Below, piece after piece: positions 1 to 64,000 of a DNA stretch of 64,000 nt. The notes beneath the pieces were generated by a model. That model was given only the letters and a program-made list of their open reading frames with translations, did no database searches and was not told the DNA's origin. Numbering within the stretch: the first letter of the stretch is position 1; every line of letters begins with the position of its first letter. Origin of the DNA: Sphaerotilus montanus (GTDB taxonomy: Bacteria; Pseudomonadota; Gammaproteobacteria; Burkholderiales; Burkholderiaceae_C). The DNA is taken from positions 4,712,001 to 4,776,000 of the forward strand of contig NZ_JACCFH010000001.1 in NCBI RefSeq assembly GCF_013410775.1, written 5' to 3'. Position numbers and translations under genes: made by a program.

Positions 1-781
1 TCTTGCCAGGCAGCGCGTCGATGGTGATGCGCACCGGCTGGCCGGGCAGGACACGGGGCGCGTCCACCTCGTCCATCGGCGCCTTGATGTAGAGGCAGGA
101 GTCGTCGATCAGGTCGATGGCCGGCGGTGTGGGCACACCCGGCGGCGAGGGCGTCGAGTACTCGCCCACCTCGCCGACGATCTTCGCGACGCGGCCGTCG
201 AACGGCGCGACCAGGCGCGTGCGGCCCTGCTCGACCCGGGTGGCGCCGACGCGGGCCTGCGCGGAGACGACATCCGAGCGGGCGGTCTGGCAGGCAGCGC
301 GGCGGGCATCGGCTTCGGCGCGGGCCGCCTCTTCACGCGACACCGAGACGAAGCCCTGCGCGCGCAATTCGCCCTGGCGCTGTGCCTCGCGGGCGGAGGC
401 CTCGGCGGCGGTGCAGGCCTCGACGACGCGCTTGCGCACCGTGTCCAGCTGCGCGGTGGCCAGCGCCTGCTGCGCCTGCTGGTCGTCGTTCCAGAGCTTC
501 ATCAGCAGCTGGCCCTTGCGGACACGGTCACCCTCCTTGACGTCGAGCAACTCGATGCGCCCGCCCATGATCGTGGACAGCCGCGTGCGCTGGCAGGCTT
601 CGACCGTGCCGGCGCGGGTGTTGGCGATGGAGGATTCGACCTGCCCGCGCCCCACCTCCACCGTGACCACCGCGACCGGCTTGGGCCGCCGCAGCCACAC
701 GACGCCCCCGGCCAGCAGCCCGAGAACGACCAGGGTGATCAGGCTGCGGCGTAGCCAGGGCGAGGCAAGAAGGATGGTCAT
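1..781 (-). CDS. HlyD-family efflux periplasmic adaptor subunit (partial, C-terminus off the left edge)
   Basis: Membrane fusion protein of a tripartite efflux or ABC export system, bridging an inner-membrane pump and an outer-membrane channel. Read on the minus strand from the ATG at 779-781, the frame stays open to the window edge. One N-terminal membrane anchor lies at about residues 10-26 (LITLVVLGLLAGGVVWL). A biotinyl-lipoyl-like half follows (GGRIELLDVKEGDRVRKGQL), then an Ala/Glu/Arg-rich alpha-helical hairpin with paired helices, the second lipoyl half (LVAPFDGRVAKIVGEVGEY) and the start of the beta-barrel (VLPGQPVRITIDALPGK). Pump and outer-membrane partners must lie beyond the left edge, so the substrate is unknown. 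A 20-bp dyad upstream (859-878) may be its operator. Confidence 0.85.
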   Translation of the reverse strand, partial: MTILLASPWLRRSLITLVVLGLLAGGVVWLRRPKPVAVVTVEVGRGQVESSIANTRAGTVEACQRTRLSTIMGGRIELLDVKEGDRVRKGQLLMKLWNDDQQAQQALATAQLDTVRKRVVEACTAAEASAREAQRQGELRAQGFVSVSREEAARAEADARRAACQTARSDVVSAQARVGATRVEQGRTRLVAPFDGRVAKIVGEVGEYSTPSPPGVPTPPAIDLIDDSCLYIKAPMDEVDAPRVLPGQPVRITIDALPGK

Positions 782-858
782 CGGCGCGGTCACGGTTTGT
801 GCTGCAGTGCACACATTCTGCGCGCCACACGGCGTCAGCGGGAACCGCTCCATGCACA

Positions 859-878
859 AGGTTGAGCGTTGTCAACCT
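859..878. promoter_or_regulatory. Perfect 7-bp dyad upstream of the efflux adaptor
   Basis: AGGTTGA at 859-865 and TCAACCT at 872-878 form a perfect inverted repeat with a 6-bp centre. On the minus strand the right arm contains TTGACA (875 to 870), a consensus -35 hexamer. It sits about 87 bp before the adaptor start at 781. A TetR- or MerR-type operator is a reasonable inference; no regulator gene is adjacent in the window. It also resembles a TTGA-N6-TCAA site but does not match the GCACTCAA half-site found further on. Confidence 0.4.
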
Positions 879-893
879 GACCGGCACCGCGAC

Positions 894-1289
894 TCAGCAG
901 GCATGCGACTCCCGGAAGCGGGCAGCATCGGCGATCTGCACCACGACCCGCGCCGCCTCGATCTGCAGCACCGTGCCGGAGATCAGGCGCACGTGGCAGA
1001 CCACCAGCCCGCGCCTGTCGAGTGGCAGCGGCAGCACGTGCGCGGCCGGTCCGAGCGGCTGGCCATCCAGCAGCAGGGTGCCATGCGCGACACCACCGAG
1101 CGCCGGGCCGTCCCCACGCCACGTCGCACCCTCGAACAGGAGTTCGAGCGGACGCAGATAGCCCTCCTGCCCATCGTCCGTGCGGCGGCAGGCCGCAGCG
1201 GACAGGCGCAGGCACAGCGTCCCGGGCATGGTTTCAGCGAGGCTGGCGAGTTCGGAGTCGGGCCAATGGAGGAAATAGGCGGCAGGCAT
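894..1289 (-). CDS. Hypothetical protein, 131 aa
   Basis: I do not recognise a family. The protein starts at the ATG at 1287-1289 (MPAAYFLHWPDSELASL) and ends at TGA 894. It looks like a small soluble beta-rich domain: an N-terminal ligand-like segment, the stretch EGYLRPLELLFEGATW, and the alternating hydrophobic stretches VLPLPLDRRGLVVCHVRL and IEAARVVVQIADAARF. There is no signal peptide or membrane segment. It sits between a divergent metallophosphoesterase (33 bp away) and the efflux adaptor on the same strand. Frame choice rests on amino-acid composition and on other frames giving Arg/Ala/Pro-rich nonsense. The function is unknown. Confidence 0.6.
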   Translation of the reverse strand: MPAAYFLHWPDSELASLAETMPGTLCLRLSAAACRRTDDGQEGYLRPLELLFEGATWRGDGPALGGVAHGTLLLDGQPLGPAAHVLPLPLDRRGLVVCHVRLISGTVLQIEAARVVVQIADAARFRESHAC

Positions 1290-1322
1290 GCGGCCATCAT
1301 CCACCAAAGCTAGACTCGCCCG

Positions 1323-2147
1323 ATGCGCCTGCAGATCTTCTCCGACCTCCACCTCGAACGCATCCCGGACTGGGAGCCGGTCCCCGCCCCCGGCGCCGAT
1401 GTGCTGGTGCTCGCCGGCGACATCGGCTCCTACCAGACCGGATCGCTGCTGCCGGACGGCGATTTCGGACTGACGCGGTTTTCGCCGATCCACGGCGCGG
1501 GGCACTGGCGGCACGTGCTGTTCGTGCCCGGCAACCACGAGTACGACGGCTACGAGCTGAGCGAGGCCGGCGAGCGCCTGCAGGCGCTGTGCACGCGGCT
1601 GGGCATCACCTGGCTGGACCGCCGCCGGGTGGTCATCGACGGCGTGCGCTTCCTCGGCACGACGCTGTGGAGCGACTTCGACGCGCTGGGCCAGCGCGAG
1701 AAGGCCTTCCGCGCGGCGAACTTCTACCTGCGCAAGAACACCTGCCTGCGCGGTGGAGAGCCGATGCTGGCCGAGTCGATGCGCGCACTGGCGCTGGAGT
1801 GCCAGCAGTGGCTGCGCACCGCGCTGGCCGAGCCGTTCGACGGACCGACCGTGGTCGTGACCCATTTCGCCCCGACGCTGGCGAGTGCCGATCCGCGCTA
1901 CGGCCTGGCGCCGGGCACGGCCGGCTTCTGCAATGCGCTGGACGATCTGGTGGCACGGGCCGACCTGTGGATCCACGGACATCTCCACTGCCCCGTCGAC
2001 CACGTCACCCGCGGCTGCCGGGTGGTGGCCAATCCGCTCGGCTATGCCGTCAAGGGCGAGCAGGCAGCGTTTCGTCCCGCGACAGCGCTCACGGTGCCCC
2101 GGCGCTTCACAAGGTCGAGCACCGCAGCACCGATGCCGGCAGGCTGA
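1323..2147 (+). CDS. Metallophosphoesterase
   Basis: Calcineurin-like phosphoesterase of 274 residues, expected to be a cytosolic two-metal hydrolase of a phosphomono- or phosphodiester; the substrate is unknown. The family signature is complete: D8-x-H10 (FSDLHLER), GD at 32-33 (LAGDIG), GNHE at about 70-73, a later VTHFAP histidine, and GHLH near residue 220 followed by the usual NPLGY end motif. The length is typical for small stand-alone members. Its last 41 bp overlap, tail to tail, the end of the YhaN-like gene on the other strand. It is not a SbcD, since that role is filled by the gene at 5640-6920. Confidence 0.88.
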   Translation: MRLQIFSDLHLERIPDWEPVPAPGADVLVLAGDIGSYQTGSLLPDGDFGLTRFSPIHGAGHWRHVLFVPGNHEYDGYELSEAGERLQALCTRLGITWLDRRRVVIDGVRFLGTTLWSDFDALGQREKAFRAANFYLRKNTCLRGGEPMLAESMRALALECQQWLRTALAEPFDGPTVVVTHFAPTLASADPRYGLAPGTAGFCNALDDLVARADLWIHGHLHCPVDHVTRGCRVVANPLGYAVKGEQAAFRPATALTVPRRFTRSSTAAPMPAG

Positions 2148-5100
2148 GCCGCGCCAGATCGAGCAGGTGCTGGTGGTGGGTGAAGACCAGCACCTGCGAC
2201 CCCTGCGCGAAGTCGGCCAGCATGCGCAGCACGCGCACGGCACGGTCGTCGTCGGACGTCATCAGGACATCGTCCAGCACCAGCGGCAGCTGGGTGCCGC
2301 GGTCGCGGTGCATCTGCAGCGCGGCCAGGCGCAGCGCCAGATAGAGCTGGTCGCGCGTGCCCTCGCTGAGGCCGTCGACCGTCAGCGTGCGGCCGTCGCG
2401 GCGCCGGAGGTGCAGTACCGGCCGGTGTTCGTCGTCGCCGGGTTCGCTCTGCAGGCGGTCGTACTCCCCGCCCGTCATCGCCGCGAAGCAGATGGAGGCG
2501 GCGCGCAGGATCGGCCCCTGGGCCCGTTCGCGGAACTGCCCCAGCGCCTGCGCCAGCAGGGCCTGCGCGAGCCGGGCACGCATCCACGGCACCAGTCCCG
2601 AACGCACGGCCGCACCGGCCTGCTCCATGTGTTCCCGGGCCTGGGCCGCCAGGTCGCCCGAGTCGACGGCATCGCGGGCGCGGCGGGCGGCTTCGTCGCG
2701 CTGCCGGGCAGCCTCCAGGCGCGGCGCCAGATCGGTCAGCGCCCGTTCGCACTGCGCCGCCTGGGCCTGGGCCTGCGCCAGATCGACGTCGCCGACCAGG
2801 GCGCGCAGTGCCGCCTCGTCGCCCCAGCCCCCTTGGGCCAGCAGATCGCGGACGTGGTCGCGCAGATGCTCGGCGTCGCGCCGCAGCCGGGCCCGCTCTT
2901 CGGCGGCCGGCAGCTCGGCTTCGGTGCGCACGCCGGCCGCCGCGCACAGGGCGTCTCGGGCCTGTGCGAGCTGCTGCAGCGCGGCGAGGTGGTGCTGGCG
3001 ACGCCCGGCCGCCTCGTCCAGGGCCTGGGCCAGCACCTGGCGACGGCCCTCCAGGCGGCGGGCTTCGTCCAGGCGCCGGCCCAGGTCGTCGATCCAGTGG
3101 CGCAGGTCCGCGGGCGGCGGCGGCTCCTGCAGGACGGCCGCCAGCTCGGCCGCCTTGCGCACCAGATCGGCCAGCACACGCTGCGCCCGGGCGTGGGCCA
3201 GCCGGGCCTGGGCCAGCTGGTCGACGGTGGCGCGCACCTGGTCCCACTCCAGCAGCCGGGCACGTGCGGCCACGCCATCGGCCGTTCCGGGCAGGCGCAA
3301 GGCGTCGTGCACCGGGCGGAGCGCTGCCGCCGTGGCCTCGGCCTCTGCCCGCAGGCGATGTTCCTCGCGTTGCTCGCGCTGGCGCTGTTCCTGACGCAGA
3401 GCCTGTTCGGCCGCCGCGGTCAGCGCGGCCTGTTCCTCGCGGGCGAAGGTGTCCTCGCACTGGCGGGCCAGCGCCAGCAGGGTGGCGATCGGCGTGTGGT
3501 CGGCGACCGGCATCCCGGAGGCCGGTGCAGCCGCCTGCAACGCCGCACACAGTCCCTGGCGCACCTGATCGGCCACGGCCTGCGCACGCTGCGCATCGAG
3601 CGCCAGCCGCTCGACCTGGTCCGCCGCGTCGCGGACGACCCGCAGCCGGGCCTGCCATTCGCGCAGGGAGGTCGGCTCCAGCGCCGGCAGTCCGGCCTCC
3701 TGCAGGCGGGTCAGCCAGCCCGAGGAACGCGCGGCCTGTTCCGCCTGCAGCTGCCCGCGTTCCGCCTGGCGCAACTGCCGATCGCGCGCGAGGTCGGCGA
3801 TCTGGCGCTGCAAGGCCTGGAGTTGCGCGGCGCGGCCGGCATCGCGGGCCAGCGCATCGGCCAGCGCATCCGCCTGGCGCACGGCCTGCTCGAACCCCTG
3901 CAGCGCCGGCTCCGCCGCAGCGGGCGGGCCGCTGGCGAACTCCGCGCGCAGGTTGGCCCAGGCGGCATCGCGGGCGGTCCGGGCGGCGCGCACATCGTCG
4001 GCGGTCGGCACGACGCCCTGCGACAGCAGCTGTGCCCGCTCCGCCTCCCGGCCTCGCAGGGCTTCCTCGATCTGCGCCAGCCGCAGCGCGAGTTCGCTCT
4101 GGCGGGTGCGGCCGTCATCGTCCGTGCGCACGGCGTGGTCGATGTCCACCTCCAGCACGGGACAGGCCGACCGCACCAGGGCGACGGTCCAGCTCCGGCC
4201 GTGGCCGAGATCGGACAGGGACGCCGCCAGACGCTGGCGGGCCAGGGTCTGCTCGGCCGGCAGGGCGGCCAGCCTGGCCAGCACCGACTCGGCACGCACG
4301 ACCGCGTCGCAGGCACTGCGCAGCGCCACGCGGGCCGGATCCGACGCGATGCGCACCGGCACCGGCACGGACACGGAAGTGCCGTCACCCGATGCCGCCG
4401 CCCCCGCATCGCCCTGGCGCGGCTGCATGGTCTGGCAGTGTTGCTGCAAGGCGCGCTCGGCTTCGGCCCGTGCCGAGAGTGCCGCCTCGGCCTGGGCACG
4501 CGCCACCGCGGTCGGCGCCAGGGACAGCAGGGTCTCGGGCGACAGGTGGGCGTCGATCGCCGCAAGCTGCTGCGCCAGACGCTGTTCGAGCCGCACCTGC
4601 TCGGCAGCGGTTTCAGCGAGGTCGCGCTGGCACTGGTCCAGCGTCTCCCCTTGCGCGACCAGACGCTCGATGGCCGCCGCCGCCAGCAGCACGGCCGGCG
4701 ACGACGGCGGCAGCGCCTCCAGCTCGCGCTGGTGGCGGCCCACGCTGTCACTGACTGCCGCCAGTGCCTGCTGCTGTTCGGCCGTGCTGGCCTGGAGCGC
4801 GGACCGGCTGGCCGCGGCGTTTTCACCGAGGCGGGGGGCATCGGCCAGCTCGGCGCAACGCTGCACGGACTGGTCCAGCCGCACCAGCAGCGGCGCGACG
4901 GCCAGCCGATCACGCCACTGTCGGGCCTGGCGGTCGAGGTGCGCGTGGGTGTCGAGCAGGGTCTGCAGCGCCTGCCCGGATTCTTCGCAAGCACGCTGCA
5001 GATCGGCCCAGGCGGTCGGCCGCAGGGTCGCGTCCTTCAGGATGGCGAGCTGGTCGGCGTGCTGGCGCAGCGCTTCGTTGATGCGCCCGCGGCTGCCGCG

Positions 5101-5643
5101 CGCCCCCGGGACGAAGTGGCGGCGGGCCTCCTGCTCCAGCCGTGTCACCACGGCCTGCAGACTGCGCACCCCGGCACTGGCCTCGAACAGCGCCGCGCCG
5201 AGATCACCCTCGCCCGCGAGCAGCGCACGACCGCCCTGGCGCAGCCGCTCGTGGTCCAGCCCGTACAGCGATTCGTGGTCCGCCCGGGTCAGGCCGCCGG
5301 TGAGCTGGTGCTCCAGATCGGCGGACGCCGGCACGGGCACACCGTCCGCGCCACACACGCTCAGCGTCTGGCCGCGGCCCTTGCGGCGCACGACCTGGAC
5401 CTCGCGGCCGTCGCGGTCCAGCAGCACGGCGCCCAGGCGCATCGCCGGGTGGTCGTGCACGAAGTCGTCGGTGCTGCGCACCTCGATGCCATGGCGCAAG
5501 GCGGTCAGCGCCCGCAGGGTCGAGGATTTTCCGGCCTCGTTCGGACCGCAGACCAGATGCAGCCCGACCGACCCGTCGCCCAGATCGAGCCAGCGGTCGG
5601 TGAAGGGCCCGAAGGCCTGGAGATGCAGGCGCAGCAGCTTCAC
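2107..5643 (-). CDS. YhaN-like AAA family ATPase (SbcC/Rad50-like)
   Basis: Large 1178-residue SMC/Rad50-type ATPase, inferred to act in DNA end processing or repair with the nuclease encoded just upstream. The GTG start at 5643 overlaps the upstream TGA by 4 bp (GTGA), so the two are translationally coupled. The N-terminal Walker A is GPNEAGKSS at residues 33-41. A long Ala/Gln/Glu/Arg-rich coiled coil fills most of the protein. The C-terminal head has an ABC signature-like LSEGTRDQLYLALRLA and Walker B LPLVLDDVLMTSDD. The zinc-hook CxxC of classical SbcC is not evident, which fits the YhaN branch. The 3' end overlaps the convergent metallophosphoesterase by 41 bp. Confidence 0.85.
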   Translation of the reverse strand: MKLLRLHLQAFGPFTDRWLDLGDGSVGLHLVCGPNEAGKSSTLRALTALRHGIEVRSTDDFVHDHPAMRLGAVLLDRDGREVQVVRRKGRGQTLSVCGADGVPVPASADLEHQLTGGLTRADHESLYGLDHERLRQGGRALLAGEGDLGAALFEASAGVRSLQAVVTRLEQEARRHFVPGARGSRGRINEALRQHADQLAILKDATLRPTAWADLQRACEESGQALQTLLDTHAHLDRQARQWRDRLAVAPLLVRLDQSVQRCAELADAPRLGENAAASRSALQASTAEQQQALAAVSDSVGRHQRELEALPPSSPAVLLAAAAIERLVAQGETLDQCQRDLAETAAEQVRLEQRLAQQLAAIDAHLSPETLLSLAPTAVARAQAEAALSARAEAERALQQHCQTMQPRQGDAGAAASGDGTSVSVPVPVRIASDPARVALRSACDAVVRAESVLARLAALPAEQTLARQRLAASLSDLGHGRSWTVALVRSACPVLEVDIDHAVRTDDDGRTRQSELALRLAQIEEALRGREAERAQLLSQGVVPTADDVRAARTARDAAWANLRAEFASGPPAAAEPALQGFEQAVRQADALADALARDAGRAAQLQALQRQIADLARDRQLRQAERGQLQAEQAARSSGWLTRLQEAGLPALEPTSLREWQARLRVVRDAADQVERLALDAQRAQAVADQVRQGLCAALQAAAPASGMPVADHTPIATLLALARQCEDTFAREEQAALTAAAEQALRQEQRQREQREEHRLRAEAEATAAALRPVHDALRLPGTADGVAARARLLEWDQVRATVDQLAQARLAHARAQRVLADLVRKAAELAAVLQEPPPPADLRHWIDDLGRRLDEARRLEGRRQVLAQALDEAAGRRQHHLAALQQLAQARDALCAAAGVRTEAELPAAEERARLRRDAEHLRDHVRDLLAQGGWGDEAALRALVGDVDLAQAQAQAAQCERALTDLAPRLEAARQRDEAARRARDAVDSGDLAAQAREHMEQAGAAVRSGLVPWMRARLAQALLAQALGQFRERAQGPILRAASICFAAMTGGEYDRLQSEPGDDEHRPVLHLRRRDGRTLTVDGLSEGTRDQLYLALRLAALQMHRDRGTQLPLVLDDVLMTSDDDRAVRVLRMLADFAQGSQVLVFTHHQHLLDLARLSLPASVLRCSTL

Positions 5644-6920
5644 CGGACGCCGCCGACGGGGACGCTGTCCGGCAGGCCGGCCCCGAGTTGCGCCAGCACC
5701 ATCGCCTCGGCATCGGCCAGCAAGGCCCGCCACTGGTCCGGGGTCAGGCGGTCGGGTCGGGCATCGCCCAGATCGACCGGCAAGGCGGGCAAGGACTCCA
5801 GGGCCGCCAGTGCCCATTGGCGCAGGGTGGTGTCGTCGCCCGCGAGCCGATCGACCAGGCGGACCACCTCGCCCAGCGCATCCGGCCGCTCGGACGCGGC
5901 CGCGCGGTCCAGCGGAGAAGTCAGCTCGGACAGGACACGCTCGATCCAGACCTCCGGGCCGTCCCAGTGGCGCAACCCCGCCTGCAGCGCAGCCTCCAGC
6001 AGCCCGGGCTGGACGGCCTCCATCTGGTGGAGCACGGACTCGCCCCGCAGTTGCACGCGCACCACGTGGAGGCGGCTCCGGTCACCCGCGAGGAGCACCG
6101 CCAGCGCCGCAAGGAACTGCGCACGCAGGGCATCGATGTCGGTCAATGGCTGGCAAGGCAGCGTCAGGACGTGCCAGCGCACGACATCCAGCGCCACGAA
6201 TTCGGTCTGTGCGAGTTGCCCGTCCTGCACGGTAACAATTTCGCACCCTTTGGGTCCGGTTTCCAGTGCGTGCCGTCCCTGCAGATTGCCGGGAAACACG
6301 ATGCGGGGCTGCGATTCCCGCACCACCTGCCGGGCGTGGATATGTCCGAGGGCCAGATAGTCATATCCGGTGGCCGCCAGCAGATCGACCCGGGTGGGTG
6401 CATAGGTTCCGTGGTCGGGACTGCCGCTCAGGCTGGTGTGCAGCACACCGATATTGAAACAGCCACGCACCGCAGCGGGATAACCCGGCACCAGATCTTC
6501 CGTGACGGCACGGTTCGGAAAGCTGCGGCCATGCACGGCCACACCGAGTTCGGCCAGCACACGTGTTTGCGCCACGCGCGAGCTGAACACATGGACATGG
6601 TCTTGCCGGGGCAGCTGGCGTGAAATGACGCTTTCCGCATCATGGTTGCCGCGCACCACAAAAACGAAAATACCGTGTGCAGCGAGTCGGGCCAGTTGTT
6701 CGTGGACAAACAGACCCGTCCGGAAATCGACCCAGTCGCCGTCGTAGAGATCGCCGGCCAGAATCACGAGATTCACCTGCCGGCGCACTGCCAGATCGAT
6801 CAGTGCGACAAACGCCTGCCGGGTGGCCCCGCGGAGACGTTCCACCGGGGCGCCGTCCTGGGCGTGGAGCCCCCGCAAGGGACTGTCGATGTGGAGGTCC
6901 GCCGCGTGCAGGAATTTCAT
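5640..6920 (-). CDS. YhaO-like DNA repair exonuclease (SbcD/Mre11-like)
   Basis: Metallophosphoesterase nuclease of 426 residues, predicted partner of the YhaN-like ATPase in a two-gene operon, comparable to Mre11-Rad50 or SbcCD. The ATG at 6918-6920 opens MKFLHAADLHIDSPL with D8 and H10. It continues with LAGDLYDGDW, VVRGNHDAES, a later GVLHTSL and the metal-binding GHIHARQVV. After the catalytic part of about 270 residues comes a C-terminal region with acidic and Leu-rich helices, likely the ATPase-binding portion. The stop overlaps the yhaN GTG by 4 bp. It lies 16 bp downstream of the H-NS-like gene's stop on the same strand. Confidence 0.88.
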   Translation of the reverse strand: MKFLHAADLHIDSPLRGLHAQDGAPVERLRGATRQAFVALIDLAVRRQVNLVILAGDLYDGDWVDFRTGLFVHEQLARLAAHGIFVFVVRGNHDAESVISRQLPRQDHVHVFSSRVAQTRVLAELGVAVHGRSFPNRAVTEDLVPGYPAAVRGCFNIGVLHTSLSGSPDHGTYAPTRVDLLAATGYDYLALGHIHARQVVRESQPRIVFPGNLQGRHALETGPKGCEIVTVQDGQLAQTEFVALDVVRWHVLTLPCQPLTDIDALRAQFLAALAVLLAGDRSRLHVVRVQLRGESVLHQMEAVQPGLLEAALQAGLRHWDGPEVWIERVLSELTSPLDRAAASERPDALGEVVRLVDRLAGDDTTLRQWALAALESLPALPVDLGDARPDRLTPDQWRALLADAEAMVLAQLGAGLPDSVPVGGVR

Positions 6921-6936
6921 GCGCGACGGCAGCGGC

Positions 6937-7281
6937 TCACTGCGCCGGTGCTTCGATCAGGAATTCGTCCTGCGTGCGGCCGCTTTCCAGCGCGGCCACC
7001 AGCCAGCGCGGCTTCAGTCCACGGCCGGTCCAGGTGGAGCCCGTCGACGGGTCACGGTATTTGGCGGCAACCTTGGAGGGTTCCTTGTCCGGATTGGCGG
7101 CCTTGCGTCCGGTGACGGTGAGGTCAGCCGCGGTGATGCCGTGCTGCGCCATCAGGGTCTTGATCTCGTTGATCACACCGGCACGCTGAGCCGACTGGAA
7201 TTCAGCGATCGATTTCGCGATTTCCTGCTGCTGGCGCAGCAATGCGTCTTTCTGTGCGATCAGTTCCTGAAGTGTCGTCAT
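6937..7281 (-). CDS. H-NS family nucleoid-associated protein
   Basis: 114-residue H-NS histone-like DNA-binding protein. It binds AT-rich DNA and silences horizontally acquired or stress genes. The N-terminal half (TLQELIAQKDALLRQQQEIA) is the oligomerisation coiled coil. The C-terminal half has the DNA-binding core, KYRDPSTGSTWTGRGLKPRW, with the WTGRG loop that inserts in the minor groove. The ATG at 7279-7281 gives the normal length. Upstream lies an AT-rich tract with an inverted repeat (7361-7392), a plausible autoregulatory site, though I only infer this. Burkholderiales genomes often carry several such short paralogues. Confidence 0.92.
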   Translation of the reverse strand: MTTLQELIAQKDALLRQQQEIAKSIAEFQSAQRAGVINEIKTLMAQHGITAADLTVTGRKAANPDKEPSKVAAKYRDPSTGSTWTGRGLKPRWLVAALESGRTQDEFLIEAPAQ

Positions 7282-7360
7282 GGCTGGAATTGGTTTTGAG
7301 TGAAGACAGAGCACATGCTCGGGGTGAAGTATGCCGCCTTTTTCCCAAGGCAAGTCCATC

Positions 7361-7392
7361 CATTCCATGAAAAAATATTAATCAATGGAATG
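7361..7392. promoter_or_regulatory. AT-rich inverted repeat in the H-NS promoter region
   Basis: CATTCCAT (7361-7368) and ATGGAATG (7385-7392) are perfect 8-bp arms around a 16-bp A/T-only-like centre (gaaaaaatattaatca), in a neighbourhood otherwise well above 60% GC. It lies about 80-110 bp before the H-NS start. Such tracts are preferred H-NS sites, so autorepression is plausible. It could alternatively mark the end of the dusA transcript, but it is not followed by a GC stem with a T-run. Confidence 0.4.
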
Positions 7393-7431
7393 AATGCACC
7401 GGCCACCGCCCTGCAAACACCAGAATGCGGT

Positions 7432-8478
7432 TTATTCCACAGTGACGGCCTGAAGCTCCACAGGATTCGGGCGCGACCGTGCATTGAATTGCCGGGCCAG
7501 TTCCGACGGGAGACTGGACTTGTGGCGGTGGTCCGACCAGTACTGGCGCCAGAGTCGCGCACCCCGCTCGCCATTCCAGAGCCCCAGTGCGTGGCGCATG
7601 GCGGTCGGCCAGGGCCGCCCTGCCTGGTGAATCCGGTCCAGATAATCGAACCACCGGGTTTCCACTGAATCACGGCCGTCGGCAGGACCCGTCTGGCCGA
7701 AAAACCGCGCATCCCACGCCGACATCATCCAGGGGTCGTGGTAGGCCTGCCGTCCCACCATCACGCCATCGACATGGGCCAGATGGGCGTCGATTTCATC
7801 ATCACTGCGCACGCCGCCGTTGAGCACGATGGTCAGGTGCGGGAAGTCCTGCTTGAGCCGGTAGACCAGTTCCGGCCGCAGCGGCGGAATGTCGCGGTTT
7901 TCCTTGGGACTCAGCCCCTTCAGCCAGGCGTTGCGGGCGTGGACGATGAAAACAGTGCAACCGGCATCGGCCACGGTGCCGACAAAGTCCCGCACGAAAT
8001 CGTAGCGTTCGACCTGGTCGATGCCGATGCGGTGCTTGACGGTCACGGGCAGGTCCACCGCGTCGCGCATGGCCTTCACGCCGTCGGCCACCAGTTGCGG
8101 CTCGGCCATCAGGCAGGCACCGAAAGCCCCCTTCTGCACCCGCTCGCTCGGGCAGCCGCAGTTCAGATTGACCTCGTCATAGCCCCACTGCTTCGCCAGC
8201 CGGGCACACGCGGCCAGATCGGCCGGCTCGCTGCCGCCAAGCTGCAGCGCGACGGGATGTTCGGCGGGGTCGAAATCGAGGTGCCGCGCCGCATCGCCAT
8301 GCAGCAAGGCACCGGTCGTGACCATCTCGGTATAGAGGCGGGTCTGGCGGGTGAGCAGGCGGTGGAAGTAACGGCAGTGCCGATCGGTCCAGTCCAGCAT
8401 CGGGGCCACGGACAGGCGCCATGGGGAATGCAGCGACACAGGAGACGGCGGGAATGTAGGGGCGGCAGGCGTATTCAC
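7432..8478 (-). CDS. dusA: tRNA-dihydrouridine(20/20a) synthase DusA
   Basis: FMN-dependent reductase that makes dihydrouridine at positions 20 and 20a of the tRNA D-loop. Family marks in order: SVAPMLDWTDRHCRYFHR near the N-terminus, YTEMVTTGALLHGD, VALQLGGSEP, LNLNCGCPS-type segment (VNLNCGCPSERVQKGAFGAC) holding the catalytic cysteine, TVKHRIGID, and HARNAWLKGLSPKENRDIPP, which is typical of DusA rather than DusB or DusC. I prefer the GTG start at 8476-8478, because upstream in-frame starts run into the divergent gene at 8589 and add residues unlike the family. That gives 348 aa. Confidence 0.93.
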   Translation of the reverse strand: MNTPAAPTFPPSPVSLHSPWRLSVAPMLDWTDRHCRYFHRLLTRQTRLYTEMVTTGALLHGDAARHLDFDPAEHPVALQLGGSEPADLAACARLAKQWGYDEVNLNCGCPSERVQKGAFGACLMAEPQLVADGVKAMRDAVDLPVTVKHRIGIDQVERYDFVRDFVGTVADAGCTVFIVHARNAWLKGLSPKENRDIPPLRPELVYRLKQDFPHLTIVLNGGVRSDDEIDAHLAHVDGVMVGRQAYHDPWMMSAWDARFFGQTGPADGRDSVETRWFDYLDRIHQAGRPWPTAMRHALGLWNGERGARLWRQYWSDHRHKSSLPSELARQFNARSRPNPVELQAVTVE

Positions 8479-8588
8479 CCGCCCATTATCCCGGGAGTCC
8501 GGCCGCCCGGCACTCGCCCACCGGAGACCCGCCGAGTCGTGCGAATTTAACGATTGCGACAATCTTTTACGCGATGTTACATTGAGGC

Positions 8589-9653
8589 ATGCCATCCGCC
8601 CGACCGCTTTGCCTGATCACCGGCCTGGACCGTCTGGGCATCCCTCTCGCCTGGCCCGCACAGGACCGGATCTGGCCAGAAACCAACCGGTTCACGGACA
8701 TCTGGCTGGGGGTGCTGTGCGCGCTGCGCCTGGAGCCTTCGGCCTGCCTGCCCTACACCCTGGCCGTGGACTTCCTCGATGACCAGTGGACCCAGTTCCG
8801 CCCGTCGCACGACGACCTCTACATGCTCTATGGCATCGAGGTGCAGACGCTCACGGTCTGGCGCCCCCTGATCGACCACCTGCACGAACAGCTCAGCGCG
8901 GGCCGGCTGGTGATCGTCGATGTGCCGGCGCGCAGCCTGCCGGATGGCGGCGGCGGGCTGCTGCATCCCCGCAGCGCGACCGAAACCATCGTCATCAACG
9001 AGATCGACACGGCGCAGGAACGCCTGGGCTGCTTCCACCGGACCGACTACCGGGTGCTGCAGGGAGCGGAGTACCGGCGGCTCCTGCACCCGGAATCCGA
9101 CCCGGAATCGCAGACCCTGCTGGGCCGTGCCGAGGTCATCAACCTGCACAACCTGGTGCGACGCCCGCCCGACACGCTGCGCCACCTCTCGCACCAGTTG
9201 CTGGAAAAATACCTGCAGCGCGTGCCGACCCGCCACCCGTTGCGCCGCTGGAAGCGGCGCTTTGCCCACGAGATCACGCTCCTGATGTCCGGCGGCCCGA
9301 CGCATTACCAGCACTGGGCCGACGCCGGACCGCACCAGCTCGGCGCCGCCTTCGAGCTCGCGGCGCTCTATCTGGTGTGGATCGCCGGCAGCACCAGCGG
9401 CTCGGCCCATCTGGTGCAGGCCGCCGATGCCTTCCGCCAGCTGAGCGTGCTGGCACGTGCGCTGCTGCTCAAGGGCGCACGGGCCGTGGTCAATGGCCAG
9501 CCCTTCAACGAGTACGCCCTGGTCGAGCGCATGACCCGCCACTGGAGCCGGGGCATGCAGTTGCTCGGCGCGGGCGAGATCGTGCTCGACACGCCCACCC
9601 TCCTGCTCAGACCAGCGCCCGCAGCGGATGGACGTGCGGCGGCCACGGACTGA
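8589..9653 (+). CDS. DUF1839 family protein
   Basis: 354-residue protein matching the DUF1839 pattern from memory: an N-terminal W-x-E-T-N-x-x-x-D-x-W segment (IWPETNRFTDIWLG), PYTLAVDFLDDQWTQFRP, LYGIEVQTLTVWRPL, GRLVIVDVPARSLPD and GCFHRTDYRVL. No biochemical role is established that I know of. No signal peptide or membrane span is visible. The GAGG upstream is only one base from the ATG, so the ribosome-binding site is poor and the start is less certain. Its last 47 bp overlap the convergent enoyl-CoA hydratase-like gene. Confidence 0.82.
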   Translation: MPSARPLCLITGLDRLGIPLAWPAQDRIWPETNRFTDIWLGVLCALRLEPSACLPYTLAVDFLDDQWTQFRPSHDDLYMLYGIEVQTLTVWRPLIDHLHEQLSAGRLVIVDVPARSLPDGGGGLLHPRSATETIVINEIDTAQERLGCFHRTDYRVLQGAEYRRLLHPESDPESQTLLGRAEVINLHNLVRRPPDTLRHLSHQLLEKYLQRVPTRHPLRRWKRRFAHEITLLMSGGPTHYQHWADAGPHQLGAAFELAALYLVWIAGSTSGSAHLVQAADAFRQLSVLARALLLKGARAVVNGQPFNEYALVERMTRHWSRGMQLLGAGEIVLDTPTLLLRPAPAADGRAAATD

Positions 9654-10737
9654 CGAAGAACGCCGCCACCATCGCCTCGGTCACGTCGGCGCAGTGCGCC
9701 GGGTTCCAGCGTGGCTGGTGGTCCTTGTCGATGACCAGCGCACGGATGCCCTCGACCGTCTCGCTGGCCGTGCCGGGCCGCAGGTGGAAACAGTGGCGCA
9801 CGAGGTCGCGCTCCATGCGCAGGTCGTCGGCCAGCGTCATCGTGCGGGCGCGGCGGATCTGCGCCAGCGTCACCGCCAGCATCAGCGGCGAGCGCTTGTG
9901 CAGCGCGGCCAGCGTGTGGCGCGCGAACTCGCTCGCCTCGCCTGCCAGCGAGGCGGTGATGCCTGCCAGCGTCGGCTGGCTGAAATGCAGGTCGATGGCG
10001 TCGCGCCGGGCCGCCAGTGACGACGACCCGGGCGGCGATGCCACCGCATCGGCACAGGCGCGCACGGACTCGGCCGCCGACAGGTCGTCCGAGACGAGGC
10101 GGGCCAGCAGCGCCGGCAGGTCCGCGGCACGCACATGGACATCGGCCAGCCCGGCCTCGATCGCCTCCGCGGCACCGAGCGTCTCGCCCGTCATCGCCAG
10201 GTACTCACCGACATGCCCCGGACAGCGGGACAGGAACCAGCCCCCGCCCACGTCCGGGAACAGGCCGATGTGGGTTTCCGGCATCGCGAGCCGGCTGTGC
10301 TCGGTGACGATGCGCAGGCTCGCGCCCTGGCTGATGCCCATGCCGCCACCCATCGTGATGCCATCCATGACCGCGATGTAGGGTTTCGGATAGCGGTGAA
10401 CGAGGTGGTTGAGCGCGTAGTCCTCGGTGAAGAAGTCCTCCAGACGGGGATCTCCGGCGAGAGCCGCCTGGTGAAAGAAACGGATGTCGCCGCCAGCACA
10501 CAGGGCGGGCGGTTTTCCCTCACGGCCCTGCCCTTGCAGCACCACGGCCTGCACCGCCGGATCGCTCGCCCAGTGCAGGAGCACCGTGGTCAGGTCACGG
10601 ACCATGGGCAGGGACAGGGCGTTGAGGGCGCCCGGACGGTTGAGCGTCAGGAAACCGACGGCACCGCGCACGTCGGCAAGCACGTGGCCGCCCGCGGTCA
10701 GGGCTGGCAGGGGACGGGACGTTGTATCGGCAGACAT
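9607..10737 (-). CDS. Enoyl-CoA hydratase/isomerase family protein, 3-hydroxyisobutyryl-CoA hydrolase type
   Basis: 376-residue crotonase-fold enzyme. The long C-terminal part and motif set fit 3-hydroxyisobutyryl-CoA hydrolase of valine breakdown more than a simple hydratase. Visible: LNRPGALNALSLPMV, the oxyanion-hole CAGGDIRFF, MDGITMGGGMGISQGAS, and the acid-containing segment PETHIGLFPDVGGGWFL. The C-terminal MERDLVRHC and EGIRALVIDKDHQPRW are typical of the hydrolase branch. The ATG at 10735-10737 is preceded by a good ribosome-binding site (GGAGG). The gene overlaps the DUF1839 gene tail to tail by 47 bp. Substrate is inferred from family only. Confidence 0.87.
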   Translation of the reverse strand: MSADTTSRPLPALTAGGHVLADVRGAVGFLTLNRPGALNALSLPMVRDLTTVLLHWASDPAVQAVVLQGQGREGKPPALCAGGDIRFFHQAALAGDPRLEDFFTEDYALNHLVHRYPKPYIAVMDGITMGGGMGISQGASLRIVTEHSRLAMPETHIGLFPDVGGGWFLSRCPGHVGEYLAMTGETLGAAEAIEAGLADVHVRAADLPALLARLVSDDLSAAESVRACADAVASPPGSSSLAARRDAIDLHFSQPTLAGITASLAGEASEFARHTLAALHKRSPLMLAVTLAQIRRARTMTLADDLRMERDLVRHCFHLRPGTASETVEGIRALVIDKDHQPRWNPAHCADVTEAMVAAFFVSPWPPHVHPLRALV

Positions 10738-10801
10738 GTGGCAGATCCTCCTTCGATCGTGGAATTCTGCCGCAACCCGATCGACCGTCTGTTGTGCGCG
10801 A

Positions 10802-11692
10802 TCAGGCCTGGACGCGGCGGCGCAGCGCAATGAGTTCGTTGCCGACCAGCGCCCCCAGCACAAGCGCGCCACCCGTCAGCGCCGTCGGGCCCGGCGCCTC
10901 GCCCGCACCCACCCAGGCCCAGAGCACGCCGAACACCACTTCCAGCAACCCGAGCAGCGCGATTTCGGGGGCGGGCAGGACACGCGTCAGGCCGACCACC
11001 AGCAGGCACGGCAGCGCGAGCTGGAACACGCCCAGTCCGGCCAGCAGCACCAGATCATGCAGGGACGCCTGCAGCGGCCAGGCCAGCGGCAAGGTGAACA
11101 GCGCCGAGAGCAGCGCGCCGATCAGCACCGCCGGCAGCATGTCCTGCGACTCGCCCGCCACTTCGCCGTGCGAGATGTGCTGCAGCACGGTGAAGTTGAC
11201 CGCCGCCGCCAGCGGCACCGCCAGCGCCAGCGCCATGCCCAGCAGGCTGCGGGCGTCGGCCGCCTGCACCTCGTGGCCGAACATCCACGCGATGCCCGCC
11301 CCGGCCACCGCGATGGCCACCCAGGTGCGCACCGGCAACCGGTGGTGCAGGAACAGCCGCGCGAACAGCGCTGTCACCAGTGGCCCGATCGCCATGGTCA
11401 CCAGCACATTGGCGACGCGGGTCATGGTCAGCGCGACCATGAAGGCCGTGAACATCACTGACCAGCACACGCCCGACACCCAGACCGCGCGCGGCGAGCG
11501 CAGCAGCCCGCGCCACAGGGCCGGTCCGCGCAGCACGGTGAGCGCGATCGCCAGCCCGAGCGCATTGAACGCGCTGCGCCAGAACGTGACCTCGAAACTC
11601 TGGGCCGCCTCCAGATGGCGGCTGACCACGCCGGCCGTGCTCCACAGCAGCGTGACCAGCACCATCAGCGACACCGCACGCGTGTGCGACAT
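10802..11692 (-). CDS. EamA/DMT family inner-membrane transporter
   Basis: Drug/metabolite transporter superfamily permease of about 296 residues, with two EamA repeats and roughly ten hydrophobic helices. Segments include VSLMVLVTLLWSTAGVVSR, WVSGVCWSVMFTAFMVAL, WVAIAVAGAGIAWMF, LVLLAGLGVFQLALPCLLV and EIALLGLLEVVFGVLWAWVG. The substrate cannot be told. I chose the second ATG (11690-11692), which has GAGAGG at the right distance. The first ATG at 11710 abuts the T-run of the typA terminator and has no ribosome-binding site. Confidence 0.87.
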   Translation of the reverse strand: MSHTRAVSLMVLVTLLWSTAGVVSRHLEAAQSFEVTFWRSAFNALGLAIALTVLRGPALWRGLLRSPRAVWVSGVCWSVMFTAFMVALTMTRVANVLVTMAIGPLVTALFARLFLHHRLPVRTWVAIAVAGAGIAWMFGHEVQAADARSLLGMALALAVPLAAAVNFTVLQHISHGEVAGESQDMLPAVLIGALLSALFTLPLAWPLQASLHDLVLLAGLGVFQLALPCLLVVGLTRVLPAPEIALLGLLEVVFGVLWAWVGAGEAPGPTALTGGALVLGALVGNELIALRRRVQA

Positions 11693-11710
11693 GGCAATCC
11701 TCTCGTCCAT

Positions 11711-11739
11711 GAAAAAAGCCCCGGAGGCATTCCGGGGCT
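11711..11739 (-). terminator. Rho-independent terminator after typA
   Basis: On the minus strand GCCCCGG (11738-11732), loop AATGCCT, then CCGGGGC (11724-11718) and six T (11717-11712). It ends the typA transcript 24 bp after its stop and lies directly before the EamA transporter start, so the transporter needs its own promoter or read-through. Confidence 0.88.
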
Positions 11740-11762
11740 CGGCGCGACAAACGCTCAGGTGA

Positions 11763-13586
11763 TCAGGCGCGGGCAGCGCGCTTGCGCTCGTGCTCGGCCA
11801 GGAAACGCTTGCGCAGGCGGATCGACTTCGGGGTGATCTCGACCAGCTCGTCGTCCTCGATGAACTCGACGCCGTATTCCAGCGACAGCTCGATCGGCGG
11901 CGTGATCTTCGTCGCGTCTTCCTTGCCAGAGACGCGGAAGTTGGTGAGCTGCTTGGTCCGCGTGGCGTTGACCACCAGATCGTTGTCGCGGCTGTGGATG
12001 CCGACGATCATGCCTTCGTAGACCGGATCGTTCGGCTTCACGAACATGCGGCCACGGTCGTCGAGCTTGCCCAGCGCGTAGGTGAAGATTTCACCGGCGT
12101 CCATCGAGATCAGCACGCCATTCTTGCGGCTGGCGATGTCGCCCTTGTGCGGCTCGTAGCCTTCGAAGATGTTGGCGATCAGGCCCGAACCACGGGTCAG
12201 GTTCAGGAACTCGTTCGAGAAGCCGATCAGGCCGCGCGCCGGAATGCGGTACTCCAGGCGCACGCGGCCACGGCCGTCCGGCACCATGTTGACCAGCTCG
12301 CCCTTGCGCTCGCCCAGCGCCTGCATCACGCCGCCCTGGTGCTGCTCTTCCACGTCGGCGGTGACCATCTCGATCGGCTCGCACTTCTCGCCGTTGATCT
12401 CCTGGAACACCACGCGCGGCTTCGACACGGCCAGCTCGTAGCCTTCGCGGCGCATGTTTTCCAGCAGGATGGTCAGGTGCAGTTCGCCCCGGCCCATCAC
12501 CTCGAAGATGCCGTCTTCGTCGGTTTCCTTGACGCGCAGCGCGACGTTGGACTGGAGTTCCTTCTGCAGGCGGTCCCAGATCTGGCGGCTGGTGACGTAC
12601 TTGCCTTCACGACCGGCCAGCGGGCTGGTGTTGACGCAGAAGTTCATCGTCAGCGTCGGCTCGTCGATCTTGAGCATCGGCAGCGGCGCCGGGTTGGCCG
12701 GATCGGTGATGGTCACCCCGATGCCGATGCCTTCGATGCCGTTGATCAGCACGATGTCGCCGGGGCCGGCTTCGGTGGTCTGCACACGGTCCAGGCCCTG
12801 GAAGGTCAGCACCTGGTTGATGCGGCCCTTGATGGTCTTGCCGTCCGGGCCTTCCATGACCAGCACGTCCATGGACGGCTTGATGGTGCCCTGGCTGACG
12901 CGACCCACGCCGATGCGGCCGACGAAGGTGGAGTAGTCGAGCGACGAGATCTGCAGCTGCAGCGGCGCGGTGGCGTCACCACTGTTGGCCGGCACGTGCT
13001 TGAGCACCGTGTTGAACAGGGCCGACATGTCGGGACCCCACTGCTCGCCCGGTGCGCCCTCTTCCAGCGACGCCCAGCCGTTGATGCCCGAGGCGTAGAC
13101 GACGGGGAAGTCGAGCTGCTCGTCGGTGGCGCCCAGCTTGTCGAACAGATCGAACGCGGCGTTGATGACGGCATCCGGCTTCGCACCCGGCTTGTCGACC
13201 TTGTTGACCACGACGATCGGCTTCAGACCCAGCGCGAGCGCCTTCTTGGTCACGAAGCGCGTCTGCGGCATCGGGCCTTCCTGGGCGTCGATCAGCAGCA
13301 CCACGCCGTCGACCATCGACAGTGCGCGCTCGACCTCGCCACCGAAGTCGGCGTGGCCCGGGGTGTCGACGATGTTGATGTGCGTGCCTTCCCAGCTCAC
13401 CGCGCAGTTCTTGGCCAGGATGGTGATGCCGCGTTCTTTTTCGATCGCGTTGTTGTCCATCACGCAGTCGACGACCTTTTCATGGTCGGCGAAGGTGCCG
13501 CTCTGGCGCAGGAGTTGGTCCACCAGGGTGGTCTTGCCATGGTCGACGTGGGCGATGATGGCGATGTTGCGGATTTGCTTGGTCAT
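11763..13586 (-). CDS. typA: Ribosome-associated translational GTPase TypA/BipA
   Basis: 607-residue ribosome-binding GTPase of the EF-G-like family, involved in ribosome assembly and stress or cold adaptation. The G domain is intact: [10 protein letters not shown] at about 12-21, the ERGITI switch, DTPGHADF and NKVDKPGA. TypA-specific features follow: domain V with [19 protein letters not shown] and the C-terminal [13 protein letters not shown]. The ATG at 13584-13586 opens [20 protein letters not shown]. It is the last gene of the rimP-nusA-infB-rbfA-truB run, 34 bp after truB, and is followed by a clear terminator. Confidence 0.97.
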
Positions 13587-13620
13587 GGGGTTGTACGCCA
13601 GGGGTGTGGCCGTTCGGGTT

Positions 13621-14604
13621 TCAGGACGGCTGCAGGGCCTGGACTTCAAGAGGGCTCAGGAGCCGATCGGCGATCAGCTCGCCGGCAGTGATGTGGGCGC
13701 TGCCCAGCAGGGCGCGACCGTCGGGACCATAGACACGCACGCGCTCGGCATCGGCTTGACCCGTGCGGCGGCGCATGCCCGAGAGGAAACGACCGGCGTC
13801 TTCAGGGCTCAGATGCACCGCCGGCCAGTCCGACAGCAGCACATCGACGGGCAGCACCCGTGCATCGCGTTCGGACTCGCTCATCGCCGTCAGGGCGTCG
13901 AGCGTGACCGATCCGCGCAGATCGACCGGACCGCTGGCGATGCGCCGCAGTCCGGACAGGTGGGCGCCACAGCCAAGCGCTTCACCGATGTCCTCGGCGA
14001 GCGTGCGGATGTAGGTGCCCTTGGTGCAGAGCACATCGATCACCAGCGTTTCCGGCCGGTCAGCCTGCCACGCGATGATGTCGATGCGGTGAATCGTCAC
14101 CTGCCGTGGCTGGCGCTCGATGGTGATGCCGGCGCGGGCGTACTCGTAGAGCGCCTTGCCGTTGTGCTTGAGCGCCGACTGCATCGGCGGCAGCTGCGAG
14201 ATCGGGCCCGTGAAACGCGCGCAGGCCGCGTCGATCAGCGCACGGTCCACCTGCACCGGACGCTCCTCGATCACCTCGCCTTCGCGGTCGCCGCCCACGG
14301 TGCGCTGACCCAGGTGCAGCGTCGCCCGGTAGCCCTTGTCGGCCTCCAGGCTCACCTGCGAGAACTTGGTCGCCGCACCGAAGCAGATCGGCAGCAGGCC
14401 GGTCGCCAGCGGGTCGAGCGTGCCGGTATGCCCCGCCTTTTCGGCACGGAACAGGCGCTTGACCTTCTGCAAGGCGTCGTTGCTCGACAGGCCGATGGGC
14501 TTGTCGAGCAGCAGCACGCCATGCACCGCGCGGCGCTGGATGCGCACGCGGGGCGGCATCGGGGCCACCACGCCGGCAGCCACCGGGGTCACGTCGGCAC
14601 TCAT
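13621..14604 (-). CDS. truB: tRNA pseudouridine(55) synthase TruB
   Basis: 327-residue synthase that forms pseudouridine 55 in the tRNA T-loop. The catalytic aspartate is D64 in [15 protein letters not shown]. Other family marks are [66 protein letters not shown] and the C-terminal PUA-like region. The ATG at 14602-14604 overlaps the rbfA stop by 4 bp (ATGA), so translation is coupled to rbfA. Confidence 0.96.
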
Positions 14605-15017
14605 CGGCTTGCGTCGTCTTTCGGTTCGGCATCGACCGCAGCGTCCACCGGCGCGTCATCCGGAACACGCTGCGAATTGGCCAGGGTGATCAGCGCGCTC
14701 AGCTCCGCCGCACGTTCGGTGGTGCGGTCGAAATGGAAGTGCAGCGTCGGCACGGTGTGGATCTGCAGCCGCTTGAACAGGCCGTTGCGCAGGAAACCCG
14801 CCGCCTCGTTGAGCGCCACTTCGGTCTCGCCGGCTTCACCGGTCAGCACCGAGAACCGGATGCGGGCATGCGCATAGTCCGGCGTGATGTCCACGGCGCT
14901 GATCGTGACCATGCCGATGCGCGGATCCTTGAGGTCGCGGATCAGCTCGGCCACATCGCGCTGGATCTGGTCGGCCACCCGGAAGCTGCGGTTGGGAATG
15001 GAACGCTTGTGTCGCAT
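14601..15017 (-). CDS. rbfA: 30S ribosome-binding factor RbfA
   Basis: 138-residue KH-like ribosome maturation factor that binds the 30S subunit and helps 16S rRNA 5'-end processing. It reads [20 protein letters not shown], then [20 protein letters not shown] and [19 protein letters not shown], matching the family through its C-terminal tail. I chose the ATG at 15015-15017 because MRHKRS is the usual beginning; an in-frame ATG seven codons upstream is possible. The stop overlaps the truB start. A terminator-like hairpin separates it from infB. Confidence 0.93.
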
Positions 15018-15051
15018 GGATATCGCATCGGAGCCCATGGCAATGAGCCAC

Positions 15052-15089
15052 GGAAAAACAACGAGGCCCCGACACAGCGTCGGGGCCCG
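15052..15089 (-). terminator. Terminator-like hairpin between infB and rbfA
   Basis: On the minus strand a 9-bp GC-rich stem, GGCCCCGAC/GTCGGGGCC (arms at about 15082-15090 and 15065-15073 read in reverse), is followed by tcgttgttttt. The U-tract is imperfect, so it may be a partial terminator. It lies 30-60 bp after the infB stop and before rbfA, within a group of genes normally co-transcribed. Confidence 0.6.
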
Positions 15090-15107
15090 GAACGCAGGAG
15101 CGAAGCC

Positions 15108-18100
15108 TTACAGCGTACGCGCCACTTCCTTGATCTCGAAGAACTCCAGCTGGTCGCCTTCAGCGATGTCGGTGTAGTTCTTGAGCTTGATACCGCACTC
15201 GAAGCCTTCCTTGACTTCCTTCACATCGTCCTTCAGGCGGCGGATCGAATCGACTTCGCCGGTGTAGATGACGATGTTCTGGCGCAGCAGGCGGAACTTG
15301 CAGCTGCGACGCACCAGACCGGAAGTGACCATCGAGCCCGCAATGGTACCAATCTTGGTCGCCACGAACACGGTGCGGATTTCCGCCGTGCCGATGACCT
15401 CTTCGCGCTGCTCCGGAGCCAGCATCCCCGACATGGCGGCTTTGATCTCGTCGACCGCGTCGTAGATGATGTTGTAGTAGCGCAGATCGACACCGTTGTT
15501 GTCGGCGAGCTTGCGCGCACCGGCATCTGCCCGGGTGTTGAAGCCGATGATGACGGCCTTCGAGGCGATCGCCAGATTGACGTCCGACTCGCTGATGCCG
15601 CCCACCGCCGCGTGCACGATCTGGACCTTGACCTCGTCGGTCGACAGCTTGAGCAGCGAGGTGGCCAGAGCCTCCTGCGAACCCTGCACGTCGGCCTTGA
15701 TGATCAGCGGCAGCATCTGCGCCGCGCCCTGGCCCATGCCTTCGAAGATGTTCTCGAGCTTGGCAGCCTGGCGCTTGTTCAGGTTGACTTCGCGGTACTT
15801 GCCCTGGCGGAAGGTGGCGATTTCACGGGCACGGCGTTCGTCCGCCAGCACCATGAATTCGTCGCCGGCCGACGGCACTTCGGTCAGACCCTGGATTTCC
15901 ACCGGGATGGACGGACCAGCTTCCTGGCATGCCTTGCCGTTCTCGTCGAGCATGGCACGCACGCGGCCATAGCTCTGGCCTGCCAGCACGGCATCGCCGC
16001 GCTTGAGCGTGCCGGACTGGATCAGCACCGTCGCGACCGGGCCGCGGCCCTTGTCCAGACGGGCTTCGATCACGAGACCCTTGGCGAGTGCCACGACCGG
16101 TGCACGCAGCTCCAGCACTTCCGCCTGCAGCAGCACCTGCTCCAGCAGGGCGTCGATGCCCTGGCCCGTCTTGGCCGACACCAGGCAGAACGGCGCTTCA
16201 CCGCCGAACTCTTCCGGAATCACGCCCTCGGCAACCAGTTCGCTCTTGACGCGCTCGAGGTTCGAATCGGGCTTGTCGATCTTGTTGATCGCGACCACGA
16301 TCGGCACCCCTGCCGCCTTGGCGTGGTGGATGGCTTCCTTGGTCTGCGGCATCACGCCGTCGTCCGCCGCCACCACCAGGATGACGATGTCCGTGGCCTT
16401 GGCACCACGGGCACGCATGGCGGTGAACGCCTCGTGACCCGGGGTATCCAGGAAGGTGACCACGCCACGCTCGGTTTCCACATGGTAGGCACCGATGTGC
16501 TGCGTGATGCCCCCGGCTTCGCCCATGGCCACACGGGTGGTGCGAATGTAGTCGAGCAGCGAGGTCTTGCCGTGGTCGACGTGACCCATGACGGTGACCA
16601 CCGGAGGACGCGGCAGCGCCTCGCCGGCTTCCGACGCGTTTTCCTCTTCGAGGAACGCATCCGGATCGTCCAGCTTGGCGGCAAACGCCTTGTGGCCCAT
16701 TTCCTCGACGAGGATCATGGCCGTTTCCTGGTCGAGCTGCTGGTTGATGGTGACCATCTGACCCAGCTTCATCAACTGCTTGATGACCTCGGACGCCTTG
16801 ACCGACATCTTGTGCGCCAGATCGGCCACCGAGATGGTTTCGGGCACATGGACCTCATGGACCTGGGCCTCGACTTGCGGTGCGAAACGCTCGTTGCTGT
16901 TGTCGTTGCGCTCGCCGCGACGTCCACCCGAACGACCGGCCGGCGCACGCCAGCCCGTACCACCACCAGGACGCGGCGGCTCGGCACGGCCCTTGGCGGC
17001 AGCCGAGCGCTTCTTGGCGGCGTCATCGGCCCAGCTGGAGGACAGCTTCTCGGACTTGACAGCCTTCTTGTCACCGGGCTTGTCACCCGGCTTGGCAGCG
17101 GTCGCCGCCGTACCCGGCGCACCAGGCGTTCCGGGCTTCGGACGGTGGATCGTGCCCTTGATGCCATCCTTGCCTGCAGCCGCCGCAGCGGGCGCCACCG
17201 GGGCGGGCTTCGGCTCTTCGGGCTTCTTGGCGACCAGGACCTTGCTCTTGCGCGACATCATGTCGCGAATGGCTGCAGCCTCGGCCTCGGCGGCCTTGCG
17301 GCGACGGTCTTGCTCGATCTGTCGCTGGGCATCGCCTGCAACGGCATCAGCCGCCTTGACGACACGCGCACCGGCACCCGGCAATGACGGGGCCTGGACT
17401 CCGCGCACGGGCGTCACCGCAGCGGGCGCCTGCGTCGGAGCCACACCACGCGGCGGCACCGGCATCGGCACCCCCGGGGCACGCACGGCCACCGGCGGCG
17501 CAGCCTTTTCGGCGACCACCACAGGCGCAGCGACCGGTGCAGCCTCGACCGCCACCGGCGCCGATGCCACGACCACCACCGCGGGCGCGGGTTCCACCAC
17601 CGCAGCAGCCGGAGCGACCGCCACCGGCGCCGCGGCACCGCGACGGGCACCCGCCGGGCCATTGCCACGGCGACGGGAATCCGCAGCGGCATTGAGGGCC
17701 GCGACTTCAGCCGCCGCACGGGCCTGCGCCTCGGCACGGGTCCGGGCATGGGCTTCGCGCGCCGCGGCCTCCTTGGCGGCCTGCGCCTGAGCGGCCATAT
17801 CGGCCTCGCTCACCACGGCAGCGGCCTGGGCACGGGCAGCAGCTTCACGCGCTGCAGCCTCGCGGGCAGCCGCCTCGGCGGCCGCGATGCGGGCAGCTTC
17901 GGCAGCAGCAGCCTCGGCCGCCGCACGCTCGGCAGCTTCCTGACGCGCACGGATCTCCTGTGCCTGACGCTCTGCCTCGGCAGCAGCAGCAGCAGCGACC
18001 TCGGCCTGACGGCGCGCCTCGGCTTCGAGATCGACGCCGCTGACTTCGACTGCGGGAGACTCGACTTCTTCCACCTCGCCAGAGGTCAGCGCATCCGACG

Positions 18101-18422
18101 CCGCAGCACCCGAGACGAAGTCATCACGCTTGACGAAGGTGCGCTTCTTGCGCACTTCCACCTGGATCGTGCGGGCCTTGCCCGAGGCATCTGCCTGCTT
18201 GATCTCGCTGGTGGACTTCTTGGTCAGCGTGATCTTCTTGCGATCTCCGCCAACCGTGCCGTGCGAGGTGCGAAGGTAGGCCAGCAGGCGTTCCTTGTCT
18301 GCCTCGGTCAAGGGATCCAGATCGGAACCCTTGCTCACGCCGGCGTGTTGAAGTTGCTCGAGCACAGTCGATACCGAACTTTTGAGTTCGGCAGCGAACT
18401 GGGCAACGGTGGTCACAGCCAT
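15108..18422 (-). CDS. infB: Translation initiation factor IF-2
   Basis: 1104-residue GTPase that recruits fMet-tRNA to the 30S subunit and promotes subunit joining. It has an IF2_N domain at residues 1-50 ([20 protein letters not shown]), then a very long Ala/Glu/Arg- and Pro/Val/Ala-rich linker. A second IF2_N-like segment ([20 protein letters not shown]) is followed by the G domain with GHVDHGKTS at about 612, DTPGHEAF and NKIDKPDS. C-terminal domains end in [25 protein letters not shown] lies ahead of the ATG at 18420-18422. It is longer than E. coli IF-2 because of the linker. nusA ends 56 bp upstream. Confidence 0.97.
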
Positions 18423-18478
18423 GTGTTTGTTTCCTTGGGACGTGCGTCGTGTGCGGTCGGATCGGACAGAGTGAGCGT

Positions 18479-19957
18479 TCAGGCGGTGAACCAGTGTTCA
18501 CGGGCCTTCATGATCAGGGCCTTGGCCGCCGCTTCGTCGATGCCCGTCATCTCGGTCAGTTCGTCCACTGCGAGATCAGCAAGATCATCGCGGGTGTGAA
18601 CGCCGCCCTCGGACAGCTTCGCGACCAGTTCGGGGGTCACCCCCTCCACGTCGCGCAGATCCTGAGTGACTTCCTCGACGCGCTCTTCCTTGGCGATTTC
18701 CATCGTCAACAGCACGTTCTTGGCGCGGGTCCGCAATTCCTGCACCGTCTCTTCGTCAAAGGATTCGATCTCCAGCATCTCCTGAATCGGCACATAGGCC
18801 ACTTCTTCGAGACTGGTGAAACCTTCGGCGATCAGGATGTCGGCAACCTCTTCATCCACGTCGAGCCTGTCGACGAAGAGCTTGCGGATGCCGTCGCTCT
18901 CCTGAGCCTGCTTGGCCACCGATTCCTCGGCGGTCATGATGTTGATGCGCCAGCCGGTCAGCTCGGAAGCGAGCCGCACGTTCTGGCCGCCGCGGCCGAT
19001 GGCGATGGCGAGGTTTTCCTCGTCCACCACCACGTCCATGGCGTGTTTCTCTTCGTCCACCACGATGGACTGGACGTTCGCCGGCGCCAGCGCGCCGATG
19101 ACGAACTGCGCCGGGTCTTCCGACCAGAGCACGATGTCCACACGTTCGCCAGCGAGCTCGTTGGTCACGCCATTGACCCGCGAGCCGCGCACGCCGACAC
19201 AGGTGCCGATGGGATCCACCCGCTTGTCGTAGGACACGACGGCGATCTTGGCGCGCGAACCCGGGTCACGGGCGCAGCTCTTGATCTCCAGCAGACCCTG
19301 TTCGATCTCGGGCACTTCCTGGCGGAACAGCTCGATCATGAACGATGGCGCCGAACGCGACAGCACGATCTGCGGCCCGCGCAGCGTCGGGTCGATCTCG
19401 ATCATCATGGCCCGCACGCGGTCGCCGCTGCGCAGGTTTTCCTTCGGGATCAGTTCGCTGCGCTTCAGGCGCCCTTCGACACGGCCGCTCTCGATGACGA
19501 GATCGCCCTTGTCGAGCCGCTTGACCGTGCCAGTGAAGATCTTGTCGCCACGCGACAGGAAATCGTTCAGCAGTTGCTCGCGCTCCGCGTCACGGATCTT
19601 CTGCAGGATGACCTGCTTGGCGGCCTGCGCACCGATGCGACCGATCGGCACCGACTCGACCGACTCCTCGAGGTAGTCGCCCACGTCGATGTCGTCGATC
19701 TGCTCCTTGGCCTCGAAGTGCAGGATCTCGGCTTCGGCCTGCTGCAGGCCCGCCTCGTCCGGCACCACGTGCCAGCGGCGGAAGGTCTCGTAGGCACCCG
19801 ATTCGCGATCGATCGCGACACGGATGTCGACTTCGCCCTCATAGAGTTTCTTGGTGGCCGATGCCAGTGCCAGTTCGACGGCACCAAACACGACTTCACG
19901 ATCCACGTTCTTCTCACGCGAGATCGCATCCACCAGCATCAACAGTTCGCGGTTCAT
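18479..19957 (-). CDS. nusA: Transcription termination/antitermination factor NusA
   Basis: 492-residue RNA polymerase-binding factor that modulates pausing, termination and antitermination. Domains in order: N-terminal RNAP-binding domain ([20 protein letters not shown]), S1 domain ([20 protein letters not shown]), two KH domains ([20 protein letters not shown] and [19 protein letters not shown]), and two C-terminal helix-hairpin-helix acidic repeats (residues about 360-490), as in other proteobacteria. The ATG at 19955-19957 overlaps the rimP stop by 4 bp. Confidence 0.97.
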
Positions 19958-20502
19958 TCTTCGTGACCTCCGGATTCCTGTGTCGCCCCGCCCGCAGCCG
20001 CATCTCGCCGGCTGCCTCGCTTGAAATCCACCACCGGGACCAGCCGGGCATCACGGACTTCATCGAGCACAAACCCGAGCACATGGCTTTCCTTGCCTTC
20101 CTGGAAAACCAGCTCGAGACCTGCAGCAGGGTCATCGCCCACCACGCGCAAGGCGCCGCGGTATTTCTTGCGCCCCTGGAAAACCACCTTGAGCGTCAGA
20201 TCGATCTCCGATCCGGCATACCGCACAAAGTCGTCCAGCCGCCTGAGCGGCCGATCCAGACCCGGGGAAGACACTTCGAGCCGCTCGTAGTCGCAACCCT
20301 CCACTTCCAGCACACGCTGGAGCTGGCGGGTCACCTGCTCGCAATCTTCCACGGTAATGAATTCGCCCGGCCCGGTCGGATAGACGACGCCGGGCGTCCG
20401 GTCGATATAGACGCACAGCAACCCGCGGAGGCCACGCTCGCAATCCACGAGGTCGTAGCCCAATCCGGTCACGGTACGTTCGACAGCCTGCTGCCAGTTC
20501 AT
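19954..20502 (-). CDS. rimP: Ribosome maturation factor RimP
   Basis: 182-residue 30S assembly factor, first gene of the nusA-infB operon. The N-terminal domain holds [10 protein letters not shown] and a basic, acidic-alternating core; the middle holds [20 protein letters not shown], the strongest family signature. The C-terminal SH3-like part includes [12 protein letters not shown]. The ATG at 20500-20502 starts [10 protein letters not shown]; a TTG one codon earlier is also in frame. The stop overlaps nusA by 4 bp. A promoter and a leader hairpin lie upstream. Confidence 0.95.
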
Positions 20503-20624
20503 CAATGCAGTACAAACGGCAGCCTCTTAGCCACGCAACCACGCCAGAACACCCCTTGGAGGTGCCTCACGTCGTCACGCCAGCCGGCTGCCGCGCTCCT
20601 TCCGGTGCCTTGCGGCGGTTCAAG

Positions 20625-20655
20625 CAAAAAAAATGGGCTGGATTCCTCCGCCCAT
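20625..20655 (-). terminator. Intrinsic terminator-like hairpin in the rimP leader
   Basis: On the minus strand ATGGGC (arm ending near 20650), loop of about 11 nt (ggaggaatcca), GCCCAT, then an eight-T run at 20632-20625. It lies only some 15-45 nt after the predicted transcription start and about 120 nt before the rimP ATG. Possible readings are transcription attenuation of the operon or a short terminated RNA. No other gene sits upstream on this strand for it to terminate. Confidence 0.6.
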
Positions 20656-20677
20656 TCAGCGTTTTAGCGAAAACACG

Positions 20678-20706
20678 ATGATACCCGACGCAGGCCCCGC
20701 GGGCAA
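20678..20706 (-). promoter_or_regulatory. Sigma-70-type promoter of the rimP-nusA-infB operon
   Basis: On the minus strand TTGCCC (20706-20701) and TATCAT (20683-20678) are separated by exactly 17 bp. Each hexamer matches the consensus at four or more positions. The inferred start is near 20671, giving a leader of about 170 nt before rimP. Confidence 0.6.
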
Positions 20707-20793
20707 CCACTGCACACCGGCCCCTCTGGTGCGTGCGAGAATCCGTTGTTTCGATCACTGATCACCAACTGATCCACATCTCTCGGAGAGTTC

Positions 20794-21582
20794 ATGGGTT
20801 TTCTCGCAGGCAAGCGCCTTCTGATCACGGGCCTGTTGTCGAACCGCTCGATCGCCTATGGCATCGCGAAGGCATGCCACCGCGAAGGCGCCGAACTCGC
20901 ATTCAGCTACGTCGGCGAACGCTTCAAGGACCGCACCACCGAATTCGCCCAGGAATTCGGCTCTTCGCTGATTCACGACTGCGATGTCGGCAGCGACGAG
21001 CAGATCCAGCAGATGTTCGATGACCTCGGCCAGGCCTGGCCGGAAGGCTTCGACGGCTTCGTGCACTCGATCGGCTTCGCGCCGCGCGAGTGCATCGCCG
21101 GCGAACTCCTCGACGGACTGAGCCGCGAAGCCTTCCGCATCGCGCACGACATCTCGGCCTACAGTTTCCCTGCGATGGCCAAGGCGGCCCTGCCCCACCT
21201 GCGCGAGCGCAGCGCGCTGCTGACGCTGAGCTACCTGGGTGCCGCGCGGGTCGTCCCGCACTACAACACCATGGGTCTGGCGAAGGCCTCGCTCGAAGCC
21301 AGCGTGCGCTATCTGGCGGCCAACCTGGGTCCGCAGGGCATCCGCGTCAACGGCATCTCGGCGGGTCCGATCAAGACGCTGGCCGCCAGCGGCATCAAGG
21401 ACTTCGGCAAGCTGATGAACATCTTCACGCAGAACGCCCCGCTGCGCCGCCTGGTGACCATCGACGACGTGGGCAACGTCGCCGCCTTCCTGCTGTCAGA
21501 TCTGGCCGCCGGCATGACCGCGGAGATCACCTATGTCGATGGCGGATTCAGCCACGTCATGGTCGGCTCGTCCGACGCCTGA
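20794..21582 (+). CDS. fabI: Enoyl-[acyl-carrier-protein] reductase (NADH) FabI
   Basis: 262-residue short-chain dehydrogenase-fold enzyme that performs the last reduction in each fatty acid elongation cycle; the triclosan target. It shows [20 protein letters not shown] for cofactor binding and HSIGFAPRE. The catalytic Tyr147 (LSYLGA), Tyr157 and Lys164 ([14 protein letters not shown]) line up with E. coli Y146, Y156 and K163. The C-terminal [14 protein letters not shown] is standard. GGAGAG precedes the ATG. It is divergent from the rimP operon; the response regulator follows 22 bp later. Confidence 0.97.
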
Positions 21583-21604
21583 ACCACACCGGCCGGCCCA
21601 CCCC

Positions 21605-22300
21605 ATGCGCGCCCTGCTCGCTGAAGACGACGCCATCCTCGCCGATGCACTGTGTGCCAACCTGCGCGCGGCGGGCTTCGATGTCGAGGTCGCCGACAAC
21701 GGTGCCGTGGCGGAGTACCTGCTGACACGGCAGGCCTTCGACGTCGGCATCATCGACATCGGCCTGCCGCTGGTCGACGGGCTGACGGTGGTGCAGCGGG
21801 TGCGGGTCACCAAACCGGGCCTGCCGCTGCTCATCCTCACGGCGCTGGACGGCCTGCACAACCGGGTCGCCGGACTGAACGCCGGGGCGGACGACTACCT
21901 GACCAAACCGTTCGACTTCCCTGAACTCGAAGCACGCATCCGCGCCGTGCTGCGCCGCAGCCAGCCACCACCTCCGGCAGGCACGCCCGCCGAGCCGACC
22001 GATGCGCTGATGGTCGGCCAGCTCCAGTTCGACCGCGATGCCCGGCGGGTGACGATCGCCGGCCAGCCGGTGGACCTCTCGCCACGCGAGTGGCTGCTGC
22101 TGGAACTGCTCCTGAGCCAGCGCCGCAAGGTCATCACCAAGGAGCAGATCGCGCAGGCCTGGTCCACCGATGTCTCCGAAAGTGGCGGCCCCAGCTCGCT
22201 GGAGGTCTACATCCACCGCCTGCGCCGCAAGCTCGAAGGCTCGGGCGTGGGCATCCGGACCGTGCGCGGGCTGGGCTACCTGCTCGAAACACAGGACTGA
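21605..22300 (+). CDS. OmpR/PhoB-family response regulator (TctD/QseB-like)
   Basis: 231-residue DNA-binding response regulator. The receiver domain has the acidic pair E7-D8-D9 (LLAEDDAIL), the phosphorylated D51 in GIIDIGLPLVDG, the conserved Thr in LILTALD and the Lys in LTKPFDFPELEARIR. The C-terminal winged helix (residues about 125-228) has PVDLSPREWLLLELLL and EVYIHRLRRKLE ending GIRTVRGLGYLLE. It is followed 41 bp later by its histidine kinase, and the pair precedes a sugar ABC transporter, suggesting control of sugar uptake. Confidence 0.93.
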   Translation: MRALLAEDDAILADALCANLRAAGFDVEVADNGAVAEYLLTRQAFDVGIIDIGLPLVDGLTVVQRVRVTKPGLPLLILTALDGLHNRVAGLNAGADDYLTKPFDFPELEARIRAVLRRSQPPPPAGTPAEPTDALMVGQLQFDRDARRVTIAGQPVDLSPREWLLLELLLSQRRKVITKEQIAQAWSTDVSESGGPSSLEVYIHRLRRKLEGSGVGIRTVRGLGYLLETQD

Positions 22301-22341
22301 ACGCCAGCGGTGTGCCTGCATCGCGGCGACACTGCGCGGCC

Positions 22342-23823
22342 ATGCTGAACCTGCTTCAACCCCTGCTCAACCGACTGCCGGTGGTCTCGCCCGGCAGCCG
22401 CTCGCTACGCCGCCACCTGCTGGCCTGGCTGCTGCTGCCGCAACTCGTGCTGTGGCTGGCGGCCGCAGCCGTGACCTACAACGTGGCCGTGCGCTACGCC
22501 GACCGGGCCAACGACCACGGGCTCTACCTGTCCTCGCGCGCGCTGGCGCGACAGGTCAAGCCGATCGACAGCGGCCTGTTCGTCGACTTCCCGCGCGCCG
22601 CCAAGGACATCATCGAGGCCGACCCGGACGACCGCGTCTACTACATGGTCAGCAGCCCGCCAGGCGAGTTCATCCTGGGCAACCACAAGCTGCCGCCCCC
22701 CCACCAGGCCGTCACGCTGCGCCCGGACCGACCGACGTTCTACGACGGCCAGGTCGAGTCGCCGGACGGCATGGTGCAGGTGCGCGTGGCCGCCATCCTG
22801 CTGGACTACGGGGACCCGAACCAGCAGCGCCAGATGATGGTCCAGGTCGCCAAGAGCCGTGTCAGCCGCGAAGCGCTGGCACGCGACATCCTCATCGACA
22901 CGGTGCTGCCCCTGTCGCTGCTGGTGCTGGCCATGTCCGGGCTGGTCTGGGCCGGTGTGCGCACGGGGCTGGCGCCGCTGGCACGGCTGCGTGAAGCGGT
23001 CAGTGGCCGCGGACCGAACGATCTGGCACCGATCGAGCTGCACTCGGCCCCCGAGGAAGTGCGCGACCTCGCCGCGGCCGTCAACACGCTCCTGGCGGCC
23101 GTGCATGCCTCGGTGGTCGAGCAGCGGCGCTTCATCAGCGACGCGGCCCACCAGCTGCGCACGCCGCTGGCCGGGCTGAAGAGCCAGTCCGAACTGGCCC
23201 TGAAAGAGACCATCGACCCCGCACTGCGCGCACGGCTGGAGATGGTGCGCGAAAGCGCCACGCGCAGCGCCCACCTCGTCACCCAGCTGCTCACGCTCGC
23301 GCGGGCCGAGCCGGAGTCGCTGGCCACGCTCGGCCGCAGCCGCTTCGACCTGCGCCGGCTGGTGCAGGACCTCACGGCCGAGCTGGTCCCCCGCGCCCTG
23401 AACGACGGCATCGACCTCGGACTGGACGACGACGGGCACAGCGATGACCTGCCGGAACCGGCGGTGACGATCGAAGGCAACGCGCTGTTAATCCGTGAAG
23501 CCATCGTTAATGTGATCGACAACGCCATCCGCTACGCCGGACGGGGCAGCGAGATCACCGTGCGGGTGCGCGAGGAGCCGGCCATCGACAGCGATCAGCC
23601 GCACATGGCGGTGGTCGAGGTCGATGACACCGGCCCCGGCCTGCCAACACAGATGCACACGCAGGTCTTCGACCGCTTCTTTCGTGGCACGAACGAGGGC
23701 CGTGGCTGCGGCCTCGGCCTGGCCATCGTGAAGGAGATCGTCGAGCGGCACCGGGGGCGGGTCCGTGTGGCCTCCCGGCTGCCGCGGGGGCTGCGGGTGG
23801 AGATCCGGCTGCCGGCCACCTAG
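22342..23823 (+). CDS. Sensor histidine kinase (TctE-like, 2CSK_N type)
   Basis: 493-residue membrane kinase paired with the response regulator upstream. TM1 lies at about residues 27-50 (LLAWLLLPQLVLWLAAAAV), a periplasmic sensor of about 130 residues follows, then TM2 at about 183-205 (DTVLPLSLLVLAMSGLVWAG) and a HAMP-like linker. The phosphoacceptor is H270 in ISDAAHQLRTPLAGLKSQ. The ATPase domain has the N box NVIDNAIRYA, DTGPGLP and GCGLGLAIVKEIV. The sensor fold seen in TctE-type kinases often detects carboxylates or sugars acids; ligand unknown here. Downstream lies the sugar transporter operon. Confidence 0.92.
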   Translation: MLNLLQPLLNRLPVVSPGSRSLRRHLLAWLLLPQLVLWLAAAAVTYNVAVRYADRANDHGLYLSSRALARQVKPIDSGLFVDFPRAAKDIIEADPDDRVYYMVSSPPGEFILGNHKLPPPHQAVTLRPDRPTFYDGQVESPDGMVQVRVAAILLDYGDPNQQRQMMVQVAKSRVSREALARDILIDTVLPLSLLVLAMSGLVWAGVRTGLAPLARLREAVSGRGPNDLAPIELHSAPEEVRDLAAAVNTLLAAVHASVVEQRRFISDAAHQLRTPLAGLKSQSELALKETIDPALRARLEMVRESATRSAHLVTQLLTLARAEPESLATLGRSRFDLRRLVQDLTAELVPRALNDGIDLGLDDDGHSDDLPEPAVTIEGNALLIREAIVNVIDNAIRYAGRGSEITVRVREEPAIDSDQPHMAVVEVDDTGPGLPTQMHTQVFDRFFRGTNEGRGCGLGLAIVKEIVERHRGRVRVASRLPRGLRVEIRLPAT

Positions 23824-23887
23824 CCTGGGACAGAAGCAGGAGCAGGAGCAGGGCTGCGGCCCGAAGTTCCTTCAGGGATTTCACCTA

Positions 23888-23926
23888 CTGTTAATTTTTT
23901 AAATCTTTATTAATCTTCGGACTCGT
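23888..23926 (+). promoter_or_regulatory. AT-rich regulatory island before the sugar transporter operon
   Basis: The stretch around tgttaattttttaaatct and ttattaatcttc is almost pure A/T in a gene region that is strongly GC-rich. It contains two direct TTAAT repeats 21 bp apart (two helical turns), 40-70 bp before the substrate-binding protein start. OmpR/PhoB-type regulators bind direct repeats in phase with the helix, and such a regulator is encoded just upstream. I could not settle the -35/-10 pair. Confidence 0.4.
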
Positions 23927-23961
23927 TCACACCCTCACCACTGATTGAATCCGGAGTGCAT

Positions 23962-25230
23962 ATGAAAAAGATGGAGATGACCCGCCGCCACGCGCGCACC
24001 CTGCTGGCTGTTGCAGCCGGTCTGACGATGGCCGGCCTGTCCCAGGCGGGCGAAGTCGAAGTGCTGCACTGGTGGACGTCGGGTGGCGAAGCCAAGGCCG
24101 CCTCCGCACTGAAGGCCACGCTGCAAGGCAAGGGCCACACCTGGAAAGACTTCGCGGTGGCCGGTGGTGGTGGTGACTCGGCCATGACGGTGCTGAAGTC
24201 GCGCGTCGTGTCGGGCAATGCGCCGGCCGCGGCCCAGATCAAGGGCCCGTCGCTGCAAGAGTGGGCCGCCGAAGGCGTGCTGGCCAACATCGACGACGTG
24301 GCCAAGGCCGAGAAGTGGGACAGCCTGCTGCCCCCGGTGGTCGCCAACGTCATGAAGTACAAGGGCAACTACATCGCCGCCCCGGTGAATGTCCACCGCG
24401 TGAACTGGCTGTGGGCCAACCCGGAAGCCTTCAAGAAGGCCGGCGCCAAGGTGCCGACCAGCTGGGACGAGTTCTTCGTCGCCGCCGACAAGCTGAAGGC
24501 CGCGGGCATCATCCCGATCGCCCACGGTGGCCAGAACTGGCAGGACTTCACCACGTTCGAAAGCGTCGCGCTGGGCGTCGGTGGTGCCGAGTTCTACAAG
24601 AAGGCCCTGGTGCAGCTGGACCAGGCCTCGCTGAAGAGCCCGACCATGGAAAAAGTGCTGACCACCTTCAAGAAGGTCCACAGCTACACCGACAAGAACG
24701 CCCCGGGCCGTGACTGGAACCTGGCGACCGCGATGGTCATCAAGGGTGAAGCCGGCATGCAGCTGATGGGCGACTGGGCCAAGGGCGAGTTCATCGCCGC
24801 CGGCAAGGCACCGGGCAAGGACTTCGTCTGCGCCGCCGCCCCCGGCACCGCCAAGTCCTTCACCTTCAACGTCGACTCGTTCGCGATGTTCAAGCTGAAG
24901 AACGACGCCAACGTCAAGGCCCAGAAGGACCTGGCCGCCGCGATCATGTCCACCGACTTCCAGGAAGTGTTCAACCTGAACAAGGGCTCGATCCCGGTTC
25001 GCCTGAACATGGACCTGGCCAAGTTCGACGACTGCGCCAAGCTGTCGTCCAAGGACTTCGTGGACACCGCCAAGACCGGCGCGCTGGTGCCGTCCGTCGC
25101 CCACGGCATGGCCGTTCCGTCGGCAGCCGCCGGCGCGATCCAGGACGCTGTCAGCCAGTACTGGAACAGCGACAAGATGACGGCCGCTGAAGCCATGGCC
25201 AAGATCGCCACGGCCGCCCAGACCAAGTAA
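23962..25230 (+). CDS. gtsA: Glucose/mannose-type ABC transporter substrate-binding protein (GtsA-like)
   Basis: 422-residue periplasmic sugar-binding protein. Start at ATG 23962 with GGAG 5 bp upstream; a GTG two codons earlier is less likely. A Sec signal peptide (basic MTRRHAR then LLAVAAGLTMAGL) is probably cut after SQA at residue 29. The mature start EVEVLHWWTSGGEAKAASAL and the AVAGGGGDSAMTVLKSRV, QIKGPSLQEWAAEG segments match the GtsA group of Pseudomonas that binds glucose or mannose. The neighbouring permeases, ATPase and glucokinase support glucose uptake. A terminator follows the gene, a common way to raise binding-protein levels over the permeases. Confidence 0.9.
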   Translation: MKKMEMTRRHARTLLAVAAGLTMAGLSQAGEVEVLHWWTSGGEAKAASALKATLQGKGHTWKDFAVAGGGGDSAMTVLKSRVVSGNAPAAAQIKGPSLQEWAAEGVLANIDDVAKAEKWDSLLPPVVANVMKYKGNYIAAPVNVHRVNWLWANPEAFKKAGAKVPTSWDEFFVAADKLKAAGIIPIAHGGQNWQDFTTFESVALGVGGAEFYKKALVQLDQASLKSPTMEKVLTTFKKVHSYTDKNAPGRDWNLATAMVIKGEAGMQLMGDWAKGEFIAAGKAPGKDFVCAAAPGTAKSFTFNVDSFAMFKLKNDANVKAQKDLAAAIMSTDFQEVFNLNKGSIPVRLNMDLAKFDDCAKLSSKDFVDTAKTGALVPSVAHGMAVPSAAAGAIQDAVSQYWNSDKMTAAEAMAKIATAAQTK

Positions 25231-25262
25231 GCACGCCCGGCACTCGCTGCCACGGCAACCCG

Positions 25263-25295
25263 AGCCACCGGCCTGAAAACCGGTGGCTTTGTTTT
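25263..25295 (+). terminator. Intrinsic terminator between the binding protein and permease genes
   Basis: AGCCACCGG (25263-25271), 8-nt loop, CCGGTGGCT (25280-25288), then TTGTTTT to 25295. The perfect 9-bp stem with a U-tract lies inside the operon, 33 bp after the gtsA stop and 20 bp before the first permease start. Partial termination would make the binding protein more abundant than the membrane subunits. Confidence 0.85.
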
Positions 25296-25314
25296 CACTC
25301 GCGGGACTCACGAC

Positions 25315-26202
25315 ATGGCCTCCCCCAGCGCTGCTGCGCGCCTGGATCACTGGCTGCCCCGGATCGTTCTGGCGCCCAGTTTCATCCTCTCGTTTCTCTT
25401 CATCTACGGCCTGATCGCCTGGAACGGCTACCTGTCGGTATCCGCTTCGCGACTGCTGCCCAATTACGAATATGTCGGCTTCCAGCAGTACGTGACGCTG
25501 TTCGCGTCCGAGCGCTGGATGGTCGCGCTGAAAAATCTCGGCATCTTCTCGACGCTGTTCATCGGCTGCTCGATGGCGGTCGGCCTGCTGCTGGCGATCC
25601 TGCTGGACCAGAAGATCCGCGTCGAAGGCGTGCTGCGCACGGTGTACCTCTACCCGATGGCGCTGAGCTTCATCGTCACCGGCACCGCCTGGAAGTGGAT
25701 CCTGAACCCTGGCCTGGGCATCGAGCACCTGATGCACCAGTGGGGCTTCGAGAACTTCACCTTCGACTGGCTGGTCAACCCGGACTACGCGATCTACACC
25801 GTCGTCATCGCCGGCGTCTGGCAGAGCGCGGGCTTCGTGATGGCGCTGTTCCTGGCCGGCCTGCGCGGCATCGACGACTCGATCATCAAGGCAGCGCAGA
25901 TCGACGGCGCGACGCTGCCGCAGGTCTACTGGCGCATCATCATCCCGAGCATGCGACCGGTGTTCTTCAGCACGCTGATGGTGCTGGCGCACATCGCGAT
26001 CAAGAGCTTCGACCTGGTGATGGCGCTGACGGCAGGCGGCCCGGGCTTCGCGACCGACGTGCCCGCGACCTTCATGTACACGATGGCCTTCACCCGCGGC
26101 CAGATCGGACTGGGCGCCGCGTCCGCCACCGTGATGCTGGCGACCGTCGCAGCGATCGTCGTGCCCTACCTTTACAGCGAACTGCGCTCGCAACGCCGCT
26201 GA
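25315..26202 (+). CDS. gtsB: Sugar ABC transporter permease (MalF-type, GtsB-like)
   Basis: 295-residue inner-membrane permease. About six helices are visible: an N-terminal segment (IVLAPSFILSFLFIYGLIAW), FIGCSMAVGLLLAILLD, TVYLYPMALSFIVTGTAW, YTVVIAGVWQSAGFVMALF, VLAHIAIKSFDLVMAL and a C-terminal VMLATVAAIVVPYLY. The cytoplasmic EAA-type loop that docks the ATPase appears as AAQIDGATLPQVYWRIIIPS. It follows the binding protein after an intrinsic terminator and is 24 bp before the second permease. Confidence 0.92.
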   Translation: MASPSAAARLDHWLPRIVLAPSFILSFLFIYGLIAWNGYLSVSASRLLPNYEYVGFQQYVTLFASERWMVALKNLGIFSTLFIGCSMAVGLLLAILLDQKIRVEGVLRTVYLYPMALSFIVTGTAWKWILNPGLGIEHLMHQWGFENFTFDWLVNPDYAIYTVVIAGVWQSAGFVMALFLAGLRGIDDSIIKAAQIDGATLPQVYWRIIIPSMRPVFFSTLMVLAHIAIKSFDLVMALTAGGPGFATDVPATFMYTMAFTRGQIGLGAASATVMLATVAAIVVPYLYSELRSQRR

Positions 26203-26226
26203 GGCGACGGGAAACGAGGACTCACC

Positions 26227-27075
26227 ATGAAACACGTTCACCGTCTCATCATCTGGTCGCTGCTCGCGCTGTTCGCGGCCTTCTTCCTGCTGCCGTTCTA
26301 CGTCATGCTGGCCACCTCGCTCAAGGACATGAGCGAGATCCGCGGCGGCAGCCTGCTGTCGCTGCCGGCGGGGCTGAACTTCGCCGCCTGGGGCAAGGCG
26401 TGGTCCACCGCCTGTACCGGCACCGACTGCGGCGGCCTGCAGCCCTACTTCTGGAACTCGATGACGATGATCATCCCGGCCGTGCTCATCTCGACCACGC
26501 TCGGGGCACTCAACGGCTACGTGCTGACGAAGTGGCGCTTCAAGGGCAGCGAGCTGTTCTTCTCGCTGATGCTGTTCGGCGTGTTCATGCCGCTGCAGGT
26601 CGTGCTGCTGCCGATGTCGCAGGTGCTGGGCTGGATCGGGCTGTCGGACTCGGTGTGGGGCCTCGTCTGCGTGCACGTGCTGATGGGCCTGGCATCGACC
26701 ACGCTGTTCTTCCGCAACTACTACCTGGGCCTGCCGGACGAGCTGATCAAGGCGGCGATGCTGGACGGCGCGGGCTTCTTCCGCATCTTCTGGCGCATCG
26801 TGCTGCCGCTGTCCGCACCGATCCTGGTCGTGACGGTGATCTGGCAGTTCACCAACATCTGGAACGACTTCCTGTTCGGGGTCGTCTTCTCCGGCGCGGA
26901 CTCCAAGCCGATCACGGTGGGCCTGAACAACCTGGCCAACACCTCCAGCTCGGTCAAGGAATACAACGTCGACATGGCCGCCGCGATGATCGCCGCGCTG
27001 CCGACGCTGTTCGTCTACGTCGTCGCTGGCAAGTATTTCGTGCGTGGCCTGACCGCCGGCGCCGTCAAGGGTTAA
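26227..27075 (+). CDS. gtsC: Carbohydrate ABC transporter permease (MalG-type, GtsC-like)
   Basis: 282-residue inner-membrane permease, partner of the preceding one. It has an N-terminal helix (LIIWSLLALFAAFFLLPFYV), several further spans (LMLFGVFMPLQVVLLPM, VCVHVLMGLASTTLFFRNYY) and the EAA loop AAMLDGAGFFRIFWRIVLP. An unusual loop, ACTGTDCGGLQPYFWNS, carries two cysteines in the extracytoplasmic part after helix 1; this feature is, from memory, common in the glucose/mannose subgroup. GAAACGAGGA provides the ribosome-binding site. Confidence 0.92.
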   Translation: MKHVHRLIIWSLLALFAAFFLLPFYVMLATSLKDMSEIRGGSLLSLPAGLNFAAWGKAWSTACTGTDCGGLQPYFWNSMTMIIPAVLISTTLGALNGYVLTKWRFKGSELFFSLMLFGVFMPLQVVLLPMSQVLGWIGLSDSVWGLVCVHVLMGLASTTLFFRNYYLGLPDELIKAAMLDGAGFFRIFWRIVLPLSAPILVVTVIWQFTNIWNDFLFGVVFSGADSKPITVGLNNLANTSSSVKEYNVDMAAAMIAALPTLFVYVVAGKYFVRGLTAGAVKG

Positions 27076-27090
27076 GAGGATCTATTCATC

Positions 27091-28152
<1,062 letters not shown>

Positions 28153-28177
28153 GCCGGATTGACGTAGGCGAGAAACC

Positions 28178-28203
28178 GACGGCGCGCTACGATGCGCGCC
28201 GTC
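28178..28203 (+). other. Perfect 10-bp stem-loop between the ABC ATPase and glucokinase
   Basis: GACGGCGCGC (28178-28187), loop TACGAT, GCGCGCCGTC (28194-28203). There is no T-run after it, so it is not a standard terminator on the plus strand. It lies 25 bp after the ATPase stop and 35 bp before glk. It could protect the upstream mRNA from 3' exonucleases or be a weak attenuator. Confidence 0.6.
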
Positions 28204-28238
28204 TCCCATTGAAACTCCCCCCTTCGCCCCAGCCTGCC

Positions 28239-29210
28239 ATGACCACTCGCTCGCCCTTTCCCCGTCTCGTGGCCGACGTCGGCGGCACCAACGCCCGCTT
28301 CGGCTGGATCGCCGAGGAAGGAGCCGCCATCGACGCCGTGCGCACCCTGCCCTGCGCCGACCACGCCACGCTCGCCGACGCGGTGCGGGCCTATCTGGCC
28401 GACCTCGGGCGGGGCCAGCCGGGCTCCATGGGCATGGGCATCGCCAACCCGATCACCGGGGACGAGGTGCGCATGACCAACCACCACTGGCAGTTCTCGA
28501 TCTCGGGCCTGCAGGTGGAACTTGGGCTGCAGCGGCTGGTGGTGATCAACGATTTCACGGCGCTGGCCTTGTCGCTGCCGTCGCTGCAGCCGCACGAGCT
28601 GCGGCAGGTGGGCGGCGGTGCCGCGCGGGCGAACGCGGCCATGGCCCTGATCGGACCGGGGACCGGGCTGGGCGTGTCGGGGCTGGTGCCGGCGGGGACG
28701 CAGTGGGTGGCGCTGGCCGGCGAAGGTGGCCACGTCACGCTGCCGGCCACGAACGCGCGCGAAGCGGCGCTGATCGCCCTGCTGGCGCAGCGTTACGGCC
28801 ACGCCTCGGCGGAGCGGGCCATCAGCGGCGCCGGGCTGGTGGCGCTGTACGACGCGGTGTGCACGCTGGACGGCGTGACGCCGGAGGCGCTCAGCCCCGC
28901 CGATGTCACCTCGCGCGCACTGACCGGCCACTGCGCACGCTGCAGCGAGGCGGTGGCGCACTTCTGCGCGCTGCTCGGCAGCGTGGCCGGCAATCTGGCG
29001 CTGACGCTGGGCGCGCTGGGCGGGGTCTACATCGGCGGCGGCATCGTGCCGCGGCTGGGCGAGGCCTTCGACCGCTCGGACTTCCGCCAGCGCTTCGAGG
29101 CCAAGGGCCGTTTCCAGGCCTATCTGGCGCAGATGCCGGTGTTCGTGATCGATGCGAGCGTGTCGCCAGCGCTGCTGGGCGTGGCGCGGGCACTGGACCA
29201 GGAACTCTGA
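28239..29210 (+). CDS. glk: Glucokinase
   Basis: 323-residue ATP-dependent glucokinase of the bacterial Glk family, making glucose-6-phosphate from the sugar imported by the transporter genes just upstream. Marks: ADVGGTNARFGW at the N-terminus (phosphate-binding loop), ANPITGDEVRMTNHHWQFS, VVINDFTALALSLP with the catalytic Asp, IGPGTGLGVSGL and AGEGGHVTLPA. The C-terminus has GGVYIGGGIVPRLGE. The ATG at 28239 starts MTTRSPFPRLVADVGG; an in-frame TTG ten codons earlier is rejected. A bidirectional terminator follows. Confidence 0.95.
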   Translation: MTTRSPFPRLVADVGGTNARFGWIAEEGAAIDAVRTLPCADHATLADAVRAYLADLGRGQPGSMGMGIANPITGDEVRMTNHHWQFSISGLQVELGLQRLVVINDFTALALSLPSLQPHELRQVGGGAARANAAMALIGPGTGLGVSGLVPAGTQWVALAGEGGHVTLPATNAREAALIALLAQRYGHASAERAISGAGLVALYDAVCTLDGVTPEALSPADVTSRALTGHCARCSEAVAHFCALLGSVAGNLALTLGALGGVYIGGGIVPRLGEAFDRSDFRQRFEAKGRFQAYLAQMPVFVIDASVSPALLGVARALDQEL

Positions 29211-29225
29211 ACAAACACAGGACAT

Positions 29226-29257
29226 AAAAAAGCCGCAGCGTCTGCTGCGGCTTTTTT
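29226..29257. terminator. Bidirectional intrinsic terminator after glucokinase
   Basis: Six A, GCCGCAG (29232-29238), 6-nt loop, CTGCGGC (29245-29251), six T. The symmetrical A/T flanks allow it to serve both glk on the plus strand and the exported-protein gene ending at 29273 on the minus strand. Confidence 0.92.
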
Positions 29258-29272
29258 CATGCAAGAACGTGA

Positions 29273-30616
29273 TCAGGCGGGCGTCAATGTGGACGCATAT
29301 GTAGCCACAGGCTCGTACGGCACGATCTCGGCGGTCCACTTGCCATCGGTCGACTGCTTGACCGTCACCTTGACGGGGAAGGTCAGCCTGTCCTTCTGGA
29401 TGAAACCAGGGACGTCGTTGTAATTCCAGGTCTTGGTATAGACCTCACCCGACTTGGCAAACGCAATCTGCAGCGTCACGAAGGTCTGGGCCGGAATCGG
29501 TGCACGCACCTTGGTGACGGCAACCCAGTAGTTGCCGGTGCGCAGCTTGCTCTCGTCGCAAGATGCGTAGTAGTGCTCCGGTCCGACAGTTCGGCTATCC
29601 GCATCCAAGAAGCCAGAGGTGCCGACAAGCGTCGCACCGCCGCCACCCTTGCCGACGTCACCGGTATCGGTGAAGTGCACATAGTCTCCAGACGGCTCAA
29701 TGACCTGCAGGTCAAAGTCATTCTGGATGTCCTCCATCAGACCCGTGACGGTATTGAGCTTCTGACCAATCGCAGCAGCGGGTACCGCCCACGACAACGT
29801 CGCGGTGAAGAAGCCCTGGTTCTGCGCAGGTGTAGGAATGGTCAGCGCCACCATTGAAGCTGTCAGCGAGGATTGGAGCGAAACCGCCGGCAATGTCGAC
29901 AATTCCTGCTTGAGCACGGTCTTGTCTGTCGGTGAACCCAGCTTCGCGAATGCTTTGTCGGCGAACAACGCGCCTTGCGAGAACGACACCATCAGCAGCT
30001 TCTGGCGCTCGGTGTAGAGCGCCTGGGCACGCGCCAGTTGGCGGGCTGCCATCGTCGTGCTGACCTTCAATTCAGCCTCAAGATCGGTGTTCGCCTTGGC
30101 CCTCAGGCTGGTGACCGTGGCGGGATAGGCGGAGGTGATCGCCAGGAAGCGGGAGTCGCCGGACTTGGCCGCCAGCACCGACCAGTTGTCGATGCTGCCA
30201 GACGCCATGTCCCAGAAGTACTCCCAGTTCTGGGTCAGCGCGCCATCCAGCAGCTTGCGGTACTCGGCAGCCAGCGCCTGGAAACGCGACTCGGTTGCAC
30301 CACTGGCGGTGCCGGCCGTGCTGTAGAAGGTTTCATAGCGAACCGGCTCGGCCTTGCCCGATGTGGTCGTCGCAGTCTCCGTTGCGCCCGCGTACTTGCC
30401 ATGGCGCGCGATGCGCAGCGCAGCGCGCTGGGCATCGGCATCCTCGGGCATCGCGAAGGTGCCGTTGTAGTAGGCGACGACGTAACCGCCGTCCGGTTCG
30501 CAGATGTTCGACGTCGTCTGCGCCACGCCCAGCGTGCTGGCAGCCAGCAGGCCCAGGCCCAGCGCGGTGCCCGTCAGCGGGCGGATGAATGCGGGGGTAT
30601 TGCGGCGATCAGACAC
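29273..30616 (-). CDS. Hypothetical exported protein, 447 aa
   Basis: I do not recognise the family. The GTG at 30614-30616 is chosen because AAGGAGA sits 5 bp upstream and it opens a good signal peptide (TGTALGLGLLAASTLGVAQ, probably cut after GVA near residue 32). The mature part begins with TTSNICEPDGGYVVAYYNGT. It then has a largely helical region (residues about 90-200, rich in Ala, Leu, Lys, Glu) and a C-terminal beta-rich region with GEVYTKTWNYNDVPGF and FPVKVTVKQSTDGKW. Only a few cysteines are present. It overlaps the upstream lipoprotein gene by 8 bp, so the two are probably made together. The C-terminal half resembles an Ig-like or jelly-roll fold only in outline. Confidence 0.78.
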   Translation of the reverse strand: MSDRRNTPAFIRPLTGTALGLGLLAASTLGVAQTTSNICEPDGGYVVAYYNGTFAMPEDADAQRAALRIARHGKYAGATETATTTSGKAEPVRYETFYSTAGTASGATESRFQALAAEYRKLLDGALTQNWEYFWDMASGSIDNWSVLAAKSGDSRFLAITSAYPATVTSLRAKANTDLEAELKVSTTMAARQLARAQALYTERQKLLMVSFSQGALFADKAFAKLGSPTDKTVLKQELSTLPAVSLQSSLTASMVALTIPTPAQNQGFFTATLSWAVPAAAIGQKLNTVTGLMEDIQNDFDLQVIEPSGDYVHFTDTGDVGKGGGGATLVGTSGFLDADSRTVGPEHYYASCDESKLRTGNYWVAVTKVRAPIPAQTFVTLQIAFAKSGEVYTKTWNYNDVPGFIQKDRLTFPVKVTVKQSTDGKWTAEIVPYEPVATYASTLTPA

Positions 30617-31145
30617 AGCCGTCTCCTTGGGGTGCACGAACGACGGTGTCATTGACCAGCTCGACATACGAGAGGTACGCCTTGACGCGGGCATCGGTGT
30701 TGACCGTCACGCGGCGCAGGTCCGCCACGGCCTTGTAGCCAGCCTCGATCGACGGCGCCTTCTGCATGATGCATTCCACCGCATCGCTGGACGCCAGACG
30801 CGCCGCACGCACCGCGGCATCATCCGTCAGCGTCACGGTCAGCACGCTCTGGTAGGCCTTGGCCAGCTGGGCCGCCGCTTTCGGCAGATCGCCAGAATAG
30901 GCGGTCTGGGCGCCGATCCACGCCGTGACGTCGTCGCGCACACCGTCGCCATTGGCATCGGTCCCCGCCACTGCAGTGGAGCGGTCCAGCGACAGCACGG
31001 CGCCGCCGGTCTGCAGCTTGGTCATCACGGCCGTGGTCGATTCAGCAGGCGCCTCAGCAGCACCACCACCACCGCCTCCACCACCGCACCCTGTCAGCAC
31101 ACCCAGGGCCACCAGCCCCAGGAGTCGAGTTGTCTTGTTCAGCAT
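30609..31145 (-). CDS. Putative lipoprotein with a calcium-loop-like motif, 178 aa
   Basis: Small secreted lipoprotein of unknown function. The signal peptide RLLGLVALGVLTGC ends in a lipobox with the modified cysteine at C20, directly followed by eight glycines, a flexible tether common in Burkholderiales lipoproteins. A DANGDGVRDDV stretch at about residue 63 looks like a type-3-repeat/dockerin-like calcium loop (D-x-N-x-D-G-x-x-D). The rest is helical. The ATG at 31143-31145 is the natural start. The coding end overlaps the next exported gene, so they form a two-gene operon whose job is unknown. Confidence 0.75.
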   Translation of the reverse strand: MLNKTTRLLGLVALGVLTGCGGGGGGGGAAEAPAESTTAVMTKLQTGGAVLSLDRSTAVAGTDANGDGVRDDVTAWIGAQTAYSGDLPKAAAQLAKAYQSVLTVTLTDDAAVRAARLASSDAVECIMQKAPSIEAGYKAVADLRRVTVNTDARVKAYLSYVELVNDTVVRAPQGDGCV

Positions 31146-31334
31146 CGATTCCACGCAATATAGGTTTAGGTCTTGTCGCGTCGAACAGTCTCGCCAGATG
31201 AGCCACCCATGCCCTGCATGGCCAACTGGTCCAGCGGATCCTGCTGCCCGACGAAACACATTCTCGAACCGGCGTAGAACCGAACACACCCTCTATTCAG
31301 GTGGTCATGAATTGAACATTTTCATTATTGCGAA

Positions 31335-33554
<2,220 letters not shown>

Positions 33555-34712
33555 CTAGCTGAACAGGCGCCGCGCCGCGGGCGAGCCTGCCGCCAGCTCG
33601 TATTCCGCCAGCTTGGCGTACAGGCCGTCCAGATCCTCGCGGATCAGCGCAAACGCCCCGGCATTGAGCGCGCGGCCCTCGTCGTCGTTGACGTCGGCAT
33701 CCAGCGCGATGGCCAGCGCCTGACCGGAAGCGCACCAGGCATTGAAGGGCTGCTCGGCCTGCGGCGTCTGCGGCACGTCGAACACCAGCGACATCTCGGA
33801 CACCCAGGACTGGTCCGGATCCTCGGCCAGCGCGGCCTGGGCATCGAACACCAGCGCCAGCACCGGCGGCGCATCCTCTTCGCGGCCCGGCAGGATGAGC
33901 TTGCCCGGCACCGGCCCGCTGACGAAGCCGTGGCGGGCCGCGTGCTGCTGGATCCAGCTCACCGGCCACTGGCCCTGGCGCGCGGTGAGCCGCATGGCAA
34001 GCTGCGCGTCGTGGTGCACGGCCACCCGGTCGAGCGAACGTGCCCGGGCCACGACATCCAGCATGTCCGGAAACTCGGCCTCGGCCGACAGCGGCTCGGC
34101 AAAGCGCTGGATGATCTGGACAAACTCCGAATATTCGATCTCGTTGACGGCGCCGAGCCGGTTGGCGAGTTGCAGACCCGCGCGCAGTTCGCTGCAGGTC
34201 TGGCCGGCGACGGGGGTTTCCCACTCGCCCGTCTGGCTGTTGCAGCCTTCGATCAGGAACGGCTTGCCACCCGCCCGACGCGACGGTGGCCAATGGGCCA
34301 GCACCGTCTCTCCAGACAAGGGCTGCTCGGGAACCAGCCGGGCGACCGCGTCAATCAGCGGATCGATGCGGGACACAGCCGCGGGCCGGCGTACCGGCAC
34401 ATTCAGCGCCGCGGGCACACCCACCAGCCGCTGCTCGATGGCCTCGACGGAGGCGGCCACCGGCGCGTCCTCCAGCGGGATCGGCTCGGTCGGCGCATGG
34501 TCCGGATCGAAACTCGGTTCCTGGTGGAGCGGCTGTGGCGCGACAGCAGCCAGGGCCGCATCCGGCGCCCCCGGCGAGGCGGCATCGGCCGCGGAAGGCT
34601 TGGGCAGGCGCGTCTTGCCCCCGGCGCGGCGGGTCTGCCAGGCGCCATGCCCGACGACAGCGGCGAGCACCAGCCCTCCGACGATGGCCAACCATACTTG
34701 CAATGAATTCAT
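33555..34712 (-). CDS. zipA: Cell division protein ZipA C-terminal-domain (FtsZ-binding) protein
   Basis: 385-residue inner-membrane protein, predicted to bind FtsZ at the division septum. The single N-terminal span (VWLAIVGGLVLAAVVGHGAW) is followed by a basic stretch and a Pro/Ala/Glu-rich linker of about 100 residues. The C-terminal domain (residues about 200-370) carries the ZipA-C features GFVSGPVPGKLILPG and MSLVFDVPQTPQAEQPFNAW. Sequence identity to E. coli ZipA would be low, so position between smc and ligA is important support. It is slightly longer than E. coli ZipA. Confidence 0.83.
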   Translation of the reverse strand: MNSLQVWLAIVGGLVLAAVVGHGAWQTRRAGGKTRLPKPSAADAASPGAPDAALAAVAPQPLHQEPSFDPDHAPTEPIPLEDAPVAASVEAIEQRLVGVPAALNVPVRRPAAVSRIDPLIDAVARLVPEQPLSGETVLAHWPPSRRAGGKPFLIEGCNSQTGEWETPVAGQTCSELRAGLQLANRLGAVNEIEYSEFVQIIQRFAEPLSAEAEFPDMLDVVARARSLDRVAVHHDAQLAMRLTARQGQWPVSWIQQHAARHGFVSGPVPGKLILPGREEDAPPVLALVFDAQAALAEDPDQSWVSEMSLVFDVPQTPQAEQPFNAWCASGQALAIALDADVNDDEGRALNAGAFALIREDLDGLYAKLAEYELAAGSPAARRLFS

Positions 34713-34758
34713 CGGTCCCCGGGTTCCTGGTCATGGCCTGAACAGTGTGTCGCCACCC

Positions 34759-37700
34759 TCACGGTAGCTCAGCCAGTGAGACTGCTGCCTCCATGTCCAC
34801 CGCGACGATGCGCGACACACCCTGTTCCTGCATTGTCACGCCGATCAATTGTTCGGCCATCTCCATTGCAATTTTGTTGTGCGAAATGAAAAGAAACTGC
34901 GTACCGGACGACATTTGACGGACCAGACGGGCATATCGCTCGGTATTGGCGTCATCCAGTGGTGCATCCACCTCGTCCAGCAGGCAGAACGGCGCCGGAT
35001 TGAGCAGGAAGATCGCGAACACCAGCGCGATCGCGGTAAGTGCCTTTTCACCGCCGGACAGCAGGTGGATGGTCGAATTCTTCTTGCCGGGCGGCTGCGC
35101 CATGACCTGCACGCCGGCGTCCAGGATCTCGTCGCCGGTCATCACCAGCCGGGCCTGACCGCCACCGAACAGGCTCGGGAACATGCGCCCGAAGCCGTCG
35201 TTGACCTGGTCGAAGGTGGCCTTCAGCAGATCGCGGGTCTCCAGGTCGATCTTGTGGATCGCGGCCTCCAGCGTCTGCATGGCCTCGGTGAGGTCGGCGA
35301 CCTGCATGTCGAGGAACTGCCGCCGCTCGCGGGCGGCGCCCAGCTCATCCAGCGCCGCCAGGTTCACGGCGCCCAGCGCGTTGATCTCGCGCTGGATGCG
35401 GTCGATCTCGCCCTGCAGCCCGTGCAGGCGCACACCGTCCTGCGCGATGCCGGCGGCCAGCGCGTCCAGGTCGACCGCCGCCGCCTGCAGCTGCTCCAGG
35501 AACTGCGCGCCGCCGAGCTGCGCGGCCTGCGCTTCGAGCTGGAGCTTCGTGATCTCGTCGCGCAGCGGCTGCAGACTGCGCTCGTGCGCGGCGCGCTGCT
35601 CGTCGGCGCGGCGCATCTGCTGCGTCAGGTCGTCCCAGGTCTGGCGGGCGGACGACAGCGCCTGCTCGCGCTCGACGCGCAGCGCCAGCGCCTCCTGCAG
35701 CCCGCCTTCGGCCGCGGCGTCGTCCAGCCCGGCGAGTTCGGCGGCGAGCTGCTCCAGCGCGCGTTCGTTGACGGTGAGCTGCTGCGCGGCGGTTTCCAGC
35801 CCACGCTGCAGCTCGCCGCGCCGCGCCAGCAACGACCGGGCCGCGAACTGCGACTCCTGCGCCGTGCGCTCCAGGCCGCGCAACTGCTCGCGGGCATCGG
35901 CCAGCCGCCGCTCGGCCGCGATCACCGCGTCTTCCAGCTCGGCGTGGCGCTCCTGCTCGGTGGCGAGCTGCAGGTCGAGTTCCTCGAAACGCGCTTCGCC
36001 TGTCAGGCGGCGTTCTTCGAGTTCTTCCAGCTGCGCATCGACCTCGGCGAGTTCGGTGTCCAGCTGGTCGCGGCGGCGCGTGACCTGCTCGGCCTGCTGG
36101 GTCAGGCGCAGCACCTCGACCTGCAGCTGGTGCGCCCGCGTCTGGCTGTCGGCGGCGTCGCGGCGGGCGCCGGCCAGCCGCTGCGCCGCGTCGGTGTAAG
36201 CGGCTTCGGCGCGGACCAGCGCGCTGCGGGCCTCATCGGCCATCAGCGCCTGGGCGCGGACCTGGGTTTCGAGGTTCTCGATCTCCTGCGCGCGCGCCAG
36301 CAGGCCGGCCTGCTCTGAATCCGGCGCGTGGAAGCTCACCGCGTAAGCGCTCACCGCGTGCCCGGCCGGCGTCAGGATCAGCTCGCCATGGGTCAGCCGG
36401 CTGCGCAGCGCCAGCGCTTCCTCGACGTTGGCCGCCGTGTAGACGCCTTCGAGCCAGTCGTTGAGCAATGCCACCAGCCCCGGATCGCCCACGCGCAGCA
36501 GGTCGGTCAGCCGCGGCAGCGTGCGATGCGTATTGGCGATCGCGCTGGTCGGCGGCGAATAGAAGGCGAGCTTGGCCGGCGGCGGATCCAGATCGAAGCC
36601 GCGCACCGTCTCGATCCGCCCGACTTCGAGCGCCTGCAACCGCTCGCGCAAAGCCGATTCGAGCGCGGTTTCCCACCCGGGTTCGATGTGGATGCGCCGC
36701 CACAGCCCTTGCAGACCCTCCAACCCGTGCCGCGCCAGCCAGGGCCGCAGCTTGCCTTCGGTCTGCACCTTTTCCTGCAGCGCCCGCAGCGCGTCGAGCC
36801 GCGCCGTCAGCGCCGACTGGCGGGCAGATTCGCTATTGGCCGCGCTCTGCTGGCCGCGGCGCTGCTCGTCGAGCGTCGGCACCAGTTCGGACAGCTCGTG
36901 CAGGCGCGCATCGGCGAGTTCCTGCACCTCCTGCGCTCGGGCGAGTTGCGCACGCAGGTCGTCGAGGCGGTGGTCGTCGGGTGCGCCGAGCTGGCGGCGC
37001 TCGGCGGACAGGCGCTCGCGGCGGCCCTGCAACTCGCGGCCGCGCTCGTCCAGATGGCGCGACTGCGCGGCGAGCAGCTGGATCTGTTGCTGCACCTCGC
37101 TCGCGCGGGTGCGCTGCGTGGCGGCGCGCTGGCTGGCCTGGCGCAGCGTGTCCTCGACGGCGGGCAAGGCCATCGAACGCTCTTCGACCTGCGCGGCCAG
37201 GATCTCGCCCTGCTCTTCCGCTTCGGCGAGCTGCTCGGCCAGCGTTTCCAGCTCGGCCTCGGCGTGTTCGCGGCGCAGCGTCCATTGCTGCGTCTGTGCG
37301 GCGATCTCGGCCTGTCGCTGCAACCCACGCTGGCGCGCATCGACGACGTGGCGGATGCGCTCCTCCAGCCGGCTGACCTGCATCGACGCCTCCGCCAGCG
37401 CGCCTTGCGCGGCGTGCAGCGCGTCGCTGGCGTCGTAGTGCGACTGGCGCAGCGCGTCCTGCTCGGCTTCCGTCTGGCGCAGCTCGGCGATGCGCAGCTC
37501 CAGCGCGTTCGTCGCCGCCAGCTCGGCCAGCCGGACCCGCTCGCGCTCGCTGGTGGCGTCGCGGTGTTTCAGGAACCAGAGCTGGTGCAGTTTCAGCGTG
37601 CCGGTGTCCTGCAGCGTGCGGTAGCGCAGCGCGACCTCGGCCTGGGCTTCGAGCTTGTCGAGGTTGGTCGTCAGCTCGCGCAGGATGTCGTCCACGCGGG

Positions 37701-38274
37701 TCAGGTTCTCGCGGGTGTCCTTCAGGCGGTTCTCGGTCTCGCGGCGGCGTTCCTTGTACTTGGACACGCCGGCCGCTTCCTCCAGGAACAGCCGCAGCTC
37801 TTCGGGGCGCGACTCGATGATCTTGCTGATCGTGCCCTGGCCGATGATGGCGTAGGCGCGCGGGCCCAGACCGGTGCCGAGGAACACGTCCTGCACATCG
37901 CGGCGGCGCACCGGCTGGTTGTTGATGTAGTAGGTGCTGGTGCCGTCGCGGGTCAGCACGCGCTTGACGGCGATCTCGGCGTACTGGTTCCACGAGCCGC
38001 CCGCCCGGCCGGCATCGTTGCTGAAGGCGAGTTCGACGCTGGAGCGGCTGGCGGGCTTGCGGTTGCCGGAGCCGTTGAAGATCACGTCCTGCATCGACTC
38101 GCCGCGCAGCTCGCTCGCCTTCGATTCGCCCAGCACCCAGCGCACGGCGTCCATGATGTTGGACTTGCCGCAGCCATTGGGACCGACGACGCCGACGAGC
38201 TGGCCGGGCAGCTGGAAATGTGTCGGATCGGCGAAGGATTTGAAGCCCGAGAGCTTGATCGAATTCAGGCGCAT
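34759..38274 (-). CDS. smc: Chromosome segregation protein SMC
   Basis: 1171-residue condensin ATPase acting in chromosome compaction and segregation. Walker A is GPNGCGKSN at 31-39 after MRLNSIKLSGFKSFADPTHF. Two long coiled-coil arms surround a hinge at about 500-650 (GLQGLWRRIHIEPGWETALE). The C-terminal head has the signature LLSGGEKALTAIALVFAIF, Walker B CLLDEVDAPLDD and a D-loop. The length is typical. It is the first gene of smc-zipA-ligA; the divergent kinase gene lies 237 bp away across a region with palindromes. Confidence 0.97.
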   Translation of the reverse strand: MRLNSIKLSGFKSFADPTHFQLPGQLVGVVGPNGCGKSNIMDAVRWVLGESKASELRGESMQDVIFNGSGNRKPASRSSVELAFSNDAGRAGGSWNQYAEIAVKRVLTRDGTSTYYINNQPVRRRDVQDVFLGTGLGPRAYAIIGQGTISKIIESRPEELRLFLEEAAGVSKYKERRRETENRLKDTRENLTRVDDILRELTTNLDKLEAQAEVALRYRTLQDTGTLKLHQLWFLKHRDATSERERVRLAELAATNALELRIAELRQTEAEQDALRQSHYDASDALHAAQGALAEASMQVSRLEERIRHVVDARQRGLQRQAEIAAQTQQWTLRREHAEAELETLAEQLAEAEEQGEILAAQVEERSMALPAVEDTLRQASQRAATQRTRASEVQQQIQLLAAQSRHLDERGRELQGRRERLSAERRQLGAPDDHRLDDLRAQLARAQEVQELADARLHELSELVPTLDEQRRGQQSAANSESARQSALTARLDALRALQEKVQTEGKLRPWLARHGLEGLQGLWRRIHIEPGWETALESALRERLQALEVGRIETVRGFDLDPPPAKLAFYSPPTSAIANTHRTLPRLTDLLRVGDPGLVALLNDWLEGVYTAANVEEALALRSRLTHGELILTPAGHAVSAYAVSFHAPDSEQAGLLARAQEIENLETQVRAQALMADEARSALVRAEAAYTDAAQRLAGARRDAADSQTRAHQLQVEVLRLTQQAEQVTRRRDQLDTELAEVDAQLEELEERRLTGEARFEELDLQLATEQERHAELEDAVIAAERRLADAREQLRGLERTAQESQFAARSLLARRGELQRGLETAAQQLTVNERALEQLAAELAGLDDAAAEGGLQEALALRVEREQALSSARQTWDDLTQQMRRADEQRAAHERSLQPLRDEITKLQLEAQAAQLGGAQFLEQLQAAAVDLDALAAGIAQDGVRLHGLQGEIDRIQREINALGAVNLAALDELGAARERRQFLDMQVADLTEAMQTLEAAIHKIDLETRDLLKATFDQVNDGFGRMFPSLFGGGQARLVMTGDEILDAGVQVMAQPPGKKNSTIHLLSGGEKALTAIALVFAIFLLNPAPFCLLDEVDAPLDDANTERYARLVRQMSSGTQFLFISHNKIAMEMAEQLIGVTMQEQGVSRIVAVDMEAAVSLAELP

Positions 38275-38306
38275 CTCGGAGAAGTATTATCTAACTCTTT
38301 GATTTA

Positions 38307-38323
38307 CAAGCATTAAATGCTTG
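38307..38323. promoter_or_regulatory. Palindrome in the smc/histidine-kinase divergent promoter region
   Basis: CAAGCATT and AATGCTTG form perfect 8-bp arms around one base, 33-49 bp upstream of the smc start. On the minus strand a GATAAT hexamer, -10-like, lies between the palindrome and smc. It is probably an operator overlapping the smc promoter, but the binding protein is unknown. A second, weaker inverted repeat, CCTTGT/ACAAGG, lies at 38430-38452 nearer the kinase gene. Confidence 0.4.
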
Positions 38324-38511
38324 AACATTGGAGGCAATGATACCACTGGTCCGACTGCACCGAACCGGGCGACGGGACCTTGGATTCCTGGGCACCGCGG
38401 GAAAGTCCGGCCCCGTGTCAACCCTCGATCCTTGTTGAAGTTTGATACAAGGCAAGAAACAGACTGACTCCGACTGGTACCCTCCACGGTACTGAACAAC
38501 AATCCAGCGCC

Positions 38512-39999
38512 ATGACTGCCCTGCCAGCCGCCGCACTGTCGAACGGGTTCTTCGATCTACCTTCGGAGATGGTCGCTGGCGCCTCGCGCGAAGCGGTCGT
38601 GCTGGTGGACGCGCGGCAGTGCATCGTCGCCATCAATGCAGCGGCCGCGCGGATGTTCGGGCATGCCCAGCCGGACCTGCTGGGCCGGCCGCTGTCATGT
38701 CTGATTCCCGATGGCCTGCGCGACGTCCACGACCAGCATGTGCAGCACTTCACCGCGGCGCAGCAGGCCGAGCGCGCGCCCCTGCATGGGGAAGCCCTGC
38801 AAGGCCTGCGTGCCGACGGGCAGGTGTTTCCTGTCGAGGTGGTGGTGTCCCGGCTGGAACTGGTGCTCGACGGGCAACGCCACACCTGCTTCATGGCGAT
38901 GATGTGCGACCTCAGTACCCAGCACGGCCTGCGCAGCGAGGTGGCGATGCTGAGCGAGCGGGTGCGCACCGTGCTCGACCTGACGCCGGTGGCGATCTGG
39001 ATCGTCGATGACGAGCAGCTGGTGTATGCCAACCGCGCCGCCGTCCATCTGTTCGGCGTGTCGGACCGGGCACAGCTCATCGGCCGGTCGATCTACACCC
39101 TGCTGCATGCCAGCGGGCATGTACCGCTGCGGTCCCATCTGCAGTCAGCCAGACCGGTGAAGAGCGCCACGCCCGCGGTCGTCAGCGGCACCCTGCTGCG
39201 CCCCGACGGACAGACCCGCGAGGTCGACATCGCCACATCGGCCCTGCCGGACCACGGGCAGACCGTCCTGCAGATGGTCATCATCGACGTGACGGAAAGC
39301 CAGCGCCAGGCCCGGGAGCAGTCGCTGCACCGGGTCGAATTGCGCCGGCTGGCGGCCAGCGTGGTCGAGGCCCGCGAGGAAGAACGCCGCCGCATCGCCC
39401 GCGAACTGCACGACGAACTGGGCCAGCGCCTGACCGCCATGAAGATGGAGCTGTTCGGCCTGCGTGCCGAAACGCCCGGTCCCGGCGGGAACGGACGCAT
39501 CACCAGCATGCTGGAGATGGTGGACAGCACCGTGGCGGCACTGCGCCGGATTGCGGCCGACCTGCGTCCGCTGATGCTCGACGACCTGGGGCTGAACGCC
39601 GCGATCGAATGGCTGGCCCGCGACGCCGCCCGGCGCATGGACATGGAGGTGACGGTGCAGCTCGGCACCGAGGACCCGCCGCTGGGACCGGGTGCCGACA
39701 TCGCGCTGTACCGCATGGTGCAGGAGGCGCTGACCAACGTGGCCCGCCACGCCAATGCCACCGATGTCCGGATCGAGTTGCGCCAGAGCGCGGACGAACT
39801 GATCCTGACGGTGCGGGACAACGGCCATGGATTCCCCGACCGGTCGATGCGCCAGGACGGTCGCTACGGCCTGCTGGGCATGCGCGAGCGGGCGATCATG
39901 CTGGGCGGCCAGCTCGATCTGGACAACCCGCCGGGCGGTGGTGCCCGCATCACCGTGCACCTGCCGCTGAAACAGACCAGGAAGAAGGAAACCCCATGA
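38512..39999 (+). CDS. Soluble PAS-domain sensor histidine kinase (NarX-type HisKA_3)
   Basis: 495-residue cytoplasmic kinase with no membrane spans. It has two PAS-like domains at about residues 20-125 (SREAVVLVDARQCIVAINAA) and 148-260 (LDLTPVAIWIVDDEQLVYAN). The dimerisation/phosphotransfer segment EEERRRIARELHDELGQRL holds the phosphoacceptor H300. The HATPase domain has VQEALTNVARHANATDV, VRDNGHGFPD and GRYGLLGMRERA. PAS sensors of this layout often detect oxygen, redox state or small ligands; no haem-binding histidine can be assigned by eye. Its stop overlaps the response regulator start by 4 bp. It heads the stress/storage gene block. Confidence 0.93.
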   Translation: MTALPAAALSNGFFDLPSEMVAGASREAVVLVDARQCIVAINAAAARMFGHAQPDLLGRPLSCLIPDGLRDVHDQHVQHFTAAQQAERAPLHGEALQGLRADGQVFPVEVVVSRLELVLDGQRHTCFMAMMCDLSTQHGLRSEVAMLSERVRTVLDLTPVAIWIVDDEQLVYANRAAVHLFGVSDRAQLIGRSIYTLLHASGHVPLRSHLQSARPVKSATPAVVSGTLLRPDGQTREVDIATSALPDHGQTVLQMVIIDVTESQRQAREQSLHRVELRRLAASVVEAREEERRRIARELHDELGQRLTAMKMELFGLRAETPGPGGNGRITSMLEMVDSTVAALRRIAADLRPLMLDDLGLNAAIEWLARDAARRMDMEVTVQLGTEDPPLGPGADIALYRMVQEALTNVARHANATDVRIELRQSADELILTVRDNGHGFPDRSMRQDGRYGLLGMRERAIMLGGQLDLDNPPGGGARITVHLPLKQTRKKETP

Positions 40000-40715
40000 A
40001 TGCGACGCTGCATGAACCGGGGCTGCGTGTCCTGCTCGTGGACGACCACACCATCGTGCGGGAAGGCCTGAAGCGCATCCTCGAATCCACCCGCGAAGGC
40101 TGGAACATCACCGAGGAAAGCTCCGGATTCCGGGCCATGGACAACCTGCGGCACCAGGATTGCGGCCTGGTCATCGTCGATCTGTCGATGCCGGGCATGA
40201 GCGGACTGGAGCTGATCCGCCGCATCCGGGCCGAATCGACACGGCTGCCGATCCTGGTGCTGAGCATGCACGCCGAGGAGGAATATGCCCTGCGCGCCTT
40301 CAAGGCCGGCGCCAATGGCTATGTCACCAAGGACAGCGCGGCCGAAGAACTGGTGGTGGCCGCGCGCAAGGTGGCCAATGGTGGCACCTATGTGACCACC
40401 AGCCTGGCCGAGCGGGTGGTGCAGCAGCTCAACGGCAGCGTGGACGTGCCACGCCATGCCCGACTGTCGGAGCGCGAGATGGAGGTCCTGCGCCGCATCG
40501 TGGCCGGCGAGCGGGCCGGAGACATCGCCGAAGCGCTGCACCTGTCGATCAAGACCGTCAGCACGCACAAGACCCGCATCATGGACAAGCTGCAGGCCCC
40601 CAGCACCGCGGCGCTGGTGCGCTACGCCATCCAGCATGGGCTGCTGCTGCCGCCAGCCGATGCCGAAGAGCACGGCGACTGGAACCATGGGACCCAGCCC
40701 GGCGAGCTGACATGA
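39996..40715 (+). CDS. NarL/FixJ-family response regulator
   Basis: 239-residue LuxR-type DNA-binding response regulator, cognate of the kinase upstream by ATGA overlap. The receiver has VLLVDDHTIVREGL at the start, phosphorylated D62 in VIVDLSMPGMSG, and LSMHAEEEYALRAFKAGANG and YVTKDSAAEEL. The helix-turn-helix at about 160-220 includes LSEREMEVLRRIVAGE and HLSIKTVSTHKTRIMDKL. The overlap continues into the CheR-like gene by another 4 bp, so all three are one translational unit. Confidence 0.94.
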   Translation: MNATLHEPGLRVLLVDDHTIVREGLKRILESTREGWNITEESSGFRAMDNLRHQDCGLVIVDLSMPGMSGLELIRRIRAESTRLPILVLSMHAEEEYALRAFKAGANGYVTKDSAAEELVVAARKVANGGTYVTTSLAERVVQQLNGSVDVPRHARLSEREMEVLRRIVAGERAGDIAEALHLSIKTVSTHKTRIMDKLQAPSTAALVRYAIQHGLLLPPADAEEHGDWNHGTQPGELT

Positions 40716-41620
40716 CCGCCGGGCCACCGGCACCGGTGGCGGCGACACCGCTCGGCCTGAACACGGTCCTGGAATTGCTGCGCGCGCACGGCCAGCCGGA
40801 CTTCCGACTCTACAAGCAGCGCACGCTGCTGCGCCGCCTCGAACGGCGCATGCACATCCACCGCGTGCCCACGCTGCAGGACTATGCCCGCCTGCTGCGC
40901 CACAGCAGCCAGGAGGTGGCCTTGCTGTCGAAGGAGTTGCTGATCGGGGTGACCCTCTTCTTCCGCGACACCCCCGTCTGGCAGGCCCTGTGCGACACCG
41001 TGCTGCCCCGGTTGCTGGCCGACCATGCCGACGGAGACGTGCTGCGGGCCTGGGTCGCCGGCTGCTCCACCGGCGAGGAGGCCTACAGCCTGGCGATGGC
41101 CTTTCGCGAAGTGGTCGACGCGACGCCCGAACGCGCACGCTGCACGCTGCAGATCTTTGCCACCGACCTGAGCCAGGACGCCATCGACCGGGCGCGCGCG
41201 GGCACATTTCCGCCCTCGCTCGCCGACGAGCTGTCGGCTGTGCGGCTGGCACGCCATTTCGTGCAGCAGGACGGGGGTTACCGCATCGCGGCCTCCATCC
41301 GCGACACCATCGTGTTCGCGCGGCACGACCTGACCGCGGATCCCCCCTTGTCCCGGATGGATCTGATGAGCTGCCGCAACCTGCTGATGCACTTCTCGGA
41401 ACCGCTGCAGCAGCGGATCCTGCCGCTGTTCCACTACAGCCTGCGGCCCGGCGGCGTGCTGCTGCTGGGCAGTTCGGAGACCGTGCACGACCAGCACCAC
41501 CGGTTCGAGCCGCTGGACGCGGAGCAGCGGCTGTACCGGCGGTGCGCGGGCCCGCGCACCTACGTCATGCCGGCCTGTCCCCGCGAGCGGTCGACACCGT
41601 CCGCCACAGCGGCCACCTGA
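40712..41620 (+). CDS. CheR-type SAM-dependent methyltransferase
   Basis: 302-residue CheR-family protein. Classical CheR methylates glutamates of chemoreceptors. The N-terminal helical domain (DFRLYKQRTLLRRLERRMHI) is followed by the SAM domain with VAGCSTGEEAYSLAMAF, FATDLSQDAIDRARAG, MDLMSCRNLLMHFSE and LLLGSSETVHD. It ends without TPR repeats. The 4-bp overlap with the response regulator is odd: no chemoreceptor, CheA, CheW or CheB gene is nearby. The target may be another protein, or this may be a stand-alone regulator. The last 20 residues are Pro/Thr/Arg-rich and probably disordered. Confidence 0.88.
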   Translation: MTAGPPAPVAATPLGLNTVLELLRAHGQPDFRLYKQRTLLRRLERRMHIHRVPTLQDYARLLRHSSQEVALLSKELLIGVTLFFRDTPVWQALCDTVLPRLLADHADGDVLRAWVAGCSTGEEAYSLAMAFREVVDATPERARCTLQIFATDLSQDAIDRARAGTFPPSLADELSAVRLARHFVQQDGGYRIAASIRDTIVFARHDLTADPPLSRMDLMSCRNLLMHFSEPLQQRILPLFHYSLRPGGVLLLGSSETVHDQHHRFEPLDAEQRLYRRCAGPRTYVMPACPRERSTPSATAAT

Positions 41621-41644
41621 CCCCGTCTCCGCACCGGCACCCGA

Positions 41645-41677
41645 TCGGAAAATTCCGAATACCACCTGCCGTATTCG
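41645..41677. promoter_or_regulatory. Two adjacent inverted repeats upstream of the Crp/Fnr gene
   Basis: TCGGAA-AA-TTCCGA (41645-41658) and CGAATAC-N8-GTATTCG (41656-41677) overlap in the 185-bp gap between the CheR-like gene and the Crp/Fnr regulator. Neither has a T-run. They may be operators for the NarL-type regulator or the regulator itself, or stem-loops ending the upstream mRNA. No TTGA/TCAA site of the type found downstream is present in this gap. Confidence 0.35.
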
Positions 41678-41806
41678 CCCGGTAGCATGAACCGATTTCC
41701 GACAGCAGGCGGGCTGTTCCGCCGATTGTCCGCACCCCACCCGCAACGCCATGATGGGTCCACAGACCTGAACTAGCAGTTCCCTCAATTTTTCCGGAGG
41801 ACCTAC

Positions 41807-42661
41807 ATGACTTGCCCCACCGCATCGCCCACGTCCGCCACTGGTTTCCCGTCACGCACAGGGACCCGGTGCACAGCCTCCGATGTGCTGCGCTGGTTCG
41901 GACGCCCCGACCAGGTCAGCAGCGCCACGGACCTGATCGAGTTCCAGATGCGGCAGGTCCATGCAGGGCGTTCACTGGTGGTCGAAGGGCAGCCGTTCGA
42001 GAAACTGCACCTCGTCAGCAGCGGCAGTTTCAAGTGCGTCCAGACCGACGTGGACGGCTACGAACAGGTGCTCGCATTCGCGATCCATGGCGACATCATC
42101 GGACTGGACGGTCTGGGCCAGGCGCAGCACCGGTCGGGCGCGGTGGCACTCGAGGACGCCTGCGTCGTCACGCTGCCCATCCGTGACCTGCTGGCGCTGG
42201 GCCGGGAGATTCCTGCGCTGGAATACCTCCTGCACCATGCCGCCGGGGCCGAAGTCTCCCGCTGCGGCGATACCCAGTACCTGATGGCGGCCCCCAGTTC
42301 CGAGGTGCGCGTCGCGCGCTTCCTGCTGCAGTTCGCCCGTCGCCAGTCGGCGCTGGGGCACTCCGGGCGCCGGCTTCGCATGTGCATGACGCGGCGCGAC
42401 ATCGCCAGCCACCTCGGGGTCGCCCACGAGACGGTCAGCCGGGTCCTGACCGCCCTGGACCACGATGGCTACATCAGCGTGTCGAACCGCGACATCGAAC
42501 TCGTCGATCTGTCCGCACTGTACGAACTGCAGCGGGTGACCCGTGGCCGGCAGTCGCGCGAGCGGCGCGCCGACACGGCCCGGCAGGCGGCGGCCCGGGC
42601 ACTGGTCAAGGCCGCCGACAGCGCGGCAGGCCGGTTGATCGAGTGTCCCGACGCCCGGTGA
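41807..42661 (+). CDS. Crp/Fnr-family transcriptional regulator
   Basis: 284-residue regulator, slightly longer than E. coli FNR. A cyclic-nucleotide-binding-like sensor domain covers about 40-160 (LVVEGQPFEKLHLVSSGSFK), then a dimer helix and a winged helix-turn-helix. The recognition helix reads HETVSRVL with E208, S211 and R212, equivalent to FNR E209, S212 and R213, which read TTGA half-sites. The N-terminal cysteine cluster of FNR is missing: only C3 and C22 precede the sensor fold. GGAGG is well placed. It is the closest regulator to the palindromic sites at 44553-49910 and is my candidate to bind them. The signal it senses is unknown. Confidence 0.92.
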   Translation: MTCPTASPTSATGFPSRTGTRCTASDVLRWFGRPDQVSSATDLIEFQMRQVHAGRSLVVEGQPFEKLHLVSSGSFKCVQTDVDGYEQVLAFAIHGDIIGLDGLGQAQHRSGAVALEDACVVTLPIRDLLALGREIPALEYLLHHAAGAEVSRCGDTQYLMAAPSSEVRVARFLLQFARRQSALGHSGRRLRMCMTRRDIASHLGVAHETVSRVLTALDHDGYISVSNRDIELVDLSALYELQRVTRGRQSRERRADTARQAAARALVKAADSAAGRLIECPDAR

Positions 42662-42713
42662 ATGGCCAGTGCGCCCCCCGACCAGGCACCACCCACCCTC
42701 GCAGGAGATGTCC

Positions 42714-43007
42714 ATGAGAAAACTGTCCACCACCTCCCGCCCCGGCAGGTCCGCGCCACCGGTGATGCTGGTTGGCGCGCAGGATTTCGTCGAACCGGAC
42801 ACCGTGGAAGTCGAACCCGCTGGCGCAAGCACGGCGGCGGTGTCCGACGACCCGGACCGGGTGCAGCCGGACGGGATCGACCGCGAGCAGATGGTGCGCG
42901 AAGCGGCGTACCACCGCTACGAGGCCCGCGGCAGCGTCGATGGCCATGCCCTGGAGGACTGGCTGAACGCCGAGGCTGACGTCGAACACCTGTTCGGCTG
43001 CGGGTGA
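42714..43007 (+). CDS. DUF2934 domain-containing small protein
   Basis: 97-residue protein. The C-terminal half carries the DUF2934 motif: IDREQMVREAAYHRYEARG and then ALEDWLNAEADVEHLFG. The N-terminal half is low complexity and probably disordered. Start at ATG 42714, spaced 6 bp from AGGAG; an ATG two codons earlier is too close to the ribosome-binding site. DUF2934 proteins have no known biochemical function that I can state; they often sit beside stress genes. The stop TGA overlaps the alcohol dehydrogenase ATG by one base. Confidence 0.83.
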   Translation: MRKLSTTSRPGRSAPPVMLVGAQDFVEPDTVEVEPAGASTAAVSDDPDRVQPDGIDREQMVREAAYHRYEARGSVDGHALEDWLNAEADVEHLFGCG

Positions 43008-44029
43008 TGCCTGCCGGCAGCGGCGACCGGGCCCCGTGGCGGGCCATGGTGCTGACGGCACCGGGGCGGCCGCTTCAGGAGGTCTGGCGGCAGCAGTTGC
43101 CCCGGCCGGCGGCCGGTCAGGTGCGCATCCGGATGAGCGCCTGCGGCGTGTGCCGCACCGATCTGCACATCGTGGACGGTGAATTGCCCTGGCCCGGCCA
43201 CGCGGTGGTGCCCGGCCACGAGATCGTGGGACGCATCGGCGCACTGGGGCCGGGTGTCACCGGGCTGGCGCTGGGGCAGCGTGTCGGCGTGCCGTGGGTG
43301 GGCTGGACCTGCGGCCGCTGTGCGTACTGTCTGGCCGGGCGGGAAAATCTCTGTCCGCAGGCCGAATTCACCGGCTGGCAGCGCGATGGCGGTTATGCCG
43401 ATCAGGTGCTGGCCGATGCACGCCATGTCTTCGCGATTCCGGAGGGCTACAGCGATGCCCAGGCTGCTCCGCTGCTGTGTGCCGGGCTGATCGGCTGGCG
43501 CGCCTACACCATGGCGGGCGCGGAGGCCCACCGCATCGGTCTGTACGGCTTCGGCGCCGCGGCACACCTCATCGCCCAGATCGCACGCCACCAGGGCCGC
43601 GAGGTCCACGCCTTCACCCGCCCTGGCGACACGGCCGCCCAGGCACTGGCCCGGGAGCTGGGTGCGGCCTGGGTGGGCGACTCGAACCAGACCCCCTCCG
43701 TGCCGCTGGACGCGGCCCTGCTGTTCGCGCCGGTGGGTGCACTGGTCCCGATGGCACTGCGGGCCGTGCGTCCCGGCGGCACCGTCGTCTGCGCCGGCAT
43801 CCACATGAGCGACATCCCGTCCTTCCCCTATGCCTGGCTGTGGGGCGAGCGACGCATCGTCTCGGTCGCCAACCTCACCCGCCGCGATGGCGACGAGTTC
43901 CTGCGGGTGGCGGCCTCGGTCGCGCTGCAGATCCGCGCGCATGCCTACCCGCTGGACAGGGCGAATCAGGCGCTGGACGATCTGCGCGCAGGACGACTCA
44001 CAGGAGCCGCAGTCCTGCTGGGCCGCTGA
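43007..44029 (+). CDS. Zinc-binding alcohol dehydrogenase family protein
   Basis: 340-residue medium-chain dehydrogenase/reductase. Catalytic zinc ligands: Cys in SACGVCRTDLHI and His-Glu in VPGHEIVGRIG. The structural zinc site has all four cysteines in CGRCAYCLAGRENLC. The nucleotide fold is at about 170-200 (IGLYGFGAAAHLIAQIA), where the glycine pattern is GxGxxA. It resembles the AdhP-like group that oxidises or reduces short alcohols and aldehydes. The start overlaps the DUF2934 stop (TGATG); a GTG one codon earlier is possible. The convergent universal stress gene ends 29 bp later. Confidence 0.92.
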   Translation: MPAGSGDRAPWRAMVLTAPGRPLQEVWRQQLPRPAAGQVRIRMSACGVCRTDLHIVDGELPWPGHAVVPGHEIVGRIGALGPGVTGLALGQRVGVPWVGWTCGRCAYCLAGRENLCPQAEFTGWQRDGGYADQVLADARHVFAIPEGYSDAQAAPLLCAGLIGWRAYTMAGAEAHRIGLYGFGAAAHLIAQIARHQGREVHAFTRPGDTAAQALARELGAAWVGDSNQTPSVPLDAALLFAPVGALVPMALRAVRPGGTVVCAGIHMSDIPSFPYAWLWGERRIVSVANLTRRDGDEFLRVAASVALQIRAHAYPLDRANQALDDLRAGRLTGAAVLLGR

Positions 44030-44058
44030 GGGCGATGGCCTCCGGCCCTGGCGTCCGG

Positions 44059-44487
44059 TCACTTCACCAGCAGCACCGGCACCTTCGCCAGATGCACCAC
44101 CCGCTGCGCGACCGAGCCGAGCAGCAGACCGCCCAGGACATTGCGCCCGTGCGTGCCCATCACGATCTGGTCGACCGCACGGTCGCCCGCCACACGGACG
44201 ATCTCGGTCGCAGGCAGCCCTTCGACCCCCAGCGTCACCACCTGCTGCAGGCCGCTGGCCCGCGCATGGGTCAGCGCCGTGGCCAGCAACTGGTCCTGGT
44301 GTCTGCGCGACGCCTGTTCGACCGCATCGAAATCGAAGATCGGCACCTCGCCGTAGTAGACCGGCAACTCCCGCACGTGGAGCAGCACGGCCTCGGTCTG
44401 CGGCACCAGACCCGCCAGCCGTGCGGCCACCTCGATGGCACGGCTGGCGTGGTCCGACCCATCGACGGCAATCAGCAACTTGAACAT
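44059..44487 (-). CDS. Universal stress protein UspA family
   Basis: 142-residue single-domain universal stress protein. MFKLLIAVDGSDHASRAIEV starts the fold. The nucleotide-binding loop G-x2-G-x9-G-S appears as MGTHGRNVLGGLLLGSVAQR, and VHLAKVPVLLVK ends it, so it is of the ATP-binding type. AAGGAG precedes the ATG at 44485-44487. It is transcribed away from the helix-hairpin-helix gene. The shared gap holds a palindromic Crp/Fnr-like site centred 72.5 bp from the start codon, with TAGATT as a fitting -10. Confidence 0.95.
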   Translation of the reverse strand: MFKLLIAVDGSDHASRAIEVAARLAGLVPQTEAVLLHVRELPVYYGEVPIFDFDAVEQASRRHQDQLLATALTHARASGLQQVVTLGVEGLPATEIVRVAGDRAVDQIVMGTHGRNVLGGLLLGSVAQRVVHLAKVPVLLVK

Positions 44488-44525
44488 CGAACGCTCCTTG
44501 CGGTGCCCATGACACCATGCAGCCC

Positions 44526-44566
44526 AATCTAGTCCGGCACTGCAGCACCGGATTGCGCGCACTCAA
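44526..44566 (-). promoter_or_regulatory. Crp/Fnr-like site D and promoter, universal stress protein / HhH gene
   Basis: TTGCGCGCACTCAA at 44553-44566 has a full right half-site (GCACTCAA) and a degenerate left one. On the minus strand TAGATT (44531-44526) follows at a spacing that would put the dyad centre about 40 bp before the start of transcription, the class II activator position. The same dyad lies 68.5 bp before the plus-strand gene at 44628. Confidence 0.55.
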
Positions 44567-44627
44567 TGCGGTCCGTGCCATGGGTGCGCAATCTGCAGTG
44601 GCGTTTCACCGGAGCACGGAAGCCACG

Positions 44628-45359
44628 ATGTCCACGGCAGAAGTTCAAGGTCTCACCGCGGCGCCGCCACCGGGTCGCGCACCCGCGCAGCCCGACAACC
44701 CGTCCATCGCACAGGCGCTGCGGGAGATGGCGGTCCTGCTGGAAGCACAGGGCGACAATCCGTACCGCATCGCGGCCTACCGCCATGCCGCCGACACCGT
44801 GGAGCAGTTGCCGCGCCCGGTGCGTGATCTCCATGCACAGGAAGGCGAAGCGGGTCTGGTGGCACTACCGACCATCGGCACCCACATCGCGGCGGCCATT
44901 GCCGAACTGCTCGGCACGGGACGCTGGCAGCGACTGGATCGGCTGCGCGGCGAAGCCGATCCGGACGTGCAGCGCCGCAGCGGGGCCGCGGCAGCGCAGC
45001 ATCCCGGCCCGCCAGTGGCGCTGCTGCTGGACATCGACCGGATGTACCGCGCCCGCGCACAGGCCGGCACGCTGCCCCGGATCGCCCCCAGACGCTTCAA
45101 TCCCTCCGGCTCGGCCTGGCTGCCGGTGATGCATGTCGAGCGCCCTGGCTGGCATGTCACGGCGCTGTACTCCAACACGGCACGGGCGCATGAGCTCGGA
45201 CACGTGGAGGACTGGGTCGTGCTGTACGCCGAGGACGATGCCCACCATGAACACCACTGCACCGTGGTGACCGCCGGCCGAGGCAGCCTCGCGGGCCGAC
45301 GCGTGGTGCGCGGGCGCGAAACCGAATGCCGCGCGCTGTACGCGACGACAGGAAGCTGA
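44628..45359 (+). CDS. Helix-hairpin-helix domain protein (PolX N-terminal-like)
   Basis: 243-residue protein. Residues about 22-110 look like the 8-kDa/HhH domain of X-family DNA polymerases: SIAQALREMAVLLEAQGDNP, YRIAAYRHAADTVEQLPRPV and LPTIGTHIAAAIAELLGTG. No polymerase palm (GGxxR or DxD pattern) or PHP nuclease follows. Instead there is an unrelated domain (FNPSGSAWLPVMHVERPGWH, VTALYSNTARAHELGHVEDW) ending with RRVVRGRETECR. It probably binds DNA; the job of the second domain is unknown. It ends 5 bp before the cfa start, so they are co-transcribed. Confidence 0.82.
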   Translation: MSTAEVQGLTAAPPPGRAPAQPDNPSIAQALREMAVLLEAQGDNPYRIAAYRHAADTVEQLPRPVRDLHAQEGEAGLVALPTIGTHIAAAIAELLGTGRWQRLDRLRGEADPDVQRRSGAAAAQHPGPPVALLLDIDRMYRARAQAGTLPRIAPRRFNPSGSAWLPVMHVERPGWHVTALYSNTARAHELGHVEDWVVLYAEDDAHHEHHCTVVTAGRGSLAGRRVVRGRETECRALYATTGS

Positions 45360-45364
45360 CCGCG

Positions 45365-46543
45365 ATGCTCCTGACCTCCCTCTCCACCAAGGTACCGCCC
45401 GCCGATCCCGGTCGTGTCGCAGCGCAAGCGCTGCCCCGGACCCTGGCACGGCTGTTCGAGCGTGCCGGGATTCGGGTCAATGGTCCGGACCCCTGGGATC
45501 TGCAACTACACGACCCTGCCGCCTGGGGCCGCATGCTGCGCCACGGCGTGCTGGGGTTCGGCGAGTCGTACATGGACCAGCAATGGGATTGCGAGTGCCT
45601 GGAGGAGTTGATCTGCCGACTGCTGCTGGCGGACGGCGACCACGTGGTCACGCCGCAGTCGCTGCCCGGCTGGCTCGCCCGGCAACTGCGCCACGGGCTG
45701 ATGAACCTGCAGTCCGTGGCACGCGCATTCCATGTCGCGGAGCAGCACTACGACCTCGACAACGAGCTGTTCGCGGCGATGCTCGACGAGCAGATGGTCT
45801 ATTCCTGTGCCTACTGGGCCCATGCCACCGATCTGGACCAGGCGCAGCGCGACAAGCTCGATCTGATCTGCCGCAAGCTCGATCTGCAGGCTGGCGAGCA
45901 ACTGCTGGACGTGGGCTGCGGCTGGGGTGGCCTGGCCGCCCATGCGGCACGGCATTACGGCAGCCAGGTGCAGGGCGCCACCGTGTCCCGGGAGCAGGCC
46001 ACGCTGGCCCGCGCACGCTGCGAGGGCCTGCCGGTGCAGATCAACGTGACCGACTGGCGCGCACTGCACGGCCGCCACGACAAGCTGGCGTCGGTGGGCA
46101 TGTTCGAGCACGTGGGTCCGAAGAACCACCGTGCGTACTTCCAGCACATGCACGACCTGCTGAAACCCGGTGGCCTGTTCCTGCTGCACACGATCGGCAT
46201 CGACCGCACCAGCGGCGCCACCAATGCCTGGACCGACCACTACATCTTCCCGAACGGCAAGCTGCCCTCGGCGCTGGAGTTGACCCGGGCGATCGAGGGC
46301 CTGTTCACCATCGAGGACTGGCACAACTTCCCCGCCGACTACGAGCGCACCCTGCTGCACTGGTGGCAGCGCTTCGAGCAGCACTGGCCGGCCCTGCGCA
46401 GCCGCCACGACGAACGCTTCTTGCGGATGTGGAGGTTCTACCTGCTGTCCAGCGCCGGGTATTTCCGCTCCGGTCAGGGCCAGTTGTGGCAACTCGTGCT
46501 GTCGCCACCGGGCCGTTGCCGGGGCTACCGGTCGGTGCGTTGA
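45365..46543 (+). CDS. cfa: Cyclopropane-fatty-acyl-phospholipid synthase
   Basis: 392-residue SAM-dependent enzyme that adds a methylene bridge to unsaturated acyl chains in membrane lipids, hardening membranes in stationary phase or acid stress. Visible: the N-terminal lipid-associated region with GFGESYMDQQWDCE, HYDLDNELFAAMLDEQMVYS, SAM motif LLDVGCGWGGLAAHAA at about 178-193, TVSREQATLA, SVGMFEHVGPKNHRAYF and HTIGIDR. The stop codon lies inside a perfect 20-bp palindrome (46537-46556). Its start is 5 bp after the HhH gene. Confidence 0.95.
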   Translation: MLLTSLSTKVPPADPGRVAAQALPRTLARLFERAGIRVNGPDPWDLQLHDPAAWGRMLRHGVLGFGESYMDQQWDCECLEELICRLLLADGDHVVTPQSLPGWLARQLRHGLMNLQSVARAFHVAEQHYDLDNELFAAMLDEQMVYSCAYWAHATDLDQAQRDKLDLICRKLDLQAGEQLLDVGCGWGGLAAHAARHYGSQVQGATVSREQATLARARCEGLPVQINVTDWRALHGRHDKLASVGMFEHVGPKNHRAYFQHMHDLLKPGGLFLLHTIGIDRTSGATNAWTDHYIFPNGKLPSALELTRAIEGLFTIEDWHNFPADYERTLLHWWQRFEQHWPALRSRHDERFLRMWRFYLLSSAGYFRSGQGQLWQLVLSPPGRCRGYRSVR

Positions 46544-46556
46544 GTGCACTCAACGC
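46537..46556. promoter_or_regulatory. Crp/Fnr-like site A (perfect 20-bp palindrome) before the BON gene
   Basis: GCGTTGAGTGCACTCAACGC is a perfect palindrome whose core TTGAGTGCACTCAA (46540-46553) matches the dyad of FNR-type sites with G/C at the fifth base. It overlaps the cfa stop and is centred 92.5 bp before the BON gene start. No T-run follows, so it is not a terminator. Confidence 0.65.
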
Positions 46557-46638
46557 CGCGGTGGTGGCAGCGATCGACCATGCAGCGGCGGCCAGACCGC
46601 GGCAGGCCTCCTGCCATCCATACACGGAAAGGACCATC

Positions 46639-47298
46639 ATGAAGACCGATGAACAGCTGAAGACGGACGTCACGAGCGAAATGGAGTGGGATCCGGCCAT
46701 CAATGCCACGCATGTCGGCGTGGCGGTGAAGGGTGGCGTGGTGACGCTGACCGGCCATCTCGAGACCTTCGCGGAGAAGTACGCCATCGAGCGCGCCGTG
46801 GGCCGCGTGGAGGGCGTCAAGGCGGTGGCGATCGAACTCGACGTGAAGCTGGCCCCGGGCCACAAGCGCAGTGACTCCGAGATCGCGGAAGCCGCAGAGG
46901 CCGCGTTCAAGTGGCACGCCCTGATCCCTGGCGACCGCATCCAGGTGAGGGTCGAGAAAGGCAGGGTCACGCTCGCGGGCGAACTGGACTGGGAGTACCA
47001 GCGCACGGCGGCCGAGAAGGCGGTGCGGCCACTGACCGGGGTGGTCAGCGTCATCAACAACCTCCGGCTGAAGCCCTCGGTGGCGCCGGCCAACATCTCG
47101 AACCGCATCCGCGACGCGCTGGCGCGCCATGCCGAGCGCGAAGCCAAGAACATCGAGGTGATCGTGAACGGATCGACCGTCACGCTGCGTGGCCGGGTCG
47201 ATTCCCTGGCCGAGCGGTCGGCGGCGCAAGGCGCGGCCTGGGCCGCTCCCGGCATCAGCCTGGTCGTCAACGACCTGACGGTCGGATCGGGCACCTGA
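46639..47298 (+). CDS. BON domain-containing protein (three BON domains)
   Basis: 219-residue protein made of three BON repeats at about 3-70, 78-145 and 150-216. Each has the pattern of a helix then G-x-V-T-L-x-G (GGVVTLTGHLETFAEKYAIE, KGRVTLAGELDWEYQRTAAE, GSTVTLRGRVDSLAERSAA). BON domains bind phospholipid membranes and appear in periplasmic stress proteins such as OsmY. No signal peptide is visible here (MKTDEQLKTDVTSEMEWDP), so it may stay in the cytoplasm. GGAAAGGA precedes the ATG. A perfect Crp/Fnr-like dyad lies upstream. Confidence 0.92.
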   Translation: MKTDEQLKTDVTSEMEWDPAINATHVGVAVKGGVVTLTGHLETFAEKYAIERAVGRVEGVKAVAIELDVKLAPGHKRSDSEIAEAAEAAFKWHALIPGDRIQVRVEKGRVTLAGELDWEYQRTAAEKAVRPLTGVVSVINNLRLKPSVAPANISNRIRDALARHAEREAKNIEVIVNGSTVTLRGRVDSLAERSAAQGAAWAAPGISLVVNDLTVGSGT

Positions 47299-47316
47299 AC
47301 GGACCGCAGGGGTTCC

Positions 47317-47922
47317 TCAGGGCCCAGGAACCTCTGTCCCGGCCGGACCAGTCCGGGCAGAAGGCACCACCACGGCCAGCACGACCTGCAGATCACCGGG
47401 CAGACCGGTCTGCCCGGGCGCAGGGATGCCCCGCCCCCGCAAGCGCAGCTGGTGGCCGGTCTGCGCATGGGCGGGAATGCAGACCTCCACCTCGCCTCCG
47501 GGAGTGGGCATGGACACGGTGGCCCCGCGTGCGGCGTCCCAGGGCGTCACCGGCAGCGTGGCATGCAGGTCACGCCCCTCGACACGGAAAAGCGGGTGCG
47601 GCTCGAACTGCACCTCCAGGTACAGATCGCCCGGCCCCGCACCGACACATCCGGACGCCCCCCGCCCCCGCAGGCGGATCAGCTGGCCCGCCCGCAGCCC
47701 CCTGGGAATCGCGAGTTCCAGCGGATGCTCGACGAGGACCGGCCGCCCCAGGGCATCCGGCACGAAGCTCCGCAACTTCAGCGTCCGCCTGGCGCCATGA
47801 AAGGCATCGTCCAGCGGCACCAGGATCGTCGCGTGGAGGTCTGCCCCACGGCCATCGAACCCCGTCCCGACCAGCGGGTGCTGCCAGAGCTGGTCACGGG
47901 TACAGCAGTCCTTGGACTCCAT
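47317..47922 (-). CDS. DnaJ C-terminal-domain protein lacking a J domain
   Basis: 201-residue protein matching only the substrate-binding C-terminal part of DnaJ/CbpA co-chaperones: ADLHATILVPLDDAFHGARR, the LELAIPRGLRAGQLIRLRG pattern, DLYLEVQFEPHPLFRVEGRD, LHATLPVTPWDAARGATVS and VCIPAHAQTGHQLRLRGRG. There is no J domain or HPD motif; the start at 47920-47922 is followed within about 25 residues by the CTD. It would bind unfolded clients but could not stimulate DnaK by itself. It is divergent from the PHB synthase, and the shared gap holds Crp/Fnr-like site C. Confidence 0.86.
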   Translation of the reverse strand: MESKDCCTRDQLWQHPLVGTGFDGRGADLHATILVPLDDAFHGARRTLKLRSFVPDALGRPVLVEHPLELAIPRGLRAGQLIRLRGRGASGCVGAGPGDLYLEVQFEPHPLFRVEGRDLHATLPVTPWDAARGATVSMPTPGGEVEVCIPAHAQTGHQLRLRGRGIPAPGQTGLPGDLQVVLAVVVPSARTGPAGTEVPGP

Positions 47923-47986
47923 GGTGGTGATTCCATCGTGTCGGAGGTGAGAAAACCAGATCCTGAGCCGGGACGGCCGTCCGTGA

Positions 47987-48000
47987 TTGACCGCACTCAA
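47987..48000. promoter_or_regulatory. Crp/Fnr-like site C between the DnaJ-C and PHB synthase genes
   Basis: TTGACCGCACTCAA at 47987-48000 has intact outer TTGA and CTCAA blocks and the same GCACTCAA half as the other sites. The centre is 71.5 bp before the minus-strand DnaJ-C start and 41.5 bp before the plus-strand synthase start. Confidence 0.55.
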
Positions 48001-48034
48001 CGCCGCCCGCCGATCGGCACCACCCAATGTGCGG

Positions 48035-49900
48035 ATGAACCACACGCCACCCAGCCTCCTGCCTGCGCATCCGCCCGGAGCGGTCGTCCTGCCTGCCGCG
48101 TCGATCCGGGGCACGCACGAGCGCCGCGACAGCGCCTGGCTAGGCCGCTCCGACCCGCCCTCGCCCGCATTCGAGCGCTACCGGGACCTGGACCGGTTGC
48201 TGCTGTCCTCGATCGGCCACTGGACCGGTGGCCTGTCCGTGACGACCCGGGCCAACGCCCTGTTCGACTGGTGGGTGCACCTGGCGGCTTCACCGGCCAA
48301 GCAGCTGGAACTGCTGCAGTGGTCCGTGGACATCGCGCCGCACCTGCTCGAAGTCTGGCTCCGGCCGCAAGGCCGTGCCACCACGCCGGCCCATGCCCGG
48401 ATCGAGCCCAGGCCCCTGCCGCAGGACAAGCGCTTCTCGGCACGCGCCTGGCAGGACTGGCCCTTCAGCGCCTGGGCACAGAGTTTCCTCGCCGTGCAGC
48501 AGGCCTGGCACATGGCCACCGAGGGCGTGCCCGGCGTCAACCGCCACCACGAGGAGATGGTGGCCTTCGGCGCCCGGCAGTTGCTGGACATGCTCGCACC
48601 CTCGAACAGCATTGCCACCAACCCGGTGGTGCTGGAGCGCACGCTGGACGAGCGCGGCGCGAACCTGCTGCGCGGCGCCCGGCACGCCGCGGAGGATGTC
48701 TGGCGCGAGGCCCTCGAACTGCCCCCCGCAGGCGCCGAAGCGTTCAAGGTCGGCGTCAACGTGGCGGCCACGCCAGGGCAGGTGATCCTGCGCAACCGCC
48801 TGGCCGAGCTGATCCAGTACACACCCACCACGCCGCAGGTGCGGCCCGAACCGGTGCTGCTGGTGCCGGCCTGGATCATGAAGTACTACATCCTCGACCT
48901 CTCGGCGCACAACTCGCTGGTCCGGGCGCTGGTCGATCAGGGATTCACGGTGTTCGTGCTGTCGTGGAAAAACCCCGAGCCACGCGACCGCGACATCGGC
49001 ATGGCGGATTATTTCCACCTCGGCGTGGAAGCGGCGCTGGACGCGATCGAACGCGTGCAGCCCTTCGCGCCGGTGCACGCCGCCGGCTACTGCCTGGGTG
49101 GCACCCTGCTGGCCATGGCCGCCGCGGCACTCGCCCCGCGCAGGCCACAAGCCTTTGCCAGCCTCACGCTGCTGGCCGCCCAGACCGATTTCACCGACCC
49201 CGGCGAGCTGGGCCTGTTCATCGACGAAGGCCAGGTCGAACTGCTGGTGGACATGATGTGGCGCCACGGCGTGCTCCATGCGCGGCAGATGAAGGGCACG
49301 TTCCAGATGCTGCGCTCGCAGGATCTGGTCTGGTCCTACCGGCTGGTCAACTACCTGCTGGGCGAGCGCCAGGCGCCGAGTGACCTGATGGCCTGGAATG
49401 CCGACGGCACCCGACTGCCCTACCGCATGCACAAGGAGTACCTGCACACGCTGTTCCTTGACAACGCGCTGGCGCGGGGCGAGGCCTGCCTGGATGGCGA
49501 ACCGGTCAACCTGGCGCACATCCGCATGCCGGTCTTCAACGTCGGCACCCTGCAGGACCACGTCGCCCCCTGGCGGTCGGTGTACAAGCTGCACATGCTG
49601 ACGGATGCCGAGCAGACCTTCTGCCTCACGGCCGGCGGTCACAACGCCGGCATCATCAACCCGCCGCAGCAGGCCCGCACCAGCCACCGGCTGCGCCTCT
49701 GGCGCTCCGGTGACCCGCTGCTCACGCCCGACCAGTGGCTGGAGAAGACGCCGCTGACCGAGGGCTCCTGGTGGACACCGTGGTTCGACTGGCTGCACGC
49801 CCGCAGTGGCCCGTGGCGCCATCCGCCCACCATGGGCGCGCCGGAACAAGGGCTGCCCCCCCTGCAGGCGGCGCCGGGACGCCACGTGCTGGCGCCTTGA
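48035..49900 (+). CDS. phaC: PHA/PHB synthase family protein (class I PhaC-like)
   Basis: 621-residue polymerase of 3-hydroxyacyl-CoA into storage polyester. The PhaC N-terminal domain spans about 60-240 (DWPFSAWAQSFLAVQQAWH). The alpha/beta-hydrolase core has a lipase-like box GYCLGG with nucleophile C353, an Asp at D508 (LQDHVAPW) and a His at H536 (GGHNAGI). The end carries EGSWWTPWFDWLHARSG. I take the ATG at 48035; a TTG at 47987 lies inside the regulatory site and is unlikely. The catalytic triad is complete, so it should be active. The stop overlaps site B. No phaA or phaB is nearby. Confidence 0.92.
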   Translation: MNHTPPSLLPAHPPGAVVLPAASIRGTHERRDSAWLGRSDPPSPAFERYRDLDRLLLSSIGHWTGGLSVTTRANALFDWWVHLAASPAKQLELLQWSVDIAPHLLEVWLRPQGRATTPAHARIEPRPLPQDKRFSARAWQDWPFSAWAQSFLAVQQAWHMATEGVPGVNRHHEEMVAFGARQLLDMLAPSNSIATNPVVLERTLDERGANLLRGARHAAEDVWREALELPPAGAEAFKVGVNVAATPGQVILRNRLAELIQYTPTTPQVRPEPVLLVPAWIMKYYILDLSAHNSLVRALVDQGFTVFVLSWKNPEPRDRDIGMADYFHLGVEAALDAIERVQPFAPVHAAGYCLGGTLLAMAAAALAPRRPQAFASLTLLAAQTDFTDPGELGLFIDEGQVELLVDMMWRHGVLHARQMKGTFQMLRSQDLVWSYRLVNYLLGERQAPSDLMAWNADGTRLPYRMHKEYLHTLFLDNALARGEACLDGEPVNLAHIRMPVFNVGTLQDHVAPWRSVYKLHMLTDAEQTFCLTAGGHNAGIINPPQQARTSHRLRLWRSGDPLLTPDQWLEKTPLTEGSWWTPWFDWLHARSGPWRHPPTMGAPEQGLPPLQAAPGRHVLAP

Positions 49901-49940
49901 GTGCACTCAATCGGACGGGGCCAATTTCCACCAATATTGT
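49897..49940 (+). promoter_or_regulatory. Crp/Fnr-like site B and promoter of the phasin-like gene
   Basis: TTGAGTGCACTCAA at 49897-49910 is identical to the core of site A and overlaps the phaC stop. TATTGT at 49935-49940 is a fair -10 hexamer; the dyad centre would lie about 43 bp before the transcription start, near the class II activator position. The centre is 70.5 bp before the start codon. Confidence 0.6.
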
Positions 49941-49973
49941 GACTTTCTCCACACCTGAATGCAGGAGTCACCG

Positions 49974-50552
49974 ATGGCACGACAAACGAAGACCCCCGAT
50001 TCGAACGAACCCTCCACCGCGGGTGCCGGCAGCGATGCCAGCAGCGAACTGACCCAGGACGGGCTGACGGGTGCCCGGGAATGGTGGCACCAGTCGCTGA
50101 CCGTGGCCCAGGGCATGGCCGACTGGCTGGAGCAGACCCAGCGCATGAACACGGACGCCGCCCGGGCCTGGGCCGAGTCGCTGGCGAAGGCCGATCGCGA
50201 GGTCCGGCAGGCCGAGGATCTGGCCGCGCTGATGGCGGTGCCGGCCAATCTGGTCAACCAGCAGCTGGATCTGGCGCTGCGCCGCTTCAACGACCAGTCC
50301 AAGCGCCTGATCGAAACCGAGCTGGAATGGGCGGACCAGACACGCGAACGGACGCTGGCGCTCGGCCAGACCTGGATGGCGGGCCGCCCGGATGGCAACG
50401 GCGCGACCAGCCGGCACAGCGGCAACGGCGCGGCACTGCCAGCCGCCGAAGCCCTGAAACGCACGCAGGATGCCTGGTCCGACATGTGGCAGCGCTGGAT
50501 CGACGGCATGAACACGGGCATGAAGCAGCAGGCCGCATCGGCGTCGCGGTAA
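49974..50552 (+). CDS. Small helical protein, phasin-like (function inferred)
   Basis: 192-residue protein without a family I can name. The first 30 residues are Ser/Thr/Gly-rich. Residues about 33-130 form continuous amphipathic helices (GAREWWHQSLTVAQGMADWL, VNQQLDLALRRFNDQSKRL), then a Gly/Asn linker and a final helix with DAWSDMWQRWIDGM. No signal peptide or membrane span is seen. Position right after phaC, size and helical character suggest a polyhydroxybutyrate granule-associated phasin, but this is inference. AGGAG is 7 bp before the ATG, and a perfect Crp/Fnr-like site with a -10 precedes it. Confidence 0.75.
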   Translation: MARQTKTPDSNEPSTAGAGSDASSELTQDGLTGAREWWHQSLTVAQGMADWLEQTQRMNTDAARAWAESLAKADREVRQAEDLAALMAVPANLVNQQLDLALRRFNDQSKRLIETELEWADQTRERTLALGQTWMAGRPDGNGATSRHSGNGAALPAAEALKRTQDAWSDMWQRWIDGMNTGMKQQAASASR

Positions 50553-50606
50553 GGCCGGTGCAGCAAGGCCGTCCCCGCACAGGCCAGTGCGGGATAATCG
50601 GCCTCC

Positions 50607-51836
50607 ATGAACCCGCTGCTCTCGCGCCTCCAGCCCTACCCCTTCGAGCGGCTGCGTGCCCTCGTCAAGGACGTCCGCCCGAACCCGGACTTCACCCCGA
50701 TCAGCCTCGGCATCGGTGAGCCCAGGCACCCGGCGCCCGAGTTCCTGAAGCTCGCGCTGACCTCGTCGCTCGACGGGCTGGCGACCTACCCCGCCACGGC
50801 CGGTCTGCCCGCGCTGCGCAAGTCGTGCGCCGGCTGGGTGCAGCGGCGCTACGGCGTGGCACTGGACGCCGACACGCAGATCCTGCCCGTCAACGGCTCG
50901 CGCGAGGCGCTGTTCTCGCTGGCGCAGACCGTCATCGACCCGACGCGCGACGCGGCAACCGGCGGCCCGGTCGTCGTCTGCCCGAACCCGTTCTACCAAA
51001 TCTATGAAGGCGCGGCCTACCTGTCCGGCGCCACGCCCGTCTTCGCCAACAGCGACCCGGCACGCAACTTCGCCGCCGACTGGTCGCAGATCGACGAGGC
51101 CACCTGGGCACGCACGCAGCTGCTCTACGTCTGCTCGCCCGGCAACCCGACAGGCGCCGTGGTGCCGCTGGAGGAATGGGCCGAGCTGTTCGCCCTGTCC
51201 GACAAGCACGGCTTCGTGATCGCCTCGGACGAGTGCTACTCCGAGATCTACTTCCGCGACGAGGCCCCGCTCGGCGCACTCGAAGCCGCGAAACAGCTCG
51301 GCCGCGACGACTTCCGGCGCCTGGTCGTGCTGACCAGCCTGTCCAAGCGCTCGAACGTGCCGGGCCTGCGCTCGGGCTTCGTCGCCGGGGACGCGCGGAT
51401 CATGAAGTCCTTCCTGCTCTACCGCACCTACCACGGCAGCGCCATGAGCACGACCGTGCAGCAGGCCAGCATCACCGCCTGGGACGACGAGGCGCACGTG
51501 GCCGAGAACCGCGCGCTCTACCGCCAGAAGTTCGCCCAGGTCACGCCCGTGCTGGCTGCCGTGATGGACGTGGCGCTGCCCGACGCCAGCTTCTACCTGT
51601 GGGCCAAGGTGCCCGAGACCGTCTTCGGCGGCAGCGACACCGTGTTCACGCGCGAACTGCTGGCTCAATACAATGTCGCGGTGCTGCCCGGCAGCTACCT
51701 GGCGCGCGAGGCCCACGGCGTGAACCCCGGCACCGGCCGCGTGCGCATGGCGCTGGTGGCCGGCGTCGAGGAATGCCTCGAAGCCGCACGCCGCATCGCC
51801 GACTTCGTGCGCGTCAACAGCCACCGCGCCGCCTGA
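50607..51836 (+). CDS. dapC: Succinyldiaminopimelate transaminase DapC
   Basis: 409-residue PLP-dependent class I aminotransferase of the succinylase route to meso-diaminopimelate and lysine. Visible: [70 protein letters not shown] and the Schiff-base lysine in [15 protein letters not shown]. The C-terminal arginine of the carboxylate clamp is in VRMALVAG. dapD follows, which supports this assignment over other aminotransferases. GATAAT at 50593-50598 is so near the ATG that the transcript may be leaderless. Confidence 0.93.
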
Positions 51837-51850
51837 ACCCCCTGCGCCCC

Positions 51851-51883
51851 ACCGAATTTCAACCGAATTCCAACCGAATCCGA
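51851..51883 (+). repeat. 11-bp tandem repeat, three copies, before dapD
   Basis: ACCGAATTTCA, ACCGAATTCCA and ACCGAATCCGA follow each other without gaps in the dapC-dapD spacer, ending 10 bp before the dapD ATG. There is no Shine-Dalgarno sequence other than a weak GAG. The copies are AT-richer than the surroundings. Confidence 0.7.
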
Positions 51884-51892
51884 GAACACGCC

Positions 51893-52723
<831 letters not shown>

Positions 52724-52752
52724 ACACCATCACAAGAACATTCGGGGGAACG

Positions 52753-54039
52753 ATGAGCACCAAGAACATGGAACGCATCCTGCGGCTGATGGCCGAGAAG
52801 CGGGCGTCCGACGTCTTCCTGTCGGCCAACATGCCGGTGCTCATCAAGATCCACGGCCAGATCCTGCAGCTGACGCAGGAACCTCTGGCGCCCAACCAGC
52901 CGCGCATGCTGCTGGGCGAGGTGATCACGGCCGCGCAGATGGAAGAGCTGCTGGAAACCGGCGAGCTGAACATGGGGGTCCACATCAGCGGTGTGGGCAC
53001 CTTCCGGCTCTCGGGCTTCAAGCAGCGCGACTCCATCGCCGCGGTCTTCCGCTTCATGCCGACCGAGATCCCGGCGCTGGACTCGCTCAACCTGCCGGAG
53101 ATGCTGAACACGCTGTGCCTGGCCAAGCGCGGGCTGGTGCTGATGGTCGGCGCGACCGGCACGGGCAAGAGCACGACGCTCGCGTCCATGCTCCAGAACC
53201 GCAACAAGCAGGTCGCGGGCCACATCCTGACCATCGAGGATCCGATCGAGTTCCTGTTCACCAACTACAAGTCGGTGGTGAACCAGCGCGAGGTCGGCCG
53301 CGACGTGCAGTCGCTGCAGATCGGCCTGAAGAACGCGATGCGGCAGGCGCCGGACTGCATCTTCATCGGCGAGATCCGCGACCGCGAGACGATGAGCGCG
53401 GCGCTGTCCTATGCGCTGTCCGGCCACCTCGTGCTCTCGACCATGCACGCCAACAACAGCCACCACGCGCTGAGCCGCATCCTGTCGTTCTACACGCCCG
53501 AGTCGCGGCCGGCGCTGCTCTCGGACCTGGCCGCCGGACTGAAGGCCATCGTCTCGCAGCGCCTGCTGCGCTCGACGCAGGGCGGACGGGTGCCGGCGGT
53601 CGAGGTGCTGCTGAACACGCAGTTCGTCTCCGAGCTGATCGAGCAGGGCAACTTCTCCGGCATCAAGGAGGCGATGGACCGCCTGATGGCCGAGGGCTCG
53701 CAGACCTTCGAGCAGGACATCGCGCGCCTGGTCACCGAACATCTCGTCACCCGCGACGAAGGCATCAGCCACGCCGACTCGCCGACCAACCTGCTCTGGC
53801 GCCTGCAGAACGACATGGTCAGCAGCAAGCGCCAGCAGGAGGAGGAGAAGGAGGCCGAGCCGGGGCCGTCCTTCACGGAAATCACGCTGGATGTGGTGTC
53901 TGGCCACAATCCGAATGCACGGGGCAGCTTCTCGCCCTCGCCAGTCCCGATGTCCACCGGGACGGCACCACCGATGCCTCCGATGCCACCGAATTCGGCC
54001 GCCATCAAGCCGCTGCCCTTCCTGTCCAAGAAGCGCTGA
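52753..54039 (+). CDS. pilU: Type IV pilus retraction ATPase PilU/PilT family
   Basis: 428-residue secretion-type ATPase that powers pilus retraction (twitching motility). It starts [20 protein letters not shown], as PilU proteins do. Walker A is [10 protein letters not shown] at about 133-142, the Asp box is in [11 protein letters not shown], Walker B in [14 protein letters not shown] and the His box in [12 protein letters not shown]. The last 60 residues are a Pro/Met/Ser-rich tail not needed for catalysis, making it longer than PilT. No other pil gene is in the window; it sits between dapD and dapE. Confidence 0.92.
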
Positions 54040-54085
54040 CCCGCGCCCGGACGCTGAACAGCCGCCCCGCGCGGCCGTCCCCGAC

Positions 54086-55234
54086 ATGCACCTGCCTACC
54101 CTCGCCCTGGTCGAGCAACTCTTGGCCCGCCCTTCTCTCACCCCGGACGATGCGGGTTGCCAGACCCTGATCGCCGACCGCCTGCGCCCGCTGGGCTTCG
54201 AATGCACCGACCTGCCCTTCGGCCCGGACGATTTCCGGGTGAGCAACCTGTGGGCGATCCGCCGCGGTGCGGCTGAAGGACCGACGCTGGTCCTGGCCGG
54301 CCACACCGACGTGGTGCCGACCGGCCCGCTCGACCAGTGGACCTCCGACCCCTTCGTGCCCACGCACCGCGACGGCCGCCTCTACGGCCGCGGCAGCGCC
54401 GACATGAAAACCTCGCTGGCGGCCATGGTCGTCGCGGTGGAAGAATTCGTCGCCGCCCACCCGGACCACCGCGGCGCCATCGCCTTCCTGCTCACCAGCG
54501 ACGAGGAAGGCCCGGCGCACAGCGGCACCGTCAAGGTCTGCGAATGGCTGGTCGAGCGTGGCGAGCGGCTGGACGCCTGCATCGTCGGCGAGCCGACCTC
54601 CGTGCGCAGCGTCGGCGACATGGTGAAGAACGGCCGGCGCGGCTCGATGTCGGGCCGGCTGACGGTGCGCGGCGTGCAGGGCCACATCGCCTATCCGCAG
54701 CTGGCGAAAAACCCGATCCACCTCGCGGCACCCGCGCTCGCCGAGTTGTGCGCGATCGAGTGGGACCGCGGCAACGACCACTTCCCGCCGACGAGCTGGC
54801 AGATGTCCAACGTCCACGCGGGCACGGGCGCGACCAATGTCATTCCCGGCACGATGGTGGTGGACTTCAACTTCCGCTTCTCGACCGAATCGACGCCGGA
54901 AGGGCTGCAGCAGCGGGTCAGGGAGGTGCTGGACCGCCACGGCCTCGACTACCAGATCGACTGGAGCCTGAGCGGGCGCCCCTTCCTGACGCGCCCCGGC
55001 CCGCTGGTCGATGCGCTGGCAGGTGCCATCCGCGCGGTGACCGGACTGGAGACCGAGCTGTCCACGACGGGCGGCACCTCCGACGGCCGCTTCATCGCCC
55101 AGATCTGCCCGCAGGTGGTCGAGTTCGGACCCGTCAACGCCACGATCCACCAGATCGACGAACACTGCGCGCTGGCCGCCCTCGGCCCGCTCAAGGACAT
55201 CTACCGCCGCACGCTGGAGGCAATGCTCGCATGA
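54086..55234 (+). CDS. dapE: Succinyl-diaminopimelate desuccinylase DapE
   Basis: 382-residue di-zinc M20-type amidohydrolase that removes succinate to give LL-diaminopimelate. Zinc ligands and catalytic residues: H and D in [13 protein letters not shown] in [15 protein letters not shown], the catalytic E-E in [10 protein letters not shown] in VGEPTSV and the final H in [10 protein letters not shown]. The dimerisation domain holds [16 protein letters not shown]. No clear ribosome-binding site precedes the ATG at 54086. The stop overlaps prmB by 4 bp. With dapC and dapD it completes most of the succinylase branch. Confidence 0.96.
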
Positions 55235-56154
55235 CCCCGATCCCCACGAACACGCCCCAGCCGACCACCGTCCTCGCGCTGATCGAGGCCATGGGCGAGC
55301 GCCTGACGCAGGCCGGCGTCAGTTTCGGCCACGGCACCACCAACGCCTTCGACGAGGCCGTCTGGCTGACGCTGTGGAAGCTGGGCTTGCCGCTGGACGA
55401 GCTGGACGCCGTGGCTGCCTCGCCGGTCACGCCCGCGCGCCAGGCCGACGTGGAGGCGGTGGTCGCGCAGCGCATCGCCACCCGCAAGCCCGCCGCCTAC
55501 CTGACCCGCGAGGCGTGGCTGCAGGGCGTGCCGTTCTACGTCGACGAGCGGGTGATCGTGCCGCGTTCGTTCATCGCCGAGCTGCTCGCGGACCCGGAGC
55601 TGGGCGAGGCGCTGGACGCCTGGCTGTCGGTCGACACCGACCGCGTGCTCGACCTCTGCACAGGCAATGGCAGTCTGGCGGTGCTGGCGGCGATGGCCTA
55701 TCCGCAGGTGCAGGTGGATGGCGCCGATCTGTCCACGGATGCGCTGGAAGTGGCCCGCATCAATGTGCGCCGACACGGGCTGGCCGAGCGCATCACCCTG
55801 ATCGAAAGCGACGGGCTGGCCGCGCTGACCGGCCCCTACGACCTGATCCTCTGCAACCCGCCGTACGTGAACGCGGCGTCGATGGAGCAATTGCCCGCCG
55901 AATACCGGGCAGAACCGGAACTCGCGCTGGCGGGGGGAACGGACGGCATGGACTTCGTCCGCCAGCTGTTGCAGGACGCCCCGACCCGCATGCAGCCGCA
56001 GGCGGTGCTGGTGCTGGAAATCGGCAACGAACGGGCCTACTTCGACGCGGCGTTTCCGACGCTGGAAGTGGTCTGGCTGGAGACGAGTGCGGGGGAGGAC
56101 CAGGTGCTGCTGGTCACGCGCGAGGCGTTGGTGGCGTGGCAGCAGGGGGATTGA
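55231..56154 (+). CDS. prmB: Ribosomal protein uL3 N5-glutamine methyltransferase PrmB
   Basis: 307-residue SAM-dependent methyltransferase acting on ribosomal protein L3 at a glutamine, part of the HemK family. Motif I is [17 protein letters not shown] at about 137-153 and the catalytic motif IV is [13 protein letters not shown]. Family-specific N-terminal helices include [16 protein letters not shown] and [15 protein letters not shown]. Its ATG overlaps the dapE stop (ATGA), so it is translationally coupled to dapE. tRNA-Gly follows on the other strand 10 bp later. Confidence 0.95.
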
Positions 56155-56164
56155 GCGCTGGATC

Positions 56165-56238
56165 TGGAGCGGGTGATGGGAATCGAACCCACGTATGAAG
56201 CTTGGGAAGCTGCCGTTCTACCATTGAACTACACCCGC
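56165..56238 (-). tRNA. tRNA-Gly (anticodon CCC)
   Basis: 74-nt cloverleaf on the minus strand with encoded TCCA at the 3' end. The acceptor stem pairs GCGGGTG with CACCCGC. D-arm GTAGTTCAATGGTAGAAC, anticodon loop TTCCCAA with CCC at 56206-56204, and T-arm GTGGGTTCGATTCCCAT are all normal. The anticodon stem GCAGC/GCTTC has one C-U mismatch (positions 28-42). It lies 26 bp downstream of dacB on the same strand. It reads the GGG codon. Confidence 0.95.
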
Positions 56239-56264
56239 GCGCTGCCAGAAACTGCAGACCGAGA

Positions 56265-57815
56265 TTATGCCAGACGCGCCGCCCATTCGACACAGGCGTC
56301 CAGTGCAGGCGTGGCTGCCGCCACATTTTCCGCATGGTTGGCCAGCAGGCACACACCCAGCATGCGCCCGCTGCGGGTGCGCGCATAGCCGGCCAGACCG
56401 CGGGTGTCGAGCAAGGTACCTGTCTTCAGCCAGGCCTGCCCTTCCGCAGCGCCCCCGCGCAGACGGCCCTCCAGCGTGCCATCGACACCAGCGATCGGCA
56501 GGGACTTCAGCAGCAGCTTGCCCTGCGGCCCGCGCGCGGCGCGGCTCAGCAGATGGACCATCGCCTGCGGCGTGGCCCTTTCCAGGCGGGACAGGCCCGA
56601 TCCGGTGTCCAGTCCGACCAGTTCGCGGCGCACACCCTTGCGGGTCAGCCATTCCCGCACGCGGGCTTGCGCGGCGTCGGCCGTGGCTGGCCGGTTCGGG
56701 AAATCGGACGCCAGGCTCAGCATGAGGTGGCGTGCGACCAGGTTGTCGCTGCGCTTGTTCATCTCGATCAGCTGCCGCGACAGCGGCTCCGACAGGTGCT
56801 CGGAATACGGTGCGGCAGCCTGCGCATCGGCCAGTTGCCACGGCACCGGCGAGGACGCGGAATGTTCGACCACCCGCCCGCGCAGCACGCCGCCGACCTG
56901 CAGCCACAGCCCTTCGATGGCACGCAGCCCCAGATCGCGCATGCTGACTGGCGAAAACTTGATCTGCTGCGCGCCACAGCGGGGCGACCACTGCCCGTTG
57001 ATCTGCAACTGCGGCTGCGGTGTGCCCTCGACATCGCGGTAGACGGCATTCGCCACACAGGCACCGCCACGTCCCAGTGCGTTGATCAGCTTGACGTCGT
57101 GCAGGGCCGGCGTGACCTGGATGTTGGCGCGGCCGCCGCTGTCCGACTGCACGGCCACGCGCACCACGCCAGCGTCCAGCGCCAGCGCATCGGGGCGCAC
57201 ATGGTGCGGACGGTCGGGGGACGGCTCCGGCGTGGAGCTCAGGTCCTGCGGGCGCAGGCTGAACGCGTCGCGGTTGAGGATGATGTCGCCCCAGACTTCC
57301 TGCAGGCCCTGCGCCCGCAACTCCTGGAACCAGGCCAGCAGGTCCTGCGACGTCAGGCTGGCGTCACCGCCACCACGGATGACCAGGTCACCCAGCAAGC
57401 GCCCGTTGGTGAGCGGGCCACTCAGGTAGGCACGGGTGCGCCAGCGGTAGGCCGGGCCGAGCAGGTCGAGCGCCGCCATCGAGGTGATCAGCTTGGAGGT
57501 GGACGCCAGCACGAAGGGCCGTCCGGCCTGCCACGACAGGACGGCGGCCGCCCCGTCCAGCGCTTGCACATGCAGGCCGAAGCCGTCCAGCGACAGGCCG
57601 GTCTCAACCAGCCGCTCCTTGAGCCCAGCCGGCAGCACATCCACCGGCTCGGCCAGCGGTGCTGGCAGTGCAGCGGGGGCCGCCCGTCGGCCGCGCGCCT
57701 GGAGCGGACCCGCGGTCAGGCCTGTCGATGCGGCCACGGCCAGTGCCAGCCAATGGCGCCTGGAAGGATGCTCGGGCGAATCGGAGGCCCTCACGGTTGA
57801 TGCAGAATCACTCAT
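56265..57815 (-). CDS. dacB: D-alanyl-D-alanine carboxypeptidase/endopeptidase (PBP4, DacB)
   Basis: 516-residue S13-family penicillin-binding protein that trims or cuts peptidoglycan peptides in the periplasm. Active-site motifs are all present: S105-T-S-K108 (VLASTSKLI), S-D-N ([11 protein letters not shown]) and K-T-G (WLKTGTLLD). The large insert domain between them holds [19 protein letters not shown]. The signal peptide carries [14 protein letters not shown], a twin-arginine-like pattern, ending near LQARG; Sec export is still possible. No membrane anchor follows, so it should be soluble or loosely bound. Confidence 0.94.
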
Positions 57816-57955
57816 GCACCGAGCCTAGGCGGGCATCGCCGAGGTGCATAGGCAAAATAGCCCGGACTAGCCCCTTCAATCCCGTCACCACCGGTTTCAG
57901 GGATTTCTTTCTGAAATATTCATACCGATCGCACACGCCGCGGTACCCCTTGTTC

Positions 57956-58723
57956 ATGACTGTCACTGATCCGTCCCTCGTCCAGCCCGCCCCGACCGAC
58001 CTGCCCGCGAACACCGAGGCCGACACCGGCCCGACCGAACCACCCGCCGTCCACCACCGCGCGATCCGCAGCTTCGTGGTCCGGGCCGGCCGCATGGGCA
58101 CGGGGCAGATGCGTGCGCTGGAGGAACTGGGCCCGCGTTATGTGCTGCCCTGGTCCGACCAGCCGATGGATCCGCAGGCTGTCTGGGGCCGCACCGCACC
58201 GGTGGTGCTGGAGATCGGCTTCGGCATGGGTGGCGCCACGGCGGAAATCGCCCGCCATCGACCGGAGGTGGATTTCCTCGGTGTCGAGGTCCACACGCCC
58301 GGGGTCGGTGCCCTGCTCAAGCTGATCGACGAACAGGGCCTCGAGAACCTGCGCATCGTGCAGCACGACGCGGTGGAAGTGCTGGACCGCATGATCACGC
58401 CCGCCTCGCTCGCGGGCGTGCACATCTTCTTCCCGGATCCCTGGCACAAGAAGAAGCACAACAAGCGCCGCCTCATCCAGACCGAGTTCATTGCCCGCCT
58501 CGTCACCCGTCTGGCCCCCGGCGGCTACCTGCACTGCGCCACCGACTGGCAGCCCTATGCCGAGCAGATGCTGGAGGTGCTGTCAGCCGAACCGGCGCTG
58601 GAGAACACGGCCGACGGCTATGCACCCCGCCCCGACTACCGCCCGCTGACCAAGTTCGAGAACCGCGGGCTGAAGCTGGGGCACGGCGTCTGGGATCTGG
58701 TGTTCCGGCGCCGCGCGGACTGA
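57956..58723 (+). CDS. trmB: tRNA (guanosine(46)-N7)-methyltransferase TrmB
   Basis: 255-residue SAM-dependent enzyme that methylates G46 in the tRNA variable loop. After an N-terminal disordered tail comes [19 protein letters not shown], the SAM motif [31 protein letters not shown] and the signature [16 protein letters not shown]. The C-terminal [20 protein letters not shown] is family-typical. The ATG at 57956 has no strong ribosome-binding site. It is divergent from dacB and converges on uppP with an 11-bp gap. Confidence 0.96.
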
Positions 58724-58734
58724 GCGCCGTCGCC

Positions 58735-59562
58735 TCAGTCGTGCCAGCTGACCATGCCGGTGTAGGACGTCACCAGGATCAGCAGGCCGAAGGCGATGCG
58801 GTACCAGGCGAAGGGTACGAAGTTGTGCGTCGCCACATACTTCAGCAGCCAGCGCACGCACAGCCAGGCCGACAGGAACGAGAACACCAGTCCGACGGCG
58901 AACACCGGCGCATCGGCCATCGACAGGTGCGCACGCTCCTTGTAGAGGCTGTAGGCGCCCGCACCGATCAGGGTCGGGATGCCAAGGAAGAAGCTGAAAT
59001 CGGTCGCTGCCTGCCGCGACAGGCCCATCAGCATGCCGCCGATGATGGTCGAGCCGGAGCGGCTGGTGCCCGGGATCATGGCGAAGCACTGCACCAGGCC
59101 CACCTTCAGCGCGTCGAGCGGGGTCATGTCGTCGACCGAGGACACCCGCACGGAGCTGGCGGGGCGTCGCTCGGCCCACAGGATGATCAAACCACCGACA
59201 ATGAAGGCTGCAGCGACAATCACGGGCGTGAACAGGTGGGCCTTGACGGTCTTTCCGAAAGCCAGCCCCAGAATCACCGCAGGCAGGAAACCGATCAGCA
59301 CATTCAGCACGAATCGCTGAGCGTCCCGGCTGGTGCCCAGATGGGTCACCGTGTTCGACAGACGCTGCCAGTAGACCAGGATGACCGCGAAGATGGCGCC
59401 GGTCTGGATGGCGATCTCGAACACCTTGCCACTTTCCGTGTCGAACCCGCCGAGCAGCGAACCTGCAAGGATCAGGTGTCCGGTGCTGGAAATCGGCAGG
59501 AACTCCGTCAGACCCTCGACCACGCCCATCACCGCGGCCTTCAACAACATCACGATATCCAC
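58735..59562 (-). CDS. uppP: Undecaprenyl-diphosphatase UppP/BacA
   Basis: 275-residue integral membrane phosphatase recycling the lipid carrier for cell-wall synthesis; overexpression gives bacitracin resistance. The two active-site motifs are [17 protein letters not shown] and [14 protein letters not shown]. About eight hydrophobic spans are visible. I chose the GTG at 59560-59562 (read as [13 protein letters not shown]) because it has AAGGGA 8 bp upstream and matches usual starts; an ATG four codons later is possible. A hairpin with a T-run lies just upstream. Confidence 0.95.
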
Positions 59563-59602
59563 GCGCAAATCCCTTCGATTGGCCCTCTGCGGGCCGGACA
59601 AG

Positions 59603-59626
59603 AAAACGCCCCGATTGACGGGGCGT
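59603..59626 (-). terminator. Terminator-like hairpin in front of uppP
   Basis: On the minus strand ACGCCCCG (59626-59619), loop TCAAT, CGGGGCGT (59613-59606), then TTTT and further C/T. It is 41 bp before the uppP GTG, with no upstream gene on that strand to terminate. It may be a leader attenuator or stop antisense read-through. Confidence 0.5.
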
Positions 59627-59715
59627 GATACTGGTGTTCAATACTGCAAAAGAAGATAGCACAGGCGCAGTGGCGTTCCGTTCCGGAAGCCTTGTGTCTG
59701 CGCTCGCCTGACGAC

Positions 59716-61101
59716 ATGGTCACACTCACTTTGAAAAAAAAATCCCTCCCTTCCCACGATCAGGGGAAGCCTGCCGGACGCGGCCCCCTGCGCGGGCCCG
59801 GTGCGCGCCCGCGCCCGACACTGGCGGAAGCCCAGGCGCAGCGCGTTGCGCAGCAACAGGCGTGGGAACGGGAGCAGGCAGAGCAGCGTGATCGCACCGA
59901 GCGCCGGCCGCAGCAGCCGCAGCGCCGGGACGGCGGCGGCCCGCTGAGCGTCAACAACCAGCGATTCGCCCAGAATCTGGCCGACCGCGGTGCGCCGCGC
60001 CGGGACGCTCCGCCACCCAGACAACAGCAAGGCTGGGAACGCGAGGCCCCCCCGCAACGCGGCCATGACGACCGCCGACCGCAGCAGCCGCAGCGCCGGG
60101 ATGGCGGCGGCCCGTTGAGCGTCAACAACCAGCGATTCGCCCAGAACCTGGCCGACCGCGGTGCGCCGCGCCGGGATGCACCAGCCCCCCATTGGCAGCA
60201 GCAGCCCCAGCCCGAAGCGCCCCGCCAGTACCCGCCCGCGGCGCCGAACCGGCCGCTGAAGAGCGTCGTCAATCCCCAGGTCGCCCGCCAGATGGGTTCC
60301 GACCGCCCGGGCCCATCCCCCACCACCCCCGTCAACCGCCCTGCCGGCCTGCCTTCAGCGGAAGGCGACCGGCTCTCCAAGCGCATGACCGCGCTGGGCC
60401 TGGCCTCGCGCCGGGAAGCCGACGAATGGATCGAGGCGGGATGGGTGCGCGTCAACGGCCGTCTGGCCGTGCTGGGTCAGCGCGTGCGACCGGAAGACAA
60501 GATCGTCGTTGATCCGGCCGCGCACCGCGAGCAGGCGCAGCGCGTCACCATCCTGCTCAACAAGCCAGTGGGCTATGTCAGCGGCCAGGCCGAGGACGGC
60601 TACGAGCCGGCCTCGGTGCTGCTGCGCCCTGAAAACCAGTGGAAGGAAGACCAGTCTGGTCTGCGCTGGCACCCGGGCCACATGCGCAGCCTGGCGCCGG
60701 CCGGACGGCTGGACATCGATTCGGTGGGCCTGCTGGTGCTGACCCAAGACGGTCGGGTGGCGCGCCAGCTGATCGGCGAAGACTCCAACGTCGAGAAGGA
60801 GTACCTCGTCCGGGTCGAGTACCACCATGGCCCGCGGCTGCCCGACTCGGACCTCGCCCTGCTCAACCATGGGCTGACCCTCGACGACCACGTGCTGCGC
60901 CCCTGCAAGGTCAGCTGGCAGAACGAGGACCAGCTGCGCTTCGTGTTGCGCGAAGGTCGAAAACGCCAGATCCGACGCATGTGCGAAGCGGTCGGTCTCA
61001 AGGTGGTCGGGCTGAAGCGCGTGCGCATTGGCAGCGTTTCTCTGGGTCATCTCCCCCCGGGCCAGTGGCGATATCTGCGACGTGATGAATTTTTCGCGTG
61101 A
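59716..61101 (+). CDS. 23S rRNA pseudouridine synthase, RsuA/RluB/RluF family, with repetitive N-terminus
   Basis: 461-residue RNA modification enzyme. The catalytic part starts with an S4 domain (LSKRMTALGLASRREADEWI, GWVRVNGRLAVLGQRVRPED), then ILLNKPVGYVSGQ, the catalytic aspartate in PAGRLDIDSVGLLVLTQDG, EKEYLVRVE, and REGRKRQIRRMCEAVGLKVV. The shape is nearest to RluF (U2604), which I infer only. The N-terminal 220 residues are Arg/Gln/Pro-rich and contain a duplicated block of about 37 residues. Start at ATG 59716 (MVTLTLKKK) is preferred over an alternative 24 bp earlier. Confidence 0.87.
   Translation: MVTLTLKKKSLPSHDQGKPAGRGPLRGPGARPRPTLAEAQAQRVAQQQAWEREQAEQRDRTERRPQQPQRRDGGGPLSVNNQRFAQNLADRGAPRRDAPPPRQQQGWEREAPPQRGHDDRRPQQPQRRDGGGPLSVNNQRFAQNLADRGAPRRDAPAPHWQQQPQPEAPRQYPPAAPNRPLKSVVNPQVARQMGSDRPGPSPTTPVNRPAGLPSAEGDRLSKRMTALGLASRREADEWIEAGWVRVNGRLAVLGQRVRPEDKIVVDPAAHREQAQRVTILLNKPVGYVSGQAEDGYEPASVLLRPENQWKEDQSGLRWHPGHMRSLAPAGRLDIDSVGLLVLTQDGRVARQLIGEDSNVEKEYLVRVEYHHGPRLPDSDLALLNHGLTLDDHVLRPCKVSWQNEDQLRFVLREGRKRQIRRMCEAVGLKVVGLKRVRIGSVSLGHLPPGQWRYLRRDEFFA
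59902..60183 (+). repeat. In-frame direct repeat within the pseudouridine synthase gene
   Basis: Two copies of about 110 bp start at 59902 and 60073, exactly 171 bp (57 codons) apart. They encode a block beginning RRPQQPQRRDGGGPL and containing SVNNQRFAQNLADRGAP. The two copies differ by only a few silent or conservative bases, so the duplication is recent or kept by gene conversion. Confidence 0.9.
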
Positions 61102-61264
61102 ATCATTCACTGAATTCCAGATACAACCAGCACATAAACGGGTAAGAACCGTACCAATTTTCAGCGATCACCCAACGCCCCATCGCAGACACTGTCCGTA
61201 GAGATGTCAAGCCGATCCAACGGTCGGCAACATCTGTCGAACTGACGTCATTGTTAGTACAACG

Positions 61265-61316
61265 GTAATAAAAAGTACCCTTTTTTATCACTTTTGCTGC
61301 TTTTGGGAATAAAAGC
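61265..61316. promoter_or_regulatory. AT-rich inverted repeats before the tetR gene
   Basis: GTAATAAAAAG-N4-CTTTTTTATCAC (about 61265-61291) is an imperfect palindrome with 9 of 10 outer pairs matching. GCTTTT-N6-AAAAGC (61299-61316) is a perfect 6-bp inverted repeat. They lie 31-82 bp upstream of the TetR start in a 245-bp gap that is much AT-richer than its surroundings. Autoregulation by the TetR protein is the simplest reading. I saw no convincing gene in the gap. Confidence 0.4.
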
Positions 61317-61346
61317 TAAAGTACGATTGGGACGTGGGGAAGCCTC

Positions 61347-61976
61347 ATGATCGAACAAACAGCCATAATTTCTTCTTCGCTAGACCACCGCACCCGGCTT
61401 CTTGAAGGCATGGCTCGCTGCGTGGCCACCAAAGGGTATGCCGATACCACGATCGCCGACATCGCCACGGCGGCACGTGTATCCAAGCGTACGTTCTATG
61501 AACATTTCAAAACAAAGCAAGAATGCCTGATTGCACTGTATGAAAACGCCAGCCAGCGGGGCCTGAACAGCCTTGCGCGAGCGATCGAACCTGATCAGCA
61601 GTGGCCGGCCCGTGTCGATCATGCCGTGAAGGCCTATTTCAGCCATCTGGCAGCCAACCCGCTGCTGATGCGCACGCTGTTCATCGACGTGCTCGCCGTG
61701 GGTCCCGAGGGCCTGCAGGCACGGCGCAAGGTGCACCAGCAACTCGCAGAGCTGATCGCCAGCACTGCCGAGCAGCCGGACAGCGAACTCAACGTATGGC
61801 AGGCCAACGCGATCATCGGTTCACTGACCGAAATCGTGCTGCAGGCCATCGAACAGGACCGGGTCGAACAGTTGCCCGAATGTGCCGACGAGGCTGCGCA
61901 GGTCATTCGCGCCGCCATGCAGTCACAGCTTGCCCATCCGGTCATTCCTCCGGAACCCGGCACCGATCCACACTGA
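61347..61976 (+). CDS. TetR/AcrR family transcriptional regulator
   Basis: 209-residue regulator. The N-terminal helix-turn-helix covers about 15-60: LLEGMARCVATKGYADTTIA, DIATAARVSKRTFYEHFKTK and QECLIALYE are the classical TetR signature. The C-terminal half is a helical ligand-binding and dimer domain (AANPLLMRTLFIDVLAVGPE). The ligand is unknown. GGGGAAG precedes the ATG. Its usual target, a neighbouring transporter or enzyme, is not evident: purL is downstream in the opposite direction and the pseudouridine synthase is upstream. Confidence 0.94.
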   Translation: MIEQTAIISSSLDHRTRLLEGMARCVATKGYADTTIADIATAARVSKRTFYEHFKTKQECLIALYENASQRGLNSLARAIEPDQQWPARVDHAVKAYFSHLAANPLLMRTLFIDVLAVGPEGLQARRKVHQQLAELIASTAEQPDSELNVWQANAIIGSLTEIVLQAIEQDRVEQLPECADEAAQVIRAAMQSQLAHPVIPPEPGTDPH

Positions 61977-61994
61977 CTGGATCGTTGATGTCAA

Positions 61995-62022
61995 AACGGC
62001 ACCGATCCCGGTGCCGTTGCAT
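61995..62022. terminator. Bidirectional terminator between tetR and purL
   Basis: AACGGCACCG (61995-62004), 4-nt loop, CGGTGCCGTT (62009-62018) gives a perfect 10-bp stem. TGCATTTT follows on the plus strand and TTTTGA on the minus strand, so it can serve tetR and the convergent purL, whose stop is at 62107. Confidence 0.85.
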
Positions 62023-62106
62023 TTTCCAGAGCCGGCAAGCGCTTTCCCCACACATGCGCTTGCCAGGAAATGCCCTCCCGGACACCTCCCTCAACGTCTC
62101 TTCCGT

Positions 62107-64000
62107 TCAGCCGACCCACTTCCGGGCGTTGCCGAACATGCGCAGCCACGGGCTCTGCTCCGACACGGCGCCCGCCGTCCAGCTCATCTGCACATTGCGG
62201 AACACGCGCTCCGGATGCGGCATCAGCACCGTGAAGCGGCCGTCTGCCGTCGTCACCGAGGTCAGGCCATCCGGGCTGCCGTTCGGGTTGAGCGGATAAG
62301 CCTCGGTCGCACGCCCTTCGTGGTCCACGAAGCGCATCGCCCGGTGCACCTTGGCGGCATCACCGCGCTGCGAGAAGTCGGCGAAGCCCTCGCCATGCGC
62401 CACCGCGATCGGCAGGCGGCTGCCGGCCATGCCCTGGAAGAAGATCGACGGGCTCTCCAGCACCTCGACCAGGCTCAGCCGGGCCTCGAACTGCTCGCTC
62501 TTGTTGCGGGTGAACTTCGGCCAGTCCTGCGCGCCAGGGATGATCGGTGACAGCGCCGCCATCATCTGGCAGCCATTGCACACGCCCAGCGCGAAGGTGT
62601 CCGGACGGCCGAAGAAGGCCGCGAACTGCTCAGCCAGCGCCGGGTTGAACAGCACCGAGCGCGCCCAGCCCTCGCCTGCGCCCAGCGTGTCGCCATAGCT
62701 GAAACCGCCGCAGGCGATGAAGCCCTGGAACTGGTCCAGCCGGGCACGACCGCGCTGCAGGTCGGTCATGTGGACGTCGAAGGTGTCGAAGCCGGCCTTG
62801 GCCATCGCGTAGGACATCTCGACGTGCGAGTTCACGCCCTGCTCGCGCAGGATCGCCACCTTCGGCCGCGTGATGTTGATGAACGGCGCGGCCACGTCCT
62901 GCAGCGGATCGAAGCTCAGCGCGACATGCAGCCCGGTGTCGTCCGGCGCGCCCACCGCGGCGTGCTCGCTGTCGGCGCAGGCCGGGTTGTCGCGCTGCGC
63001 GGCGATGCGCCAGCTCACGTCGTCCCACGCTTGTTGCAGCTTCTGCAGCGGCGCGGTGAACACCGTCTTCGCGTCGCGCCAGACCTCGACGGCCGCCCGG
63101 TCATTGGTCTTGCCGATGACGTGGCTGTGCTTGCTCAGGCCGTGCGCACGCAGCGTCTGCATCACCTCGTTGCGCACGCTGGTCGGCACCTGGATCACAG
63201 CGCCGAGTTCCTCGTTGAACAGCGCCTTCAGCGTCAGCTCGTTGCGGCGCTCGCCCACCTGGGTGGCCCAGTTCTTCGAGTCGCCGGTGTCGGCGCGGCT
63301 GTCCGTGATGCCGTCGCCTTCGGTGACCAGCATGTCCACGTTCAGGCTCACGCCGACATGGCCGGCAAACGCCATCTCGCACGCTGCCGCCCACAGACCA
63401 CCGTCGCTGCGGTCATGGTAGGCCAGCAGCTTGCCCTCGGCGCGCAACTGGTTGATGGCCGTGACCAGCGCCTTGAGCTGCGCCGGATCGTCCACGTCCG
63501 GCACTTCATGGCCGAACTGGCCGATCACCTGCGCCAGCATCGAGCCGCCCATGCGGTTCTGGCCGTTGCCGAGGTCGATCAGGATCAGCGAGGTGTCGAG
63601 GCCGGCGGGCGTGTCGGTCTTCAGTTGCGGCGTCAGCGTGCCGCGCACGTCGTCCAGCGTCACGAACGCGGTGACGATCAGCGACACGGGTGCCACGACC
63701 TGCTTCGACTGCCCGTCGTCACTCCACTTGGTGCGCATCGACAGCGAATCCTTGCCAACCGGGATGCCCACGCCCAGCGCCGGGCAGAGTTCCATCCCGA
63801 CCGCCTTGACCGTCTCGTACAGCGCGGCGTCCTCGCCCGGCTCGCCGCACGCCGCCATCCAGTTGGCCGACAGCTTGACGCGCGACAGCTCGAACGGCGC
63901 GGCCAGCAGGTTGGTGATGGCCTCGGCCACCGCCATGCGACCCGACGCGGGCGCGTCCAGCGCGGCCAGCGGCGTGCGCTCGCCCATCGCCATCGCCTCG
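62107..64000 (-). CDS. purL: Phosphoribosylformylglycinamidine synthase PurL (partial, N-terminus off the right edge)
   Basis: C-terminal 630 or so residues of the large fused FGAM synthase of purine biosynthesis, reading in from the right edge. The synthetase part shows [58 protein letters not shown] and [20 protein letters not shown]. The C-terminal glutaminase domain has [36 protein letters not shown], the nucleophile cysteine in [14 protein letters not shown] and the His-Glu pair in [15 protein letters not shown]. The large proteobacterial form, about 1300 residues in full, is implied. It ends at TGA 62107, followed by a terminator. Confidence 0.96.

What the first reader, a model, noticed from the sequence alone, without database searches (positions are those of the whole stretch)
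44553..49910. Four copies of a palindromic Crp/Fnr-like site in one stress/PHB gene block
TTGAGTGCACTCAA occurs twice exactly (46540-46553, where it extends to a perfect 20-bp palindrome, and 49897-49910); TTGACCGCACTCAA (47987-48000) and TTGCGCGCACTCAA (44553-44566) share the invariant GCACTCAA half. All four lie at gene boundaries within 5.4 kb. Centres are 68.5 to 72.5 bp from four start codons (HhH, usp, dnaJ-C, phasin-like), and TAGATT or TATTGT sits where a -10 should be for class II activation at usp and the phasin-like gene. A Crp/Fnr protein with the E-x-x-S-R helix is encoded at 41807. The fifth base G/C differs from the classical FNR TTGAT/ATCAA. This looks like a local regulon with its own operator type.
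Basis: partly seen in the sequence, partly recalled or inferred. Interest (0 to 1): 0.82.

Follow-up and report, generated by a model that had tools for sequence, protein, structure and literature searches.

The report
FixK-like stress regulon with own operator
A set of palindromic DNA switches in front of stress and storage genes appears to belong to a second, FNR-like regulator that reads a slightly different DNA word from the classical oxygen regulator FNR in the same bacteria, so the two circuits may be kept apart by one or two letters.

Summary
The four sites are real and non-random (4 places, 0.02 expected). They belong to a genome-wide, clade-wide regulon rather than a local one. In 80 named loci around relatives of the window's Crp/Fnr protein, TTG[A/C]G-N4-C[G/T]CAA occurs 110 times in 52 loci against 9.1 expected; 104 of 110 are intergenic, only the 4-bp spacer is enriched, and 26 of 133 promoter sides carry TANNNT 29-31 bp downstream, class II spacing. 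Twenty loci around Fe-S FNR genes of the same family show TTGA[C/T]-N4-[A/G]TCAA (47 sites), not the TTGMG form (2). The window protein lacks the Fe-S cysteines, lies in a separate clade with helix AHETVSR, and neighbours a PAS kinase with a FixL-like histidine and a LuxR-type response regulator. A conserved box, TCGGA-N4-TCCGA, begins 162 bp upstream of its start. Best reading: a FixLJ-FixK-like cascade driving stress, chaperone and storage genes through its own operator type. Binding, oxygen sensing and activation are inferred. New variant of a known kind.

The parts
38569..39999 (+). PAS-PAS-HisKA_3-HATPase sensor histidine kinase; PAS1 is FixL-like and keeps the aligned FixL histidine (haem ligand by recall)
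   Evidence: Pfam (scanned from 38512); PDB FixL 1d06 E 3.9e-10 and 4.9e-11 for PAS1 alone with H aligned; start from gene (an upstream ATG at 38512 is possible)
39996..40715 (+). LuxR/NarL-type response regulator (FixJ-like position)
   Evidence: Response_reg + GerE; FixJ model 110.9 bits against cut-off 255
41645..41658 (.). TCGGAAAATTCCGA box upstream of the crp/fnr gene; proposed operator of the response regulator
   Evidence: TCGGA-N4-TCC[G/T]A or T[A/C]GGA-N4-TCCGA 41 in 80 loci (1.5 expected), 37 of the 41 within 400 bp upstream of the crp/fnr start, in 36 of 71 loci; 3 exact TCGGAN4TCCGA places in own genome, 1 in the reversed control
41807..42661 (+). Crp/Fnr-family regulator, helix AHETVSR, no Fe-S cysteine motif
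44553..44566 (+). operator TTGCGCGCACTCAA, divergent usp / HHH
44526..44531 (-). TAGATT, -10-like hexamer of usp, 29 bp from site centre
44059..44487 (-). universal stress protein gene
   Evidence: Pfam Usp 4e-29
44628..45359 (+). HHH_8 protein
   Evidence: Pfam (scanned from 44517); ATG read
45326..46543 (+). cyclopropane-fatty-acid-synthase-like gene, stop codon inside the next operator
   Evidence: CMAS 2.9e-83
46540..46553 (.). operator TTGAGTGCACTCAA (20-bp palindrome with flanks), upstream of BON gene
46639..47298 (+). triple BON-domain protein
   Evidence: scanned from 46642
47317..47922 (-). DnaJ C-terminal-domain protein
47987..48000 (+). operator TTGACCGCACTCAA, divergent dnaJ-C / phaC
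48035..49900 (+). PHA synthase (class I-like), stop codon inside the next operator
   Evidence: TIGR01838 493.3 bits, below its 622.65 cut-off
49897..49910 (.). operator TTGAGTGCACTCAA upstream of the phasin-like gene
49935..49940 (+). TATTGT, -10-like hexamer, 32 bp from site centre

Best explanation
The four palindromes are operators of the Crp/Fnr protein encoded at 41807-42661, a FixK-like (cysteine-cluster-free) FNR relative. It binds TTG[A/C]G-N4-C[G/T]CAA as a dimer, often centred near -41.5, and activates promoters of stress, chaperone, storage and carbon-metabolism genes. Proposed cascade: the neighbouring PAS kinase senses low oxygen or redox (haem PAS) and phosphorylates the LuxR-type regulator; that binds the TCGGA-N4-TCCGA box upstream of the crp/fnr gene; the Crp/Fnr protein then switches on usp, hsp20-like, BON, DnaJ-C, phaC/phasin-like, ppsA, lon-like and other genes. 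The G at the fifth base separates this regulon from the Fe-S FNR regulon (TTGA[T/C]) of the same cell. Shown by computation: the sites, their association with this protein clade, the 4-bp spacer, the -10 spacing, the paralogue-specific difference, the conserved upstream box. Inferred: physical binding, activation, oxygen as signal, response-regulator control.
For: 110 TTGMGN4CKCAA sites in 52 of 80 loci around the protein's relatives vs 9.1 expected, sd 2.7; 104 of 110 intergenic and 100 of 110 within 250 bp of a called start; spacer 4 gives 110, spacers 5-14 give 1-9; TANNNT at +29..+31 in 26 of 133 promoter sides, 0-2 at each other offset from 8 to 109; FNR-type control loci: TTGMG 2 sites (3.1 expected) but TTGAYN4RTCAA 47 sites in 20 of 20 loci (0.8 expected), and all 29 FNR control loci fetched carry the cysteine motif and a [K/T]LETVSR helix; 17 AHET proteins on one side of a branch against 16 FNR and 3 others, 99/94 support; 121 genes next to sites: Usp 12, Crp/Fnr 11, DLH-type hydrolase 11, Hsp20 10, DUF883 6, CBS 4, Cpn60 3, BON 3, Host_attach 3; HK within 3 kb in 38 and RR within 3 kb in 40 of 71 loci; TCGGA box; FixL-like His. 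The FixK2 regulon of Bradyrhizobium has similar kinds of genes: Hsp20, Usp, host attachment protein, GroEL, DnaJ, PpsA (PMC9104804, table passages).
Against: 28 of 80 loci have no TTGMG site (some are short contigs), and the 80 loci include near relatives, so counts are not independent events. The same 80 loci also hold 24 TTGAY sites in 18 loci, about 1.5 expected, so the difference is a preference or FNR shares some promoters. FNR loci from seven genomes that have both proteins gave 11 TTGAY but also 3 TTGMG sites (0.2 expected); two of the three are the lon-like pair, 6 kb from the own fnr gene. The window protein's own subclade gives only 14 sites in 10 of 19 loci (1.3 expected, one shuffle reached 6), several of them one conserved site upstream of the gene itself. 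Usp is only mildly enriched: 12 of 121 next to sites, 7 of 115 controls. The window has no TTG-N8-CAA site upstream of the crp/fnr gene. No -10 at +28..+31 for HHH, BON, phaC, dnaJ-C, phasin-like. The kinase is HisKA_3 type and HK, RR and Crp/Fnr are below the FixL, FixJ and FixK cut-offs. The TCGGA box shows no -10 at a fixed offset. The tree tool warned of long branches meeting. No experimental data.
Confidence: 0.74

Rival explanations
1. The sites are read by the Fe-S FNR (C1:147885) as weak or variant FNR boxes; the 41807 protein has another job.
For: FNR has the same E-x-x-S-R helix type; the lon-like pair of sites lies 6 kb from fnr; same-genome FNR loci gave 3 TTGMG sites vs 0.2 expected; TTGAY sites also occur above chance in AHET loci.
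Against: In the 20 FNR control loci TTGMG is at chance (2 vs 3.1 expected) while TTGAY is 47 in 20 of 20 loci; TTGMG density is 84/Mb in the 80 AHET loci and 5/Mb in the 20 FNR loci.
Confidence: 0.12
2. Both regulators act on overlapping sites (shared or heterodimeric control, as described for Fnr1/Fnr3 group III promoters in Herbaspirillum seropedicae), with TTGAG merely favouring one.
For: Mixed half-sites are common: of 256 TTGMN6KCAA sites, 110 are G/C at positions 5/10, 32 T/C and 25 G/A; Herbaspirillum precedent (PMC5934665, abstract and passages).
Against: Strong segregation of the symmetric forms by locus type; the window protein and own FNR are distant (32% identity), which makes heterodimers unlikely (inference).
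Confidence: 0.1
3. The palindromes are not operators but repeats, terminators or coding coincidences.
For: Two sites overlap stop codons; perfect palindromes can be structural.
Against: A 14-bp palindrome without a loop is no hairpin terminator (inference); 104 of 110 related sites intergenic, 100 of 110 near starts; fixed 4-bp spacer and fixed -10 distance.
Confidence: 0.02

Closest known systems
FixLJ-FixK2 cascade of Bradyrhizobium diazoefficiens (PMC9104804, passages and table rows seen)
   Same: Crp/Fnr regulator; 14-bp TTG(A/C)-N6-(T/G)CAA box; two-component system FixLJ upstream; targets include Hsp20, Usp, host attachment protein, GroEL, DnaJ, PpsA, many about 60-90 bp from the start codon.
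   Different: Fifth base G instead of mostly T/C in the rows seen; helix AHETVSR; kinase is HisKA_3 type; putative response-regulator box TCGGA-N4-TCCGA; the proteins fall below the FixK, FixL and FixJ model cut-offs. FixK2's own sequence was not aligned residue by residue here.
FNR (Fe-S), including the own-genome paralogue at C1:147885
   Same: Family, E-x-x-S-R helix, 14-bp palindrome; class II use of FNR is established knowledge.
   Different: No CxxC..C cysteine motif; G not T/C at base 5; different clade.
NnrR of alphaproteobacteria (PMC1274295, abstract and passages)
   Same: Motif ctTTGcgnnnncgCAAag: C at base 4 and G at base 5, as in the TTGCG form here.
   Different: Denitrification targets; relation of the proteins not tested here.
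Burkholderia FixLJ-FixK/BCAM0049 (Anr2) and the lxa low-oxygen locus (PMC5234846, PMC6127331, PMC9104464: passages only; the original lxa paper is not held)
   Same: Low-oxygen stress response with Usp genes; FixLJ induces fixK.
   Different: The homologue found beside a usp gene in one B. cenocepacia record has helix MTLETVSR and groups with FNR, so it is not an orthologue of the window protein. That this homologue is BCAM0049/anr2 is inferred from its place beside usp.

Membership tests
FNR (Fe-S oxygen sensor) | N-terminal CxxC-x5-C cysteine motif | tested here: not met
   own FNR has it, window protein does not
FNR (Fe-S oxygen sensor) | E-x-x-S-R recognition helix | tested here: met
   AHETVSR
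FNR (Fe-S oxygen sensor) | TTGAT-N4-ATCAA operator | tested here: not met
   TTGAT form 4, TTGAG form 32 in 80 loci
FixK/FixK2-like | Crp/Fnr fold without Fe-S cysteines | tested here: met
   (fold by family models, not by structure)
FixK/FixK2-like | TTG(A/C)-N6-(T/G)CAA box | tested here: met
   all four window sites fit; 256 sites vs 68.0 expected in 80 loci
FixK/FixK2-like | Passes a curated FixK model | tested here: not met
   NF050806 75.9 bits against cut-off 300
FixK/FixK2-like | Transcription under FixLJ-type two-component control | tested here: inconclusive
   linked HK/RR and conserved box upstream; control itself not testable
FixK/FixK2-like | Micro-oxic stress/chaperone regulon | tested here: inconclusive
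   target families resemble those of PMC9104804 table; expression not testable
FixL | Haem PAS with proximal His | tested here: inconclusive
   His aligned with FixL; haem binding not testable
FixL | FixL kinase core / curated model | tested here: not met
   HisKA_3; NF041777 68.7 bits against 850
CRP (TGTGA) | TGTGA-N6-TCACA operator | tested here: not met
   0 sites in 80 loci
NnrR | NO response and denitrification targets | not tested
   no NnrR sequence compared

The most novel reading that the evidence does not exclude
A two-tier oxygen/stress cascade that runs parallel to FNR and is kept separate from it by operator type: a haem-PAS HisKA_3 kinase and a LuxR-type regulator acting at a TCGGA-N4-TCCGA box turn on an AHETVSR Crp/Fnr protein that reads TTG[A/C]G-N4-C[G/T]CAA, while Fe-S FNR in the same cell reads TTGA[T/C]-N4-[A/G]TCAA. 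The determinant of base 5 would lie outside the two specificity positions (180/181) that PMC1274295 correlates with bases 3 and 6.
Probability: 0.55. Interest if true: 0.68.

Novelty: new variant of a known kind. Interest (0 to 1): 0.6.

Why it matters
Paralogous Crp/Fnr proteins with the same E-x-x-S-R helix coexist in many bacteria, and how they avoid each other's promoters is a standing question. Here comparative data give matched sets of sites for two paralogue types within one family, in part within single genomes, so the base-5 specificity determinant and regulon insulation become directly testable. It also gives a group of Burkholderiales, many known only from metagenomes, a predicted stress regulon and a predicted response-regulator box.

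Tried and rejected
Whole-genome counts of TTGAGNNNNCTCAA over 200 family genomes were a weak statistic: 154 of 200 have a match, but many also have reversed-control matches; I moved to neighbourhoods. TTGNGNGCACTCAA over the same 200 genomes: 62 of 200 have a match, few with more than one place, so the GCACTCAA half is not family-wide. A third helix class (VTLETVSR, without the cysteine motif) was too rare to test: 2 of 200 genomes at E<=1e-45. Order-wide search (200 genomes): 151 match at E<=1e-30; four genomes (G114, G000, G228, G301) score far above the rest; the rest score like the own FNR (210 bits) and were not checked one by one. The inverted repeat GAATAC-N8-GTATTC upstream of the window's crp/fnr gene is in none of the 80 loci, so not followed. 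The B. cenocepacia record had 3 Usp places and no Usp in the 50-kb stretch read for lxa, so lxa operators could not be compared. Terminator and repeat readings rejected (spacer and -10 results). Structure prediction and fold search were not used. Exact-string paper searches: one search gave one unrelated cancer paper; one search gave 4 papers, of which only PMC1274295 (NnrR motif) bears on this; one search gave none; topic searches were seen as listings. The library holds open-licence papers only, so this is not proof of absence in print.
Full report
Observation. In the whole 5.07-Mb genome it has 9 places and 0 in the reversed control: the four of the finding, three within 1 kb beside an hsp20-like gene, one upstream of a lon-like gene, and one inside a called gene. 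The window genome is in the same genus as G058, whose contig has the same length (177,004) as a Sphaerotilus hippei contig carrying a relative of the protein, so the organism is taken to be a Sphaerotilus relative (inference).

Genes. Pfam assigns Crp/Fnr (41807), a PAS-HisKA_3 kinase, a LuxR-type response regulator, alcohol dehydrogenase, Usp, HHH_8, cyclopropane synthase, three BON domains and a DnaJ C-domain; the 48035 gene is PHA-synthase-like; the phasin-like gene has no match in Pfam or NCBIfam. The window Crp/Fnr lacks the CxxC-x5-C motif that the own FNR at C1:147885 has. Names not from a family hit but read from the translation: lon-like, CBS-like, adh-like, host-attachment-like, cytochrome c and DUF2934-like genes of the own genome.

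Clade-wide operator. I aligned 17 relatives and fetched named loci with up to 10 kb on each side (137 found, the best 80 kept). In their 1.305 Mb, TTGMG-N4-CKCAA occurs 110 times in 52 of 80 loci; 20 dinucleotide shuffles give 9.1 (sd 2.7, maximum 14). TTGAG-N4-CTCAA: 32 vs 0.9; TTGCG-N4-CGCAA: 12 vs 4.8; TTGAC-N4-GTCAA: 6 vs 0.5; TTGAT-N4-ATCAA: 4 vs 0.2; TGTGA-N6-TCACA: 0 vs 0.8; reversed controls at chance. With my own simple gene caller 104 of 110 are intergenic and 100 of 110 lie within 250 bp of a start. Among spacers 4 to 14 only 4 stands out. Given the pattern, base 4 is A in 59% and C in 41%, base 6 is C in 60%; in nine own-genome sites the inner bases are mostly TG..CA. Some loci are close relatives, so counts are not independent.

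Promoter geometry. On 133 promoter sides (site centre 30-250 bp from a start) TANNNT starts at +29 (18), +30 (7) or +31 (1); every other offset from 8 to 109 has 0-2. If the site centre is -41.5, +30 is -12, so this is class II spacing. In the own genome nine promoter sides have TANNNT at +29 or +30, among them usp, hsp20-like (262 bp from its start), host-attachment-like, acetate-CoA ligase and cytochrome c genes. Of the window's other promoter sides none has it at +28..+31.

Paralogue control. Twenty loci around FNR-type genes from the same family hold 2 TTGMG sites (3.1 expected) and 47 TTGAY-N4-RTCAA sites in 20 of 20 loci (0.8 expected); all 29 FNR loci fetched carry the cysteine motif and a [K/T]LETVSR helix. 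In seven genomes that have both proteins, FNR loci give 11 TTGAY (0.1 expected) and 3 TTGMG sites (0.2 expected); two of the three are the lon-like pair of the own genome. Two further same-genus FNR loci give 2 TTGAY and 0 TTGMG. Against a clean split, the 80 AHET loci also hold 24 TTGAY sites in 18 loci, about 1.5 expected. So the split is a strong preference, not absolute. In the window protein's own subclade the result is weaker (14 sites in 10 of 19 loci, 1.3 expected, one shuffle reached 6). The tree puts the 17 AHET proteins on one side of a branch (99/94) and 16 FNR plus 3 others on the other (midpoint root, with a long-branch warning for the other side).

Targets. Of 121 genes next to sites: Usp 12, Crp/Fnr itself 11, DLH-type hydrolase 11, Hsp20 10, DUF883 6, CBS 4, Cpn60 3, BON 3, Host_attach 3. 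Of 115 control genes from the same loci: response regulators and HisKA_3 kinases 9 each, Usp 7, Crp-type HTH 7, DLH 3, Hsp20 not among the 25 of 155 families listed. Usp enrichment is therefore mild, Hsp20 stronger. Own genome: 28 TTGMG places vs 14 in the reversed control, 21 of 28 intergenic, including ppsA and acetate-CoA ligase (over the NCBIfam cut-off), hsp20-like, lon-like, CBS-like and adh-like genes. Conservation gene by gene is modest: sites upstream of 9 of 29 Usp, 3 of 9 BON, 2 of 16 Cfa, 1 of 5 phasin, 0 of 3 PhaC and 0 of 2 DnaJ-C homologues; no HHH homologue found.

Upstream control. HK and RR homologues lie within 3 kb of the crp/fnr gene in 38 and 40 of 71 loci where its start was called. 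Reading the upstream regions showed a second palindrome, TCGGA-N4-TCCGA: exact form 21 (1.1 expected), relaxed form 41 (1.5 expected), 37 of the 41 within 400 bp upstream of the crp/fnr start in 36 of 71 loci; spacers 3, 5 and 6 give 0, 0 and 1. One control palindrome, TCGGT-N4-ACCGA, was also above its shuffles (10 vs 0.3) but never within 400 bp upstream of the gene. The window has one exact box, at 41645, and the genome three, against one in the reversed control. The box is present with an RR homologue in the locus in 29 loci, without in 7; 24 loci have the RR but no box and 11 neither. I propose it as the response regulator's operator; there is no fixed -10 behind it, so this step is the least secure. 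The kinase PAS1 hits FixL in the PDB and keeps the histidine of the FixL HD motif (that this is the haem ligand is recalled).

What is known. FixK2: box TTGA/C-N6-T/GCAA and a regulon with Hsp20, Usp, host attachment protein, GroEL, DnaJ, PpsA (PMC9104804, passages). NnrR: ctTTGcgnnnncgCAAag, and specificity positions 180/181 correlated with bases 3 and 6 (PMC1274295, abstract and passages). Herbaspirillum Fnr1/Fnr3 have distinct but overlapping motifs (PMC5934665, abstract and passages). Burkholderia FixLJ induces fixK at low oxygen (PMC5234846, passages). So the circuit works like FixLJ-FixK; the base-5 G, the AHETVSR clade and the TCGGA box are what differ. The exact motif strings I searched were not found for this system, in an open-licence library only.

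Verdict. Observation confirmed; interpretation partly supported and widened. New variant of a known kind.

Noticed in passing
window 41645-41658: TCGGA-N4-TCCGA box upstream of the Crp/Fnr gene, a relaxed form of it upstream of the gene in 36 of 71 loci; further TCGGA-like half-sites often follow downstream (by eye, sequences).
   Followed up: partly
window 41656-41677: Perfect inverted repeat CGAATAC-N8-GTATTCG overlapping the end of that box, followed by TAGCAT; its GAATAC-N8-GTATTC core is single in the window and absent from the 80 relatives' loci.
   Followed up: partly
window 41807-42661: The window's Crp/Fnr lies in a different subclade from the AHET proteins of the two same-genus genomes (L084, L091; 38% identity in the alignment, 43% in the local match), which suggests replacement or horizontal gain (tree).
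   Followed up: no
L229 3682-3720 (G000:C1:141682 and 141707): Two operator-like sites 25 bp apart between a lon-like gene and a divergent hydrolase-like gene (both named from the translation), 6 kb from the own fnr gene.
   Followed up: no
L117, L118, L120, L121, L122 upstream of crp/fnr: Near-identical site TTGAGAAC[G/T]CGCAA 186-306 bp upstream of the crp/fnr start in close relatives, suggesting autoregulation or control of the divergent gene; not present in the window.
   Followed up: partly
window 40736-41620: CheR-type methyltransferase-like gene between the response regulator and Crp/Fnr (recognised from the translation, not searched); homologues in 11 of 80 loci.
   Followed up: no
window 48035-49900: PHA synthase scores 493.3 bits for class I, below that model's cut-off of 622.65, so possibly a divergent PHA synthase.
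   Followed up: no
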